A DNA stretch of 64,000 bases from Carallia brachiata (Eukaryota; Streptophyta; Magnoliopsida; Malpighiales; Rhizophoraceae), in contig JADCRB010000068.1 in the NCBI GenBank assembly GCA_021464245.1, positions 13,927,351 through 13,991,350 on the forward strand, given 5' to 3'. Below, one piece after another: positions 1 to 64,000 of the stretch (position 1 is its first letter; each line of letters begins with the position of its first letter). The notes beneath the pieces were generated by a model. It saw nothing but the letters and a program-made list of their open reading frames with translations. It had not been told where the DNA came from and made no database searches. The position numbers were made by a program, and so were the translations under genes.

Positions 1-22
1 ATTTTTACTTAAAACAGCATAC

Positions 23-1469
23 TCTGTGATAGATTTGAGCTCTTTCTGGTGTGACTTTTGCAGAATATTGAAATCCAGCTTGGCCAGCTTTAACAGAGTA
101 TCATTATGTGCCTCTTCTTGTTGGTAGAAGGAAATATAATGCCATGTCTGTTTTCTTGGTAGGCCCTTAAGTATAGGCCACCTCAAGGCATGAGCAGCCT
201 GTTCTCCAAGAGGGGAATCCAGTTTTTTCGTCATGGCCAACTTCAAGTGTGTTTTGCTGAATTCAAGAGCCTCATCGAGAATATCTTCTCCAGGCACACT
301 GTAATATGAAGCCTCATACAAATTTAACAAGCCACCAATGTCATAAATTAGGTTTTTCTTGAAGTTCCCATCCTCATCCTTGAATATTTTAAATGAATCT
401 GTGTCACAACCATGAACACATGAGCAAATGATACTGAGATTTCAGTGGTAAAAATTCTTTTTCTTTTCTTATTATTGTTAGAGTCCCGCTATAAGGACAT
501 AGAAAATAAATATAGAGTATCTATAAAAATTTAAAAAAAAAATTGATTTTTTTAAATTAAACCTTAAACTAAGTTTGTATTACCCCAAATATACTTAGTA
601 TTACTCTAAGTTATAATTCAAAAAAAATTCTTTTTTCTAACTAAAAAAAGTAATGCCCTCTTAGTTTTTCCTTTATTGTTGTCATTGTTATTGTTGTAAT
701 TATTATTTTCAACAAAAATTTTGCAAAACGCCTATATATGACCGTTCTTTAGAGTTTCCTACACTGCACTGAAAACACCATTTTTTTTTTAATTGTTTCG
801 ACCAAGACTTGAATTCAGCCTTGACTAACTTTATTTCTAAACAAGATCCAATGTTTGTAAGACTAAGATAAATTGTGGAAATGATTTGGAGCTCACCACT
901 GGAAACGTTATAGCCCTGTTGCCTCAGCAGTCGAAATTGAAGAGCAGTGGTGGAGAGATCTTCGAAATTACTATTGCAAGTTTCTTGCAAGGCATCTTCA
1001 ATTTCTCTTTCGAAATGGTAAGCAATGCCAAGTCGTTGGACTACATCTATCATGTTCAACTTGTCTAAAGGCTTATCAGTTGCAGCCGTAAGCATCTTTC
1101 TTACCTCTTCCTTCAGGAATTCAGCTTCCTCTTTCCAAGCTCCAATGACCTGTTCAAAAATTATTCAGCAAGTAACATTAAGGTTTTCTTTATTTTCTAT
1201 TTTAATTTCCTGCACAACCCAATATTAAATTATGCAGCCAAAAATGAAATATTGTTTTCATTGATGTCATTTAATAAATTTATGAAACATATGAGGGGAA
1301 AGACAAAACGAAAAAGAAAAAAAAAAAAAGAGGAAGAAGAAAATCCTAAATGATTTACTTCATTGTTATCATGGGGTATTTGCTTGATGAAGAAATCACC
1401 CCATATATCAGGAGGGAATTCTGCTATGCGGCGGACTTCAGCTCTCTGAACTGGAGCTTCGGTGGCCAT
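23..1469 (-). CDS. TPS: Terpene synthase, TPS-a (sesquiterpene synthase) type; 5' part only
   Basis: Three coding exons are visible on the minus strand: 1469-1359 (37 codons), 1149-897 and 398-23. Donors are gtaaat, gtgagc and gtatgc, acceptors end in cag, and phases match. Exon 3 is 376 nt, about the usual exon-3 size in plant TPS genes. The roughly 246 residues visible hold the N-terminal alpha-barrel domain: an RR(x8)W motif at residues 13-23 (RRIAEFPPDIW), then LKEEVRKML, IDVVQRLGIAYHFE, FRLLRQQGYNVSS and LDEALEFSKTHL. The W motif lies so near the start that there is no room for a plastid transit peptide, which by family knowledge points to a cytosolic farnesyl-diphosphate-using enzyme. 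The catalytic DDxxD and NSE/DTE motifs are encoded by later exons beyond the left edge, so activity and product cannot be judged. No stop or frameshift is seen in the visible exons. Confidence 0.9.
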
Positions 1470-1557
1470 ATTCTTAGCTTTAAGAAGAAAAGCACAAAGC
1501 AATATTTTCTTGTTGAGTTGTGTTTGAGGGCTTAAAACGCAGGGACTTCCTGCGATG

Positions 1558-1566
1558 ATATATATA
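1558..1566 (-). promoter_or_regulatory. Possible TATA box of the terpene synthase gene
   Basis: The minus strand reads TATATATAT here, about 90-97 nt upstream of the ATG at 1469. This is a plausible TATA position, but the surrounding DNA is AT-rich and no other core element was seen. Confidence 0.4.
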
Positions 1567-1884
1567 CAAAAAAAAAAAAAAAAAGTGTTTAACTGATGAC
1601 TATTGCTACACAATTATGGGAAAGACTGATGACTTTTACTGACAGGAAAAATGGTCTTGAGATACCATCCGGAATGACATGGCACTTAATAAAACAAATA
1701 AAATTTTTTGAAATTTTTTTTTAAAGAAACTAAATTGTAAGATAACATTAACTACGTTTAGAATAATACTAACTATATTTAAAGTTTAGTTTTTTAAAAT
1801 AAAAATAAAAAGCTTTTTGGAAAAATATTCCCACACAGTCCTCCAGTTATGTGATGGTACTCTTACTGAATATAACGTAAAGTT

Positions 1885-2023
1885 GTCGTGAGCTTGTAGC
1901 TCGAACGGCATTGGCAGTATACTAGAAAGCGAGAGGTTCAGGATTCGAATCCTCGACCTTACCAACTATTCCCCCCTCCTCCAACCGATTGGTCTAGGTC
2001 TAGAAAAGCTCAAAAAAATAAAA
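1885..2023 (+). mobile_element. tRNA-derived SINE with 17-bp target-site duplication
   Basis: The body begins as a tRNA-like head with a pol III A-box-like sequence (TAGCTCGAACGG, 1897-1908) and a B-box-like sequence (GGATTCGAATCC, 1941-1952). A tRNA-unrelated pyrimidine-rich part follows and it ends in an A-rich tail. It is flanked by perfect 17-bp direct repeats, GAATATAACGTAAAGTT, at 1868-1884 and 2024-2040. This is the signature of target-primed reverse transcription. It lies about 400 bp upstream of the terpene synthase start codon, in the opposite orientation. It is not a functional tRNA gene, because the cloverleaf is not maintained. Confidence 0.88.
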
Positions 2024-2040
2024 GAATATAACGTAAAGTT

Positions 2041-2263
2041 TGCTTTCTTTATAAATTTAGTATAGAGTCTGTTATACAATATAATCAGAGTAAATAACTA
2101 TTAGAAGCCACTACTATTTAGAGAAAAGAAAAAAGAAAATCATCTAGATAATAAAGAATTTATGCAATCTAATAAAATCCGATCCAATTGGAGGAGGCTG
2201 GGGGAGATTGCCCCCACTTGTCTCTTTTTCTCATGTCCTAATACGAAGACTCTAGTTAGCATT
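2041..2263. other. Short spacer, nothing recognised
   Basis: AT-rich DNA between the SINE and the solo LTR, without a credible gene or repeat. Confidence 0.5.
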
Positions 2264-2268
2264 GGGAG

Positions 2269-3095
2269 TGTAATGAACGAAAAAAAAAAAGAAGCAAAGT
2301 TGATAAGTAAAGGTGGCTCCACATAATGTCCACAAATGTGTGAACGTGGTTTGCATTTTGATGATGGCCATGCAGATTTCAAAGGCCAGTTACCTAAGAG
2401 TGACCTTATGTTGCTGGCAAAATTAATTGCAAACATGAGCACAGTAGCATAGTTTGGCCTATAAATAGACCGTGAAATGGTCTTCTAAAGGCACACGGAA
2501 GGGAGCAAAGCAAGCAATGTTTTAAGGCTTTGCTCCCTCGTGTAACCTTTGGTTTCCGTATGGGATGTCCGAAATTTGCAAACCGGTAGCCTAGTCTCTC
2601 TAGATCCTTCAACCACACTCCCTTATTGTACAACCATAGACTCATCCACCAATTAGATCTAACCACTAGGACAGAGAATCGTAAGATAATTCTCACCTCA
2701 ACTATGCATAATATGTAGACGTTGTATTTTTATTGTATATAGATTTTCAGGGTGTATGTGGGACCCTTTATAGTATTGAAAAATTAAAATTCCTTCTATT
2801 TGAGATCAAACTCATATGATTCTCACCGAAGTCAAGTCATTTCAACCAAAATCAAGCTTTTATGGCCCTTATTGAAGTTAAGACATCTGCCTGAGATCAA
2901 TCCTCTGCCTTCAGTGGAACTTAATTTTTTTGTACAAGATCAAGCTCACATGGCTCTTGATAAAATCAGAAAGAAACATTAGTCAGAGAATTTACATAGA
3001 GATCGATCCGACAAAAATTCAAAATTTTGATTACTAGTTTGTAATTATATTTTCAAAGTCTAGTAATTTAAGGCTTGAAATTTACAAGTCCCACA
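2269..3095 (+). repeat. Solo LTR (Gypsy-like, same superfamily as the 14.6-kb element)
   Basis: The sequence starts TG and ends CA and is flanked by a perfect 5-bp duplication GGGAG (2264-2268 and 3096-3100). It aligns by eye, with much divergence, to the LTRs at 14569 and 19653. Shared features are the start TGTAA followed by an A-run, a 'gatg(g/a)ccatgca' block, a TATA box (TATAAATA, 2460-2467), a 'gatcaagc...ggccct' block and the terminal 'ggcttgaaatttacaa' block. No internal region or second LTR adjoins it, so it is what remains after recombination between the two LTRs of an older insertion. Open frames inside it are by-products of LTR sequence. Confidence 0.85.
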
Positions 3096-3100
3096 GGGAG

Positions 3101-4851
3101 GTTTTCAAATGAATTTTTTTTCTTGGGTACAAAGTATTTTTTAAATAATTTTCATTAATGCAATTTTCTCAGTTATACTCAAAATTGCTAGATTAAAAAA
3201 ATAAATAAATATATGTATATATTATAGATATGTATATAAAGTAAAACTTTAAAATTTATAAAAATATTTAGAAAAAAATTTAATTTTGTAACATGTCCTG
3301 TCATCATACTTTGATGACATGTTATGCTAAAATTGCAAGTTTAGTCAGACGTGGTATTTAATGGAGAACATACTTAGTGAAAAAAGTGATGAATGAGTAA
3401 ACTTAGTGTAATTGAGGTAACGTAGTAGGCATAATTTTAAAGAAAAAAGTTTTGGGCAATAAGTGGTAAATCGAAAAACATTTTAGGTAAAATTGATCAT
3501 TAAGCTTAATAAATATTTAATTAATTCCAAAAAATTTAGTTATTTAAATTTTTCTCTTTTTAATCTAATTGAATTTTAATTTTTACAATTTTAAGTTATA
3601 ATTTTTTTTATAAAAAAAAAGAGTTAGATCAAACTAGCCTGAATTGAATAAAATTAAACCAGGATCGAAAATTAATTGAAACACAAATCAGAATCAAAAC
3701 TAGAGCTAGAGCCAAAATGGGAACGAGAATTGTTGGTTACTCAAAACTAGACTGGACTGACCAGAATTGACTACTCAGAACCATAGCCGAACTACAATAG
3801 AAACGAAACTGCAGTCAAGTCTAAATTAGGGAGAGTGAACGAGTTTGAAAAAGAGGATGGAGAAAAAAGGGTGGGCCCAAAAGTGGAAAGGCAGCTTTTC
3901 CATTTTTTTTAGTTTTTGGCATCAAATTACTTTGTTGTCCTTAATTTTATCTTTTTTTTTTAATTTTACTTTTTAAAGGTAAACTTGGAATTATAACACT
4001 TTATTTTTATTCTTCTTACTTTTCACTCATTTCTAAACAAAATAATTTTAACCTTTTTTTTCCCACATTACAATCTCTTATACACAAGAATAATAGAAAT
4101 TTTTTTTCTCCTCCAACATTCAATCCTTATACTTGCATTCCTCCCACATCCCTCTCTTCCTTTATTTCCCAAACAAAGTGCAAGTTTTTACTTTACCTCC
4201 CTCATTGTTTTATATTCAATTTTACCCTTTTGTTTCATTTTTGCCTCCCACACATATAATCCTACTTTCACTCTTGAGTATAGGAATGAGGATGCTACTT
4301 TTTATTATGTAACTTGATGTTGGTCTTATGGTTGGGGTTGTTGCTCTTCATTGTTGTTTCATAATCTGCAAGATTGCTGTTGTTGCTTAATTTGATGTTC
4401 TGCTTGGTTTGCTGCTGCAAGGGTTGTTGCTGGTTTGCTGCTATGTTGGTTGGTGTTCCTCTGTTTGGTATTGCTGTTGTGCTATTACCTTGTGAGTTTG
4501 ATTTGCTGCTGCTATACGTGTATGCCCTGCATCCTTAGTGACTATTGTGATATTGAGATTGGGATTTAGTTTGTTATGTTTTCAGTATTTGAATAGAAGT
4601 AGAAATTTCTAGTGACTAGCATATAAGGAGTAGAGTATTTTGATTGTGTGACTGGTGTGAATAGTGAGAATAATATTTGAGAGATTATAATTAGAGTATA
4701 CTTTTCATATTAGTGTGCGTTGTTTTTTAGTTTAATAAACATTAAATTCAATTAATTAAGTTTTAATAGTGTTATCAAAATTAATTGAGCTCATGATTTA
4801 ACAAGAACCAGGGATTTCAAAAGAATAAAAAAATGGAGTCCATACCGGCTG
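3101..4851. other. AT-rich intergenic DNA
   Basis: No open frame with a recognisable domain. 3640-3830 is a degenerate A-rich stretch with repeated 'aaccaga/actaga' words. 4310-4560 is a TG-rich stretch with many 'ttgctg/ttgttgc' words. Neither has clear terminal repeats. Confidence 0.5.
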
Positions 4852-4856
4852 CCTAT

Positions 4857-5163
4857 TGTTCCCTGTTATTGTTTTATTTGATAAAAGTAATATAAGAAAC
4901 AAGAGAATTTAAGAATGTAAAGACTGTATTACTCAACTGTACAGAGACATTTACAGGAGGACCTTATTTATAGGGTTGTATATGATTAAATAAATAAACA
5001 ATCTACATTAATTACATAATATTCAAATAATGGAAAGAATCATATAATAATGGAGAATATCAAAGATATTATTGTAATTTGAGGAGATTATTATAATCAA
5101 AAAAGATAACTGTAATCAGGACAGATATAGAAAGATCTTCAAATCATATTAATATCTTTGACA
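4857..5163 (-). repeat. Copia 3' LTR
   Basis: Read on the minus strand it begins TGTCAAAG and ends GGAACA, giving a TGT...ACA short inverted repeat. It contains a TATAAATAAGG promoter-like motif. A polypurine tract (AAGGGGGA on the minus strand, 5164-5171) sits directly against its start, which identifies it as the 3' LTR of the Copia remnant to its right. No matching 5' LTR is present in the window, so no target-site duplication can be tested. The low-coordinate border is set only by the terminal CA. Confidence 0.7.
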
Positions 5164-7205
5164 TCCCCCTTCAAACTCAAGTTGGATCGACTAAAACTAA
5201 TTTGAGTTTGCAAAGTAACTCATAAGAATGGCCTGGAGGGTGTATCTTCATGAATATATTAGCAGGCTAATCTACTGATGAAATAAACTGTAAGTGTATG
5301 ATCCCACTATTGATATGTTAGTGGATGAAGTGACAATTAGTCTCAATGTGCTAAGTACACTCATGAAATACGTCACTATAAGCAATCTAAATAGTGCTCT
5401 AATTGTCACAATGCAGTATAGTTGGACCCACAAACAAAACACCCATATCAGTGAGCAATCAATGAAGCCAAATAAGTTCAGCTGTTGCATCAGCTAATGC
5501 ACAATACTCTGTTTCAGTACTAGAGTGTGCTACTATTGATTGTTTATTATTGCTTCAAGAGATAAGAGAGTTACTAAAAAAGAAATAAAAACTAGTAGTA
5601 GAGCATCTATCTGTAGGATCTCCAACCCAACTAGCATCCAAAAAAGCCTATAACTGAAGAGTAGAATGGGTAGAAAAGTGAAGCCCATGAAATAAAGTTC
5701 GCTTGACATATCGTAGCATGTGAAGAACAACTACAAAATGAGTAGATCTAGGAGCAGTCATGAACTGACTAATTAGATGAACTGTATAAGCAATGTCAAG
5801 ATGAGTGACTCTAAGATAAACTAAACTTCCAACTAGCTAATGATTCAGAGTGGCATCACTAAGAAGCGTACCATCAGCTGGTGTAGGCTTAAAATTTATC
5901 TCAAGGGGGAAGGAAACAATCTTGCTCTTTGAAATACCAACTTGAGAAAAAAGATTTGAGACATACTTGGCTTGAGAGAGAAAGTAACCATCAATGCTAG
6001 AGAATACTTTCAAGCCCAAGAAATAACTGAAAGAACCCAAAATTTTTAAGCTACAAAATGGTAGAACTGAACTTGGCAAACCAAGCCTGAGGAGCTTGTT
6101 TAAGTCCATATAATACTCCACGAAGATGACAAACCTTGTAAAGATGATGCTGATAGCTAAGAGGAGGCTACATATAGACTTCTTCATTTAGATCTCCATT
6201 AAGAAATGTATTCTTGACATTCATTTGAAATAGCTTCCACCACCGTATGGTGACAACTGCCAATAACGAGTGAACAGATGTAAGACGAGCCACAGGAGCG
6301 AATGTCTCCTCATAGTCAATACATACTCCCGAGTGTACCCTTTAGCAAAAAGAAGAGCCTTATATCATTCAATAGAACATCTACATGAGTCTTAATCTTG
6401 TGTACCCACTTACTTCCTATAAGAGACTTTCTTGGAGGAAGATCAACTAGATCCAATGTATGAATCTTTTCTAATGCCTCAATCTCTTGAGACATAGCAC
6501 GCTGCTAAGAAGGATTTGAGCTGGCTTCTCTCTAGGATGTGGGTTCATGTTAGGTGGCAACAATAGAATAACAATGGAAATCACGTAAAAGAACTGAAGG
6601 TTCACGTATCCAAGTAAAATAACGAGGTACAGGAGGTATGGGAGGATAATTTGAAGGCTGTGGTGAGTGAGAAGCATCAAGCTGTGATGAGTAAGGTACG
6701 TCAAGCTGTAGTAGTGAGTGAGGAGCATCAGACTGTGGTGAGGAAGGTATGTCAAGCACTAGTGTAGGAGGTGCATAAGGCTAGTCAGGAACCTCAGGCT
6801 GTGACTACGAAGGATCAACAATCTAGTCGAGTTTGTTGGGAAAAAGGGCAAAGTGGTCGCCTGTTGAGATAACATCACCTGCACCAAAAGAAGAGTCTGG
6901 AAAAAGATCGAGTGAGGGATTAGTAAACAACTTGGGAGACGGTGTAGGAGTAGGTGAAAAATTGACTAAACAGGTAAACATTTTGTGTTCCCAAAAGATG
7001 ACATGACGAGAGATGCGGAATCTGCTAGAAATAGGATCATAGCATCTGTAACCCTTATGTTGAATATCATACCCTAGAAAACAACATAGACGAGCTCGAG
7101 GTTCTAATTTAGTGCACTCATGAGATTGAAGAAGAACAAAAAAGGCACAACCAAAAGTTTTATGAAGATTATAATTAGGTAATTCTTTGTTTGTAGCTAT
7201 TCTCA
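5164..7205 (-). pseudogene. Ty1/Copia polyprotein remnant (integrase end, reverse transcriptase, RNase H)
   Basis: Decayed pol read from high to low coordinates. About 7190-6960 holds the integrase C-terminal core (FGCAFFVL, ARLCCFLGY, KGYRCYDP, RISRHVIFWE). About 6640-6570 holds the WIREPSVLLRD-FHCYS linker typical of Copia. About 6490-6390 is the start of reverse transcriptase (IEALEKIHTLDLVDLP, SKWVHKIKTH). Near 6020-5930 are GSFSYFLGLKV and YVSNLF. About 5520-5400 is RNase H (ETEYCALADATAELIWL, LHCDN). Many stops and frameshifts break it, and gag, protease and most of the integrase are missing. At about 7205 it passes abruptly into Gypsy gag, so its 5' part was lost by deletion or recombination. 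Confidence 0.85.
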
Positions 7206-7833
7206 ATTGTCGATTAATTCTGGTTCAAGGTTTATGAACCAAGTGAAGGCGGTATCCTTGAGTAAACGAACGAACTATTTCACTAAGAAATCCCCATAAG
7301 TTCCTGCGTTATTGCAGGTTTCGACAAAATAAGCGATGTTCTGTTGTTGAAATTTGGGTGGTTGGTACCCAAAGGCATGCTGAAATTTTCAATTCGCCTT
7401 GTATATAGTTTGACTTACATATGCGATCTTTGGAACAATACAATTTGCTGAAAGCAGATTGTACAGCAAATTGTATTAGCTATCATGTTCTGCAATTGTT
7501 GAACAGATTGCGAGGCTACATAATTTGAATGTGATATTGTGTAGAACTGTCTGGTTGCTTTTCTGCAATGAAGACGTCAGCTGATATTACTTCTGGACTG
7601 AAACCGAGTGGATATGGTTGCTCCTCGCGAGTCTCGAGATCAACTTGAATCGGGACTTTTCCTTTGAGATTAGCGATCTGTTGATCTTTTTCCTTCAAAA
7701 CTCTAATTAGTTGCGACATTCTATTCTCCAACTCTACAATCCTTTCCTCTGTGTTGGTTGTGTTTGCCATCGCGACTGCGATGACGTCGGTGTTGGCAGA
7801 TGATGCTTCATGAAAGACTGGGGTAGAAGGCAT
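7206..7833 (-). pseudogene. Gypsy gag fragment, relative of the 15.6-kb gag
   Basis: The minus-strand frame from ATG 7833 is clearly homologous to the gag at 15571-16942. Both have NTE(E/D)RI-ELE-R, EKDQQIA-LKGK, PIQVDL and ADVF-AEKQP. Further down, out of the first frame, GYQPPKFQQ, YFVETCNNAGTYGD and FTWFINLEPE match the same gag, with an in-frame TAG and an internal deletion of about 8 codons where the 15.6-kb copy reads FDGRGDP. The match stops at about 7206, where Copia integrase sequence begins. It is a dead capsid-protein gene of the element whose 5' LTR is at 8392-9200. Confidence 0.85.
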
Positions 7834-8391
7834 TTCTACTTCCTCCTTGCTTGTTTCTGTGGAATGGGTCGACTTCTAGTGTTGTGCGAGCTTTGTCACA
7901 TTGCCCCTGACTTCGATTGGGGTGGATGATCGACTTCTCTATTCGTCGAGAGAGTTGGGAAAAAGATCTTATTGCTGAGTAAGCTGCAAATTCTCCATCT
8001 CGATATTCTGTTGTGTTTGGATTGCGAGGAATTATGTTCGTCCGTAAGTTTCTAGACTTGCATGCCTAGATAGGTAGTTGATGCAAACAATGGAACAATT
8101 GCCTTTCTGCTGGTGGCGGTAGTAGTCGTGCTCCTCTTTGATACCATTGTTGTACTAAATACATGTTAGAGAATTCATTTTCTTCTTTTTTTTTTCTTTT
8201 TTTCTCTTTTTCTTTTTCTTTTTTCTTCTTTTGTCTTTTCCTTTTTTTTTGTTTTTTTTTATTTTTGTCCTTTTAATTTTTTTCTTTTCTTTTTTTTTCT
8301 TTTTTCCAGCTTCTTTTCTTTTTCTTTTTTCTTTTTTTTTAAAGAACAAAAAATGAGAGATCAAGATATCACACCGAGTGTGTTAGAAATT
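7834..8391 (-). other. Leader of the minus-strand Gypsy element, with a low-complexity tract
   Basis: This lies between the 5' LTR and gag. The bases next to the LTR (minus strand 'aatttctaacacactcggtg', 8391-8372) align with the primer-binding region of the 14.6-kb element ('aatttttggcacgttcggtg'). 8177-8340 is an almost pure pyrimidine tract (purine on the minus strand), whose Lys-rich translation is meaningless. A minus-strand 'atggtatcaaagagg' at about 8152-8138 begins a short open frame (MVSKRSTTTT) that may be the original gag start. Confidence 0.55.
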
Positions 8392-9200
8392 TGTAAGGAC
8401 TGTAAATTTCGAACCTGCAATAATTAGACTAAAAAATATAAGTACAAATTACAAATAAAAATTTTAAAATAAAATAAAATTGAGGTGGAGTCGATCTTCA
8501 TTCGAATCTTCTGATTGGTGTTCTTTCGTAATTCAGTCAAGAGCTGTACAAACTTAATCTTGACAGAAATAAATTCCACAATTTTATCTTGAATTGAATA
8601 AGTTCTGCCTAGAGTAGGGGCTGGATCTCGAGCAGATTCTCAAACTACGGTGAATATTGTAGAGATTTGATTTCGATTGAACTGACTTGATTTCACTGAA
8701 AACCGTATGAACTTATTCTCAGATGAGTTGACTGAACTTTACTAAAGACTGTATGAGGTTTAATCTTAGACATATTTTTAATATTTTAATATTTTATATT
8801 TATACTCCAGCATATCTCACTTGGTAGCGACCAGAAAGTATACACCCAAAATATGTTTAGAAATGAGTATATTAAATATTTCGGGTTTTATACCTAAAAT
8901 ATTTCTTTTAATAGTGTTTAGAGAGTACATGAACAAAATACAAAAATGTAGGGAGAGGGAATTGGAAATTCAAATGAAATTCCAAAATGTTTTGAAATGT
9001 TTTCCGACGCATTTGCCGGGCACCAAATAGCCTATTTATAGCCTTTTTGGGTGATACTGTGCCACCAACTACGAAAGATATTTATTATTTTCTTTTAATT
9101 TTTTTCCTTCTTCTAAAAGCTGGCCATTAACTTAAAATTTTTTTCTCCTTGTAGATGCTGGCCATTGACTTTTCCTTTTCCTTTTTTTTTTTTATTTACA
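8392..9200 (-). repeat. Gypsy 5' LTR (minus strand)
   Basis: The minus strand starts TGTAAATAAAAAAAA and ends '...gttcgaaatttacagtccttaca', matching the ends of the LTRs at 14569 and 19653. A TATAAATAGG motif lies at about 9040-9031. Length is 809 bp, compared with 827 for the solo LTR and 902 and 945 for the intact pair. The outer flank is TAGAT (9201-9205). No partner 3' LTR was found at lower coordinates, consistent with truncation by the Copia segment. Confidence 0.78.
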
Positions 9201-9205
9201 TAGAT

Positions 9206-11484
9206 AAATATTTAAAATAAAAATTTAAACTGTTTGATGAAATTTAAAAATAAACTACGTATTAATCTGTAACACATCATAGTTTGAATTAATTGTACAC
9301 TTGTAAATTCTATAACATGTCAAGAAATCAACTGGCCGTTCTTTTCCACAAATCGAGAAAAAAAAAACAACCAACCCACAAAGTTAAGTTAGTCTAGTAC
9401 TCACTATTACAATTGGTTGCTTCTAGTACAACTGGTCGTGACACTCTATTAAAATTTCTTACTACTTTATTCGAGTCATTATCATTTTGTTTTTGGCCTT
9501 TCGACCTCCCTTGTAGTATAAAAAAGGGTTATGTGACAATGAAAAATACATTACATATTAAACTTTATAATTAGTTCTTAAGAGTTGTTAGTAAAAAAAT
9601 AGAAGTGAAAATGGTTTTTTTTTTTTTTTTTGGGTCTTTCTTACCTTAAAAAAAATACCAGGTGATGCGAACATTGTCATACATCAAGATTCCCCAGTGC
9701 CTTAGCCTCTTTTTCTTTCTCTTGTTCAATCCAAAGTTTTGGTCCTAAATTAGTTGATATTGTCCTTCTCTTTGGTATTGTCGTAATTATAATATTGTAA
9801 TTTGTAAGCCTTTGTTGTTAAAAGAGAAGAATTAAAAAGGGACTCGTTTGAGTTGGGGGAGGGAAAGATTGGAATTGGCAAAGAACACGGTAGCATCAGT
9901 AACGGTTGGACATATCGAGTTTGAAGTTGTCATTCCAACTGTTGTGTTTAAGTTGGATAATTTTCAACAGTGGCCAATGGAAATTGGGCCTCCCGCATAT
10001 AATTGGTCCAGACTTAGGCTTTTCACACCTGCAAGATGTCTTTCTTAGGTCGCTTTTTTTTTCACAAGGTTTAAGACAACATGACCAATATCGTCTGGAA
10101 ACATATTTAACTAGGCTTTTTTTTTTTTTTTCTCACATGAGAGCAAAGTTATTAAACACCCAGTCTAAGGAACGACTTAAACAAATGGGTTATTAGTTCA
10201 ATCAGTAGGTCAATAATTGACTAACAGAGTCAATATTTAAAATAATTTTTAATTTTTGTTCTTATAATATTTTTTACACCCAAATAAAGAAAAAAAATCT
10301 TCTTTTTTACTTTTAGGACATTAAAATGTACCAAAATCTTACATTTTTTTAATTTTTTACTTTAAAAAGTGACCTATTCTGATTCAATCGAACTATTAGT
10401 TCAACTGAGTTTCAAAAAGCCAGTCAAGTATATTGGATTTTTTTAAGTCAAATGTCTAAATAATTTTTTGACTAACTTGACCCAGTCTAGTGGTCTGGTT
10501 ACTAGGTCATCGGTCCAACCGACTAGGTTAGGCCAAGTTTTGTAACTATGCATAAGAGTTACAAATTTTAAAATGTATTAGCTAACATCATGTTATTCAA
10601 GACATTTTAATAGTTAAAATTTAAATTTTTTTCCTAAAAATTTTAAATTTAAATCATGAAAGAGAAGGTGCGAGATTAATATAAAAAAAATATTAGTCTC
10701 AAAGCATTCTAATTTTAATTATCAGTTGTGTGAGTAAAGAAATTTCACATTAAAAATGAGAAAGATAAATAAGTAACATATCTAATATCTTAAGGTTTTA
10801 AGTTAAATATGTGGCGTCAAATCTATTTAGTCTATTGCTTATTTAGACTCTACTCAAATTTTTTTTTAATTTTTAGCTCCAATCGGAGAATATGTAATTA
10901 ATCCTATAATGATTGTGAAGTGGAGATGAACAAACAAACCCAAAAGAAGTAATGAGTGTAATGAGAAGACAGGTTGAATGAGAGAGCAAAGACGTCGAGG
11001 CACAATTTAATAGTAAATAGGCGGAGGAAATAATTAAGGACAAGAGCAAAAAAAATGGGGAAAAAAAACATAAATAAATATGACAAGGGAGACAGAAACC
11101 ATAAGAAGTATTATATATAATCATGAGCGAGGAATTTTTTAATTCCTATTGTCAAGCAATTTAGGAGAGCCCCACGCATTTGCATATTTAGATTTGCATA
11201 TTTTTTGGGAAGCCAATCAATATTTGCGTCCTCGAAGAATCCAAGTGTACTTTAGCCAAGCCTTGTCGATAATGGAAAGTCCTTTCCTACAAGAAGAAGC
11301 CGGCGGGGCCATCTTCTATCTCTTGCGTAAAAATGGAAAGCTGCGTAACTGCGCAATGCCGCATTTACATAATTAGTCTTGTTGTTGTATTTTCATTCAT
11401 ATATAAACTAATAACTAAGGTGATCTGAAAGTAATTAATGCAAGTCGATCGATGTATAACTTATCTTAATCAATTGGAAGCTAA
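9206..11484. other. AT-rich intergenic DNA
   Basis: No supported gene. 10150-10550 contains words such as 'ggtccaaccgac' and 'gacccagtctagtggtctgg' between 'agttattaaac' and 'gttttgtaact', which may be a decayed MITE, but no target duplication was found. Short open frames at 9848-10196 and 11149-11376 have no recognisable content. Confidence 0.5.
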
Positions 11485-13456
11485 TTAAGTGCCTACGGAA
11501 ATTATAAAAAATTTAATACATGCCTTTCGTGGACAGAAGCCGGAGCTTCTTTTCATTTTTGGAGAATGATCAGAAGAGTGGTTTTTGGGCTTTGGTTTCG
11601 ACGATGAGGCGGAGGCTGAGGCTGATGAACGTGCAGGGTGTGCAGGAGTAGACGCTCCTTCCTCTTTCAGTTTGCTTAAAATTTCACTAAAAACTTCGCC
11701 TGACTTGGGATCTGCTTCATCCCAAGCTCCAAATTTTGGAACCGGGGACGATTCCTCCTTGCGATGCTGATACACACTTTAATCAATAATTAATTTCATT
11801 ATTAGTAAATTATATTAATTAATTAGTCAAACCCCATCAAAGTTAATTTGGAAAAACATGCATATATGCAACACACACATGATGATCTCTATATTTATAA
11901 CGTAGTAGTTAAGGGTGCCACTATACACAGATAGTGCACTGAGTGAGCTGACGTGTACTTAATAAAATATTATTTTTTTATTTTTTTTTTTAAATTTAAA
12001 TTTAAATCTAAATAAGTGTTACTATATAATGTAAAGCATAGACACTGTATAAAATTCATTAAAAAAATAGTATTATAATCAGCATATATATCAAGATTAA
12101 TTAATTAATTAGCATATAATAAATAAGGTTTAATTAGTACTGAAGCAGAACTTAAATTACTTACATGAACATGAAGATCAGCATTAGAAGTGGGGCGAGT
12201 TGCAGTTCTGTTTTTAAAATACTGCGCCATGCCCGTGAGGGACACGGAGAAGGTATTATTATAGTCGTGGACAATGGAATCCAAATCAGTAGCCTTCCTC
12301 CAGTCCGATGATCTCTGACTTGGATGATGAGCTGCTGCTGCTGCTGCTGCTGCATTTGCATGCAGGAAACGAGTAGTTTTGGCAGATTCTGATCCCATCT
12401 GGCTTCCACTTCCACTTGAAGGACTAGGAGGACCACTTGGACTAATCTTTATTTCACTTATTGAAAGAGGGTGGCGCTGCCTGAATCTGCTCCGGCGTTG
12501 ATTATTATTACTAGTAGTATTACTTTTATTGTTATTATTAGCATTATTATTGTTACTGTGATCATTATCATGATCATCAATACTGATAATACTCTGCAGG
12601 TGTTTATCTGCAGGGTAATTTCTGTTGCGGGGACGACCGCAATGACTGCAATCTTCAATATTTTCCATTTCCATTTCCATTAGCATGACTTTGTCTCTTT
12701 TCAGGGCGGGGATCACATTCACAGCATGCGTGAAAGCCTGTGAATTCTCCTCAGGATCATTTGGGTTTATCATCATCTTCTTCTTCTTGATAATGCGAGC
12801 GGCTGCGGCTTTGGCCCTCCGTCTGGGCGCGTTATCGAAACAGGCTATGTATGTTGGTGGCAGACTCTCGTCCCCATCATCCCATTTGCCGAATTTGGGA
12901 ATGTCGGAGCGTTTCTGTGTCAAATGAAGCAAACAAATTCATAATTTGATGATCACGCCAGCCATATGATTGCAATTAACACATTTATTAACTCTTAGAA
13001 GTTTAGTGCACAATATATTTAAATTGCATATAGCACTTAACAAAAACTTATTATATCATTTTATATTGTAAATAATTTTGTGAGTGGTTCGATGGTGGGA
13101 GTATAGATGATCAATTTGCAAAACTTATAATGTCATTTTTATATTGTAAATTGCAAATTGCAATTTACACAGCCAAGATTGGATAAGCTGATATTTTTTT
13201 GAACATTGTTTGCAAGACTTAAATTGACCTAGCCAGATCGACTGAACATGAATGTTTTTGTAGTTATAGCATCATATCACTAGAAAACCTTAATAAACTC
13301 GAGACTGAAAATCTTGATTTTACTTTAACATTCAGTTGAAAATTTTTCCGGCATGCTATAGCCCCCAGGTGGCGTAGAGCCAACATCGAGGATACTTCCC
13401 GTTTCCAAAACTGAAACAAAAGGTATGGAAAAAAAAAAAAGGACACTTACAGCCAT
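11485..13456 (-). CDS. RIN4-like protein with two NOI (AvrRpt2-cleavage) domains
   Basis: Three exons: 13456-13451 (only ATG GCT, donor gtaagt), 12914-12165 (250 codons, donor gtaagt) and 11766-11485, about 345 aa in all. The spliced N-terminus reads MAKRSDIPKFGKWDDGDE, a canonical N-terminal NOI motif, followed by PPTYIACFDNA. The C-terminal NOI starts SSPVPKFGAWDEADPKSG. In the family these (V/I)PKFGxW motifs are the sites cut by the Pseudomonas protease AvrRpt2, and RIN4 is a membrane-tethered regulator guarded by NLR receptors. The linker is unusually long and repetitive, with runs of Asn, an Ala8 run from GCA/GCT repeats and many Ser. Near the C-terminus lie two cysteines (GFCPRKAC) that could be acylated; a further splice after GCAT at about 11520 cannot be excluded. 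A minus-strand TATAAA at 13569-13564 lies about 110 nt upstream of the ATG. Confidence 0.85.
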
Positions 13457-14563
13457 TGAGCAAGAAAAGGCTAATCAAGCCGGAGAGACAGAAAAAGTAA
13501 CACAGGGAGAGTGGACTAAAGAGAAGGGGAGAAGGCTGGCTAAAAGGTTTGTAACAAATGTAATTTATAATGGTAAGTTTGGATAGCACTACGTTGGCGC
13601 CGTTCAGAAGGCCGGAAGTCCCAAGGGCAGGGCAGGGCAGGCATGGGGGAATTTTACTCATTAACTCGATGGATACGAAGTTTTGACAAATTAATTAAGC
13701 TAATGAATAAATAATTCTACTTTTTCTTTTTTTTGTTTGTTGGTTTATATATGGTCATCACAGAATCTAAAATTATCCTCGTTCATTTATTGTTGGTTTG
13801 TGTTTGCAACCAATGAAGCCTCCCCGTCGCATATCTCACGTTCGTCGGCGCCGCCCCAGGGCGTCATATTAATATTCGGCATTGATTAGAGTAGTAACGA
13901 GTTCGATTCTCTTTAATTAAAGTCTCAAATTCAAGTTTAGTTCAAATTTTGTATATGATAAAAACATACAAGGAGAGTCGTCTCCAAAAAGAGTCTAACA
14001 GTTGCTTGAACCGAATTAATTAAAAATTAATATGACTTCTAAATACTGTAGTTTCAAAAAAAATAATACATTAAAATTAAAACTAATTAATTAATTGTAT
14101 CTAGTTATCTGGTAATGTCACAAAAGTAAAAGATATACAACAATATATAAATTGGAAGTTGAAAATACGCTTCAGTTGTCAAAAATCATAAATTAAATTT
14201 TTTATAAAAAAAACAGAGAAAAGTAATAGAGAGAATTTTGCGTCCATTGGAGAATTTTTTTTTCTTTCCGTCTTCCGATTGGCCTTTTTTACGGCCCTAG
14301 GGATGCGACAGATTATTATAGGAGTTGAAAAGTTGACAAAACACAAACAGCACCATAGCGTTGAATTGGCATATGTCACATTCAATTATTCAAAGTTGCA
14401 CTCGTCAGGGGACGAGAAAGGACGGCAGAGAGAGGCCTCGATCGGGCAAGTCCAAGCGCCATCAATCCAAAAAATGAAAGTTGACAAACAGATAATGTTA
14501 CAAATATATGTTGCACTCCTCCATCTTTGATCACTTCAAATATTTTTTGTTTTGTATTCCTAA
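13457..14563. other. RIN4-like gene promoter side and intergenic DNA
   Basis: The first 150-200 bp would be the 5' UTR and promoter of the minus-strand RIN4-like gene. The rest is AT-rich with no supported gene. A GC-rich patch (ggcgccgccccagggcg) lies at about 13849-13865. Confidence 0.5.
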
Positions 14564-14568
14564 GAAGT

Positions 14569-15470
14569 TGTAAACACTAAAAAAAAAAAAAAAAAAAAAT
14601 CAATGCATGCCCTACATGAAAGCAACAAGTGCATGCATATGAAAATGATGATTTCTATTTGGTTGATGACCATGCAAAATGTCAAAATTCAACCACCAAA
14701 GAGGGTCCTTGCCTTGTAGGATCATACTCATGATGAATCATATGGAAATTTTAATTTCCATTTGATTGCAAAATGTCAAAATTCAACCACCAAAGAGGGC
14801 CCTTGCCATGTATGATCCAAGTCATACAATTTTGGCATCCATTCTCCCCCAAAACCCTATAAATAGGGATCCCCTCAAAGCCTTTCAATCCATCCCAAGT
14901 AAAGCAAATCATTCATCTTCTAAAGCTTTGCATCTCTTCCTTTCTCTCTCTAAATATTTTAGGTGTATGCTCTCTAACTGCCACTAAGTTGGATCCGCTA
15001 GATCAAAAACCCAAGATATTAAATATCCGAGTGGGATCAAGTCTCCTACGGCCCTCACCGGAGTCCAATCAATTCGAGTGGGATCAAGCCTCCTACGGCC
15101 CTCACCGAAGTCCATCCAGTCCGAGTGGGATCAAGCCTCCTACGGCCCTCACCGAAGTCCATCCAGTCCGAGTGGGATCAAGCCTCCTACGGCCCTCACC
15201 GGAGTTCAACTAATCCACTTGAGATCAAGCCTCGGCCCTCAGTGGGATCTATTTCCTACAGTTCAAGTTCACGCTGTGGAAATTCACCATCTCTCGGTCA
15301 AAATTAAACCTTCACGGCCCTTGACTAAATTATACAGGAGCATTAATCGGAGGATCTACCCAGAGATCGACCCCACATAAACTTCTTTTTATTTTACAAT
15401 TTTTTTTATTGTAATTTGTTTCTGTATTTTTGAGTCTAACTGTTACAGGCTCGAAATTTACAGCTTCACA
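14569..15470 (+). repeat. 5' LTR of the homeobox-carrying element
   Basis: It starts TGTAAACACT plus an A-run and ends ...CTTCACA. A TATA box (TATAAATA) lies at 14858-14865. Two imperfect internal copies of a block containing 'caaaatgtcaaaattcaacc' occur around 14675 and 14770. Four 47-bp tandem units starting 'gagtgggatcaag' occupy 15029-15216. Short open frames here are translations of that repeat. Confidence 0.95.
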
Positions 15471-15490
15471 AATTTTTGGCACGTTCGGTG
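15471..15490 (+). other. Primer-binding region next to the 5' LTR
   Basis: The sequence directly after the LTR (aatttttggcacgttcggtg) is where the tRNA primer should anneal. The same position in the minus-strand relative at 8391-8372 is similar. It is not the common initiator-Met type (TGGTATCAGAGC), and I cannot name the tRNA. Confidence 0.5.
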
Positions 15491-15570
15491 GGACCTCTCC
15501 GCCTCCCATCTTTTGCTCCTCTACAAAAAAAAATTAGCACGAATCCAACATCAACGTTGTCACAATCACG

Positions 15571-16942
15571 ATGACAAGCGCAACGAACACTGAAGACAGG
15601 ATTGCAGAATTGGAAAGCAGAATTTTCCAACTGCTCAAAACTGTGGAAGAAAAAGATCAACAGATCGCTGCCCTCAAAGGAAAAGCTCCAATCCAAGTTG
15701 ATCTCCAGACCCACGAGGAGCGACAATATCCACCTGGTTTCACTCCAGAAGCGACACCAGCCGATGTCTTCAATGCTGAAAAACAACCAGGTAGTTCTAC
15801 ACAGCTGCCACCCTCAAATTCTGTAGCTTCGCTATCTGTTCAACAATTGCAGGAAATGATAGCCAATACGATCCGACTGCAACAAGCTACATCCTTCCAA
15901 GGATCACAGATGTACGTCAAACCGTACACCAGACGGATCGAAAGTCTCAACATGCCTCTGGGCTACCAGCCGCCCAAATTTCAACAATTCGACGGACGAG
16001 GCGATCCCAAACAGCACATCGCCCACTTCGTTGAAACCTGCAACAATGCAGGGACTTACGGAGATCTCTTGGTGAAGCAGTTTGTTCGTTCACTAAGGGA
16101 GAACGCTTTCACGTGGTTCATAAACCTTGAACCAGAATCAATCGACAGTTGGGAACAGCTACAACGAGAGTTTCTCAACAGATTTTTCAGCACTCGGAGA
16201 ACGGTGAGCATGATGGAGCTTACTAGTGCCAAACAAAGGAAAGGAGAGCCCGTTGTCGAATACATCAACAGATGGCGTGCTCTCAATCTAGACGGAGACT
16301 TCTGCTGTGGAAATGTGCATCCAAGGGATGCACTGGGAGCTATTATACATCCTACAGGGCATCAAACCTCGAACTTTTGAGGAATTAGCAACTCGAGCGC
16401 ATGACATGGAAATAAGCATCAAGACCTCTGGAGGCACGATTCCCATCCAACTGGGCCAACATGGGGGCAAGAAAGTGATGACCATTGATGCTTCACCGAT
16501 AAAAGTTGGAGCTAAAGCAAAAATGAGTCCTCCAGCGCTGGCAAATCAACCAGAAAAGGGAAGGATGACCTTGCGAGAGTTGGAACAGAAGAAGTATCCA
16601 TTCCCCGACTCCGACGTTCCAGACATTCTCGATCAACTTTTAGAAGCTAAGTTGATCAAACTCCCGGAATGTAAGCAACCCAATCACAAGAATCAGGTCA
16701 ATGATCCAAAATTTTGCAGGTATCATCGCACAATCAACCATCCAACCGAGAAGTGCTTCGTCTTAAAGGAGCTGATCTTGAAGCTCATAGACCAAAATAA
16801 AATCAATTTGGACCAGGGAGACATAGTCTCAGTCAACCAGACTGCCGTCCCTTCAAATTCGTCAAAAGAAAGTCAACATGAAATTACGCTTGCATGCTGT
16901 CAACGCATCCCGACCTGGTTTGATCAAACGGTAAACTTCTAA
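15571..16942 (+). pseudogene. Gag (capsid/nucleocapsid) with one frameshift
   Basis: Frame 1 opens at ATG 15571 with an N-terminal coiled-coil-like stretch (RIAELESRIFQLL, EEKDQQIAALKGK). It continues into the retrotransposon gag core: GYQPPKFQQFDGRGDP, HIAHFVETCNNAG, FTWFINLEPESIDSWEQL, REFLNRFF and VVEYINRWRALNL. At about 16290-16300 the frame shifts by one base, and the protein continues in the next frame through VEMCIQGMHWELLYILQGI and FEELATRAHDMEI to the stop ending at 16942. Near its end CRYHR...HPTEKC is the degenerate Cys/His motif that precedes protease in many plant Gypsy elements. Protease itself does not follow. Joined, it would be about 457 aa. Whether the shift is a lesion or programmed is unknown; the position suggests a lesion. 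Confidence 0.88.
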
Positions 16943-16950
16943 AATTTACT

Positions 16951-16988
16951 GTGTAAAAAAAAAATAAAAAAAGGAAAAAAAAAATTCA

Positions 16989-17020
<32 letters not shown>

Positions 17021-17570
17021 AAAAAAAAAAAAGAAAAAAAATTCGAAAAAAAAAAACAAAATAAAAATAAAAAAGAAAAAAAAAAAAAAAAAAATGTCTG
17101 AAACTTATGTGCAAGTTCAGAACCCTTTCTCAAAATCCAAATCTAGATTCGGGGGCAGATCTCAAACCCCGATTCAAAACCCAACAAATCCAAATTCGGG
17201 GGCAAAATCCAAGTCCGAACCCAAATTCTAGTTCAAAATCCAAGTCCAAATTCAAACTCGGGCCTAAAGCCCAAATTCAAATCCAGGCCCAAAAAGCCTA
17301 AACTCAAACCTCAGCCAAAAGCCTAAATTCACCAAATCTAAACTCGGGCTCAAAACTCAAATCCAAGTTCCAACTCATAGCCTAAATCCAGATTCGGGGG
17401 CAAAGCTTAGACCCTGAATCAAAACTCAAGTCAACAGCTCACCAAACAGCTCACCAGCTCAGCAACTCAGCAGCCAAGCAGCTCAGCAGCTCAACAGCTA
17501 AGCAGCTCAACAACTCACCAGCTTAACAGCTCACCAGCTCGCCAGCTCAACAGCTCAACAGTTCAACACA
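16951..17570 (+). repeat. Low-complexity tracts inside the element
   Basis: 16951-17094 is nearly pure A with some G. 17100-17430 is a degenerate 'aaatccaa(g/a)t...cgggggcaaa' repeat. 17436-17565 is a short CAGCTCA(A/C) minisatellite. Nothing here looks coding; it occupies the position where pol would be expected. Confidence 0.8.
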
Positions 17571-17965
17571 ACACTCCTGCCTCGCACGAGTATAAAAGGC
17601 GACATCACAGTTGAACACTCCTGCCTCGCACGAGTATAAAAGGCGACATCACAGTTCCACACTCCTGTCTCGCACGAGTATAAAAGGCGACATCACAGTT
17701 CAACACTCCTGCCTCGCACGAGTATAAAAGGCGACATCACAGTTCAACACTCCTGTCTCGCACGAGTATAAAAGGCGACATCACAGTTCAACACTCCTGC
17801 CTCGCACGAGTAAAAAGGCGACATCACAGTTCAACACTCCTGCCTCGCACGAGTATAAAAGGCGACATCACAGTTCAACACTCCTGCCTCGCACGAGTAT
17901 AAAAGGCGACATCACAGTTCAACACTCCTGCCTCGTACGAGTATAAAAGGCGACACTACAGTTCA
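17571..17965 (+). repeat. Nine 44-bp tandem repeats, eight with a TATA box
   Basis: Units begin at 17571, 17615, 17659, 17703, 17747, 17791, 17834, 17878 and 17922. The consensus starts 'acactcctgcctcgcacgag' and continues TATAAAAGG, then 'cgacatcacagttca'. Unit six has lost a T from the TATA core and is 43 bp. A degenerate tenth unit follows at 17966. The units are almost identical, so the array is recent or homogenised. It lies immediately upstream of the homeodomain ORF and may act as a promoter array; this is inference. Confidence 0.92.
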
Positions 17966-18011
17966 CCAAACTCCTGGCCCGCATGAGTATAAACTGTGAA
18001 CGGCCCAAAAA

Positions 18012-18018
18012 TATAAAA
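18012..18018 (+). promoter_or_regulatory. TATA box nearest the homeodomain ORF
   Basis: TATAAAA, 95 nt upstream of the ATG at 18107 and just beyond the 44-bp array. The homologous ORF in the other element has TATAAA at nearly the same distance (32481, about 100 nt before ATG 32380). The shared spacing supports an internal pol II promoter separate from the LTR. Confidence 0.55.
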
Positions 18019-18106
18019 GCAACGGAGGGTTTGAGTCTGAAACTCAGCATCAGTCTCAACCGATCTTCACCACACACAAGACCTTTGCTCCTCTGCCGCA
18101 AGAAAG

Positions 18107-18487
18107 ATGGAACCAGTTGCAGAACCTCAAGACAAGGGAGAAGAAAGGTCACCTCGCACAAGGTGGCAACCGACCATGGCACAACTGCAAATTTTGGAGG
18201 AAGTCTTCTACAACGATGGAGGTATTGTCCCTAACTCTACACAGATTCTCCAACTTGTCTCACGACTTCGCCCGCTAGGGGCAGTCGAAGGAAAAAATGT
18301 ATATTTTTGGTTCCAGAATCGGAGACATAGGGAAACAGTGGCGCTGAGAGATGGTATTTCCAAAGCACAGCCTGTTGTTCCTATAGTAGATCTCACCAGT
18401 ACAGCTTCACCCTCAAATGAAGCCGGCCCAAGTTCTACCACTGCAATGGTCTCTCCACGGTACGTTCATCAAAGCCGTAGCCTATAG
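18107..18487 (+). CDS. Retrotransposon-borne WUSCHEL-clade homeodomain protein
   Basis: A 126-aa open frame. Residues 17-82 form a WUS/WOX-type homeodomain: it starts RTRWQPT, has QLQILEE in helix 1, the extra loop residues typical of WOX proteins and EGKNVYFWFQNRR in helix 3 with the invariant W-F-x-N. The EGKNV signature matches the modern (WUS) clade rather than the WOX13 or WOX9 clades. Residues 93-97 (IVDLT) look like a SUMO-interaction motif. In plants WOX proteins are nuclear regulators of stem-cell identity. The ORF lies wholly inside an LTR element with exact target duplication, so it is cargo and not a normal host locus. It ends at TAG 18485-18487, and the same frame stays open beyond it (next entry). 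There are no introns, as expected after passage through RNA. The ATG is the first in frame after the TATA array. Confidence 0.88.
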   Translation: MEPVAEPQDKGEERSPRTRWQPTMAQLQILEEVFYNDGGIVPNSTQILQLVSRLRPLGAVEGKNVYFWFQNRRHRETVALRDGISKAQPVVPIVDLTSTASPSNEAGPSSTTAMVSPRYVHQSRSL

Positions 18488-18733
18488 GAGCATACATACT
18501 GGTCCTGGTGGTTTCACGGAGTCAGCCAAGGGTTCATCCCTCCTAGATACTTAAGTCTAGGAGGAATTTTTCTAGCACACAGGAGTCATTCCGGCGAAAT
18601 TTTGCCTCTCTTTCCAGAATATTCCGGCAGCATCAACCAGCCGGAAAGCGACGTCAACATCATCGGCCCACCAGACGAGGTCGAGCTTGACTTGGAGCTG
18701 CCTCGGGCCCCGCTAGGACGGCCGACAAGATAA
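18488..18733 (+). pseudogene. In-frame tail of the WUS-like gene: WUS-box and EAR motif after an amber codon
   Basis: Directly after the TAG the frame stays open for 81 codons to TAA 18731-18733. It encodes ILPLFP (18599-18616), which matches the core of the WUS-box (TLPLFP), and 28 codons later LDLEL (18686-18700), an LxLxL EAR repression motif. In WUS-clade proteins these two motifs follow the homeodomain in this order. Their survival in phase with the homeodomain shows that the ancestral cargo was a complete WUS-like protein of about 209 codons. Either a single nonsense change truncated it or the TAG is read through. The second copy at 31749-31867 keeps the same two motifs. Confidence 0.8.
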
Positions 18734-18734
18734 G

Positions 18735-18812
18735 GTGCAACGACTTTGCAGCACACGGCAACGACTTCTGCAGCACACGGCAACGACTTCTGCAACACAC
18801 GGTAACGACTTT
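18735..18812 (+). repeat. Short 22-bp tandem repeats
   Basis: Three to four imperfect copies of 'cacggcaacgacttctgcag' directly follow the WUS-like frame. They differ in sequence from the upstream 44-bp array. Confidence 0.75.
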
Positions 18813-19637
18813 CGTGTCACGCGTCAGCCGCTGCCTCTTTTGTCTCTTACAGGAAAGGGACGTGGATGGCCCTACTCGATTCTGCGTACCTTCTTTTTGA
18901 CTTTTCAAAAAAAAAAAAAAAAAATCTTTATTATGTATATATATCTTGTATTCCCGAGTTACAATACTCACCCCTCAGCTCTTCTTTCTCAAAAAAAAAT
19001 GGCTAGTCTCTGCACTTGTTCAGGAAGTTCTTCGATCAAGAAGTTGGAGGCGCACGAGCTAAGAAAAGAGGGAGTAGTCTTCTTCGAGGGATCCCTAAAA
19101 CCTCGAAACTCAGTCTCCAACGCCATCGGTGTCATGGAGTTCCAACTACTCTCCTTAGTTCACATCTACCACAGAGGGATGAGAAGCTGCAATTATCCTA
19201 ATCTTTCTTTGGATGCAGCGACGTACAGGGAAGTTCCAACTACTCTCCTTACGTCGAAGCAGACTTGGAAATCATCACTACAGTCAGTCTCTCTGTGCGC
19301 GGTCTTAAAGTTCCAAGTGCTGGGCCTTCCTCTTGGGGAGGTTCAAGTTCTTTGCCTACCGGATCATCCTCACCAGAGCTCTGGAACTTTAAGAGATATA
19401 AAAAATCCTTTGCGGGCTATGGAAGCTCGAACGCACCTGGAGCCAAGCTTCAATTTTTATATTGGCTGGGCTGCTAATTTCAAGATCGTATCGGATTCCT
19501 ATTGCGATCCAACAACAGCAGGCATGGTCAAAGATAGAAGACTCCAACATTCAACGTTCATTAAGACATCTCAAGTTTCAAACTGGACTTCAAGACTCGG
19601 TTCGGATCATTACGGTAAAATTTTCCTTACCGACCCT
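18813..19637 (+). other. Non-coding 3' interior of the element
   Basis: No recognisable domain. 'agttccaactactctcctta' occurs twice (about 19138 and 19230), marking a local duplication of about 90 bp. A long open frame across 18735-19640 starts inside the 22-bp repeats and has no family resemblance, so I do not call it a gene. Confidence 0.55.
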
Positions 19638-19652
19638 TGAAGTGGGGGCATT
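19638..19652 (+). other. Polypurine tract
   Basis: The G-rich run 'tgaagtgggggcat' abuts the 3' LTR and is the expected plus-strand primer site. Confidence 0.75.
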
Positions 19653-20597
19653 TGTAAACACCAAAAAAAAAAAAAAAAAATCAATGCATGCCCTACATGA
19701 AAGCAACAAGTGCATGCATATGAAAATGATGATTTCCATTTGGTTGATGACCATGCAAAATGTCAAAATTCAACCACCAAAGAGGGTCCTTGCCTTGTAG
19801 GATCCTACTCATGATGAATCATATGGAAATTTTAATTTCCATTTGATTGCAAAATGTCAAAATTCAACCACCAAAGAGGGCCCTTGCCATGTATGATCCA
19901 AGTCATACAATTTTGGCATCCATCTCCCCCAAAACCCTATAAATAGGGATCCCCTCAAAGCCTTTCAATCCATCCCAAGCAAAGCAAATCATTCATCTTC
20001 TAAAGCTTTGCATCTCTTCCTTTCTCTCTCTAAATATTTTGGGTGTATGCTCTCTAGCTGCCACTAAGTTGGATCCGCTAGATCAAAAACCCAAGATATT
20101 AAATATCCGAGTGGGATCAAGTCTCCTACGGCCCTCACCGGAGTCCAATCAATTCGAGTGGGATCAAGCCTCCTACGGCCTTCACTGAAGTCCATCCAGT
20201 TCGAGTGGGATCAAGCCTCCTACGGCCCTCACCGAAGTCCATCCAGTCCGAGTGGGATCAAGCCTCCTACGGCCCTCACCGAAGTCCATCCAGTCCGAGT
20301 GGGATCAAACCTCCTACGGCCCTCACCGGAGTTCAACTAATCCACTTGAGATCAAGCCTCGGCCCTCAGTGGGATCTATTTCCTACAGTTCAAGTTCACG
20401 CTGTGGAAATTCACCATCTCTCGGTCAAAATTAAGCCTTCACGGCCCTTGACTAAATTACACAGGAGCATTAATCGGAGGATCTACCCAGAGATCGACCC
20501 CACATAAACTTCTTTTTATTTTACAATTTTTTTTATTGTAATTTGTTTCTGTATTTTTGAGTCTAACTGTTACAGGCTCGAAATTTACAGCTTCACA
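19653..20597 (+). repeat. 3' LTR of the homeobox-carrying element
   Basis: It is nearly identical to the 5' LTR but carries five 47-bp units (20109-20343) instead of four, which accounts for most of the length difference (945 versus 902 bp). The TATA box is at 19938-19945. It ends CTTCACA, followed by the target duplication GAAGT. Confidence 0.95.
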
Positions 20598-20602
20598 GAA
20601 GT

Positions 20603-23600
20603 ATTTCAATCTAAAAAACTTTTTAATATATACCAGTCAACTCCAATCTACAAAATTTTTTATCTTATATTGAAAAATTAAGACATAATCTATATTTTCT
20701 TACACTTTCTTAGTATTTTAATATTGTAGCTTTTAACCTTATAATCACAATACAATTATTTTATTATTGCTCCAAAAATTCAACTATTGCGTAATATATT
20801 TCATTTATTAGCTACATTATTATTTACATTGAGAATTGTATCTTATTACAAAATCACCATTCAAAGAGCAATTCAAATTCTGAAGATGACAAAATTTAAT
20901 CATTTTTTCATTTCAGACTAAAAGATATGAAAAAATTTATCTAAATTATTTATAACTCAAATTATGTTTAGTAAATCAATTACCTAAACAAAATATGTAT
21001 TTGTTTCAGATTTCATGGATATACTAAACTAACTCATTCGATAAATTATAAAAAATTGATGACAACTCCAACAATTTAACCTAATTAAAGTCCTCTATTT
21101 ATCCTATCAAAAAAAAAAAAAAAATCCTCTACGTCAGTCAATTTCAAGCTTAAAAAAAAAATTTAAGTGGACGCAATATTTTTATGGACGCAAATTTTAA
21201 CTCCATTAAGATTATGCTTTTCTTTTTGGCACGGGGACATTTCTCTTTTGTTGATTTATAAGTCGAGTTGATCTGCTAATGATAGGTTGCACCGATCCTA
21301 TGAGATAATTAGAAAGGAAGTTCAAACTTCACATAACTCCCTCCAGGTTGTTCATGGGAGATGTAACTTCCCACCCATAACGTTATAAGCTATCTTGTGC
21401 AAAAAAAATAATAATAATAATAATTTGAGAACCATGAAAAAATGATTACATGGAGGGAAACGTTCTCTTCTCTTATCCAGTTTATAAAGTATATTCTCTA
21501 TTGATTCTCAAGGGTAGAAACTCTTGTGCCGTGAACAAGAGTGATGACTGATACATTGTAATATCACTCCAACTACGCAAAATGATATTTATATTAATAC
21601 CAATAATCAATCCTCAATTCAAACATAAAAATTTAAAAGACATAAGTTTCCCTCCTCTTTTCCCACGGTATTAATTTTTCTACACCCCTACTGGCCGTTA
21701 TTTAGCTCCGCACTAGCCTAGCATTTTGAATTCATCAACTATTGATTTTAAAAGCTATAGCATATCAAGAAATTAATTAACAAAAAACTTAAATTATATG
21801 AAATCCAGGGACGTATTTTCATCATAGTTTTAAAAATCAAACCAACCTAACAATCAAATCAAAAAAATGGTGAACCGAAGTTAGGGCCGGGCCGATTTTA
21901 TCATATAATCGGAATGGGAAAAAATCGCTTAAAAACAACATGAACTGGTGACCCAAAAACCACCCAATCGAACGGTTTAATGCTGCCTTTTTTGTTTATC
22001 TAAAATTCCTCAAAACAACACTATTTTATATCTTTGTTTCTTATATCAATGGCAAATATAGTATTTTTAAATTATATGTTGACTCCATGATATTTCATTT
22101 TTTAATATGGATGCTCTATTGATTGAGAAGTTATCTCAAATAGTGGAATAGTGGAACTTGATTTTATTTTGATTCTATTTTAATTGTAAATAGACTTTTA
22201 TTTTATGTTTTATGTTTATGCTAATTGTTTGTTACTAAAAAATGAATAAGCATTTTTTATTATTTAACTAAATAAGAATTGATTTGTCCCGTTTGACAAT
22301 CGAGCACTAGCTGGATCATTAACACACTAATCTGGTCTTCTCATCGGCTCAATAATCTGTTCAATTTTAAAAAATATAATTTTCATTTCTATTATGATTC
22401 AAAAGGAATTCTTTTTTTTTATTTATATTTTGATGTCGAAGCTGTGTGCAAAATAGGTCCAGTTCACACGAACAAAAAATCAATACTCGTGTGGATCGTA
22501 CATTATGATTTAAAGTACAAAATAATTCACGTTAGATGGCGCTACTATAATTGAGTTAAATTTCCTGACTATTTTGCTGGTTGTTTGATTCTTCCGATAT
22601 TTGATATTAATTTCTTTGACAATTAATTAGATTATTTCTGGGCCTTCTGTTTCTTTGTGTTGCATACATCTGTTTATTCGAACATTAACATTCCTGCGGA
22701 TTTTACAATTACAATTAAAATCAAAAATCCCATTTTTCAGCCACCAATCTTGTGAAGGTGAGATTGCGAATGCGCATGTTGGGTTGTACCAATTTTGAGT
22801 AATTGTTTAATATTAGTTTTACTGTTAGTTTCTTTTCTCGATTTTTTTTTTCGGAAGGATCAATAGAGCAAATTATAGTAATGGTGGTAAATGTTACAAA
22901 AGGGCTAGAGAGAAGCTCCAAAGAAAGGAAAATACAAAAAAAAATTCATAATCATGCAATAAGATCAGAATTTCTTTTTACAGTCATTTTAGTAAGGGTA
23001 TCAATCAGTGTTAAAAACTTACTTGAAGATAACTTGCTAGAGTATCAAAGTGTCTCTAAAAGTTAAGATTCTTCTAAATTTTTATGGTCTCATAATATCT
23101 TTAACTTATCTCCATTTTTGCAAGTATGCACCAAAAACCAATTACCCTAAACGCTTAAAATGTTTTATGTTTGCCCAAAAATGTCTCTTGGTCCTGGTTT
23201 TTTGAGCTGCTCATTCAGTCATTCTTATCGTTTCATGGATGGTTACTTTTATGCTTTGTTTGGATTTGAGGAACGATGGGAAACAAAATTATGAAAAAGA
23301 AAATAAATATAAACAAGCACCTTTTCTATTAATTATTTGGATAGAGTAGAAATGGATGAGAAAGAAAATGAATTTAAAGTATAATTTTTGTTTGGATGTA
23401 GTGAAAAATAAAGAAAAAGAAATTTAAAAAATTACACTTATGCCCATTACGTCTTAATAATATATTTATAATTTTATTTTAACATTAAAATAAGAATGGG
23501 TGCGGTTTAGCTCCCGGACATAGTGTCTAGACAAATTATCTGGATATTATCTTTGAAATACAACCACTTGCAATTAAAAATAAATGCAACTACTTGCAAT

Positions 23601-23850
23601 TAAAGTGTAACTGTATTAAATTTATTTAAAAAAAATTAGAAGAAATTATAAAATTAAAGTATAAAACTAAATAAGTGTTATTCTAAAGTTTAAAGTGTAG
23701 ATTTTATATAGTATATATCAAAACAAAAAAATTCTTTAAAAAATCAATACATTTACATTTTGTTTCAAATACCCGGACACAACATCCCGAGGTTATGTTT
23801 GGCGCACAAACTTTGCTGAATGAGAAAATAACTTATTATAAATATCTAAA
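20603..23850. other. AT-rich intergenic DNA
   Basis: No supported gene. An (AAT)n run lies at about 21408-21424. 21250-21410 has a B-box-like AAGTTCAAACTTC and an A-rich end and might be a second SINE, but no target duplication was found. 21830-22380 contains decayed words of the 'tcaaaccaacctaacaatcaaa' type. 23250-23460 repeats 'tttggatttgaggaa/tttggatgtagtgaaa' and resembles the purine-rich MITEs. Confidence 0.5.
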
Positions 23851-24210
23851 GTGTGTTTGGATTGAGAGAAAAAGTGTGAAAAAGAAAGGAAGGAAAAAGA
23901 AAGTTGTGAGAAAATAATATTATTTGGATAAGTGGAAGAAGTTGTGAGAAAAAAAGTAATAAGAAAGAAAAAATAAATAGTAATTTGTGAGAAAAAAATT
24001 GTAAGAAAAATAAGTTTTTTAGATAAGTGAAAAAAATTGTGAAGAAGAAAATATTGAAAAAATAAATAAATAATAATTTATGATAGAAAAAATGATAAGA
24101 AAAAATAAGTTTGAATAAATAAACAAAGGTGAGAAAAATTATAAAAGATAATAAAATAATAATCATCTTTCTTTTTCTCTTTCCCTTTCTCTATCAATCT
24201 AAATAGGCCA
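23851..24210. mobile_element. Probable MITE with purine-rich interior
   Basis: The left end gtgtgtttggattgagagaa is imperfectly inverted at the right end (ctttctctatcaatctaaatagg). The interior is made of 'gaaaaagaaa/gtgagaaaa' words and has no coding potential. No clear target duplication was found, so the borders are approximate. Confidence 0.5.
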
Positions 24211-26082
24211 TTAGTTTAGTTTCAGTTTTGGTACCAAGTTTTGAATTTAGGAACGTTTTGTGGTCGGCTCCTTGTAGTAACATTCAGAACAACTTTCAGA
24301 TCAAATTACAAGGATTTATGTGGGTCCCATGCCAATAACTTTGGTCATGCCCCGCACCACCTCACCTTCTTCTTTGAGCAATGGGTATTGTTGCCTATTT
24401 TCCGTTATCGTTAGTATTTTCATGCTTATTTTTTCCTTCTTTCCTAACCAAAACAGTGAGAAATGATTTACATGGGTTTCACACAAATTTTTTTTTTACC
24501 ATTTTCAAATTATTTTCTTTGGACTTGATACTCAGATCAAGTAAGGCTCTTAGTATGAGCATTTGATTGGAGGGCGCTTTAATATGGAGCCCTCCTCCCT
24601 CCTTCAGCCGTCCCTCCCCCTTATGAAATCGAAGTCTACCACATTTATTCGTCTGTAAAACTTTTTTGATTTTCTTTTCATAGTGTTTCCCATACAAGGG
24701 ATTGTTCTTATATATATATATATATATATATATTCTCATATTTTCTTTCTCAAACACAACTTAACTTTTGACGTTAATACCTTCAGTGCCATTGTTTCCT
24801 CTTCCAAAATAAGGTCAGTAATGTCTTTTAGCATGACAGATCAAAGAAACTGTGTGAAAATTTGTCAAGAAAACCGCTAATAATCTTGTTGATGATAATT
24901 CAAAAATTTGTTATGTTCACAAATTGTGAATCACTAGAAGACAGTTCAAAATTTTAGATAAGTTGATATCATAAACCAAAGTAAAGTTATAAAGTTATTG
25001 ATGTAATGTAATTTTTTTGAAAATGATGAAATCAAAGTACAAGATTGAGAAAAATAAACCTTGAAGATGCTGTCAAGTTGAACCAAATGTCATGAATGAT
25101 TACAACTCTGAATCAAAATTTAAAAGATGTTGAAATTACTCTAAATTTGTTTCAGATTAAGATTTACCATTGTCATAGAATTTAGATTAGTCGAATATTT
25201 ATTTATAATGTTTTCAGTATTCAATTAGAATAGATGTTTACTATTATATAATGTGTTGAATTTCTTAATTTACCGTGTAGATAGTCTGTACATATTTTTA
25301 TTATATGAGTAGTTGAAAGACAAAATTATTTTGTGAGATCTCAGTTAAGCGACCTTTTAGTAAAAATTTGTGAGTATTCATATAATTAGTCAAAAAAAAA
25401 AAAGTTTCAAAGCATTGAGAGAGACGGTAAGGACTGAGTTATTATTTTTATTTTTCAGAAAAATATATTCTATTATAAGACAAGGGAATTTATTCAATTC
25501 AGGTATGCAATATAAAAATTATTAGAGAAAAAAAAAAAAAACAGATAGGACAATGACGGAAGCGCCCAACCCTTGAAAGACGGTGGCAACCGCTCCATCC
25601 ATGACTCCGTCATAACACCCATTCCTTGTAGACTGCAGTCCGACTGAGTAATGAAGTTCACAACGCTGATGGATGGATGACATCAGAACCATCGCCATAG
25701 TTAAATAACAATCCACCACCACGCCAGATGATCTATATCAATGAATCTCGAGGCAGCTGGCATGGTGTCATGGTGATGATCCCCATCTCACTCAACTTTA
25801 CAACACATGACGATGATGATGAAATTAAGAGTATGATACCAATCTGAATTTTTTTCTGTTCGAATTATTGTCCGATTAAAACAGGAGAATAATTTTTTAA
25901 AAACGATAAGATATACTTTTTTTTCTGTTATATAAAATATTACAGCAATTTTAAAATATTACATTTCCGTTTTAATCAGACAATAATTCCAACATGCGAA
26001 CAAATAGAATTTGTGCCTTTTTCCCAAAACTAAAAGGGATTGAAAAGGCTGGAATTTGGGTTTTGGGAACTAACACTTTGGT
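24211..26082. other. AT-rich intergenic DNA and 3' flank of the RING gene
   Basis: A (TA)n microsatellite lies at about 24709-24732. No open frame with a recognisable domain. The last few hundred bases would contain the 3' UTR of the minus-strand RING-finger gene. Confidence 0.5.
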
Positions 26083-26898
26083 TTAGAAAATGTCGAGAAT
26101 CTCGAGGATTGATCGGTTGCAGAGGGGACAAGAGCCTCGGTTCAACCAAATCTCTCTCGAGCACACCCTGCAGAACGTGTGCCCACATGGGATGAACGCC
26201 GCTCCCTTTTTTCTCCCCATGCACACGCAGCACGCCCTATCGCCGCCCCCCTTCTCCTCCTCCTCCTCCTCCGCCTCTGCCTTCTCGTCGCATCTTCCTA
26301 TCCCTCCGTGTCCGCCGTCCGTTTCCTCCAGCAGCCTCATCAACGACACCCTCCACGGCGTTCCAGGCTCCGCTGGACTCATCTCGGTGTCGCCGCCGTT
26401 CGTTGACCCGTTGATTCTTGCCATCATACTGTTGACTTCCCGGAACTGTCGCTCCGCCGCCAGTGCCGCCGCCAAGTTCATCCCGGAGCTAGCTGGAATT
26501 GGAGCGGGCCCCAATTCCAAACAACCCGGATCCGATCCCCTCCCAGCTGGGGCCTCATCTATGCCTGTGACCTCCTGAACGTCCTCTAATATTATTGCCT
26601 CCTCCTCCTCCTCCTCCTCCTCCTCAGGTAGCGGTAGCGGTAGAGGAGACGGAGGGCCCTCACCTTCGAAGTCATCGTCGTCCCTGATGCTGCCCCGGGT
26701 GGCCCCACAACAACCAAAGCCTTTAAATCCGAACCGTTCTTTCAGAGTGGTCCTCGTTCTTCTCCTCCTCATGCTCCTTGCATCTACTACACCGTCCATT
26801 TGGCCTCTCAGGAGGAGCAACCCAAGAATAGTTGTGGCGGTGGCTTCTCTATCTCCTCCTACCGATTCCTGCAACATCAGAAGTCCCAGTTGGCTCAT
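26083..26898 (-). CDS. C3HC4 RING-finger protein (probable E3 ubiquitin ligase)
   Basis: A single uninterrupted frame of 271 aa from ATG 26898 (MSQLGLL) to TAA 26085-26083. A later in-frame ATG (MDGVVDARS, about residue 34) could be the real start. The C-terminus is a RING finger: CCVC, then an 11-residue loop, CGHTFCRVC, a 10-residue spacer and CPLC, which gives all eight zinc ligands in C3HC4 order. The protein ends ILDIF just after it. Upstream are a basic TLKERFGFKGFGCCGA block, a run of nine Glu encoded by a CCT/CTC repeat and an acidic/Gly-rich middle. RING proteins bind E2 enzymes and transfer ubiquitin; the substrate cannot be inferred. There is no signal peptide or membrane span. Plus-strand frames over this region are shadows of its GC-rich coding sequence. 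Confidence 0.85.
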   Translation of the reverse strand: MSQLGLLMLQESVGGDREATATTILGLLLLRGQMDGVVDARSMRRRRTRTTLKERFGFKGFGCCGATRGSIRDDDDFEGEGPPSPLPLPLPEEEEEEEEEAIILEDVQEVTGIDEAPAGRGSDPGCLELGPAPIPASSGMNLAAALAAERQFREVNSMMARINGSTNGGDTEMSPAEPGTPWRVSLMRLLEETDGGHGGIGRCDEKAEAEEEEEEKGGGDRACCVCMGRKKGAAFIPCGHTFCRVCSREIWLNRGSCPLCNRSILEILDIF

Positions 26899-28827
26899 CT
26901 GCACTAACTATTACTCGTTTACGGACAGAACGCCCCAACAAGCATGTTATCACAAAATAAAACAGAATAGACAGAAAGAATAATGAATATACGTACGTAC
27001 GTGCTTAGGTTTATTGATGAGAATGAAAGTGGTTTAATCTGTGCATGGAATTCCCGTGAGAGATTAATTGCATCCAAGAACAACGTGACTTGGAGAGCGA
27101 TTCCAATTTAATAGACGCCGCCGTTTGCGTTTTCAATTTCACCCCCGGCTGGCTCCTTCTAATTGTCCAATTCTTTCAACTCAGCCTCCCTCATGGGGGA
27201 TGCAAATGACTATCAAAGAGTGAGTGTGTGTGATTGGATTTCTAATGGTCGAGGGAGGCCTTGGGTGGACTGGAGTGTTAATAAATACTCCATTAATATT
27301 ATAGTGCCTCTCCTCTTAAGAGCTCGACGACCATGCATACGCCAATGCCAAATTGCCAATGGCGAGAGAGTTCCGTCATTGAAGTTTGAAAGCAGCAGGG
27401 CACTTTATTGGATTTTGGAATTGCATGCCTTTGAAGCAACTAACACAGTTCAGGACAAACCAGAAATTATAATTTTATGGGTCCGTAGCATTTTCGTTAG
27501 ATCATTACTATGCACTTATATAATTTTTGACAAATAATTAATTTAATAATTAATTTTTAAAAAATTTAATACATTTTTTGTAATTTACCTTTTTAAATTT
27601 TTACGTATCAATTTGTCTTGGTTATTGCTAAGCTATGTAACTTTTTCCTTTTCTCTTTATGCCGGTTGTTCTTTTAGTTACAACAAAAGTTGATTTGCAC
27701 AGCATTGAGCCAGAAGCCAAGACATCAGAAAAAAAAAAAAATTGTAATAACACTAAATATATTTAAACTAACATTAAACACATTTAAAATTTAATTTTTA
27801 AAAAATAAAAAGCATCTATACTTTCTCACAAAATCTTGTGTCCACCAAACAAAACTTTTTTAGTTATTGAGACTTTCAAAATTTTTTTAGAGAAATAAAA
27901 TAAAATAAAACAAACTTTTGAGCAGACTAATTTATAAGGATACGCTATTACCTAGTCAATATCCTAACATTAAAAAAAAAAAAAAAGAAACTATTTTTTG
28001 ATTAATGATTAATGATGATGATTAGGATATATAATTAAGCTCCTTGTTTGTTCTTTGGCAGTAATGCAAGTTACTTGGCGCCGGCCAAAATGGGAGTCAA
28101 AGGCCATCGAAGCCGGCGCAGGAAGCGTCATCGAGGTCCATCCAAAACCAAGTTCCAGGTGGCGGTCCCTCTTATTGCTATCTATTTTTGCTAATCAAAT
28201 AATTAAACCATTGCGATTGGTTGGCATTGCCAGTGCCTTTTCTATCTAGTTCCACTACATTTATTTTATTTTATTTTTGGCTACATATACATAGTTCTAC
28301 TAGTGCTTGTCACGTTTAGTGAACCTTGGAGCATTGCATTTTTCTCATCAATTTCTTTAAATTAAATTTAAAATATGAAGATTGGAATTATTAGTGTATG
28401 TGTCGGGAACCTTTGGCTAGACAGTAGACATAGATCACAACGGAGCTTTTTTTCTTATTATTATTATTACTCATTTTATTTTTGTTTGTTAATGCGTTGA
28501 GGAGGTCCAAATTGAAGTGTATGGTTGGTCGGCCCGACAGGAGAGAAGCAGCTGTATTTCATATACTGCCAAAGAAAATCTGGTTTAATTTTTTACATCT
28601 CTGAAGACGTGGTTAATTGGTGATGGTCTCTGAGCTTGTTGATTGTGATCAGCAGATTGTTGTTATCATCGTATAATTAAGGTAGGCTCTAAAACTCTAT
28701 CAACGCGGATAGGATGAATACGTCAATTGCTAAATGGTGGAATATTTATGGTAGAATTATCTAAACTTTTAATTTTAAGTTTAGGGTTCGATCTATAGTC
28801 CCTACAAATTAAAAAAATGGTGGATTA
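26899..28827. other. 5' side of the RING gene and intergenic DNA
   Basis: About 26990-27150 would be the promoter and 5' UTR of the RING gene; it includes a (TACG)n-like 'tacgtacgtacgtg'. A small basic frame (MGVKGHRSRRRKRHRG, ATG about 28089) is not recognised and is not called. The rest is AT-rich. Confidence 0.5.
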
Positions 28828-28835
28828 CTTGTGGT

Positions 28836-29517
28836 TAGAGGTGGCAAAAGTTAATCCGACCCAAATCACCCGATTTAATCCAACTGAAATCCGACTCGAC
28901 CTGACTTACTTTAACTAAAAAAATCAATGATCGGTAACCTGAGAAACCCAAAACCGAAACAACCCGAAACCCGAGTAATCTAAAACTTGGAAGACCCGAA
29001 ACCTAAGCAACCCGGAACCTAGGTAACCTGATTAACCCGAACTCATGTTTCCAACAATTTATACACCTAATTATAATGTGTTTCCTACTAATTAATTGTA
29101 TATTATATTAACTATAAATATTATTAGGTGGATTATATCATTTGATATTTTTAAATAATTAAAATTTAAACTATTCACATTTTAATTAATTATTTTAAGT
29201 ATTATGGTAAAACATACAAACATAATTTTTGAGTCTGGTAAAAAATAAAAAATGTTACAATGGATTAACTTGAAACCGGTTTGAATCAAACTCGAAAACT
29301 GAAGTAACTCAGTCCGAAATAACCCGAAACCCGAAACATCCGAGACCCGATAAACCCGAGATCTGATGAATCTGAAACCCGATAAATCCAAAACCCAAAT
29401 GACCCAAGACTCAAAAAACCTGAAACCCGAGGAACCCGATAAACCCGAGACTCGAATAACCGGAAACTCAAAAAACCCAACTCAAAACCGACCCAACCCG
29501 CCCATTTGTTACCTCTC
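28836..29517. mobile_element. hAT-type MITE with 8-bp target duplication
   Basis: The perfect 8-bp direct repeat CTTGTGGT occurs at 28828-28835 and 29518-29525. The ends are inverted repeats: left TAGAGGTGGCAAA, right (reverse complement) GAGAGGTAACAAA. The interior is a degenerate repeat of words such as 'acccgaaacc' and 'aacccgataa' with no coding capacity. The 8-bp duplication and the (A)GxGGTxxCAAA ends are typical of non-autonomous hAT elements. Confidence 0.88.
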
Positions 29518-29525
29518 CTTGTGGT

Positions 29526-30786
29526 GGTGCTAGAAATGGAATGATAATTAACCATGGGGGTACCTTATTTGCTATTAGATTATTGGGTTGTAAAATTGGC
29601 ACCCAAATTTGCAGGGATTAACGTTTTGGGTTTGGTTCCAATCGGATCAAGGAAAAACCCCTTTCTTGATTAGCATTATCGTCAATTTTCCGGAGGAGAT
29701 CAGGAGACCCTCACTATATCTTTTTGGTTAATTAGTGTTTGGAACAATGATTGGAGTTGGAGTTGAAATTGGGGTACAACCAATTTCGAAGCTTTTTGAT
29801 GTGGACTCCAATAGGATATATGATATATCTAAACTCAGGTAAACGGCCCCAAACCTTACCCCAAAAGATACAAGTGCCATTTTTTTTGTTTTTTAGAAAG
29901 AAAAGGAAACTTAATAAATTTTTTTGTTATTATTATTATCATGTTAGTCAAAGTGGAAAAGAATTTTGAAGTCCCATCTTGAGGCAATGTGCATATTATA
30001 CCTAAATTAACAAGTTATGTATCTTTGTACTCGCAATTGCATTCTTAATCAAGGCCAAAGGCACCACTGGAAATAAATTTAAAAAAAACAACAGAAAAAA
30101 AATTCATTTATTGGGATGAATTATTGACCACGGCATGGTGATGATAGGAAACTCTGAGCTAAATGTAGACAGCAGAAATGACACACGTAGACATTTTAAT
30201 TACTATACCTTTTTGTTAGTATATGTATCACTGCTCATGAGAATGAAAAGTGAATTGAAGGAGAAATAGTTTAGTTCCTGTTGGGTCTTACTTCGGTATA
30301 TAACTAGTTATTCCAAAATTAATAAGTCATAATAATGTAACATTTTTAGCTATAACAAACTAATATCAGTCCAATTATGTTGTGTTTCATACGTTCACCG
30401 ATGATGACATAGCATTTCAATATCTAATTTTAATTTTAATACATATCATTTTATGACTGGTTTCTTGTTTAATGCTCAAACCGACAAAGTGAAAGATAAC
30501 TATTACGTGACGTCTTGTTTAATTATATATATGTGTGTGTGTGTGCGTATTTTCGTGTTGATACCTCAAACTGAATACAACGCAAACTACGGATATATAC
30601 ATATAATGAGTGTTTGGTTTAGTTTTCAAAGATTAATTCTTTTTTAAAAAGTAAAGGAATATGTATCCAGTAAACTTCTTTTTAGGAAAACCTATATTCT
30701 CTCTCAATGGGAGCACTGAACCTGTGACTATAGGATCTTTGCCTCTTTTATAGGGGTCTGAGACTCTAGTTTTAGAGATTTGTGTT
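29526..30786. other. AT-rich intergenic DNA
   Basis: No supported gene. A short TA/TG microsatellite lies at about 30525-30545. Confidence 0.5.
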
Positions 30787-30791
30787 GTATT

Positions 30792-31521
30792 TGTTAGAAT
30801 TTTGACCCAGTTTACCAAATTGGAGTTTAGACACACAAATACCTTTATTGATGTAACAACTAGACTTGTGTATAAAGAAAAAATAATTTTGTAGTAAAAA
30901 TAAACTCTCTAATTGAGACTGAAATAAAACAAACAATTATTTTTATAACATGAAAATATTATACAAACTACATACTCTATTATCCAGGTCAGGGCAAGTG
31001 ATTTGTATCTCACACACTTTCATAAGGTTCTACATTTTTCCTCACTTCTATTTTCTCACACACATACACAGATCACTTGCATGCCTTTTATAGGCTTATA
31101 AATACATGTGAACAACTTTAATACAATTTGACGAGTGCAGACTTACAAATATAAATACAACCATGACTTTTGACCAAGCTAACGTGTCATACTAAAATTC
31201 CATAGCATTCTACACATACACACATATTTATATACTAAAGGACCAATAAACAACCCATATATCAATCATGTACCAAAGTAAACTTTGCAGGCTAAGTATT
31301 TGAATCTAAATTCAAACACATATGCTTTCCAATTGCTGCACTATTCCTTTTGTTGCTACCATTCGTGCTATTCCATTTGCTGCTTCTCCACGTGATTTAT
31401 TTTTTCCTCTTTTGCTACTTCATGTTGTCAACTTTGATCGGCACTATTCATCTTTGACCAAGTTATTATTCATCATTGTTCGAATTGCTACAACTTCAAG
31501 GTCCAAGATCTCACTTCAACA
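30792..31521 (-). repeat. 3' LTR of the second homeobox-carrying element
   Basis: Minus strand starts TGTTGAAGTGAG and ends ...TTCTAACA. It is directly preceded, in element orientation, by the polypurine tract. Confidence 0.85.
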
Positions 31522-31745
31522 CTCCCCCTTGATCGTAGGAGTTTAAAGTCAATGATTGATTGTTGTTGAATACTGTTGCACTGTTTTTTCAACTTCTTTT
31601 TTTTGTTTTTTTTATTTTTTTTCAAAAAACTAACAAAAGATTTGCTGGATTAGATAAGACCTGCCTTTATGTCTTCTTCTACTACAAAAGTCAAGCGGCG
31701 CTAGAAAGTCTTCATATATGATCCCTGTCGGCCGCTCCTGTTGGG

Positions 31746-32380
31746 CCCGAGACGTAACTCCAAGTCAACTGAGTCCTCCTCATTCAGCGGGCTGGTGACA
31801 TTGATGCTACCAGAATTTGCTCGCCGATTAACATCGTCGGATTAATTGGAAATACGATGAGTGTTTCCCTTTCTTCCTCATGAGAAGAGACGATCGATCT
31901 GCTTCTCATTGGAGTAACGCTGCCTACTATGTGAAAATACCTGTAAGCGTTTGATCTTTGACCTTCATCAAAGATTTAGAATGACAATGAGGAAATTCCT
32001 AATGGCTGGTGATGCTGGTTGGGATTTTCTTGAAGAACAATTGTTGTGTTGGGGCTTACATCAACAGCATTTGTGTGAGAACCTGTGCTAGTGAGATCAA
32101 TAACAGGAATGACAGTGGTAGTAGGAGGTGCTAAAGAGACTATAACTATTCTTACATCGCGCCTTCGATTTAGGAACCAGACTCTGATATTACTTGGCTG
32201 AACTGGACCATATCGTCTCGACATTATAGTAAGTTGAGTGAGTTGTCTTCATGTGGGATAGGCTCTTTCATTGTTGCGAAAAACATGTTCTAAGATCTAC
32301 AACTGCTCTGGCTCGAGTCTCCATCTGGAATTAAATAATTCTCCATTTTCCATGTTTTGATGGGTTACTGGGGGTCTCAT
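31746..32380 (-). pseudogene. Decayed WUSCHEL-clade homeobox gene inside the second LTR element
   Basis: From ATG 32380 (MRPPVTHQN) the frame runs into a homeodomain: RWRLEPEQL, stop TAG, ILEHVFRNNERAYPT, stop TGA, RQLTQLT, then SRRYGPVQPSNIRVWFLNRRRD. The last part corresponds to helix 3 (WFLN in place of WFQN). Next comes VIPVIDLTSTGS, matching VPIVDLTSTAS of the 18.1-kb ORF. The frame stops at 31976. Further down, TLIVFP (31867-31847) corresponds to the WUS-box. After a frameshift, GSIN...VDLELRLGP (EAR motif DLELRL, 31766-31749) matches GSIN...VELDLELPRAP of the other copy. At least two stops and a frameshift make it a pseudogene. Motif order is identical to the intact copy. Confidence 0.82.
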
Positions 32381-32475
32381 CTTGTTGATTTGAAAGATGA
32401 GTAAAAATTTGAGACTCTGGAAGCAATAATGATGAGTGAGGAATTGAGATAATGCATATCTCCTTCGATCCGCAA

Positions 32476-32522
32476 TTTATACTTGATTATCCACAATTTA
32501 CGCCTGACTGTCTACAATTTAT
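32476..32522 (-). promoter_or_regulatory. TATA-containing short repeats upstream of the decayed homeobox gene
   Basis: Minus strand shows three spaced copies of '(g/c)(a/g)taaattg(t/c)gga/aga'. The one closest to the ORF reads TATAAA (32481-32476), about 100 nt before ATG 32380. The layout parallels the 44-bp TATA array and 95-nt spacing of the 14.6-kb element, although the repeat sequence differs. Confidence 0.45.
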
Positions 32523-33050
32523 GTTGATGTAGGCCTTTTTTGCTTGATTTTAAAAATAAGATGCTTATCCTCTCCACTAGACTTTTTTTCTGCTTGTGTC
32601 TTCATAGGATGTTGTCAATCTCTATTGGCTACTTGAGTCGTCTCTACTGAGACTCGAGAGTCCACCGGGCTACATGAGTCTTCTAATGGAAGTTCTCTAC
32701 ATAAACCATCTAATGGGAGTTCATCAGGCTACTTGAACCTTCAAATAGCACTTCTCCATTAGGCTTCTAATAGTACTTCTCCACCGGGCCTCTTTTTTGT
32801 TTGGGCTTTTCAATGGGAGTCCACTAGGGTTTTTTTTTTTTTGGATTGGGCTACATGGGTGCATTTGCTGTTGTAGTTTTTCTCTTCCTCACTGTTTTGA
32901 GCTCTTGATTTGATGCCTCAAAAATCTTGCTTTTCTCTTGACTGTCTAGATAAGCTAATAGAGACTTTAGCAATGCTTGGTGATGTCATTGCTACAGCAA
33001 ATGATTTTTTTTTTCTTTGCTTTCACCACAACTCCCATAAAATCACTAAA

Positions 33051-33062
33051 GCTCTGATACCA
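33051..33062 (-). other. Primer-binding site, initiator tRNA-Met type
   Basis: Minus strand TGGTATCAGAGC directly follows the 5' LTR. It is the standard complement of the 3' end of plant initiator tRNA-Met. Confidence 0.92.
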
Positions 33063-33813
33063 GGTTAGAATTTTGACCCAACATACCAAGTTGGAGTTTG
33101 GACACACAAATACGTTCATTGACGTAACAACTAAACATGTGTATAAAGAAAAAAAATAATTTTGTAGTAAAAATAAACTCTCTAATTGAGACTAAAATAA
33201 AAAAAAACAATTATTTTTATAACACGAAAATATTATACAAACTACAAACTACATACTCCATTATCCAGGTTAAGGCAAGAGCCCAAGACCTGTATCTCAC
33301 ACAGTTTCACAAAGTTCTACATTTTGCCTCACTTCTATTTTCTCATACACATACAGAGATCACTTGAATGCCTTTTATAGGCTTATACATACATGTGAAC
33401 AACTTTAATACATTTTGACTAGTGCAAACTTACAAATATAAACACAACCATGACTTTTGACCAAGCTAACGTGTCATACTAAAATTCCATAGCAACATTC
33501 TACACATACACACATATTCATGCACTAAAGGACAAATAAACAACTCATATATCAATCATGCACCAAAGTAAACGTTGCAGGCTAAGTGTTTGAATCTATA
33601 TTCAAACACATATGCTTTCCAATTGCTGCACTGTTCCGTTTGTTGCTACTATGCGTGCTGTTCCATTTGCTGCTTCTCCACGTAATTTATTTTTTTCCCC
33701 TTTTTGCTACTTCATGCTGTCAACTTTGACCGGCACTATATATCTTTGACCATGTTAGTATTCATCACTGTTCGAATTGCTACAACTTCAAAGTCCAAGA
33801 TCACACTTCAATG
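33063..33813 (-). repeat. 5' LTR of the second homeobox-carrying element
   Basis: It aligns over its full length with 30792-31521, including 'gttagaattttgaccca', 'ggagttt(g/a)gacacacaaatac' and 'gctttccaattgctgcact'. The terminal bases next to the primer site have mutated (CC instead of CA). The outer end is blurred by a T-run beginning about 33817. Confidence 0.82.
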
Positions 33814-33862
33814 TGTTTTTTTTTTTTTTTTGTGGGTTTCTTTCCTCTTTTTGTCCTCTATC

Positions 33863-36139
33863 ATGGCTGAATCTACCTCGAAGGATGTACTGGTTGACGA
33901 GGAGGAAGAAGTTATTGAGATTGAAAGTGCAGGGCAAGGGGAAGGCACAAACATAGCATCAGGGTACAGTTTGATCAGCTGCCTTTGGACAGAGAGGTTG
34001 TTTAATACGAGAGCTTTGCTTAATACACTAAAGGCTTTAGGGCAGTTGAAGAAGACAATGGAGGCATATGCAATCGACAACAACCCATTTTGCTTCAACT
34101 TTGTTAGTCAAAAAGATCATCAAAGGGCGTTAGACAATGCCCCATGGATTTTTGATAAGCAAGTCCTTATTCTTAAAGAGTTGGTCGGAGATGAGCAACC
34201 CAAAAAAGTGTAATTGTTTTGTGTTCCCTTTTGGGTTTCGACATATGATTTGCCATTGAGTGCAATGTCGCAGTCGACGACTGTGTCTTTTACCAATTGT
34301 ATCGACTCCTTTTTGGATGTCAATGAGACTTCAGTGGGCAGATGGGGCCGAATCCCTGTTTTCGGGTTCAATTTGATGTGCTTAATCACTTAGCACCAGG
34401 TACTACGATCAAAACAAAAGACGGTAAGAAGTGCTGGATTGATTTTAAGTATGCAAAGTTGCCTAACTTCTGCTACATATGTGGTTGTCTTGGGCATTTG
34501 AATAAAGATTGCAAAACTGAAGAGGATAGTGAGAATAAAGCTGAGCTTCCAATCAAATCTCAGTTTGGCGAGCACCTTAGAGCTTCACCAGGGAATCACT
34601 TTGGCATAAAGTTAAGCATGGAGGATTAGTGCAAAGATGAAGCTGTAGGGGCTAAGAGTTGGCGCACTGGGCGTTGTAGATCGGGAAAGTTATTCGACAA
34701 GTAGCCTGTTGGTCAGAAGTCGGTTGATGAGGATGCCCAGACGACGGAGAAGAGTCAGGGCCTGTTTGGATTAACTGTTGAATGTTACTGTTACCGATTG
34801 CTGTTGCTGATTACTGCTGCTGATTGTTGATCCATACATACTGTTGTTGATTGCTGATTTCTACTTACTGTTACTGATTGCTGATAAAATTAATAAAGTA
34901 TTTGATTAATTTTATACTTACTGTTACTGTTAAATAATGAAATGTCTATTTTAGACATATAATTTGTGTAGATATATCATATTAAACATTTTTATTTTTA
35001 TATTTTATAATTTTATATTTTAGAATAATATTTTATAAATAATATTGAAAATTATTTTACTTAATTTTTAACTTTTTTAAAAAAATATTAATTTTTATTA
35101 AATGATAAAATTTATTATGTTTGAGATTTTTTTTTTTATAAATATCAACATCAAAGAAAATTGAAGTAAAAAAATATTATTTAAGAACATTTGAAAAAAA
35201 TTATTAAAATTATATAAATACTAATAAAATAAATTAACATATTTAATTCACGTGTCAAGTAAAAAAATAATGGTAAAAATATATAAATATTCTTTAATGG
35301 TAATTTAGTTCATGTATATTATTATTAATATTAAAAAGTGAAAAGTAATCCAAAAAGCAGAAAAAAGTAAGCCGAAACTACTTTTCAATCAGCTGATGTT
35401 AGGAAATCAAATAAGGAAATAAGCAGAATCAAAAAGTAATGCTAAAAAATTTACTAAACACCTACCTTCTTACTTTTTGAAAATGAAATGTAAATGCACC
35501 CCTTCAAAAGTTAACTCAAACACCCCCTCATTCAGAGAGGCAATCGAGGTTCAGGCGACGGGAGCACAATTTGCGGCTAAGATTGAGGAGGGTGTTGCGC
35601 AATGCCAGGTGGGGGAGCTTGATCCTAAATGTTGTAATCTCAGGATTCAAAATCCTAACGTAAATCCACCTTCCAGAAATCTCTCACAAACCGTTATGGG
35701 AGGACATAACTCCCAATCTTCAAATTTCCTTAAAAAGGCTAGCAATCAGATTCCTATAATATCAGAATCTCCAAAGGTGACTGAAAATTCGGGGCTACAA
35801 GATAATATAATAGTCCAACCAATTATAACCCTCAATGAAAATGTGGGATCGGATCCGATGATGCATTTGGGCTAATCCTTTGGGCCTGCACAAGTGGGGC
35901 TTGAAGAAACGAGTCAGGATGTGATTGAGAGTAGCTTGGGCGGGACTGTGCAAAAGAAATTCAGAAGATTAACAAGAGCAGCTAAGTCCTTTACAGCAGG
36001 ACAATATGCGGCTATCGTTGGGAAGCGGAAAAGCATGACGCCTTCTCCATCGAAGCAGAATAGCTTGCTGGTTGACACTGCAAAAAAACGAAGGTTTGCT
36101 TCCCATGAAAGTAATAACAACTCTCATCCCTTGTTGTGA
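33863..36139 (+). pseudogene. LINE (L1-type) ORF1 relic: DUF4283 plus CCHC zinc knuckle
   Basis: The first frame 33863-34213 starts MAESTSKDVLVDEEEE and contains the DUF4283-type core (LISCLWTERLFNTRALLNTL, FCFNFVSQKDHQRAL, APWIFDKQVLILKEL). After a frame break a second piece (34342-34629) has the LAPGTTI...WIDFKYAKLPNFCYICG stretch, in which CYICGCLGHLNKDC (34471-34512) is a C-x2-C-x4-H-x4-C zinc knuckle. These belong to ORF1, the RNA-binding protein of plant LINEs. A MITE then interrupts it (34758-35529). Basic C-terminal segments follow at 35540-35875 and 35894-36139 (RRLTRAAKSF, GKRKSMTPSPSK). No endonuclease or reverse transcriptase follows, so it is truncated and dead. The 5' end abuts the LTR element. 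Confidence 0.75.
34758..35529. mobile_element. Tourist-like (PIF/Harbinger) MITE inside the LINE relic
   Basis: Terminal inverted repeats: left GGGCCTGTTTGGATTAACTG (34758-34777), right reverse complement GGGGGTGTTTGAGTTAACTT. A 3-bp duplication TCA occurs at 34755-34757 and 35530-35532. The interior is very AT-rich with 'tgctgattactg' words near the left end. The GGGCCTGTTTGG end is typical of Tourist-like elements. The duplication is 3 bp as expected but not the usual TTA/TAA. Removing it rejoins LINE ORF1 sequence. Confidence 0.75.
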
Positions 36140-38587
36140 TGTTATATATGTAGGAGCTCGGAAGGAATTGTGCTGAAGTGGAAGGAACTGTGGAAGGATT
36201 GTTGTCTTCTGGCGGTGTTTAGGAGAATTGCGCTTGTGTATGTATGAAAATTAAAAGATTGACATCCAAGGCATCCAAAGGTAAACATCGACGCCGGTAA
36301 GAGAGAATCGAGTATGATGAGTTTGACACATTGGGTATGTTCTTTCAAAAAAGGAGTGCCGTTATAGTATAAGAAGAATTAGTGTTTAAAAATTTATATA
36401 AATTTAATTACGTTTTAATTTTTTATAATTATTGTGATATTTTTTATAATAAAAAAATAATGTGTACTTGATATTTTTATTACAAAAAATATCACAATAA
36501 TTATAAAAATTTGAAACGTTATTGTATTCGAACAAAAATTCTCTAGTGCTAGTGCTGTACTTTTTTGCCTTTAGAAAACCAAAATAAAAAAAAAAAAACA
36601 AGCTCAATCCATAGTTATCTGGATTTTGAGGATCAAATGTAAGCAGCCACGCCACCGCCCAAAATGGTAAAGGTGCGGAGCCTTAGTTGAGATAATCGAT
36701 CAGATTAAATTCACATTAGTTGAATGTAAATTTTACTGTAATTATTCAAATTATTTGTACTTATACTCAACATAGACATAATGTTCTTAAACATAACAGA
36801 TGAGAGTATTATTCTCATTTTTCTATTATGTTAACCCAAAAAGAAAAAAAATAACTTGAGGTTCTATTTTAAGTGGAGTAGTTGAAGGCTTGTAAGTTTA
36901 ATTAAGAGGTTTGAAATTTGCACTTTAATTTTTTTTTTATTTATTTTCTTTCTTAATAATAAACTATAATCTTCTCTGTAGATAAAAAAAAGAAATAATA
37001 TATATAAATATAAAATTTGAATACAAAATAATAACATATGTGTACTATTTAAATTTTAATTATTGATTAAATGGTAGATTCAATACAAATTTATATATCA
37101 TTATTTTGTATTTAATTTTTTTATTTATGTAGTAAATTTTTTTTTAAAAAAAAGGAAGAGTAAGCTACCATTCTTACGCTGTGTTTGTTGTGCTGTGGAA
37201 GGTGGGAAAAGAGAAAGAAAGTGGTGAGAAAAATAAGTTATTTAAATAAGTAAATAAAGTTATGAGAAAGAAAGTGTAGAAAAAGAAACAATAATTAATA
37301 ATTTATAAGAGAAAAAGTAGTAAAAAGTAAATTATTTAAATAAGTATAAAAAAATTAAAAAAAATAATAAAAAATAAAAAATTATAATTATAATTTTTTT
37401 CCAAAAAAATAAAAGCACAACAAATACACCATTAATCTTTGTTTCGAACGTGGCGGGTAGGTAAGCTGCCACCCGCCGGGAAGTGGGAGCTAACCCTTTA
37501 ACTGTCTTTTCTCTAGGTAGTTGGGGCGGATATTACGAGGGTCCCACGAGAAGTAAACACTTGTAAAGATTACACGAAAATTAATAAGTGTTGGTATGAA
37601 TGGTAAGAATCTGTCACCGTTTATTCAGATGTCTCGAGTTTTAATTTTTAGAAATGCAGCCGCATTAAATACTTGATGAGAGACTTTTACCACCTTTTAA
37701 AATCTTATTTGAGTCAATTCAGATTAATAAACTCATTAAACTAGATAAGTATTCAATCTGTGTACCTTTTTATGAAATTGAAATCACTGTCCTTGAGTAT
37801 CAGTATATGTCTTAACTGAAAATCAAATTTACAAATTAATGATAACAGCTGTTCTATCAGTATGAAAACGTTATACCAAATATTAGGTAGAGACGAAATT
37901 TCGACAAAAAATCTAATGTGAATTTATGGAAATGTAATTATAATTATTAGATTATATATTCTCATTTTTATATTTGTAATTTTATTTGTGCGATTTTAAT
38001 AACATTCTTCATTTATAAAAATGAAATCATAATTATTATAATACTGTAATTAAATATGATAAGGTCTTCCTGTTAGATAATAATGTTAATGAATAATTCT
38101 AACTTAAACCTACAAATGTCACAATCTACGTACTGACTAGTTGACCCCTTGCCTCAATATACAGACACCATTTATATATTCACAATATATTTTTTTGTTA
38201 TTAAGAAAATAAATATATTTATAAATACTATTAAATTTTCAGAAAAAAATATATCTAAAAAAAAGTGTCTGAATGTAATTAATTAATTCAATATATAACT
38301 CACTGAATTACAAGTGTAATTAAGTATAAAAAAAATTTTTCTTATATTTAATTATACTTAAAATTTAATCAGTTATACATTAAATTTTATCAATTATATT
38401 TTCAAGTAATTAATTTTTTTTTAACTGTCACTTTTTCCTAAATTTATAGGGGTAGGCGAGGTCTTGTATGAGTCTTTATTACTCAAGCGGTCTCACTCGG
38501 TCACGCAGGACTTGACTCGCCTACCAGTTACAGTGAGTTAAGTTAGGTGTAACCAACGCCCTCCGGCTCCGCCACCTCCACCACCCA
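36140..38587. other. AT-rich intergenic DNA and PFP promoter region
   Basis: No coding gene. A hairpin-capable GC patch, GGCGGGTAGG...CCACCCGCC, lies at 37452-37477. The last 150 bp before 38588 is the likely PFP 5' UTR (pyrimidine-rich, 'ccgcc' words). No clear TATA box was seen. Confidence 0.5.
37177..37431. mobile_element. Small Tourist-like MITE with TTA duplication
   Basis: Inverted ends: left CGCTGTGTTTGTTGTGCT, right reverse complement TGGTGTATTTGTTGTGCT (15 of 18 identical), flanked by TTA at 37174-37176 and 37432-37434. The interior is purine-rich and non-coding. Size, ends and TTA target fit PIF/Harbinger-derived MITEs. Confidence 0.75.
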
Positions 38588-43494
<4,907 letters not shown>

Positions 43495-43795
43495 GCATAC
43501 GTTCGATTCCCGGGCTCTCCCTGAGAGGATGCAAATCATGTTTTTTTTTTTTTTTTTTTGGGTTTCCAGAATCAAGAAAGTTCATCGGGGTTGGACTCTT
43601 TTGGCTTTTGTTGTGTGATGAGCGCTTGAATTGGAGTCTTTCTGGTAGATTTGTTTTGAATGCTGCGTGGCAAACTTAGTTCTGCATCCATCAATTTCAC
43701 CGTTGCAAATTTGCACATCTTCCAATCATAAAGCATGAGTCTTTGCTCCTTCAGTAGTAAGATGTTTCCGGCAAATGAGAGTGCTATGTGTATCG

Positions 43796-43801
43796 AATAA
43801 A
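43796..43801 (+). terminator. Polyadenylation signal of the PFP gene
   Basis: AATAAA about 300 nt after the stop codon. It is the first canonical signal downstream. Confidence 0.5.
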
Positions 43802-45539
43802 GCTATTTACAGAAGGGATTTTGAATGCCTTCCCCTAAAAAATCTGCTTGCCTCGCAGCCAATGCGGGTGGACTTTCAATCATCCTGCAGTTTCTAAGTA
43901 AGCTCTGCATGGCTGCATCCATTTTGGTTTTACTTACAGCCTCTTCTTCTCCTATTGCTACTCCTAGCCTCCACAAAACACTTGCTACTGCAATCTTGGG
44001 AAATAATTTCTCGTAGCGGTCTGTCTGTCTTTCTTTTTATTCTTTAAGGCATGCCCTTTCTGCGAAAGCCTGTGTATTGTCAGCCACTCCATCCTATCGG
44101 CATTGGCCATTGCTAATTGGAAAGTCGATGCCTGATGTGTTGAATACACAAAATCTTACAAGGCAGGATTAATCCAAATTGAAATCGAAACTTTTTCGCT
44201 AGTGCTCCACAGGATCCTGTTTAACTAGGTGTACAGTTTCTTAATAATAACAATAATAATAATAATAACGAAGCGTTAACTCTATGGTGCACTTATTTGG
44301 ATAAGGGAGTATGCATCCTTAGTTACTTTCATATGAACAGTTGGCCGATGCACGACCAGCTGTGAACGTGTGCTATTATCATTTCGAGGGTTTTTTTTTT
44401 TTTTTGATTATTTTACACGATTGATGTTAGTATAAAATTAAAACAACAAGAGTCTTATTATATCATAGGATAAAACCATTCAAAAATTTATCTGTAATGC
44501 AACAAACAAAGTTTTTTACAACAACATTTACAAAATACCCAATAAAAAAAATCATTATTTTTTAATTCCACATTTTTTTATTGTTATTGTACAAATTATA
44601 AGCGTTATTGCATTATGGATAACGTTCAGACCATCAATTGTGGGGCATTAACATTTATCCAAACAACAAATGTATAATTTAGTAATCATTACTGCACTTT
44701 CGTGGGCTCTTGTCACTGCCCTTGAACAATTGTGTATAGGAACCACCAGTGTTGTTCAGAGACTAAAGACTAAAGAGGTTTGGTTGAATGCATTGTTGGT
44801 TCAGGAGGGCAGAATGAGAGACTCACACCTTGCTTGGGAAAAAAAAACAATATGTGTGAGGATAACAGAGGAACGGAATGTTAGAAGTAAAGAAAATTTT
44901 TCATGATCGCTATGTTTTGGAAAGGCTACATGAAGAAAGGAAGTTATTTATTCTCTTATTAGAAATGAGCGAAAAGTAAGAAGAAAAAAATATAGTGGAA
45001 AAATAAATTTTTAGTTAGTCCCAAAAATTATTTTGAATTTTTCTAACTTTTCTCCCTCTCTCCCTTTTCCACCCATCCCAGCAAAAAGCATTTTTCCTTT
45101 TCCACCTTAAATCCTTCCCTCCTCACATTTTTCTCTCAATTCAATTATAGCCTAAGGGATTTGAGCGAAACAGTCTTTACATTACCTTTTTTGTTAGGTT
45201 TTTATTGATTTCATTAATTGTCTGAGATATGAATCATAGAGTCCAAACGATATTGTTAATTAAGTTAATAAACCATTTGACTTCCGTTTAAACGCACCAT
45301 GTGATGCACTAGGTAGAGCATTTTACTTGGTGATGTGCAAATGTCCTCTTTCCTGGTGAGACCACATGGAGGGTTGAAATTTTTTTTTTTTTTTTCAAAA
45401 AAGGGAATATAAAAAAGAAAATCCCAAATTTAGGGTATATTTAGAGATGTTGTCAATTTTTTATTATTTTTTTATTTTTACTGTTTATTGAATTTTTGTA
45501 TTTATTGCAGTCAATTTATGTTTTTTTATAAGAATAAAA
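43802..45539. other. Intergenic DNA
   Basis: No supported gene. A short (AAT)n-like run lies at about 44240-44265. Small frames at 43825 and 44670 show no family resemblance. Confidence 0.5.
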
Positions 45540-46440
45540 AAGTAGATAGAGAAAAAATAGTGCGAGAAATGGTAAAAAGAGTATGAATAGAGAGAAAAAT
45601 AGAGGAGAGAGAGGGTAAAGAAAGAATGAATAGAAAAAATGTAGAGAGAGAAAAATGAGAGAAAGAGGGTAAAGAGAGAATGAATAGAAAGACTGGTAAA
45701 GTATGAAAAAGGAGAGAGACTGTGGGTAAAGTATGAGTAAAAAGAATGGAAGAGAAAGGAAAAGGAGAGAGAGAGAGAGAGGGTAGAGAGAGAATGAGGA
45801 GAGAGAATGGTAGAGCGAGAAAAAGGAGAGAGTGTGAGTAGAGAGAGAAAAAGGAGAGACAGAAGGTGGAGAGAGAATTATTAAAGAGAATGGTAGAGCA
45901 AGAACAAGGAGAGAGTGTGAGTTGAGAGAGAATGGTAGAGAGAGGGTAGAGAGAGAATGATATAGCGAGAAAAATGAGAGAGAGTGACGATAAAAAGTGA
46001 CTGGTAGAGAGAGAAAAAGAAAAGAGAGAGATGGTAGAGAGAGAATAAGTAGAAAGAACGGTAGAGCGAGAAAAAAGAGAGAGTGCGGGTAGAGAGAGAC
46101 AAAGGAGAGAGAGAGGTAGAGAGAGAATGAACAAAGAGAATTGTTGAGGGAGAAAAAAAGAAAGAGAGAGTAGGTAGAGGGAGAATGAGTAGAGAGAATG
46201 GTAGATAGAGAAAAAGAAGAGACAGATGGTTGAGAGAGAATGAGTAGAGAGAATGGTAGAGAGAGAAAAAAGAAAGAGAGAGATAGGATAGATAGAGAAT
46301 GAGTAGAGAGAATGGTAGAGACAGAAAAAAGAGAGAGAGACGGTAGAGAAAGAAAAAATAGAGAGGGATAGAGAAACGATGAATAGAGAGAGATATGGTA
46401 AAAGAGTGGATAAAGAGAACAAAAAATTGTGAGAGAAAGT
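45540..46440. repeat. 900-bp purine-only-like GA-rich block
   Basis: The plus strand is almost entirely A and G, built from variants of 'gagagagaatgagtagagagaatggtagagagagaaaaa' with a loose period of about 35-45 bp. The long Leu/Ser-rich minus-strand frame (45516-46517) is a translation of this repeat and not a protein gene. Such strand asymmetry can form triplex DNA. Confidence 0.85.
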
Positions 46441-48665
46441 ATAAAAAAGAAAGTAAAAAATAAATTAGGAAAACATCTTTTATTATTTTTTTCTTTTTTT
46501 TGGAAAAATTCTTTCAATTTAAAAAAAACAGAAAATAAAAATGATGCTAAATATGTTTTTTTTATTTTTTATAAAAAAATAAATAAAAAGCAAAAAAAAT
46601 TTATACGTAACGGGGTCTTAGTAAGTGCGTAAGCTGTAAGTATCATATATAATTACTCTAGGTCAACCCGGAATGGACGTTTTGCACCGCGGCCTGTGAT
46701 AACAAGTCAACTTGGAAATGGAAATGGAGGTAATAGAAGTGGTAGTAGAAATAGAATTTTTAAATGAAAACTCATTTTGATTGATTCCATCAGTACTTGC
46801 AAAGCAATTTGACAAGATTTCATCCGCTGCGTTTGCTCTCTTTTTCTTCTTTTTTATATGACATCATTGACTTTCCTTTTTATCCACTTTTTTACGTACC
46901 TTTCTGAGTCTTTTATTAAAATTGTTATGTGTCATTCAACTACTTGTTGTATCAAGTAATTCTTAAGTAAGATGTTATATTATAATGATATTTAAATTTT
47001 TTTAAAATAATTTTAAAAATTAGAAATTACTTTTGAAAAAATAGGGAAAAAGTTTTAAAATAGAGAAATTTAATGAAAACTAGAAAAAAATATAAAAAAC
47101 AGAAGAATTATGAAAATTGAAAAAATAATAGAAAAAATTATAAAAATTTATTGGAAAATAAAATAATTTTGAAAAATAAATAAAAAAGTTGACTTTTATT
47201 TTTAGAGTGTGTATACTTTTATTAATAGCCTTTCAGAATTTTCAGAGGAATTCTCAAAATAGAAGTCAAATTTTTTTCTACATTTTCAAAATTAATTTCT
47301 AATTTTTAGAAAATGTTCATAATTTTTCAGGAATTTTTCTATGATCTTTCTAATTTTCATAATTTTTTTCCTTTTTTAGAATTTTTTCTAATTTTCACAT
47401 AATTTTTATTTTTCTATAATTTTTTAACATTAATTTATAATTTATAATTTTTTTAAAACAAATTTAAGTGCCACGTTATCAAAACTTAATGACATAGCAT
47501 CTAATTATACAAGAGTTGGCTGACGTGCCAAATGATGAAGTGGCAATTTCAATGGAGCACTAATGGGTGAAAAAGGTTATAAAAAATAATAATAATAATA
47601 ATAATAATAAATCATAAACTAATACTTTTGTTCAACTCTAAAATAAACTTTCTTTAAAAAGAAAAGTCAGTGGTCCGACCTCAACCTTTTCATCCATATC
47701 TCTTTTATGAGAAAAAATGTAAAATAAAATAAGACAAAAAAAATTTTAAAAAAATCATAACCCGCTACCCCCGCATCTTGTGCTCACAAAGCGCACGAGC
47801 TCGTAGTATTTGTCATTCCCACATTTGGGGGATCTCAAAATCTCACCATTGCTAGATTAGGTGATTGTACAGTGTAATCGTTGAATTTAATTTATCTAAT
47901 GATGTATTTTGTGTAAAGACGCATATTCCCACCACATTAAACCTCCTTTTTGTTTGGATTTTTTTAACAATAATTATTTTTATTTTTTTTACAATTATTT
48001 ATACGTAATATATGTTAATTGATTATTAAAAAATTAAAGGTCAAATATATTATAAATTTATTATTAAAAGTATTAATATATTAATTTTTAATTGATAATT
48101 ATAAAAAAAATAAAAAATAATTATTCGTAACAAACTCAATTTGTTTATTTAGTTTGTGAAAACTAAATTTTGAATTTTCTATAAAAAATTTAAGTAATTT
48201 TACAACTAAATCTAGTTTTTATTTTATAGACTCAAATCAACTGGAAATTCTCGTTCTTTTTTCGGGTGCATCGGAAACTTGACGTGGGATTTTTGGGTAC
48301 CAGCTAGCTCTCAAAAGTTTAACATTTTAACTGGATATGGGGCTGCGGCCACCGTTATTGTGTTCTCAAGAAAGAGAAAAATTATGGGGGGACAGAAAAT
48401 GGACGAGGAAAATAGACACAACAAAAAAAAATAATATATATATATATATATATATATTTCATTAATCTAATCCTCTGTATCACAGTCTCTGTCTCTATTC
48501 TGTATCCTAATTCCCCGTGCACGTAGCCCTCAGAAAGAAAATGGCCACTGCTCTCAACAAGACAAGTAGTAAAGTGGAGCCCATTGCATCCGCCGTCGAG
48601 TAACTAGCTACTCAGCCATCGCTATGGGCTGGGATTCAACGGACTATTAAACGATCTACCCATTA

Positions 48666-48697
<32 letters not shown>

Positions 48698-48796
48698 TTT
48701 AATAATTTTTTTATTAGAAGATTTCTTATATTATAAGCTATATAATCAAAATAATTTTTATTAGTTGTAGCCTAAGAGAGAATCCGCTATTATAAG
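46441..48796. other. AT-rich intergenic DNA with microsatellites
   Basis: (AAT)n at about 47587-47611, (TA)n at about 48433-48457 and (AAT)n at about 48666-48692. 47000-47440 is A/T-skewed, with 'gaaaattagaaaa' words on the left and their complements on the right. No gene is seen. Confidence 0.55.
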
Positions 48797-48804
48797 AGCG
48801 AGAG

Positions 48805-49770
48805 TAGGGCTGCAAACGAGCCGATACGTTCGTTAAAAGCTCGGTGACTCGGCTCGGTAAAGGCTCGATTCGGGCTCGTTCATTTACTAAATGAGCGATA
48901 CACGAGCCTAAAACCAAAACTCGTTTAATAAACGAGCCGAGTTTGAACAATAGCAGGCTCGGCTCGGTATAGCCTCGTGAACAGTTCGATAAATGTATCA
49001 TTAAGAGTTCGTTTAATATGTATTATTGTGGGCTCATTTAATATATTGATAACACTTAATTGTATCATTTAACTCTTAATACAAATACTAATAAAATTAA
49101 GATTAATTTTTTATTTGTTTTCAAATGCTCTCAACCTCTCAACCTTCATTATTTCCTCCTGTCTCTTTTTTTAATTTGAATTTTTTCTTAATTAAAATAA
49201 ACTTGCATATTTATTTTTTCTATGCAAAAGAATATAAATTTTTTAAATTAGAGGAAATTTAAATACAATTAAGTAAATTGATTGATGATCATAACGTGGC
49301 TAGTTATACAATTATGAATTTAATCAATCAAACAGCGATTGAATAAATAATTGGCTTTTATCCACATATCCATTTTTTACATATATATATTTCCTTTTTT
49401 TTATAAAATTATATAAAAAAAAGTAATTTTGATATTTTTATTTTTCTTATTTTTCTATTTTTATATATTTTTATATAAATTTTCTATTTTTATATAATGT
49501 AGAAATAACATATATAGCAAATAAATAAAATAGATCAAATGGAAAAAGGATATACATATATATATATAAAGCTTAGATTAAAAAAAAAATACAAATCAAG
49601 CCGAGCTCGAGTCGAGCCCGAGCTTCAATAACATTGTGACGAGCCGAGTTCGAGCCTCCACCTCCAAAGTTCGAATCGAGCTCGAGCCGAACTCGAACCT
49701 GAGGAATTCCTTAACGAGCCGAGCTCGAGCCTGGCCAAGCTCAGCTCGGCTCGGCTCATTTGCACCCCTC
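48805..49770. mobile_element. hAT-type MITE with 8-bp target duplication
   Basis: The perfect 8-bp repeat AGCGAGAG occurs at 48797-48804 and 49771-49778. Inverted ends: left TAGGGCTGCAAACGAGCCGA, right reverse complement GAGGGGTGCAAATGAGCCGA. Near both ends are many 'gagctcga/cgagccga' words, forming palindromic subterminal repeats. The middle is AT-rich. No transposase is present. The ends are of the same style as the element at 28836-29517 but the sequence differs. Confidence 0.9.
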
Positions 49771-49778
49771 AGCGAGAG

Positions 49779-50444
49779 CGTAATACAATTAGAATATTTA
49801 TTTTTTTTATTTTTATAAAATTTACACTTTTTTTTCATGTTAAAACTTAAGACTTAAAAGATATATAAAAATTGTAAATTTTAATTATTAATATGTTTTC
49901 AGAAAAATGCTATTATTTTTTTTATGTTTGTACTCAAGAACCGGGAAATTTTACTGTCGCCTACTCAAACATGCAAATTACTTTATCGAAATGTATACGT
50001 ATTCTTACAACAAAAACCACTATGATCGTTTTATCACAAAAAATATAATAGTTGTGTCAGGAAAAAGAAAAAAAAAAAAAACAGAGATTGCTTCATCTAG
50101 CATCAAAAAACATGCATCTGATGTCTGTATCAATCAATCACTAACAATTTGGTAAGTGATAACAATTTTTACATTTACAATTGATAGTTAACAAAAATAC
50201 ATATTATTTTTTTTTATATAAAAAAAACTAGTAAATTATTAAACAATCAATATTGACAACGTCCCAACAACTGGAAACAGCCGCATCCTAAATTGACCTA
50301 ACCATTTATCAAAGGCAGGTCGTCAGGCAAAAGCATTTGCTGATGATCATGACTTGATAGCTTTTGGTCATTAATTGAGCCAAAATCAAAAGAAAATTAA
50401 CAAAGAAACTAAAAGAAAAAGCCGAAAATTTGTAAGCCCCACGA

Positions 50445-50483
<39 letters not shown>

Positions 50484-51210
50484 ACGAGTCGTTGTTTGCG
50501 AATGATCATGTTCATATAATTTTTGGCAGATAAACGTCATTGTTTTCTTCTTTGGCCAGACACATTTGTACCATGCAACCAATATAAATGGAAATGTAAA
50601 CGTCAATTGTTGTAATTATTGCAAATGGACCCTCTAGATCGATCTCTTACTTTTCTAGCTTCTTCATATATAATTCAACTGTCACGTGATTTTCCATTAT
50701 AAAATTTGGAGATGGTCATTTGCTGTTCTTCATATATAATTTAACTTGGTGAGAGCAAATAGTTTTTCCCATCCTTTTTTCTTTCGAGAATTTTGATTGT
50801 GTTTTATGGTATTAGTTACTTAGGTCCGCAGATTATTTGGCTCTTAAGTAACGTTTATTGCTAAAGTGACTTACCGCCTTTATTCGCACATTAATGAAGA
50901 GATTATGAACTAATAGGTTTTCCCACAGCTTAATTTTAGCTCTCGGGTTTTAAAAGCATTTTAGGGTTTAGGGTGAGTTAATTCAATTGGTTAATTAATT
51001 AGAAGACAAATTTTCTTCTCTTTTTTTTCTTATGTCAGTGCAACCTTTTTGTGGAGTACCTTATGGAAAAAAAAAAAAAAACAGAGAAAGTAAGACTATG
51101 TAGACAAGCATCATAAGACATGCGAAAGGTACGTAATTAATGTAAGAGTATCTAATGATTTTTTTTTTAAATTCAACAAATCTTTAACGATCTATGGTCC
51201 ATGTCACTAA
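49779..51210. other. AT-rich intergenic DNA
   Basis: A (TA)n microsatellite lies at about 50449-50480. No gene is seen. Confidence 0.5.
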
Positions 51211-51651
51211 TAGTGTGTTTGGATTTTGTCGGGGGAGAGAGAAAGAAAGTAGAAAGAAAAAAAATAGTGAAAAAGAAATGAATAAGAAAAGAAATAATTT
51301 TATTAATAGTTGTTTGGATATGTTAAAATTAAGTGAAAAAGAAATGTGTAAAAAAGTAAACTTTTTGTTTGTATAAGAAAAGAAATTGAAGGGAAAGAAA
51401 ATATTAATCAAACCAAATGATAATTTATGAGCAATTTTGTAATTTTATTAAACTCCTCATATCTCATGTCTCGTAGCCTTTATTTCTAATAAAAAAAAAA
51501 AGAAAGAAAATGAATTGTGAGATCCATCAACAATGCTGTCTCTGTGGTACAGAATCGAATTTCATATATATTTATGCATCCAAACACGAAAAAGAAACTC
51601 TCTTTTTCTCTCAATTCTTTCTTCACTTAAGAATCCAATCCAAACACAACA
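51211..51651. mobile_element. Probable MITE with purine-rich left half
   Basis: The left end 'tagtgtgtttggatt' is matched in inverted orientation at the right end ('ccaatccaaacacaaca'). The interior has 'agaaagaaaa' words on the left and 'ctctttttctctcaattc' on the right. The target duplication was not identified, so the exact borders are uncertain. Confidence 0.5.
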
Positions 51652-54600
51652 TAAAACCCACAGCAGACACTTGATTGTTGATTGTTGAATCTACAAATTG
51701 AGGTGACAGCTTAATCATAAGAATCAAGATCACTTGGGGAAAAAAACCTGTGCGAATACTGCCTCAAATAATTAAGCCCAATATTTATGCAAAGAACTCG
51801 ATTACAGTCTAGAAATTATCATTCTTGTGAAAAACAGGACAAGAGCAATAGAAATGGAAATCATCAGAAGATGGCACATCGTAATTGATGAAAACCATAA
51901 TTGCAACGGTGGCCAATGGCGCAGAGTATGAGCAATCCGACACGCAATCACAAGAAGAGAATGAATTGAAATTAAAGCAGTTGCTATCGAGCAATTTGGA
52001 AGCTGCATGTGGAGCTAGCAGGGGTCCGGAGAGACTGGGACCAACGGGTTTAAAAGAAATAATGTTGTTTTTGCCCGCACATGGCTCATCATTTTCCCTA
52101 CAAACAAATGCCCAAGAATTTTTTTTTTTTTTTCTTTAAACAAATAAGAAAGTAGGAATAATATTTTATAAACTATTATAAAAAATTACGCTGATCATAT
52201 CATACAGTAAGCTAATTTTTTACACCATATTTATACAAAAACAAATTCTATAATGCTCAATAAAAATTTTCAGTCTCTCCCATTATTGTGCAGGGTATGA
52301 ACAGGAATTTCTACTATATAACAATAGCAAATTAAGTTGAAGGAAGAAAGAAAAGAAAAACTTGTAAATTAGAAAGAGAAAAATGTTGGCCCTGTACGAC
52401 TACACCCACTATCCAATCTTATCCACTGTATCTCTGAGTGGGTTTGATATTGATTCACCGGCCCACCCATGACCCACCCACCCAAGGAGTTCTCCATCAC
52501 TGTACTATCTCTTCTAATCTTACAATCCAAGCCAACCACTTACACTTTAGCCGCCATCTTGGGACCTCCCAATGCTGTCAAGCCTTGTAAGGTTGTAAAT
52601 GTGAACCCTTAAAATTAAATTATTATGGAAACAAATAATTCAATTGTTATTCGTTCTTGTTTTTTTCCTAGTGTTCTAGGATTGCGACTGTGTGATCTCT
52701 ATTTTAATACCTTTGACGTGGGCCACATGTCACATGGCTCTGTTGTTCACATTTCACAGTTGATATTTTTTAGGTTGCTTGGTAACAGTTTTACCAGTTT
52801 ACCAGTTTTATTAATTAGAAAACATTGTATCCGTCTCTAAAAAAAATATTTCACTGTCAAATGATTATGTTAAGTACAGTATTAGGACAGGCATAAGATT
52901 AGCATCACCAAACACGTCGAAAAAACTCAAACTTCAAATCTTCAGTTTAGCACTGATTAAATGCTTATTATTAGACTACGACTTTTGATATTTAGGTTGT
53001 TTGTTATCTATAGTATGCAGTCCCTATAAGATTCGAATACATAAGTGATAGGATGCACTCCATTAATAGGTGTATGTTATACGTTTCTTTGTGATGGGAT
53101 ATGTATATCTCGTGTACCTCAGATATTCAAATTTGTCTTTAAGGTATCATTTTTTATGAATCAATCATAGGAATAATGATTTAGATTAGAAATACTAAGT
53201 AGTGATGTTTAAATATCAACAAAATAATAATAAAATAATAGATGTTAAATGATTGAAATTATTTTTAAAAAAATTAATAAACTGCTAAATAATATTAGAT
53301 GAATTACATGACTATTTTATTATCATTTATTATTAAACTACATAATAAAATTCTTTAAATTATATGATAAATCCAAACTACCTAACGACGGACGTATTCT
53401 CAACATCTTTAGAATGCTTCTCTTTTATCTTATTTTTTCCGATCCCCTAGAGTTTAGAATAAAAGAATAACTATTTTTCTTGTCTTTTTTAAGAGACAGA
53501 TGACAATCAAGCCAAAACCTAATCGTGATTTGTAATGACGACGGAAGACATAATGTTAATGTCTTCTGGCACGCACACACAAAACGATTTCGTGTGATCT
53601 AATCGTGCATTTTGCCGCTGAAGTACTGAAGATTTTTTATGTATAAGGCAAAGAAAATCAAAATGAATATCACTGCCCCATTAAATTAGTAATATCCATT
53701 TTGGCAATGTTGGATATGATGCATACTATGTTTCAGTCGTGTGGCTTCATTTCATTTATTCATTTTTTGGTACGTGATTTTATTCTTTAGTTGTTGTACT
53801 TATATCTTTGTAATATGATTCTTGAGCAATTATATGATTCGTCGGCTATTTGGGAGTGGCTAAGAGACTTTCCCTTTCCACATTCTCTTTACAAAATGTT
53901 TGGTAAATTCACTTAACTAATTTTAAAGTAACGATAAATAATGTAAGTTATTAGATTATTAGGTTTATGAAAAAATTAAAAATAAATAAATTATTAAATA
54001 TTATTAAAAAAGATTGTATAATTATTTGTTATTATTTAAAACTACATATTACTACTTTATATTATGAGGGCAAATTGTGGGGACCATGCCTGCTGGTTCC
54101 CGTTTAATGCCAAGGTGTCCGTTCTGTTGTCCTTCGTCCACAATCCATAGGAACCCCTCCAATTGATCTGCTTTAAAATATTAAATTTGCCTAATTATCC
54201 AAATCAAAGCCAGCTCCACGAAGACAAGAAAATTACCTAACGCGGACCCGCTTTTCAAGTGTCCTGGAATATCACATTCGTGCCACATTATTGAGGTCAT
54301 CATAATTAATCATTATAACATACAAATTATATACATAAATATATTGTTTTCAATGGGAAAATGGCATTGTTCGTGTGTATGGATCGCAATTAGGCAAGTT
54401 ATTGATTAGAGGATTGTCTTAACATAAGTTGTCATTCGTGGAGTGCTGTCGAGAATAATTTTAAATATTAGTCACACCAACCAAATTCCAATAATGAACA
54501 ATAAACAGATTAAGGAAAAAGATCCAAAAAGGAGATGATTAGTAAGAGATTTCAACGCCCTATTTCACACTATGAATTGCATTTTCTCTAGACCTAATGA

Positions 54601-57341
54601 AGAGGTGCAATGAATGTAAGAACCATAACCACAGCCACAATGCCTACCATGACTTGACATCACTCCTCATTTTCCTCTTTTTAGAGCGATAACTTGGCCC
54701 CATTGTCCAATCTCCAATGCCATCGGCATTGGGACAAGTTCATTTCACCACCCGTCTGTGTACGTGCATACCAAGTTCATTTTAGTATAATCTTTGAGTA
54801 CAAAGTATAATATTCATCAATTAAGAATAAATATATTCCATTTCTATGCATGCTATGTAATCAACAAGTTTCTGTTTAGTTGGCTAGCACTTTGACCTCA
54901 AATAGATTCACATGTTAATGTGCAAAGATTCAAAACTTAGAAAAGACACTCATTAGAAAGAAAGAAATCTCATAATGCTTTAATCCTCAAAGTAATTGCC
55001 TCACCTAACCAAAATTTTATCCTTTAAAGGTTATATCGGTAGTTAAAATTTAAAATTTTAGTTTAAAAAAGTTCTTGTATTGTAGTCCTGAAAATGAATG
55101 TGTAAGGTTTTTTAAAATAGAAAGAGTTGCACTTTTAGCTTTTTTCACTATTTCACCAAAAAAAAATCGTATTCATTATATAACTCATATTTTTATGAAT
55201 CCTATAATAGACCAAGAAAAAGGGATAAATAAATTAATGATTAAAGAATAATTGATGAATATTCATCAATTAAGAATCTATAGCATATCATGGACCAAAA
55301 AAGAATCTAGCGTCTACCAAAGTTAAAGCTTTCAAGAGGTTATATGCATATGATCAAATAGCCAAAAATTCTGGTAAGACATTAACACACACCGATATGA
55401 TTTCAAACCAATTAAATTAATTACTAGCACCATTCTCCTGTAAAGTTTGGCATGCGCTCGCTGCATCAGATCATACTTGCGGTGATAAAGACAAGGCATG
55501 CTAAGCTATATAAGAAATTTGATGATGAGGGGTATTACATACGCTCTACATATATCGAAGAAAGGGAAGTATCCAGATGATTATTTTTACTTTATCTTAA
55601 AAATGGAAAGACTTCAGCCCACATCATGATCGAAGGACTGTATATCACCATGGATCGTTGATCATGACAAACATTGGCTGCTAAGGCATTACATTTACAT
55701 GTTTTTTTTTTTTATCAATAAAAAATATATATTGTGGATATGTTGATCATTGTATGTGTATAATGAAATTAGAGATCATCTATTATATATTCATTCAATC
55801 TCTCTCATAAAGAGAACTTGTTATTCAAACACTGTTGAGATCAAATAGGTTTTCTTTACACCTGATTTTAGTATTAATAAATATTGAACTAAATATTATA
55901 CTATACAAATCAACCCACTATGTAGAGAAAATGACAACAGTAAAACTTAAATTGAATTAATACGAAAATAAACTCATAAACTTATAATTAAATTACTACC
56001 TTAGATAATAAAATTATAACTTAATTAGTTCATTATTATTATTATATATGATTTTGACAAATATTTTTAACATATATATATATAGTTTTTTTTTTCCTTT
56101 TGAACAGATCTATATAAGTTTTTTTTTTTTAAAAAAATTCGTATAAGTTTGTTGACCTATATTTTTCTCTTACGTTACATCGATTTACAGATCGGTACAA
56201 CCACTGTCATTTTCTTTAATGCCCAAATAGTATACGTCAAAAAAACAAAACCCAAATAGTAGCCTGCTCCATTTTTTTTTAATAAAAAGAATTCATTACC
56301 AAACTTACAATTCAAGACTAAGATTTATTCACTGATATTTTTATTTAATATTTTTTTAAAAAAATTAATTATTATAATACTATTAAAAATTTAATAGCCT
56401 CTCACACATCTAATTTTGATATTAATAAATTTAAAATTTAATTCTGCACTTTTATATACATTTCCATTATTAAGAGCAGAGGACAATTAAATAACTCAAA
56501 TTTAAATTATAGTGAAATAAAACTTGCTGAATCATTGTCAAACTACGACGTCAAGCATTGCATGCATAGTCATGAACAAAAACAAACCTATGAATTAAGA
56601 ATCGGCTCGGACCGACTGGTTCAACTAAAAAAATTGAGAATCGGTCCTACATCTGATCCGGTTCAAGACTAAAAATAGAATTTGGACCGAACAAAAAAAA
56701 ATCGATCAAAAACCAGAAAAATCGGAAAAATCGGCAAAAAATCGGACCGGTAGAACTGGTTCAATTTAAACTAAAAACTTTTAAATTACAATTTGACCCA
56801 AAACTTTATCTAAATTATAATTAAGACTCTAATTTTAACTAAAAATTTTAATTTAGTTCTCAATTGATTAAAATTTTCAATTTTAACCTTTAAAATTTAA
56901 AAATTAATATTTAATCACTATTTATAAATATTATTTTTTTAATTAATTTTTATAAATTATATTTTGTTAAATATACTAATTGTAATATTTTTAATGTATG
57001 TAAATATTAATATAATTCTTAAAATACACTTTATTTTAAATATTTATTATCATTCTTATATAATACAACATTTTATATAATTATATAAGTTATATAAAAA
57101 TTTAATTTTTATATATTTAATATTAAATACCGATTTTACCTATTTAACCACAGTTTTACTAGTCAAACCGGTTAAACTTTAAACCTCTCAACTTTCCAGT
57201 TTAATAACTGATTCTGTTCTGAAAACCTTAAAACAAACACACTCTTTAAATTTTTTTTTTTTTTCCAAAAGTTTAAATCTTTATGACTTCTTGCTAATTA
57301 AAAAAACAAAAATCTTTATGACCTCTGGCTGTCTCCCTGTC

Positions 57342-57344
<3 letters not shown>
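51652..57344. other. Long AT-rich intergenic stretch
   Basis: I see no gene in this 5.7-kb stretch. Open frames at 51809-52139 and 52625-52840 have no recognisable content. 56590-57240 carries degenerate 'accggtt/aaccggtt' words at both ends ('cggaccgactggttcaac', 'agtcaaaccggttaaac'), suggesting a decayed MITE. Confidence 0.55.
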
Positions 57345-57380
<36 letters not shown>

Positions 57381-57404
57381 CTCGCAATAACAAAACAATA
57401 TAAA
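57345..57404 (+). promoter_or_regulatory. (CT)n tract and possible TATA box upstream of the kinase-regulator-like gene
   Basis: A CT dinucleotide run (57345-57374) is followed by TATAAA at 57399-57404, about 280 nt before the ATG at 57683. CT tracts of this kind are common in plant core promoters and 5' UTRs. The assignment is tentative. Confidence 0.4.
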
Positions 57405-57682
57405 CAACATATACATTACCCACTCAATACATAACAATGTTAAATGTTGCTCATTCCTTCCAAGTTCCAGTGAGTTTCCTTTAGGTCAGGGTAGGGCCAT
57501 CTGCACTGAACTCTGAGCTCGTTGCATAAGAAGGAAACTACGTACTACCTGTCAAGTTGTCATCAGTTCCCACCCCAACTGAGTACTCAGAAAGAAAGCA
57601 CAGCAGGCGCTCCATCGCCCCCACCACCTTAATTTTGATTTCTCATCTCCCTTCCTTTGCAGGAGGAGGCAACAAACAATAC

Positions 57683-58984
57683 ATGGACAACCCAACAAGA
57701 AGAGTGACTAAAGCTGACGGAGAGCAGCAAGAAATAAGACGCCAAGTACTCCCGTCACTATCATCATCATCTAGTAGCGGAAGAAGAAGAAGAAGCAGCG
57801 CTTCCAACTCCCCAGAATTCGAGTTCTGGATGGTCCGAAACCCATCTTTTCCTCAACCCAATCTCCTCTCCGCCGACGAGCTCTTCGTCGACGGTGTTCT
57901 TCTTCCTCTCCACCAACTCCAGTACCCCATCAGCAGCAACCACCACCCACAACCTGACCCACCCGACCCACTTCCCTGTCCACCCACCTCTCTACCACCT
58001 GAACCTGAACCGGAACCCGAGGCTGAAATATCTCCGGCATCCATAACCGCAGCAGCCGAACCAGCCACCACTACAACCTCTTCTTCAAAGAGATGGACAG
58101 ACATATTCAAGAAAAGCGAAAAGAAATCCGGGTCAGGGTCAGGGTCGGCAACCGGCGGCAAGAAGAACCAAGAAGACAAAGATAGAGAAAATAATAACAA
58201 GGAGAAAGATCAGAAGAAGAAGAATAGGTCAGAGAAAAAGAGCCACAGCCGAAGGGGTTCATCAGCCGAGCTGAACATCAACATTTGGCCATTTTCACGC
58301 AGTAGATCCGCAGGCAACAGCGGGTCTCGACCCAGATTGTTTCCGGCGGGGGCTCCGGGAATAAGCCGGAAAGCGAGTAGCGCCCCCTGTTCGCGGAGCA
58401 ACTCCGGCGGAGAATCCAAGTCAAGAAAGTGGCCGAGCAGTCCGGGTCGACCCGGCGGGGTCCATTTGGGTCGGAGCAGCCCAGTTTGGCAGGTTCGGCG
58501 TAGCGGAAGTGGAGGAGGAGGAGGTTCCACTGTCATCAGGAGTAATAATTTCTACCACCACGACCCTCCCACCGTGATAGCCGCTCATCGGCATGGTGAA
58601 AAGGGGGCTGCCAGTAGTAAAAAGGAAGTTACCACGGAGTCTCGCCGCGGTAAAAGCAGCAGCAGTAGCGTTAGTGGTGGGAAAAATAATAATGGCGGTG
58701 AGGGTGGTGGTTCTAAAGTCAAGGCCAAGGTGTTGAACATGAACGTGGCACCCATGTGCATTGGGTATAGAAATCAAATGAGCTGTGGAAGCGAGGAAAA
58801 TAGTACCATCGGTGTTGGTGGGCGTAGCAACAGAGGAGGAGTCGGAGTCAAAAATGGCAGCATTACTTACCTCCTTGGTAATGGTAATGGTAATGGTAAT
58901 GGTAATTGTAATAGTAATAATGGTGGGCACATCTTCAATTTACGCACTCTCTTCACTAGGAAAAAAAGCCTATTGATGGTGTAA
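57683..58984 (+). CDS. Serine/lysine-rich protein resembling membrane-associated kinase regulators (BKI1/MAKR-like)
   Basis: A single frame of 433 aa. ATG 57683 (MDNPTRR) is the first in-frame Met; the frame opens upstream without an ATG. Residues 45-50 (EFEFWM), then NPSFPQPNLLSADELFVDG and VLLPLH, give the 'FEF ... SADELF-x-G-x-LLPL' pattern seen in membrane-associated kinase regulators. RWTDIFKK follows at about residue 140. A very basic segment (KKKNRSEKKSHSRRGSS) could bind membrane phospholipids, as in BKI1. The rest is Ser-, Gly- and Pro-rich and probably disordered. A hexanucleotide GGTAAT repeat near the 3' end encodes alternating Gly-Asn. The C-terminus is FNLRTLFTRKKSLLMV. In that family members are plasma-membrane regulators of receptor kinases; assignment here rests on short motifs. 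Confidence 0.7.
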   Translation: MDNPTRRVTKADGEQQEIRRQVLPSLSSSSSSGRRRRSSASNSPEFEFWMVRNPSFPQPNLLSADELFVDGVLLPLHQLQYPISSNHHPQPDPPDPLPCPPTSLPPEPEPEPEAEISPASITAAAEPATTTTSSSKRWTDIFKKSEKKSGSGSGSATGGKKNQEDKDRENNNKEKDQKKKNRSEKKSHSRRGSSAELNINIWPFSRSRSAGNSGSRPRLFPAGAPGISRKASSAPCSRSNSGGESKSRKWPSSPGRPGGVHLGRSSPVWQVRRSGSGGGGGSTVIRSNNFYHHDPPTVIAAHRHGEKGAASSKKEVTTESRRGKSSSSSVSGGKNNNGGEGGGSKVKAKVLNMNVAPMCIGYRNQMSCGSEENSTIGVGGRSNRGGVGVKNGSITYLLGNGNGNGNGNCNSNNGGHIFNLRTLFTRKKSLLMV

Positions 58985-61900
58985 TATAGTTTCCCTTTCT
59001 TGTCCAAAAATGAGACAAAAAAAATTATGATCATCAGTACATTTTCTAGTGTTCTGCCATTCATTTATGCTAAGCGAAATGGATATTTAGTTATTTAGTT
59101 TAAGGCCTAGTCAGTTAGTTGTTTTTTATGATTATCATCTTAGAGATTTTTCATTCTAATAAAATTTGATGCAAATTAATTAACATCGTTTTATTTGGGC
59201 TAGTTTAATCATTCATCCTCAATGTGATGAGATAGTTGAGACGTCATTGTCTCTTCTTCGCAGTGTGAGTTGTGGGTTGTCCATTAGCTCTTAACATAGC
59301 AAAAAGAACTTTCATAAATTTACATATAAATAAAAATAAAATGGGGATTACACACATATGTGTATGTATATGTCATAACTCATAAGTTAGTCCTAAAAAC
59401 TATTTTTTATGACATAAAAAATAAAGATTTCCACTAAAAACCTTATTGAACATTTATAACCTAATTTTGTATGAAACACAAATTACTATAAGGATGCACG
59501 ATAATTGATTTATGTAATTATTCTACAATTGGAGGAAAAACTCTAGAGAAGAACACTCTGTAGAAAAAAAAAATTGTTTGATCAATACTCATATCTTAAA
59601 AATATATGCAACTTAATTTAATGCTGGAGCATGATACTATTGATAAGCATATGCATCTTCTCACAGAAAGAACATACAAACTAAAAAATTGGTAGGGAAA
59701 AGAAAAAATATGACCTGATAATTGTAATTACTCCTAATTTTTGGGCGGTTCCGTAAAAAAAAAAAAAGGTAAAAACAGAAAAGAAGGAAATTTGTTTACT
59801 GGGCCTTCTTGCAAGCCAAACAAAGGAGTTATTTACCATTTTACACGAAAATAAGCGCGTGAACTGTTACTAATTTGGGGTAATTTTTTTTTTATTTACA
59901 AAGAATTTTAATGAGCATACGAAAGAATAGATAATAAAATTAGTAGAGGTTGAACCTCTCGATTCATTATTAAAAAATACTTTCTTTAACTATTAGAATA
60001 AATATTCAATTTTTTAAGATAAATTTTCTGGAAGCCAAGTTAGAATTGAAGTAAATGGAAGTCAAGGAGTAGAAAATTTCGATGTGGGACCATTTGAGAG
60101 TAAAAGGAAAAGAGAAAGGAAAATGATTTTTGTTATCATTACTTTCGGTGAGAATTATACGCTCATAAAAACTTTGTAGACATGTAGTTATAGAAATACA
60201 GTAGATATATTGTAATTTAAAATTTTAAATTATAAAAAAAATATTAAATTTTTAAAAAATAAATAAATTATTATATATTATTAAATTAATTATATATTTT
60301 TAATATATCCTATTAAATATATCTATATAGTTTTACTCAGATAGATGTTTACCCAATTGCACCAATCAATAAAAAAGTTAGTAACAAACAAGGGCGCAGA
60401 TTTAGATTTATAACGTGTGTAAAGCTATACTCAATATAAAAGTATAATTAATCGTTAATTTAGTACTATTATATTAAAAAATCTGAAATAATATTTATAA
60501 AATTAAAAATTAAAAATATATAAATATTATTTTAAAATTTAAAATATAAATCTTATATGATATACGTTAAAAAAATTATTTTCATCAAAAATTGTTCTTT
60601 TCTTAAACAAGCAATCCGTTACACTGAATTGCATTTTGTTGCGTATGGCAAAATAGTGCGGCTGCACTTGTATGGACCAGAAACTTTTTCCAACAAACAA
60701 ATGCAATCGCTTGGTGTTAACAGATTCTATTATCCCGCGCCTGACTCCAAAGGGGCTGGGACAATCGATTCTGTTATCCCATGCTGTGATCGGCTGGTGG
60801 CAACCGATAACTGAGTTTGCTTAGTGAGAACTGAGGAGCCATTTTGCTAACATAACTAACAATTATTTTCAGACCAATCATTCTTTTTTGCTTTTCTTTA
60901 AACTTTTCTTACATCTGAACTAATTAATTGAGAAAAGCCGACAGTTAGAGAAATTAATAATTTAAATTTTTAATTTCTTTTATTGATATACTCTCAATAT
61001 TATTTAAATTATAAATTTATGATAAGTAAACATCTACTATTACTTCACTTCTATCCAACCGAATCAATGCAAGCATAAATGCGCTTAAGCCTTTTGACTT
61101 TTTTTTTATTTTTTAATTCTACATTTTATGTTCCTATATAAAAAAAATAATAGATATTTGTGTTTGAAAAATATATTTGAGAAACAAAAAAGCGACTGAG
61201 AGTAAAGTTAATTTACTTTCATAGCCCACTAAAATTATTCTTTACAAAATAGGGAGGAAACTTACTAATTCTTCCTTTTGTATTGAAAACTATAATATCC
61301 TCATCATATATTAAACAACAAATTCACCAAAAACTAAAAAAAAAAAAATATATCTCCACATTTTAAAAATTTTATTATTTTGTTAAAATAATATAAATAT
61401 TATAAACTTATTAAATTAAATTTATACATATATTTTATGTATAATTTACAAGTCAAATGTTTTTAATATTGTATCTATTTTTTTTTTCGAGGATAAAATT
61501 AATATTTTCATATTTATATTTTTACTATCTCTCACTTTCTAGGTTTTTCCAAAAAAAATTTTTAAGTTTCTTTCCTAGTACAACCCTTTCTCGTGCAAAA
61601 GGATAAAAAATTTCCTTCTTCCTTTTTTCCTCTCTCCCATTTTCTTTTCTTTCACTTTACTCTCCTCTTATTTTTTTATTCAAATATAACTAGTATATGT
61701 TTCGATTAAAAAAGTAGAAGAAAAAACAAAGTAGAGACAAGAAAAATCAAAAGAGAGAAAAGGTCTTTAATTTTTTTATATATTTAAAAGGTAGTAATAA
61801 AAATGAAGAAAATTAAAAATTTTTAATTTAAAAAATAGTAATAAGTAATATAAAGAAAAATAATAAGTAACAGAATGTCAATTTTATTCTCTAAAAAAAG

Positions 61901-62536
61901 GTATTATATATAATATAAAAATATTTAACTTATAAATTATATATAAATATTTGTATAAATTTAATTAATAAATTAATAATATTTATAGATTTTTTATTAA
62001 AAAATTGAATAAAACTATATCAAAATTTATTTTGTTCATTCACCAGAACCAAAAGTGAAAATTTTGACAGACAGGTATCATATCAAAACGTCTTTTGAGG
62101 AATTGGCAGACTGGGGCATTTTTCAAAGAACAATGGGCAGGTTGGATTTGGAACTAAAGAATTAGTGATACTTCTTTTCTTAATAAAAAATATAAATTTA
62201 CCAATTTTTTTTTTGAAAATTGAGAAAAATAATTTTGATAAACTCAAGAAAAATAATTTTGATGGGTTTAAAAAACAATAACCTTTCTTTCTTAAACTTT
62301 TTTTCCGTCCTAAAAATATTTGCAAATACAAACCCCTTATTATTATTATTTTTTTTAATTTTTCTCCCACTCCCTCTATTTTCTTCCCTCCTAGCGGCAC
62401 ACTGGTACGGAAAGGAAAGAAATAGAGAAAGCGTTGGCGGCATAAATAAACTGAAGACCGGCGAGCTAACAGCCAATTCCATCCCATTGGAGAAACGCAG
62501 AAACAGAGACAACAAAACCACAAAGAACAGCGGACG
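58985..62536. other. AT-rich intergenic DNA
   Basis: No supported gene. 60590-60830 is less AT-rich and holds an 85-codon frame (YTELHFVAYGK...) that I do not recognise. The last 100-150 bp before 62537 would be the 5' UTR and promoter of the next gene. Confidence 0.5.
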
Positions 62537-64000
62537 ATGCCGGTTTTCGAGCGGGTAGCGGGAGCGGTTCGGCTGTGGCGCCGCGCGGTCGCATCATCAT
62601 ATCCCAGAACCCTAAACCCTTCGCTCCCGACTTCACCTCCTATCCCTCCCCACCGTCTCCTCTACCGTAAGCAGTGGTTTTATTCATCAACATTGAATTC
62701 AGCTTATTGGTGTATTTATTTGTTTAGTTATTTGTTGATGATCATCGCACTGCTAGCAGCTCGGCATTTTGCAAGCAAGTTTGTATTTATTTATTTATTC
62801 TGTGTCATTGGTATCATGGGAAAATGTATGTAGGCCGCCTTCTTGCTTGTAATTCATCGGAAATTCAGGGGCCGCGACTGGTCTCTGACTCTGATTTTGG
62901 TGGGTCATACGCCGTGTTGCCAGCAGCTTTATTAGCAAGTGCTGGTTTGTTCGGGGTAGGAATGATTCAAGTATCCTATGCAGATGCCTCCACTGAGCAC
63001 GAGGTTTGCACTATCCATTCCTTCCCACACTAGTCTTAGCTTGTCTTCGACACCCCTTTTTCTTATCATCGCCGCACTTAAAAAGAGAAAAAGGAAAAAG
63101 GAAATTTTGGATTTGGAGGCAGTTTGTGATTATTGCTCTTACAATGTTTTGTAAGGACTTGCATTCTGAGAAATAGAAGCTGAATGAATGTGTGCAATCT
63201 GCAGGCTCCTGTCGACCCTCCTTTGCCATCTCCCCGGCCTTCTTCAAGTTATGCAGACCTAGAAGAGATTGCCAAAAAAGAACGGCAGCGGATTGAAGAG
63301 CTGCTCAATAGTAAAGGAATCAGATATGGTTCTTATCCCCGGTTCACTGTTGCTGTCAAGGGCCAAAAGGTTGTTGTAGTTAGTCCATTGTTCATTTGAA
63401 AGGCCTGCATCCATTATATGTGTGTTAGTTTCCTTTTCATGTTTATTTGCTCGGGGCAAATTTAGCAGCACCACTAAAATAATTTTAACGTGATTGTAAT
63501 GTACGGTGCTTTATAGGTCACAGTCAAATTTCAAGTTCCTCCAGGGTGTGATGTTCCACAATTGATTGCAAATCTTGTTGCAAATCTTGGAATGAAAATT
63601 GATGAGCGTAATGGTGGTTCAGACATGCTATTACGTGCTTGGGATAGGTAAAACAAATCATTCCTTTCCATGTCTTCTGACTTGTCCTTATATTATTTGA
63701 TCTTCAAAAATGATTTTTTGACTAGTCATTCGGTGCTTAATCATACTAATTGTCTGTTTCTTGTTCACACGATTCAGTGCAGTTGCTTGGCAATTGACAC
63801 TTACTTGTCCAGAAAAACAAAAGGACCAAAGTGTAGATAATGGGAATTCAACTGCCATGAGTACAACAGATGGAGATCTCTGCATTCTCTTATTTCGCTC
63901 CCTCATCAGCTCAGATAAACCAGTTAGTTCATTTGCGAAAATTGAATCCTCTTTGGTGTTTTTAGAAGATTATCCCACATCTCAAGCCTTGCAGAATATG
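62537..64000 (+). CDS. Organelle-targeted protein, probably N-terminal part of an AAA-ATPase; 3' part outside
   Basis: Exons: 62537-62666, 62834-63003, 63205-63369, 63517-63647, and 63778 to about 63922 (donor gttagt, or longer). Phases agree. The N-terminus (MPVFERVAGAVRLWRRAVAS, Arg-rich, no acid except one Glu) looks like a mitochondrial presequence. A hydrophobic segment follows (VLPAALLASAGLFGVGMI, about residues 74-91), then a Pro-rich linker and a charged stretch (YADLEEIAKKERQRIEELL). After that come FTVAVKGQKV-TVKFQVPPGCDVPQLIANLV and LLRAWDSAVAWQL. From memory this arrangement precedes the ATPase module of a plant AAA protein family. The Walker motifs would lie beyond the right edge, so the ATPase call is not proven here. 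The visible part is intact. Confidence 0.72.

Follow-up and report, generated by a model that had tools for sequence, protein, structure and literature searches.

The window, a stretch of 64,000 nucleotides of Carallia brachiata DNA, contains an LTR retrotransposon flanked on both sides by the exact target site duplication GAAGT (14564-14568 and 20598-20602) that the original prediction had reported. The paired LTRs are likewise as described there: the 5' LTR (TG...CA, 902 bp, 14569-15470) and the 3' LTR (945 bp, 19653-20597) differ by 9 mismatches in 898 aligned bases, with the 5' LTR delimited a few bases too long for this count. All internal features lie on the forward strand, as do the LTRs. 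A presumed primer binding site (15477-15494), placed by eye, shows one difference from that of the pol-bearing locus L065 and is followed by gag (15571-16942; Retrotrans_gag, E 5.6e-11), whose single frameshift was confirmed near 16290 by comparison with the gag frames of two copies that have pol. Downstream of an A-rich tract (16955-17095) is a tandem array of 44-bp units (17570-17968), eight of which hold TATAAAAGG; this sequence recurs 4-5 times in each of four other window-type copies and was absent from the three pol-bearing loci checked. The array is succeeded by a TATA box, TATAAAAG (18012-18019), 95 bp 5' of the start codon of a WUSCHEL-like cargo ORF (18107-18733), and by a presumed polypurine tract (19640-19652), of which AGTGGGGGCATT is common to loci L061, L063, L064 and L066. 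No pol domain was found in the five frames scanned, in keeping with the reported lack of pol in this copy. TG...CA paired LTRs and a 5-bp duplication are present in the window element and four further copies, and LTR divergence across five window-type copies is 0.009-0.020; the window element is a recent, pol-less Ty3/gypsy-type copy.

The cargo encodes a WUS-clade homeodomain (18161-18349, 63 residues as delimited here), followed in phase by the WUS-box core LPLFP (18602-18616) and the EAR motif LDLEL (18686-18700), all of which had been predicted. The homeodomain is recognised by Pfam (E 1.4e-9) and its closest solved structure is the WUSCHEL homeodomain (E 2.1e-16), while the EAR motif falls short of the cut-off of its Pfam model (E 0.091). 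An in-frame TAG (18485-18487) that the earlier description did not include interrupts the window copy between homeodomain and WUS-box, and the cargo is 627 bases long in this copy, while most of 40 scored copies have 629. For one intact relative, a structure model reaches a pLDDT of 94-97 over residues 21-70; solved structures matching it at E <= 0.001 number 11, and all are WUS or STENOFOLIA homeodomains. The WUS-box is defined as TLxLFP, a form also visible in the aligned WOX proteins; it reads TLPLFP, TLSLFP or ILPLFP in one type of cargo (F) and ILPLFP in the other (Y), so that a WOX-type homeodomain and a WUS-box together place the cargo in the WUS clade. Two traits are those of WUSCHEL proper rather than of WOX1-5, namely an extra residue in helix 1 and a C-terminal LELxL. 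The 63-residue homeodomain, one residue longer than in host WOX1-5, is shared with the WUS-like sequences of the alignment, protein P0001 and one Chenopodium protein named WOX2-like, and LELxL was found among the aligned proteins only in the cargo, the WUS-like sequences and P0001. The positions equivalent to R38, W39, Q89, N90 and R94, which read DNA in WUS according to PMC7203112, are retained in all three aligned cargo proteins. In a homeodomain tree the cargo forms a single group (support 99/94) on a long branch, and AU tests rejected none of WUS, WOX1, WOX2 and WOX5 as its partner (p 0.34-0.41), the host genes being labelled WUS and WOX1-5 by our own comparison. Across the homeodomain exon, two host WOX5-like genes share 86-92% identity with two proteins of Bauhinia variegata, and for a neighbouring glycosyltransferase the best identity was 64% among the 120 matches listed out of 3305. 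Protein database searches returned 5 and 73 matches, all homeodomain-bearing and with 28-56% of the query aligned, none of them a close relative of the cargo, and IMG/VR held no relatives of cargo or integrase.

Homeodomain-helix sites number 834 in the genome, and the control gave 0. Of 1243 candidates, the 40 that scored best, among them the window copy, match over the whole cargo at 99-100%, and given that all 40 do so the conservation is more than chance. Many copies with conserved cargo at distinct target sites, proposed beforehand as support for a real cargo family, are thus present: the duplications are exact and different in five of the six window-type copies fetched (GAAGT, TACAT, GGGCT, TAAAT and ATTAG), the sixth, L063, lying within a tandem with an unreadable 5' flank. 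That an LTR retrotransposon has multiplied a WOX-type cargo is borne out by these numbers, and an accessory-gene family carrying a WUS-like cargo almost certainly exists. In the sampled loci, which were chosen by likeness to the window cargo (Y) or to a WOX2 protein (F) and are not random, the ORF is intact in 25 of 30 Y-type loci (25 of 29 without the broken window copy) and in 5 of 20 F-type loci.

The suggestion that the cargo stands in place of pol does not hold for the family. Integrase sequence lies upstream of the cargo in 39 of the 50 sampled loci (Y 21/30, F 18/20), and the window copy is a member of a pol-less group. Seen from the integrase, at sites chosen non-randomly by likeness to one copy, the cargo is downstream at 36 of 39 checked sites, the remaining three having none within the piece fetched. 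The one pol scanned, that of L064, has the domain order RVT_1, RT_RNaseH, RVT_3, integrase. Since a pol with an RH and a second RH (aRH) is the mark of the Tat clade (PMC6317226), the pol-bearing relative is assigned by its domain order to the Ty3/gypsy Tat clade. The aRH of L064 sits between RH and INT, the position expected of Ogre or Retand, subclades that are otherwise recognised by RT tree, PBS, TSD and extra ORF. A pol-bearing relative aligns with the window element only at the cargo block, the A-rich tracts and the LTR ends, and at gag in the stretch that adjoins. Pol was unbroken in none of the copies seen: in L064 and L062 it is spread across three frames, and L061 is partly masked. 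One pol-bearing copy is older, with LTRs 87% identical when gaps are counted. An integrase pN/pS of 0.05-0.18 indicates strong constraint and points to an active source, and an autonomous copy presumably exists. Given that pol-less and pol-bearing copies share the cargo, the presumed primer site, the polypurine tract and the LTR ends, pol-less relatives such as the window copy would probably be mobilised in trans.

As to origin, the host WUS-like gene L039 carries homeodomain and WUS-box in separate ORFs about 1.2 kb apart, and because the cargo holds both in one frame a spliced, mRNA-like source fits. This agrees with the captured WOX mRNA of the original claim, the capture itself remaining presumptive. 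Taken from the sequences, it is fairly likely that a Tat-clade Ty3/gypsy lineage acquired the spliced mRNA of a WUSCHEL-type gene and retained it as an accessory gene encoding a repressor, in sense orientation between pol and the 3' LTR and under its own TATA promoter. TATAAAA(G) occurs 83 to 96 bases 5' of the cargo ATG at 46 of the 50 loci. The TATA box excepted, the 140 bases 5' of the ATG vary more than the cargo does, with 20.5 substitutions and 8.6 indels per kb among the pol-bearing Y loci. Across 20 pol-bearing Y loci compared with L006, with backbones kept separate, substitutions and indels per kb number 2.1 and 0.33 in the cargo and 42.4 and 4.86 in the flank 3' of it.

A single copy in one window could be put down to a one-off chance insertion, or to two LTRs that happen to enclose a host WOX locus. 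Either is practically discounted by the 834 sites, the distinct duplications and the single-frame cargo as against the split L039: the LTR family carries the ORF elsewhere, with 9 of the 30 sampled Y-type loci (window included) of the window type, and instead of an end-to-end match to a host WOX locus the homeodomain is 46-48% identical to those of two host WUS-like genes. It is a more serious proposal, though still an improbable one, that the captured gene is a passenger that multiplies only through the element without being functional itself. Only weak support for purifying selection on the cargo comes from a pN/pS within the genome of 0.38-0.49 (the 21 of 30 Y and 17 of 20 F loci having enough integrase, ORF whole or not) and a dN/dS of 0.46-0.59, or 0.38 for the homeodomain, the latter values coming from a biased choice of whole ORFs only; neutrality was not rejected when one Y-F pair was simulated (347/2000), which favours a passenger, as do the 15 broken copies among the 20 of F type. 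Y cargo divergence is low at synonymous sites too (pS 0.0044), and recent homogenisation therefore explains part of its conservation. Indels, counted with both backbones mixed, divide by cargo type: multiples of three make up 0 of 6 in Y-type cargo against 21 of 97 in the flank, which favours a passenger, and 15 of 38 in F-type cargo against 16 of 117, which speaks against one. Against a passenger, moreover, are the adjoining of cargo and integrase at nearly all checked sites and in two backbone groups, the recurrent TATA box, the intact ORFs in both cargo types despite a pS of 0.19 between them, and the retention of contact residues and motif order in a homeodomain only 46-49% identical to host WUS. 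On balance the cargo protein, as judged from these sequence comparisons, is probably functional.

A functional protein might instead serve the element itself by binding its LTRs or internal promoter and tuning transcription, like a retroviral accessory regulator, and accessory genes of plant LTR elements have been proposed as transcription regulators in PMC11963269 and PMC7264820. Two pol-type LTRs have more TAAT than expected (14 seen against 7.2-7.5; 3-4 of 300 shuffles reach 14), close TGAA pairs are slightly over-represented in the window LTR (3 against 1.04; 24/300), and the window copy has, 5' of the gene, an array of 44-bp repeats that bear TATA. However, these weak excesses mean little with six motifs tried on five stretches, and the same cargo is found within LTRs whose only common sequence is about 213 bp at 76%, which makes such self-regulation rather unlikely. 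Single TGAA, the core that WUS prefers, is not in excess (13 seen against 13.9 expected in the window LTR, 5 against about 9 in pol-type LTRs), and LTR self-regulation through TGAA sites is unsupported.

An accessory gene of WUS type in a Tat-clade lineage has no published precedent in the literature searched. Nearest in kind are Ty3/gypsy elements of orchids in which an ORF codes for an AlkB-type RNA demethylase. They likewise belong to a plant Ty3/gypsy lineage and carry, in multiple copies, a host-type gene for which a function is proposed, but differ in gene, size (25 kb) and host; the associated screen of 121 angiosperm genomes listed 15 unusual domains in frequent consensuses, and the terms 'homeo', 'WUS' and 'WOX' are absent from the main text of that source, to which this statement is limited (PMC9289625). 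Retand and Grande-type Tat elements resemble the present family in having an accessory ORF between pol and the 3' LTR, tandem repeats and some non-autonomous members (PMC11963269, PMC7264820), and a promoter of its own is reported for the Grande accessory gene (cited in PMC7264820). According to PMC11963269, however, their known-domain ORFs are antisense, mostly TRP28, and no sense ORF in this region encodes a known domain, whereas here the homeodomain ORF is sense. The region spans 2.9-6.6 kb in Retand with antisense TRP28 (PF04195) and about 2.1 kb in L064, where 7 of the 10 listed antisense frames were scanned with no Pfam match, TRP28 included, and none of those listed exceeds 126 aa. Knowledge of Tat-clade accessory genes would thereby extend to an ORF in sense orientation that has a known DNA-binding domain and is recognisably of host origin, and the idea that accessory proteins regulate transcription becomes testable through a well-studied homeodomain. 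Maize Bs1 and other transducing LTR elements also hold captured host coding sequence, usually in sense, but in one or few copies rather than in hundreds tied to a pol-bearing lineage (PMC7264820). The window copy, with LTRs and gag but no pol, is furthermore reminiscent of TR-GAG elements, in which no homeobox cargo is known to us.

Following the accessory-gene reading, the cargo protein would most likely be nuclear, with its homeodomain on WUS-type DNA sites and its WUS-box and EAR motif recruiting TOPLESS-type co-repressors, so that it would repress, in line with the roles of these parts in WUS. Its benefit would most likely arise in trans, on host genes, in the meristem cells from which the germ line derives, and a host-directed meristem role can be put forward tentatively. 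A more specific version, that the repressor holds or reprogrammes the cells expressing it as meristem-like and germ-line-competent, or blocks silencing in them, so that new copies are inherited, is doubtful but would, if true, make the element the plant equivalent of a retrovirus that has transduced a developmental oncogene. WUSCHEL sets shoot stem-cell fate. A WUS-like gene carried whole by many copies of a retrotransposon lineage would couple the inheritance of transposons to the stem-cell niche, the place in which new insertions have to arise if they are to enter the germ line, and the host would gain hundreds of potential WUS-like loci. Y and F cargo types occur on near-identical integrase backbones, indicating exchange of the cargo cassette, and under the germ-line-competence reading this exchange of divergent homeodomain cassettes could represent an arms race over DNA targets.

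The element at 14569-20597 of the window contains each of the parts assigned to it by the original prediction: an exact TSD (GAAGT at 14564-14568 and again at 20598-20602), paired LTRs of 902 and 945 bp with 9 mismatches in an alignment of 898 positions, a gag interrupted by one frame break and, at 18107-18733, an ORF (the cargo) with a homeodomain, a WUS-box core (LPLFP) and an EAR motif (LDLEL). The homeodomain was recognised by Pfam at an E value of 1.4e-9 and its nearest solved structure is that of WUSCHEL (E 2.1e-16), with STENOFOLIA next; an in-frame TAG at 18485-18487 interrupts the cargo ORF of this copy. Upstream of the cargo lie 44-bp tandem units (17570-17968), with eight units containing TATAAAAGG, which occurs 4-5 times in four other copies of this backbone (the window type) and not at all in three pol-bearing loci; these units are possibly a promoter array.

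Searching the C. brachiata genome (337.5 Mb, 164 contigs) with the cargo DNA gave 1243 candidates, and all of the best 40, which were scored and include the window, are 99-100% identical to the full length of the cargo. The proposal that a conserved cargo has multiplied at distinct TSDs is borne out both by a 33-base recognition-helix pattern, found at 834 sites with up to three mismatches against none for its reversed control, and by five different exact TSDs, that of the window and those of four more window-type copies (TACAT, GGGCT, TAAAT and ATTAG, flanks read by eye). The helix of a second cargo version (F type, the window version being Y type) is present at 642 sites with up to two mismatches, and all such counts may include a few host WOX genes, of which nine were found. 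The 30 Y loci include the window with its interrupted ORF, and in 25 of them the frame is complete and encodes the homeodomain, LPLFP and LDLEL; of 20 F loci, 5 have a whole ORF, in some cases with variant motifs. All four additional window-type copies have a whole cargo; gag has a long open frame in two of them, is split in a third and was not found in the fourth. LTR divergence dates five window-type copies to 0.34-0.76 My at a substitution rate of 1.3e-8. A sixth, L063, sits in tandem and its 5' flank is unreadable; there, and at L066 with L064, the element has a further cargo and LTR next to it. One pol-bearing copy has flanks with a single mismatch (ATCAT/AGCAT) and LTRs that are 87% identical with gaps counted, and another has an N within its flank.

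The claim that the cargo stands in place of pol holds for the window element, in which five scanned frames contain no pol domain, but not for the family, given that integrase lies directly upstream of the cargo in 21 of the 30 Y loci (the other nine are window type) and integrase sequence, partial in two cases, is present in 18 of the 20 F loci, with gag instead in two. In the pol-bearing copy L064 the domains run RVT_1, RT_RNaseH, RVT_3, integrase, an order that PMC6317226, in the part covered, describes for Tat-clade elements of angiosperms. In both L064 and L062, a second such copy, pol is scattered across three frames. Given that no unbroken pol was found among the copies seen, an autonomous copy can only be deduced, chiefly because integrase is strongly constrained (pN/pS 0.05-0.18). 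The reverse approach took the best 40 of 981 candidate integrase sites, 39 of which were checked for cargo: a cargo site lies downstream by coordinates at 19, and of 20 further sites that were fetched, 17 contain helix DNA (the motif open in 14) and three pieces lack it. Because cargo was found downstream of most integrase sites checked, the homeobox gene is a regular part of the pol-bearing lineage. Window-type and pol-bearing copies share their LTR ends and the presumed primer site and polypurine tract, which fits mobilisation of the former in trans. A stretch 3' of the cargo (window 19101-19310) is nearly identical to L064:4990-5198, above the level of its surroundings.

In 46 of 50 cargo loci TATAAAA(G) precedes the ATG by 83-96 bp, the start codon of the other four not being located by the script; outside this TATA box, conservation over the 140 bases preceding the ATG is lower than in the cargo. 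The host WUS-like gene L039 has its homeodomain and WUS-box in separate ORFs about 1.2 kb apart, and in the cargo they share one frame, as a spliced copy would be expected to have them. As delimited, the homeodomain has 63 residues in the cargo and WUS-like proteins and 62 in host WOX1-5, although a length of 63 is also found in a Chenopodium protein named WOX2-like. A C-terminal LELxL is confined, within the alignment, to the cargo, the WUS-like rows and the database protein P0001. The three aligned cargo rows keep the equivalents of WUS R38, W39, Q89, N90 and R94; in the crystal structures, according to the part of PMC7203112 covered, these residues serve to read DNA or to anchor the arm. 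An AlphaFold model of one intact relative has a confident three-helix domain and a remainder of low confidence, and all 11 structures that it matches at E <= 0.001 are homeodomains of WUS or STENOFOLIA. In the tree the cargo forms a single group on a long branch, which does not name a donor. P0001 (161 aa, with a homeodomain, TLPLFP and LELSL) also has a long branch and is either a diverged WUS of its host or a further gene carried by an element.

Between whole ORFs of the Y and F cargo pS is 0.19 and pN 0.10 (0.26 and 0.11 in the homeodomain), and upstream the integrase shows little difference (pS 0.047). Between the cargo loci L006 and L060 integrase is identical across nearly 700 bp yet the homeodomain only 73-89%, and therefore the homeodomain part has been exchanged between elements. 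Relative to L006, substitutions per kb in 20 pol-bearing Y loci number 2.1 in the cargo and 42.4 in its 3' flank, and indels per kb 0.33 and 4.86; given that synonymous divergence of the Y cargo is low as well (pS 0.0044), part of this difference is due to a recent sweep of the cassette or its recent conversion.

It is suggested that the cargo encodes an accessory transcriptional repressor of the element, for which a role directed at the host meristem would be the first choice, given that the cargo has the same set of motifs as WUS and that the LTRs have no excess of TGAA. The latter also counts against the cargo protein regulating its own element, which is ranked second. That the cargo is a mere passenger seems rather unlikely, although one pair, simulated under neutrality with transitions taken into account, fell at or below the observed value in 347 of 2000 runs, and the ratios show a modest signal at the amino-acid level (pN/pS 0.38-0.49; dN/dS 0.46-0.59 for whole ORFs and 0.38 for the Y-F homeodomain). 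Frame-keeping indels are in excess in F-type cargo (15/38 against 16/117 in the flank) and not in Y-type cargo (0/6 against 21/97). Compared with host WUS, to which its homeodomain is 46-49% identical, the cargo retains the order of motifs and the contact residues, and this deeper divergence gives a stronger hint of constraint on the cargo than the within-genome ratios.

Among the papers listed in literature searches, which covered mainly openly accessible articles and showed the opening of each abstract, none describes a homeobox gene carried by a retrotransposon, and no word beginning 'homeo' occurs in the parts of the main text covered of PMC9289625, PMC11963269, PMC7264820 and PMC6317226. 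Elsewhere in the window, a diverged relative at 7191-8806 (minus strand) is about 72% identical to the LTR and gag of a pol-bearing copy and is adjoined by a copia-type fragment (SH3_retrovirus, 6823-7224). Host genes in the window include a terpene synthase exon at 709-1164 and a RING-finger protein at 26083-26907, both on the minus strand.
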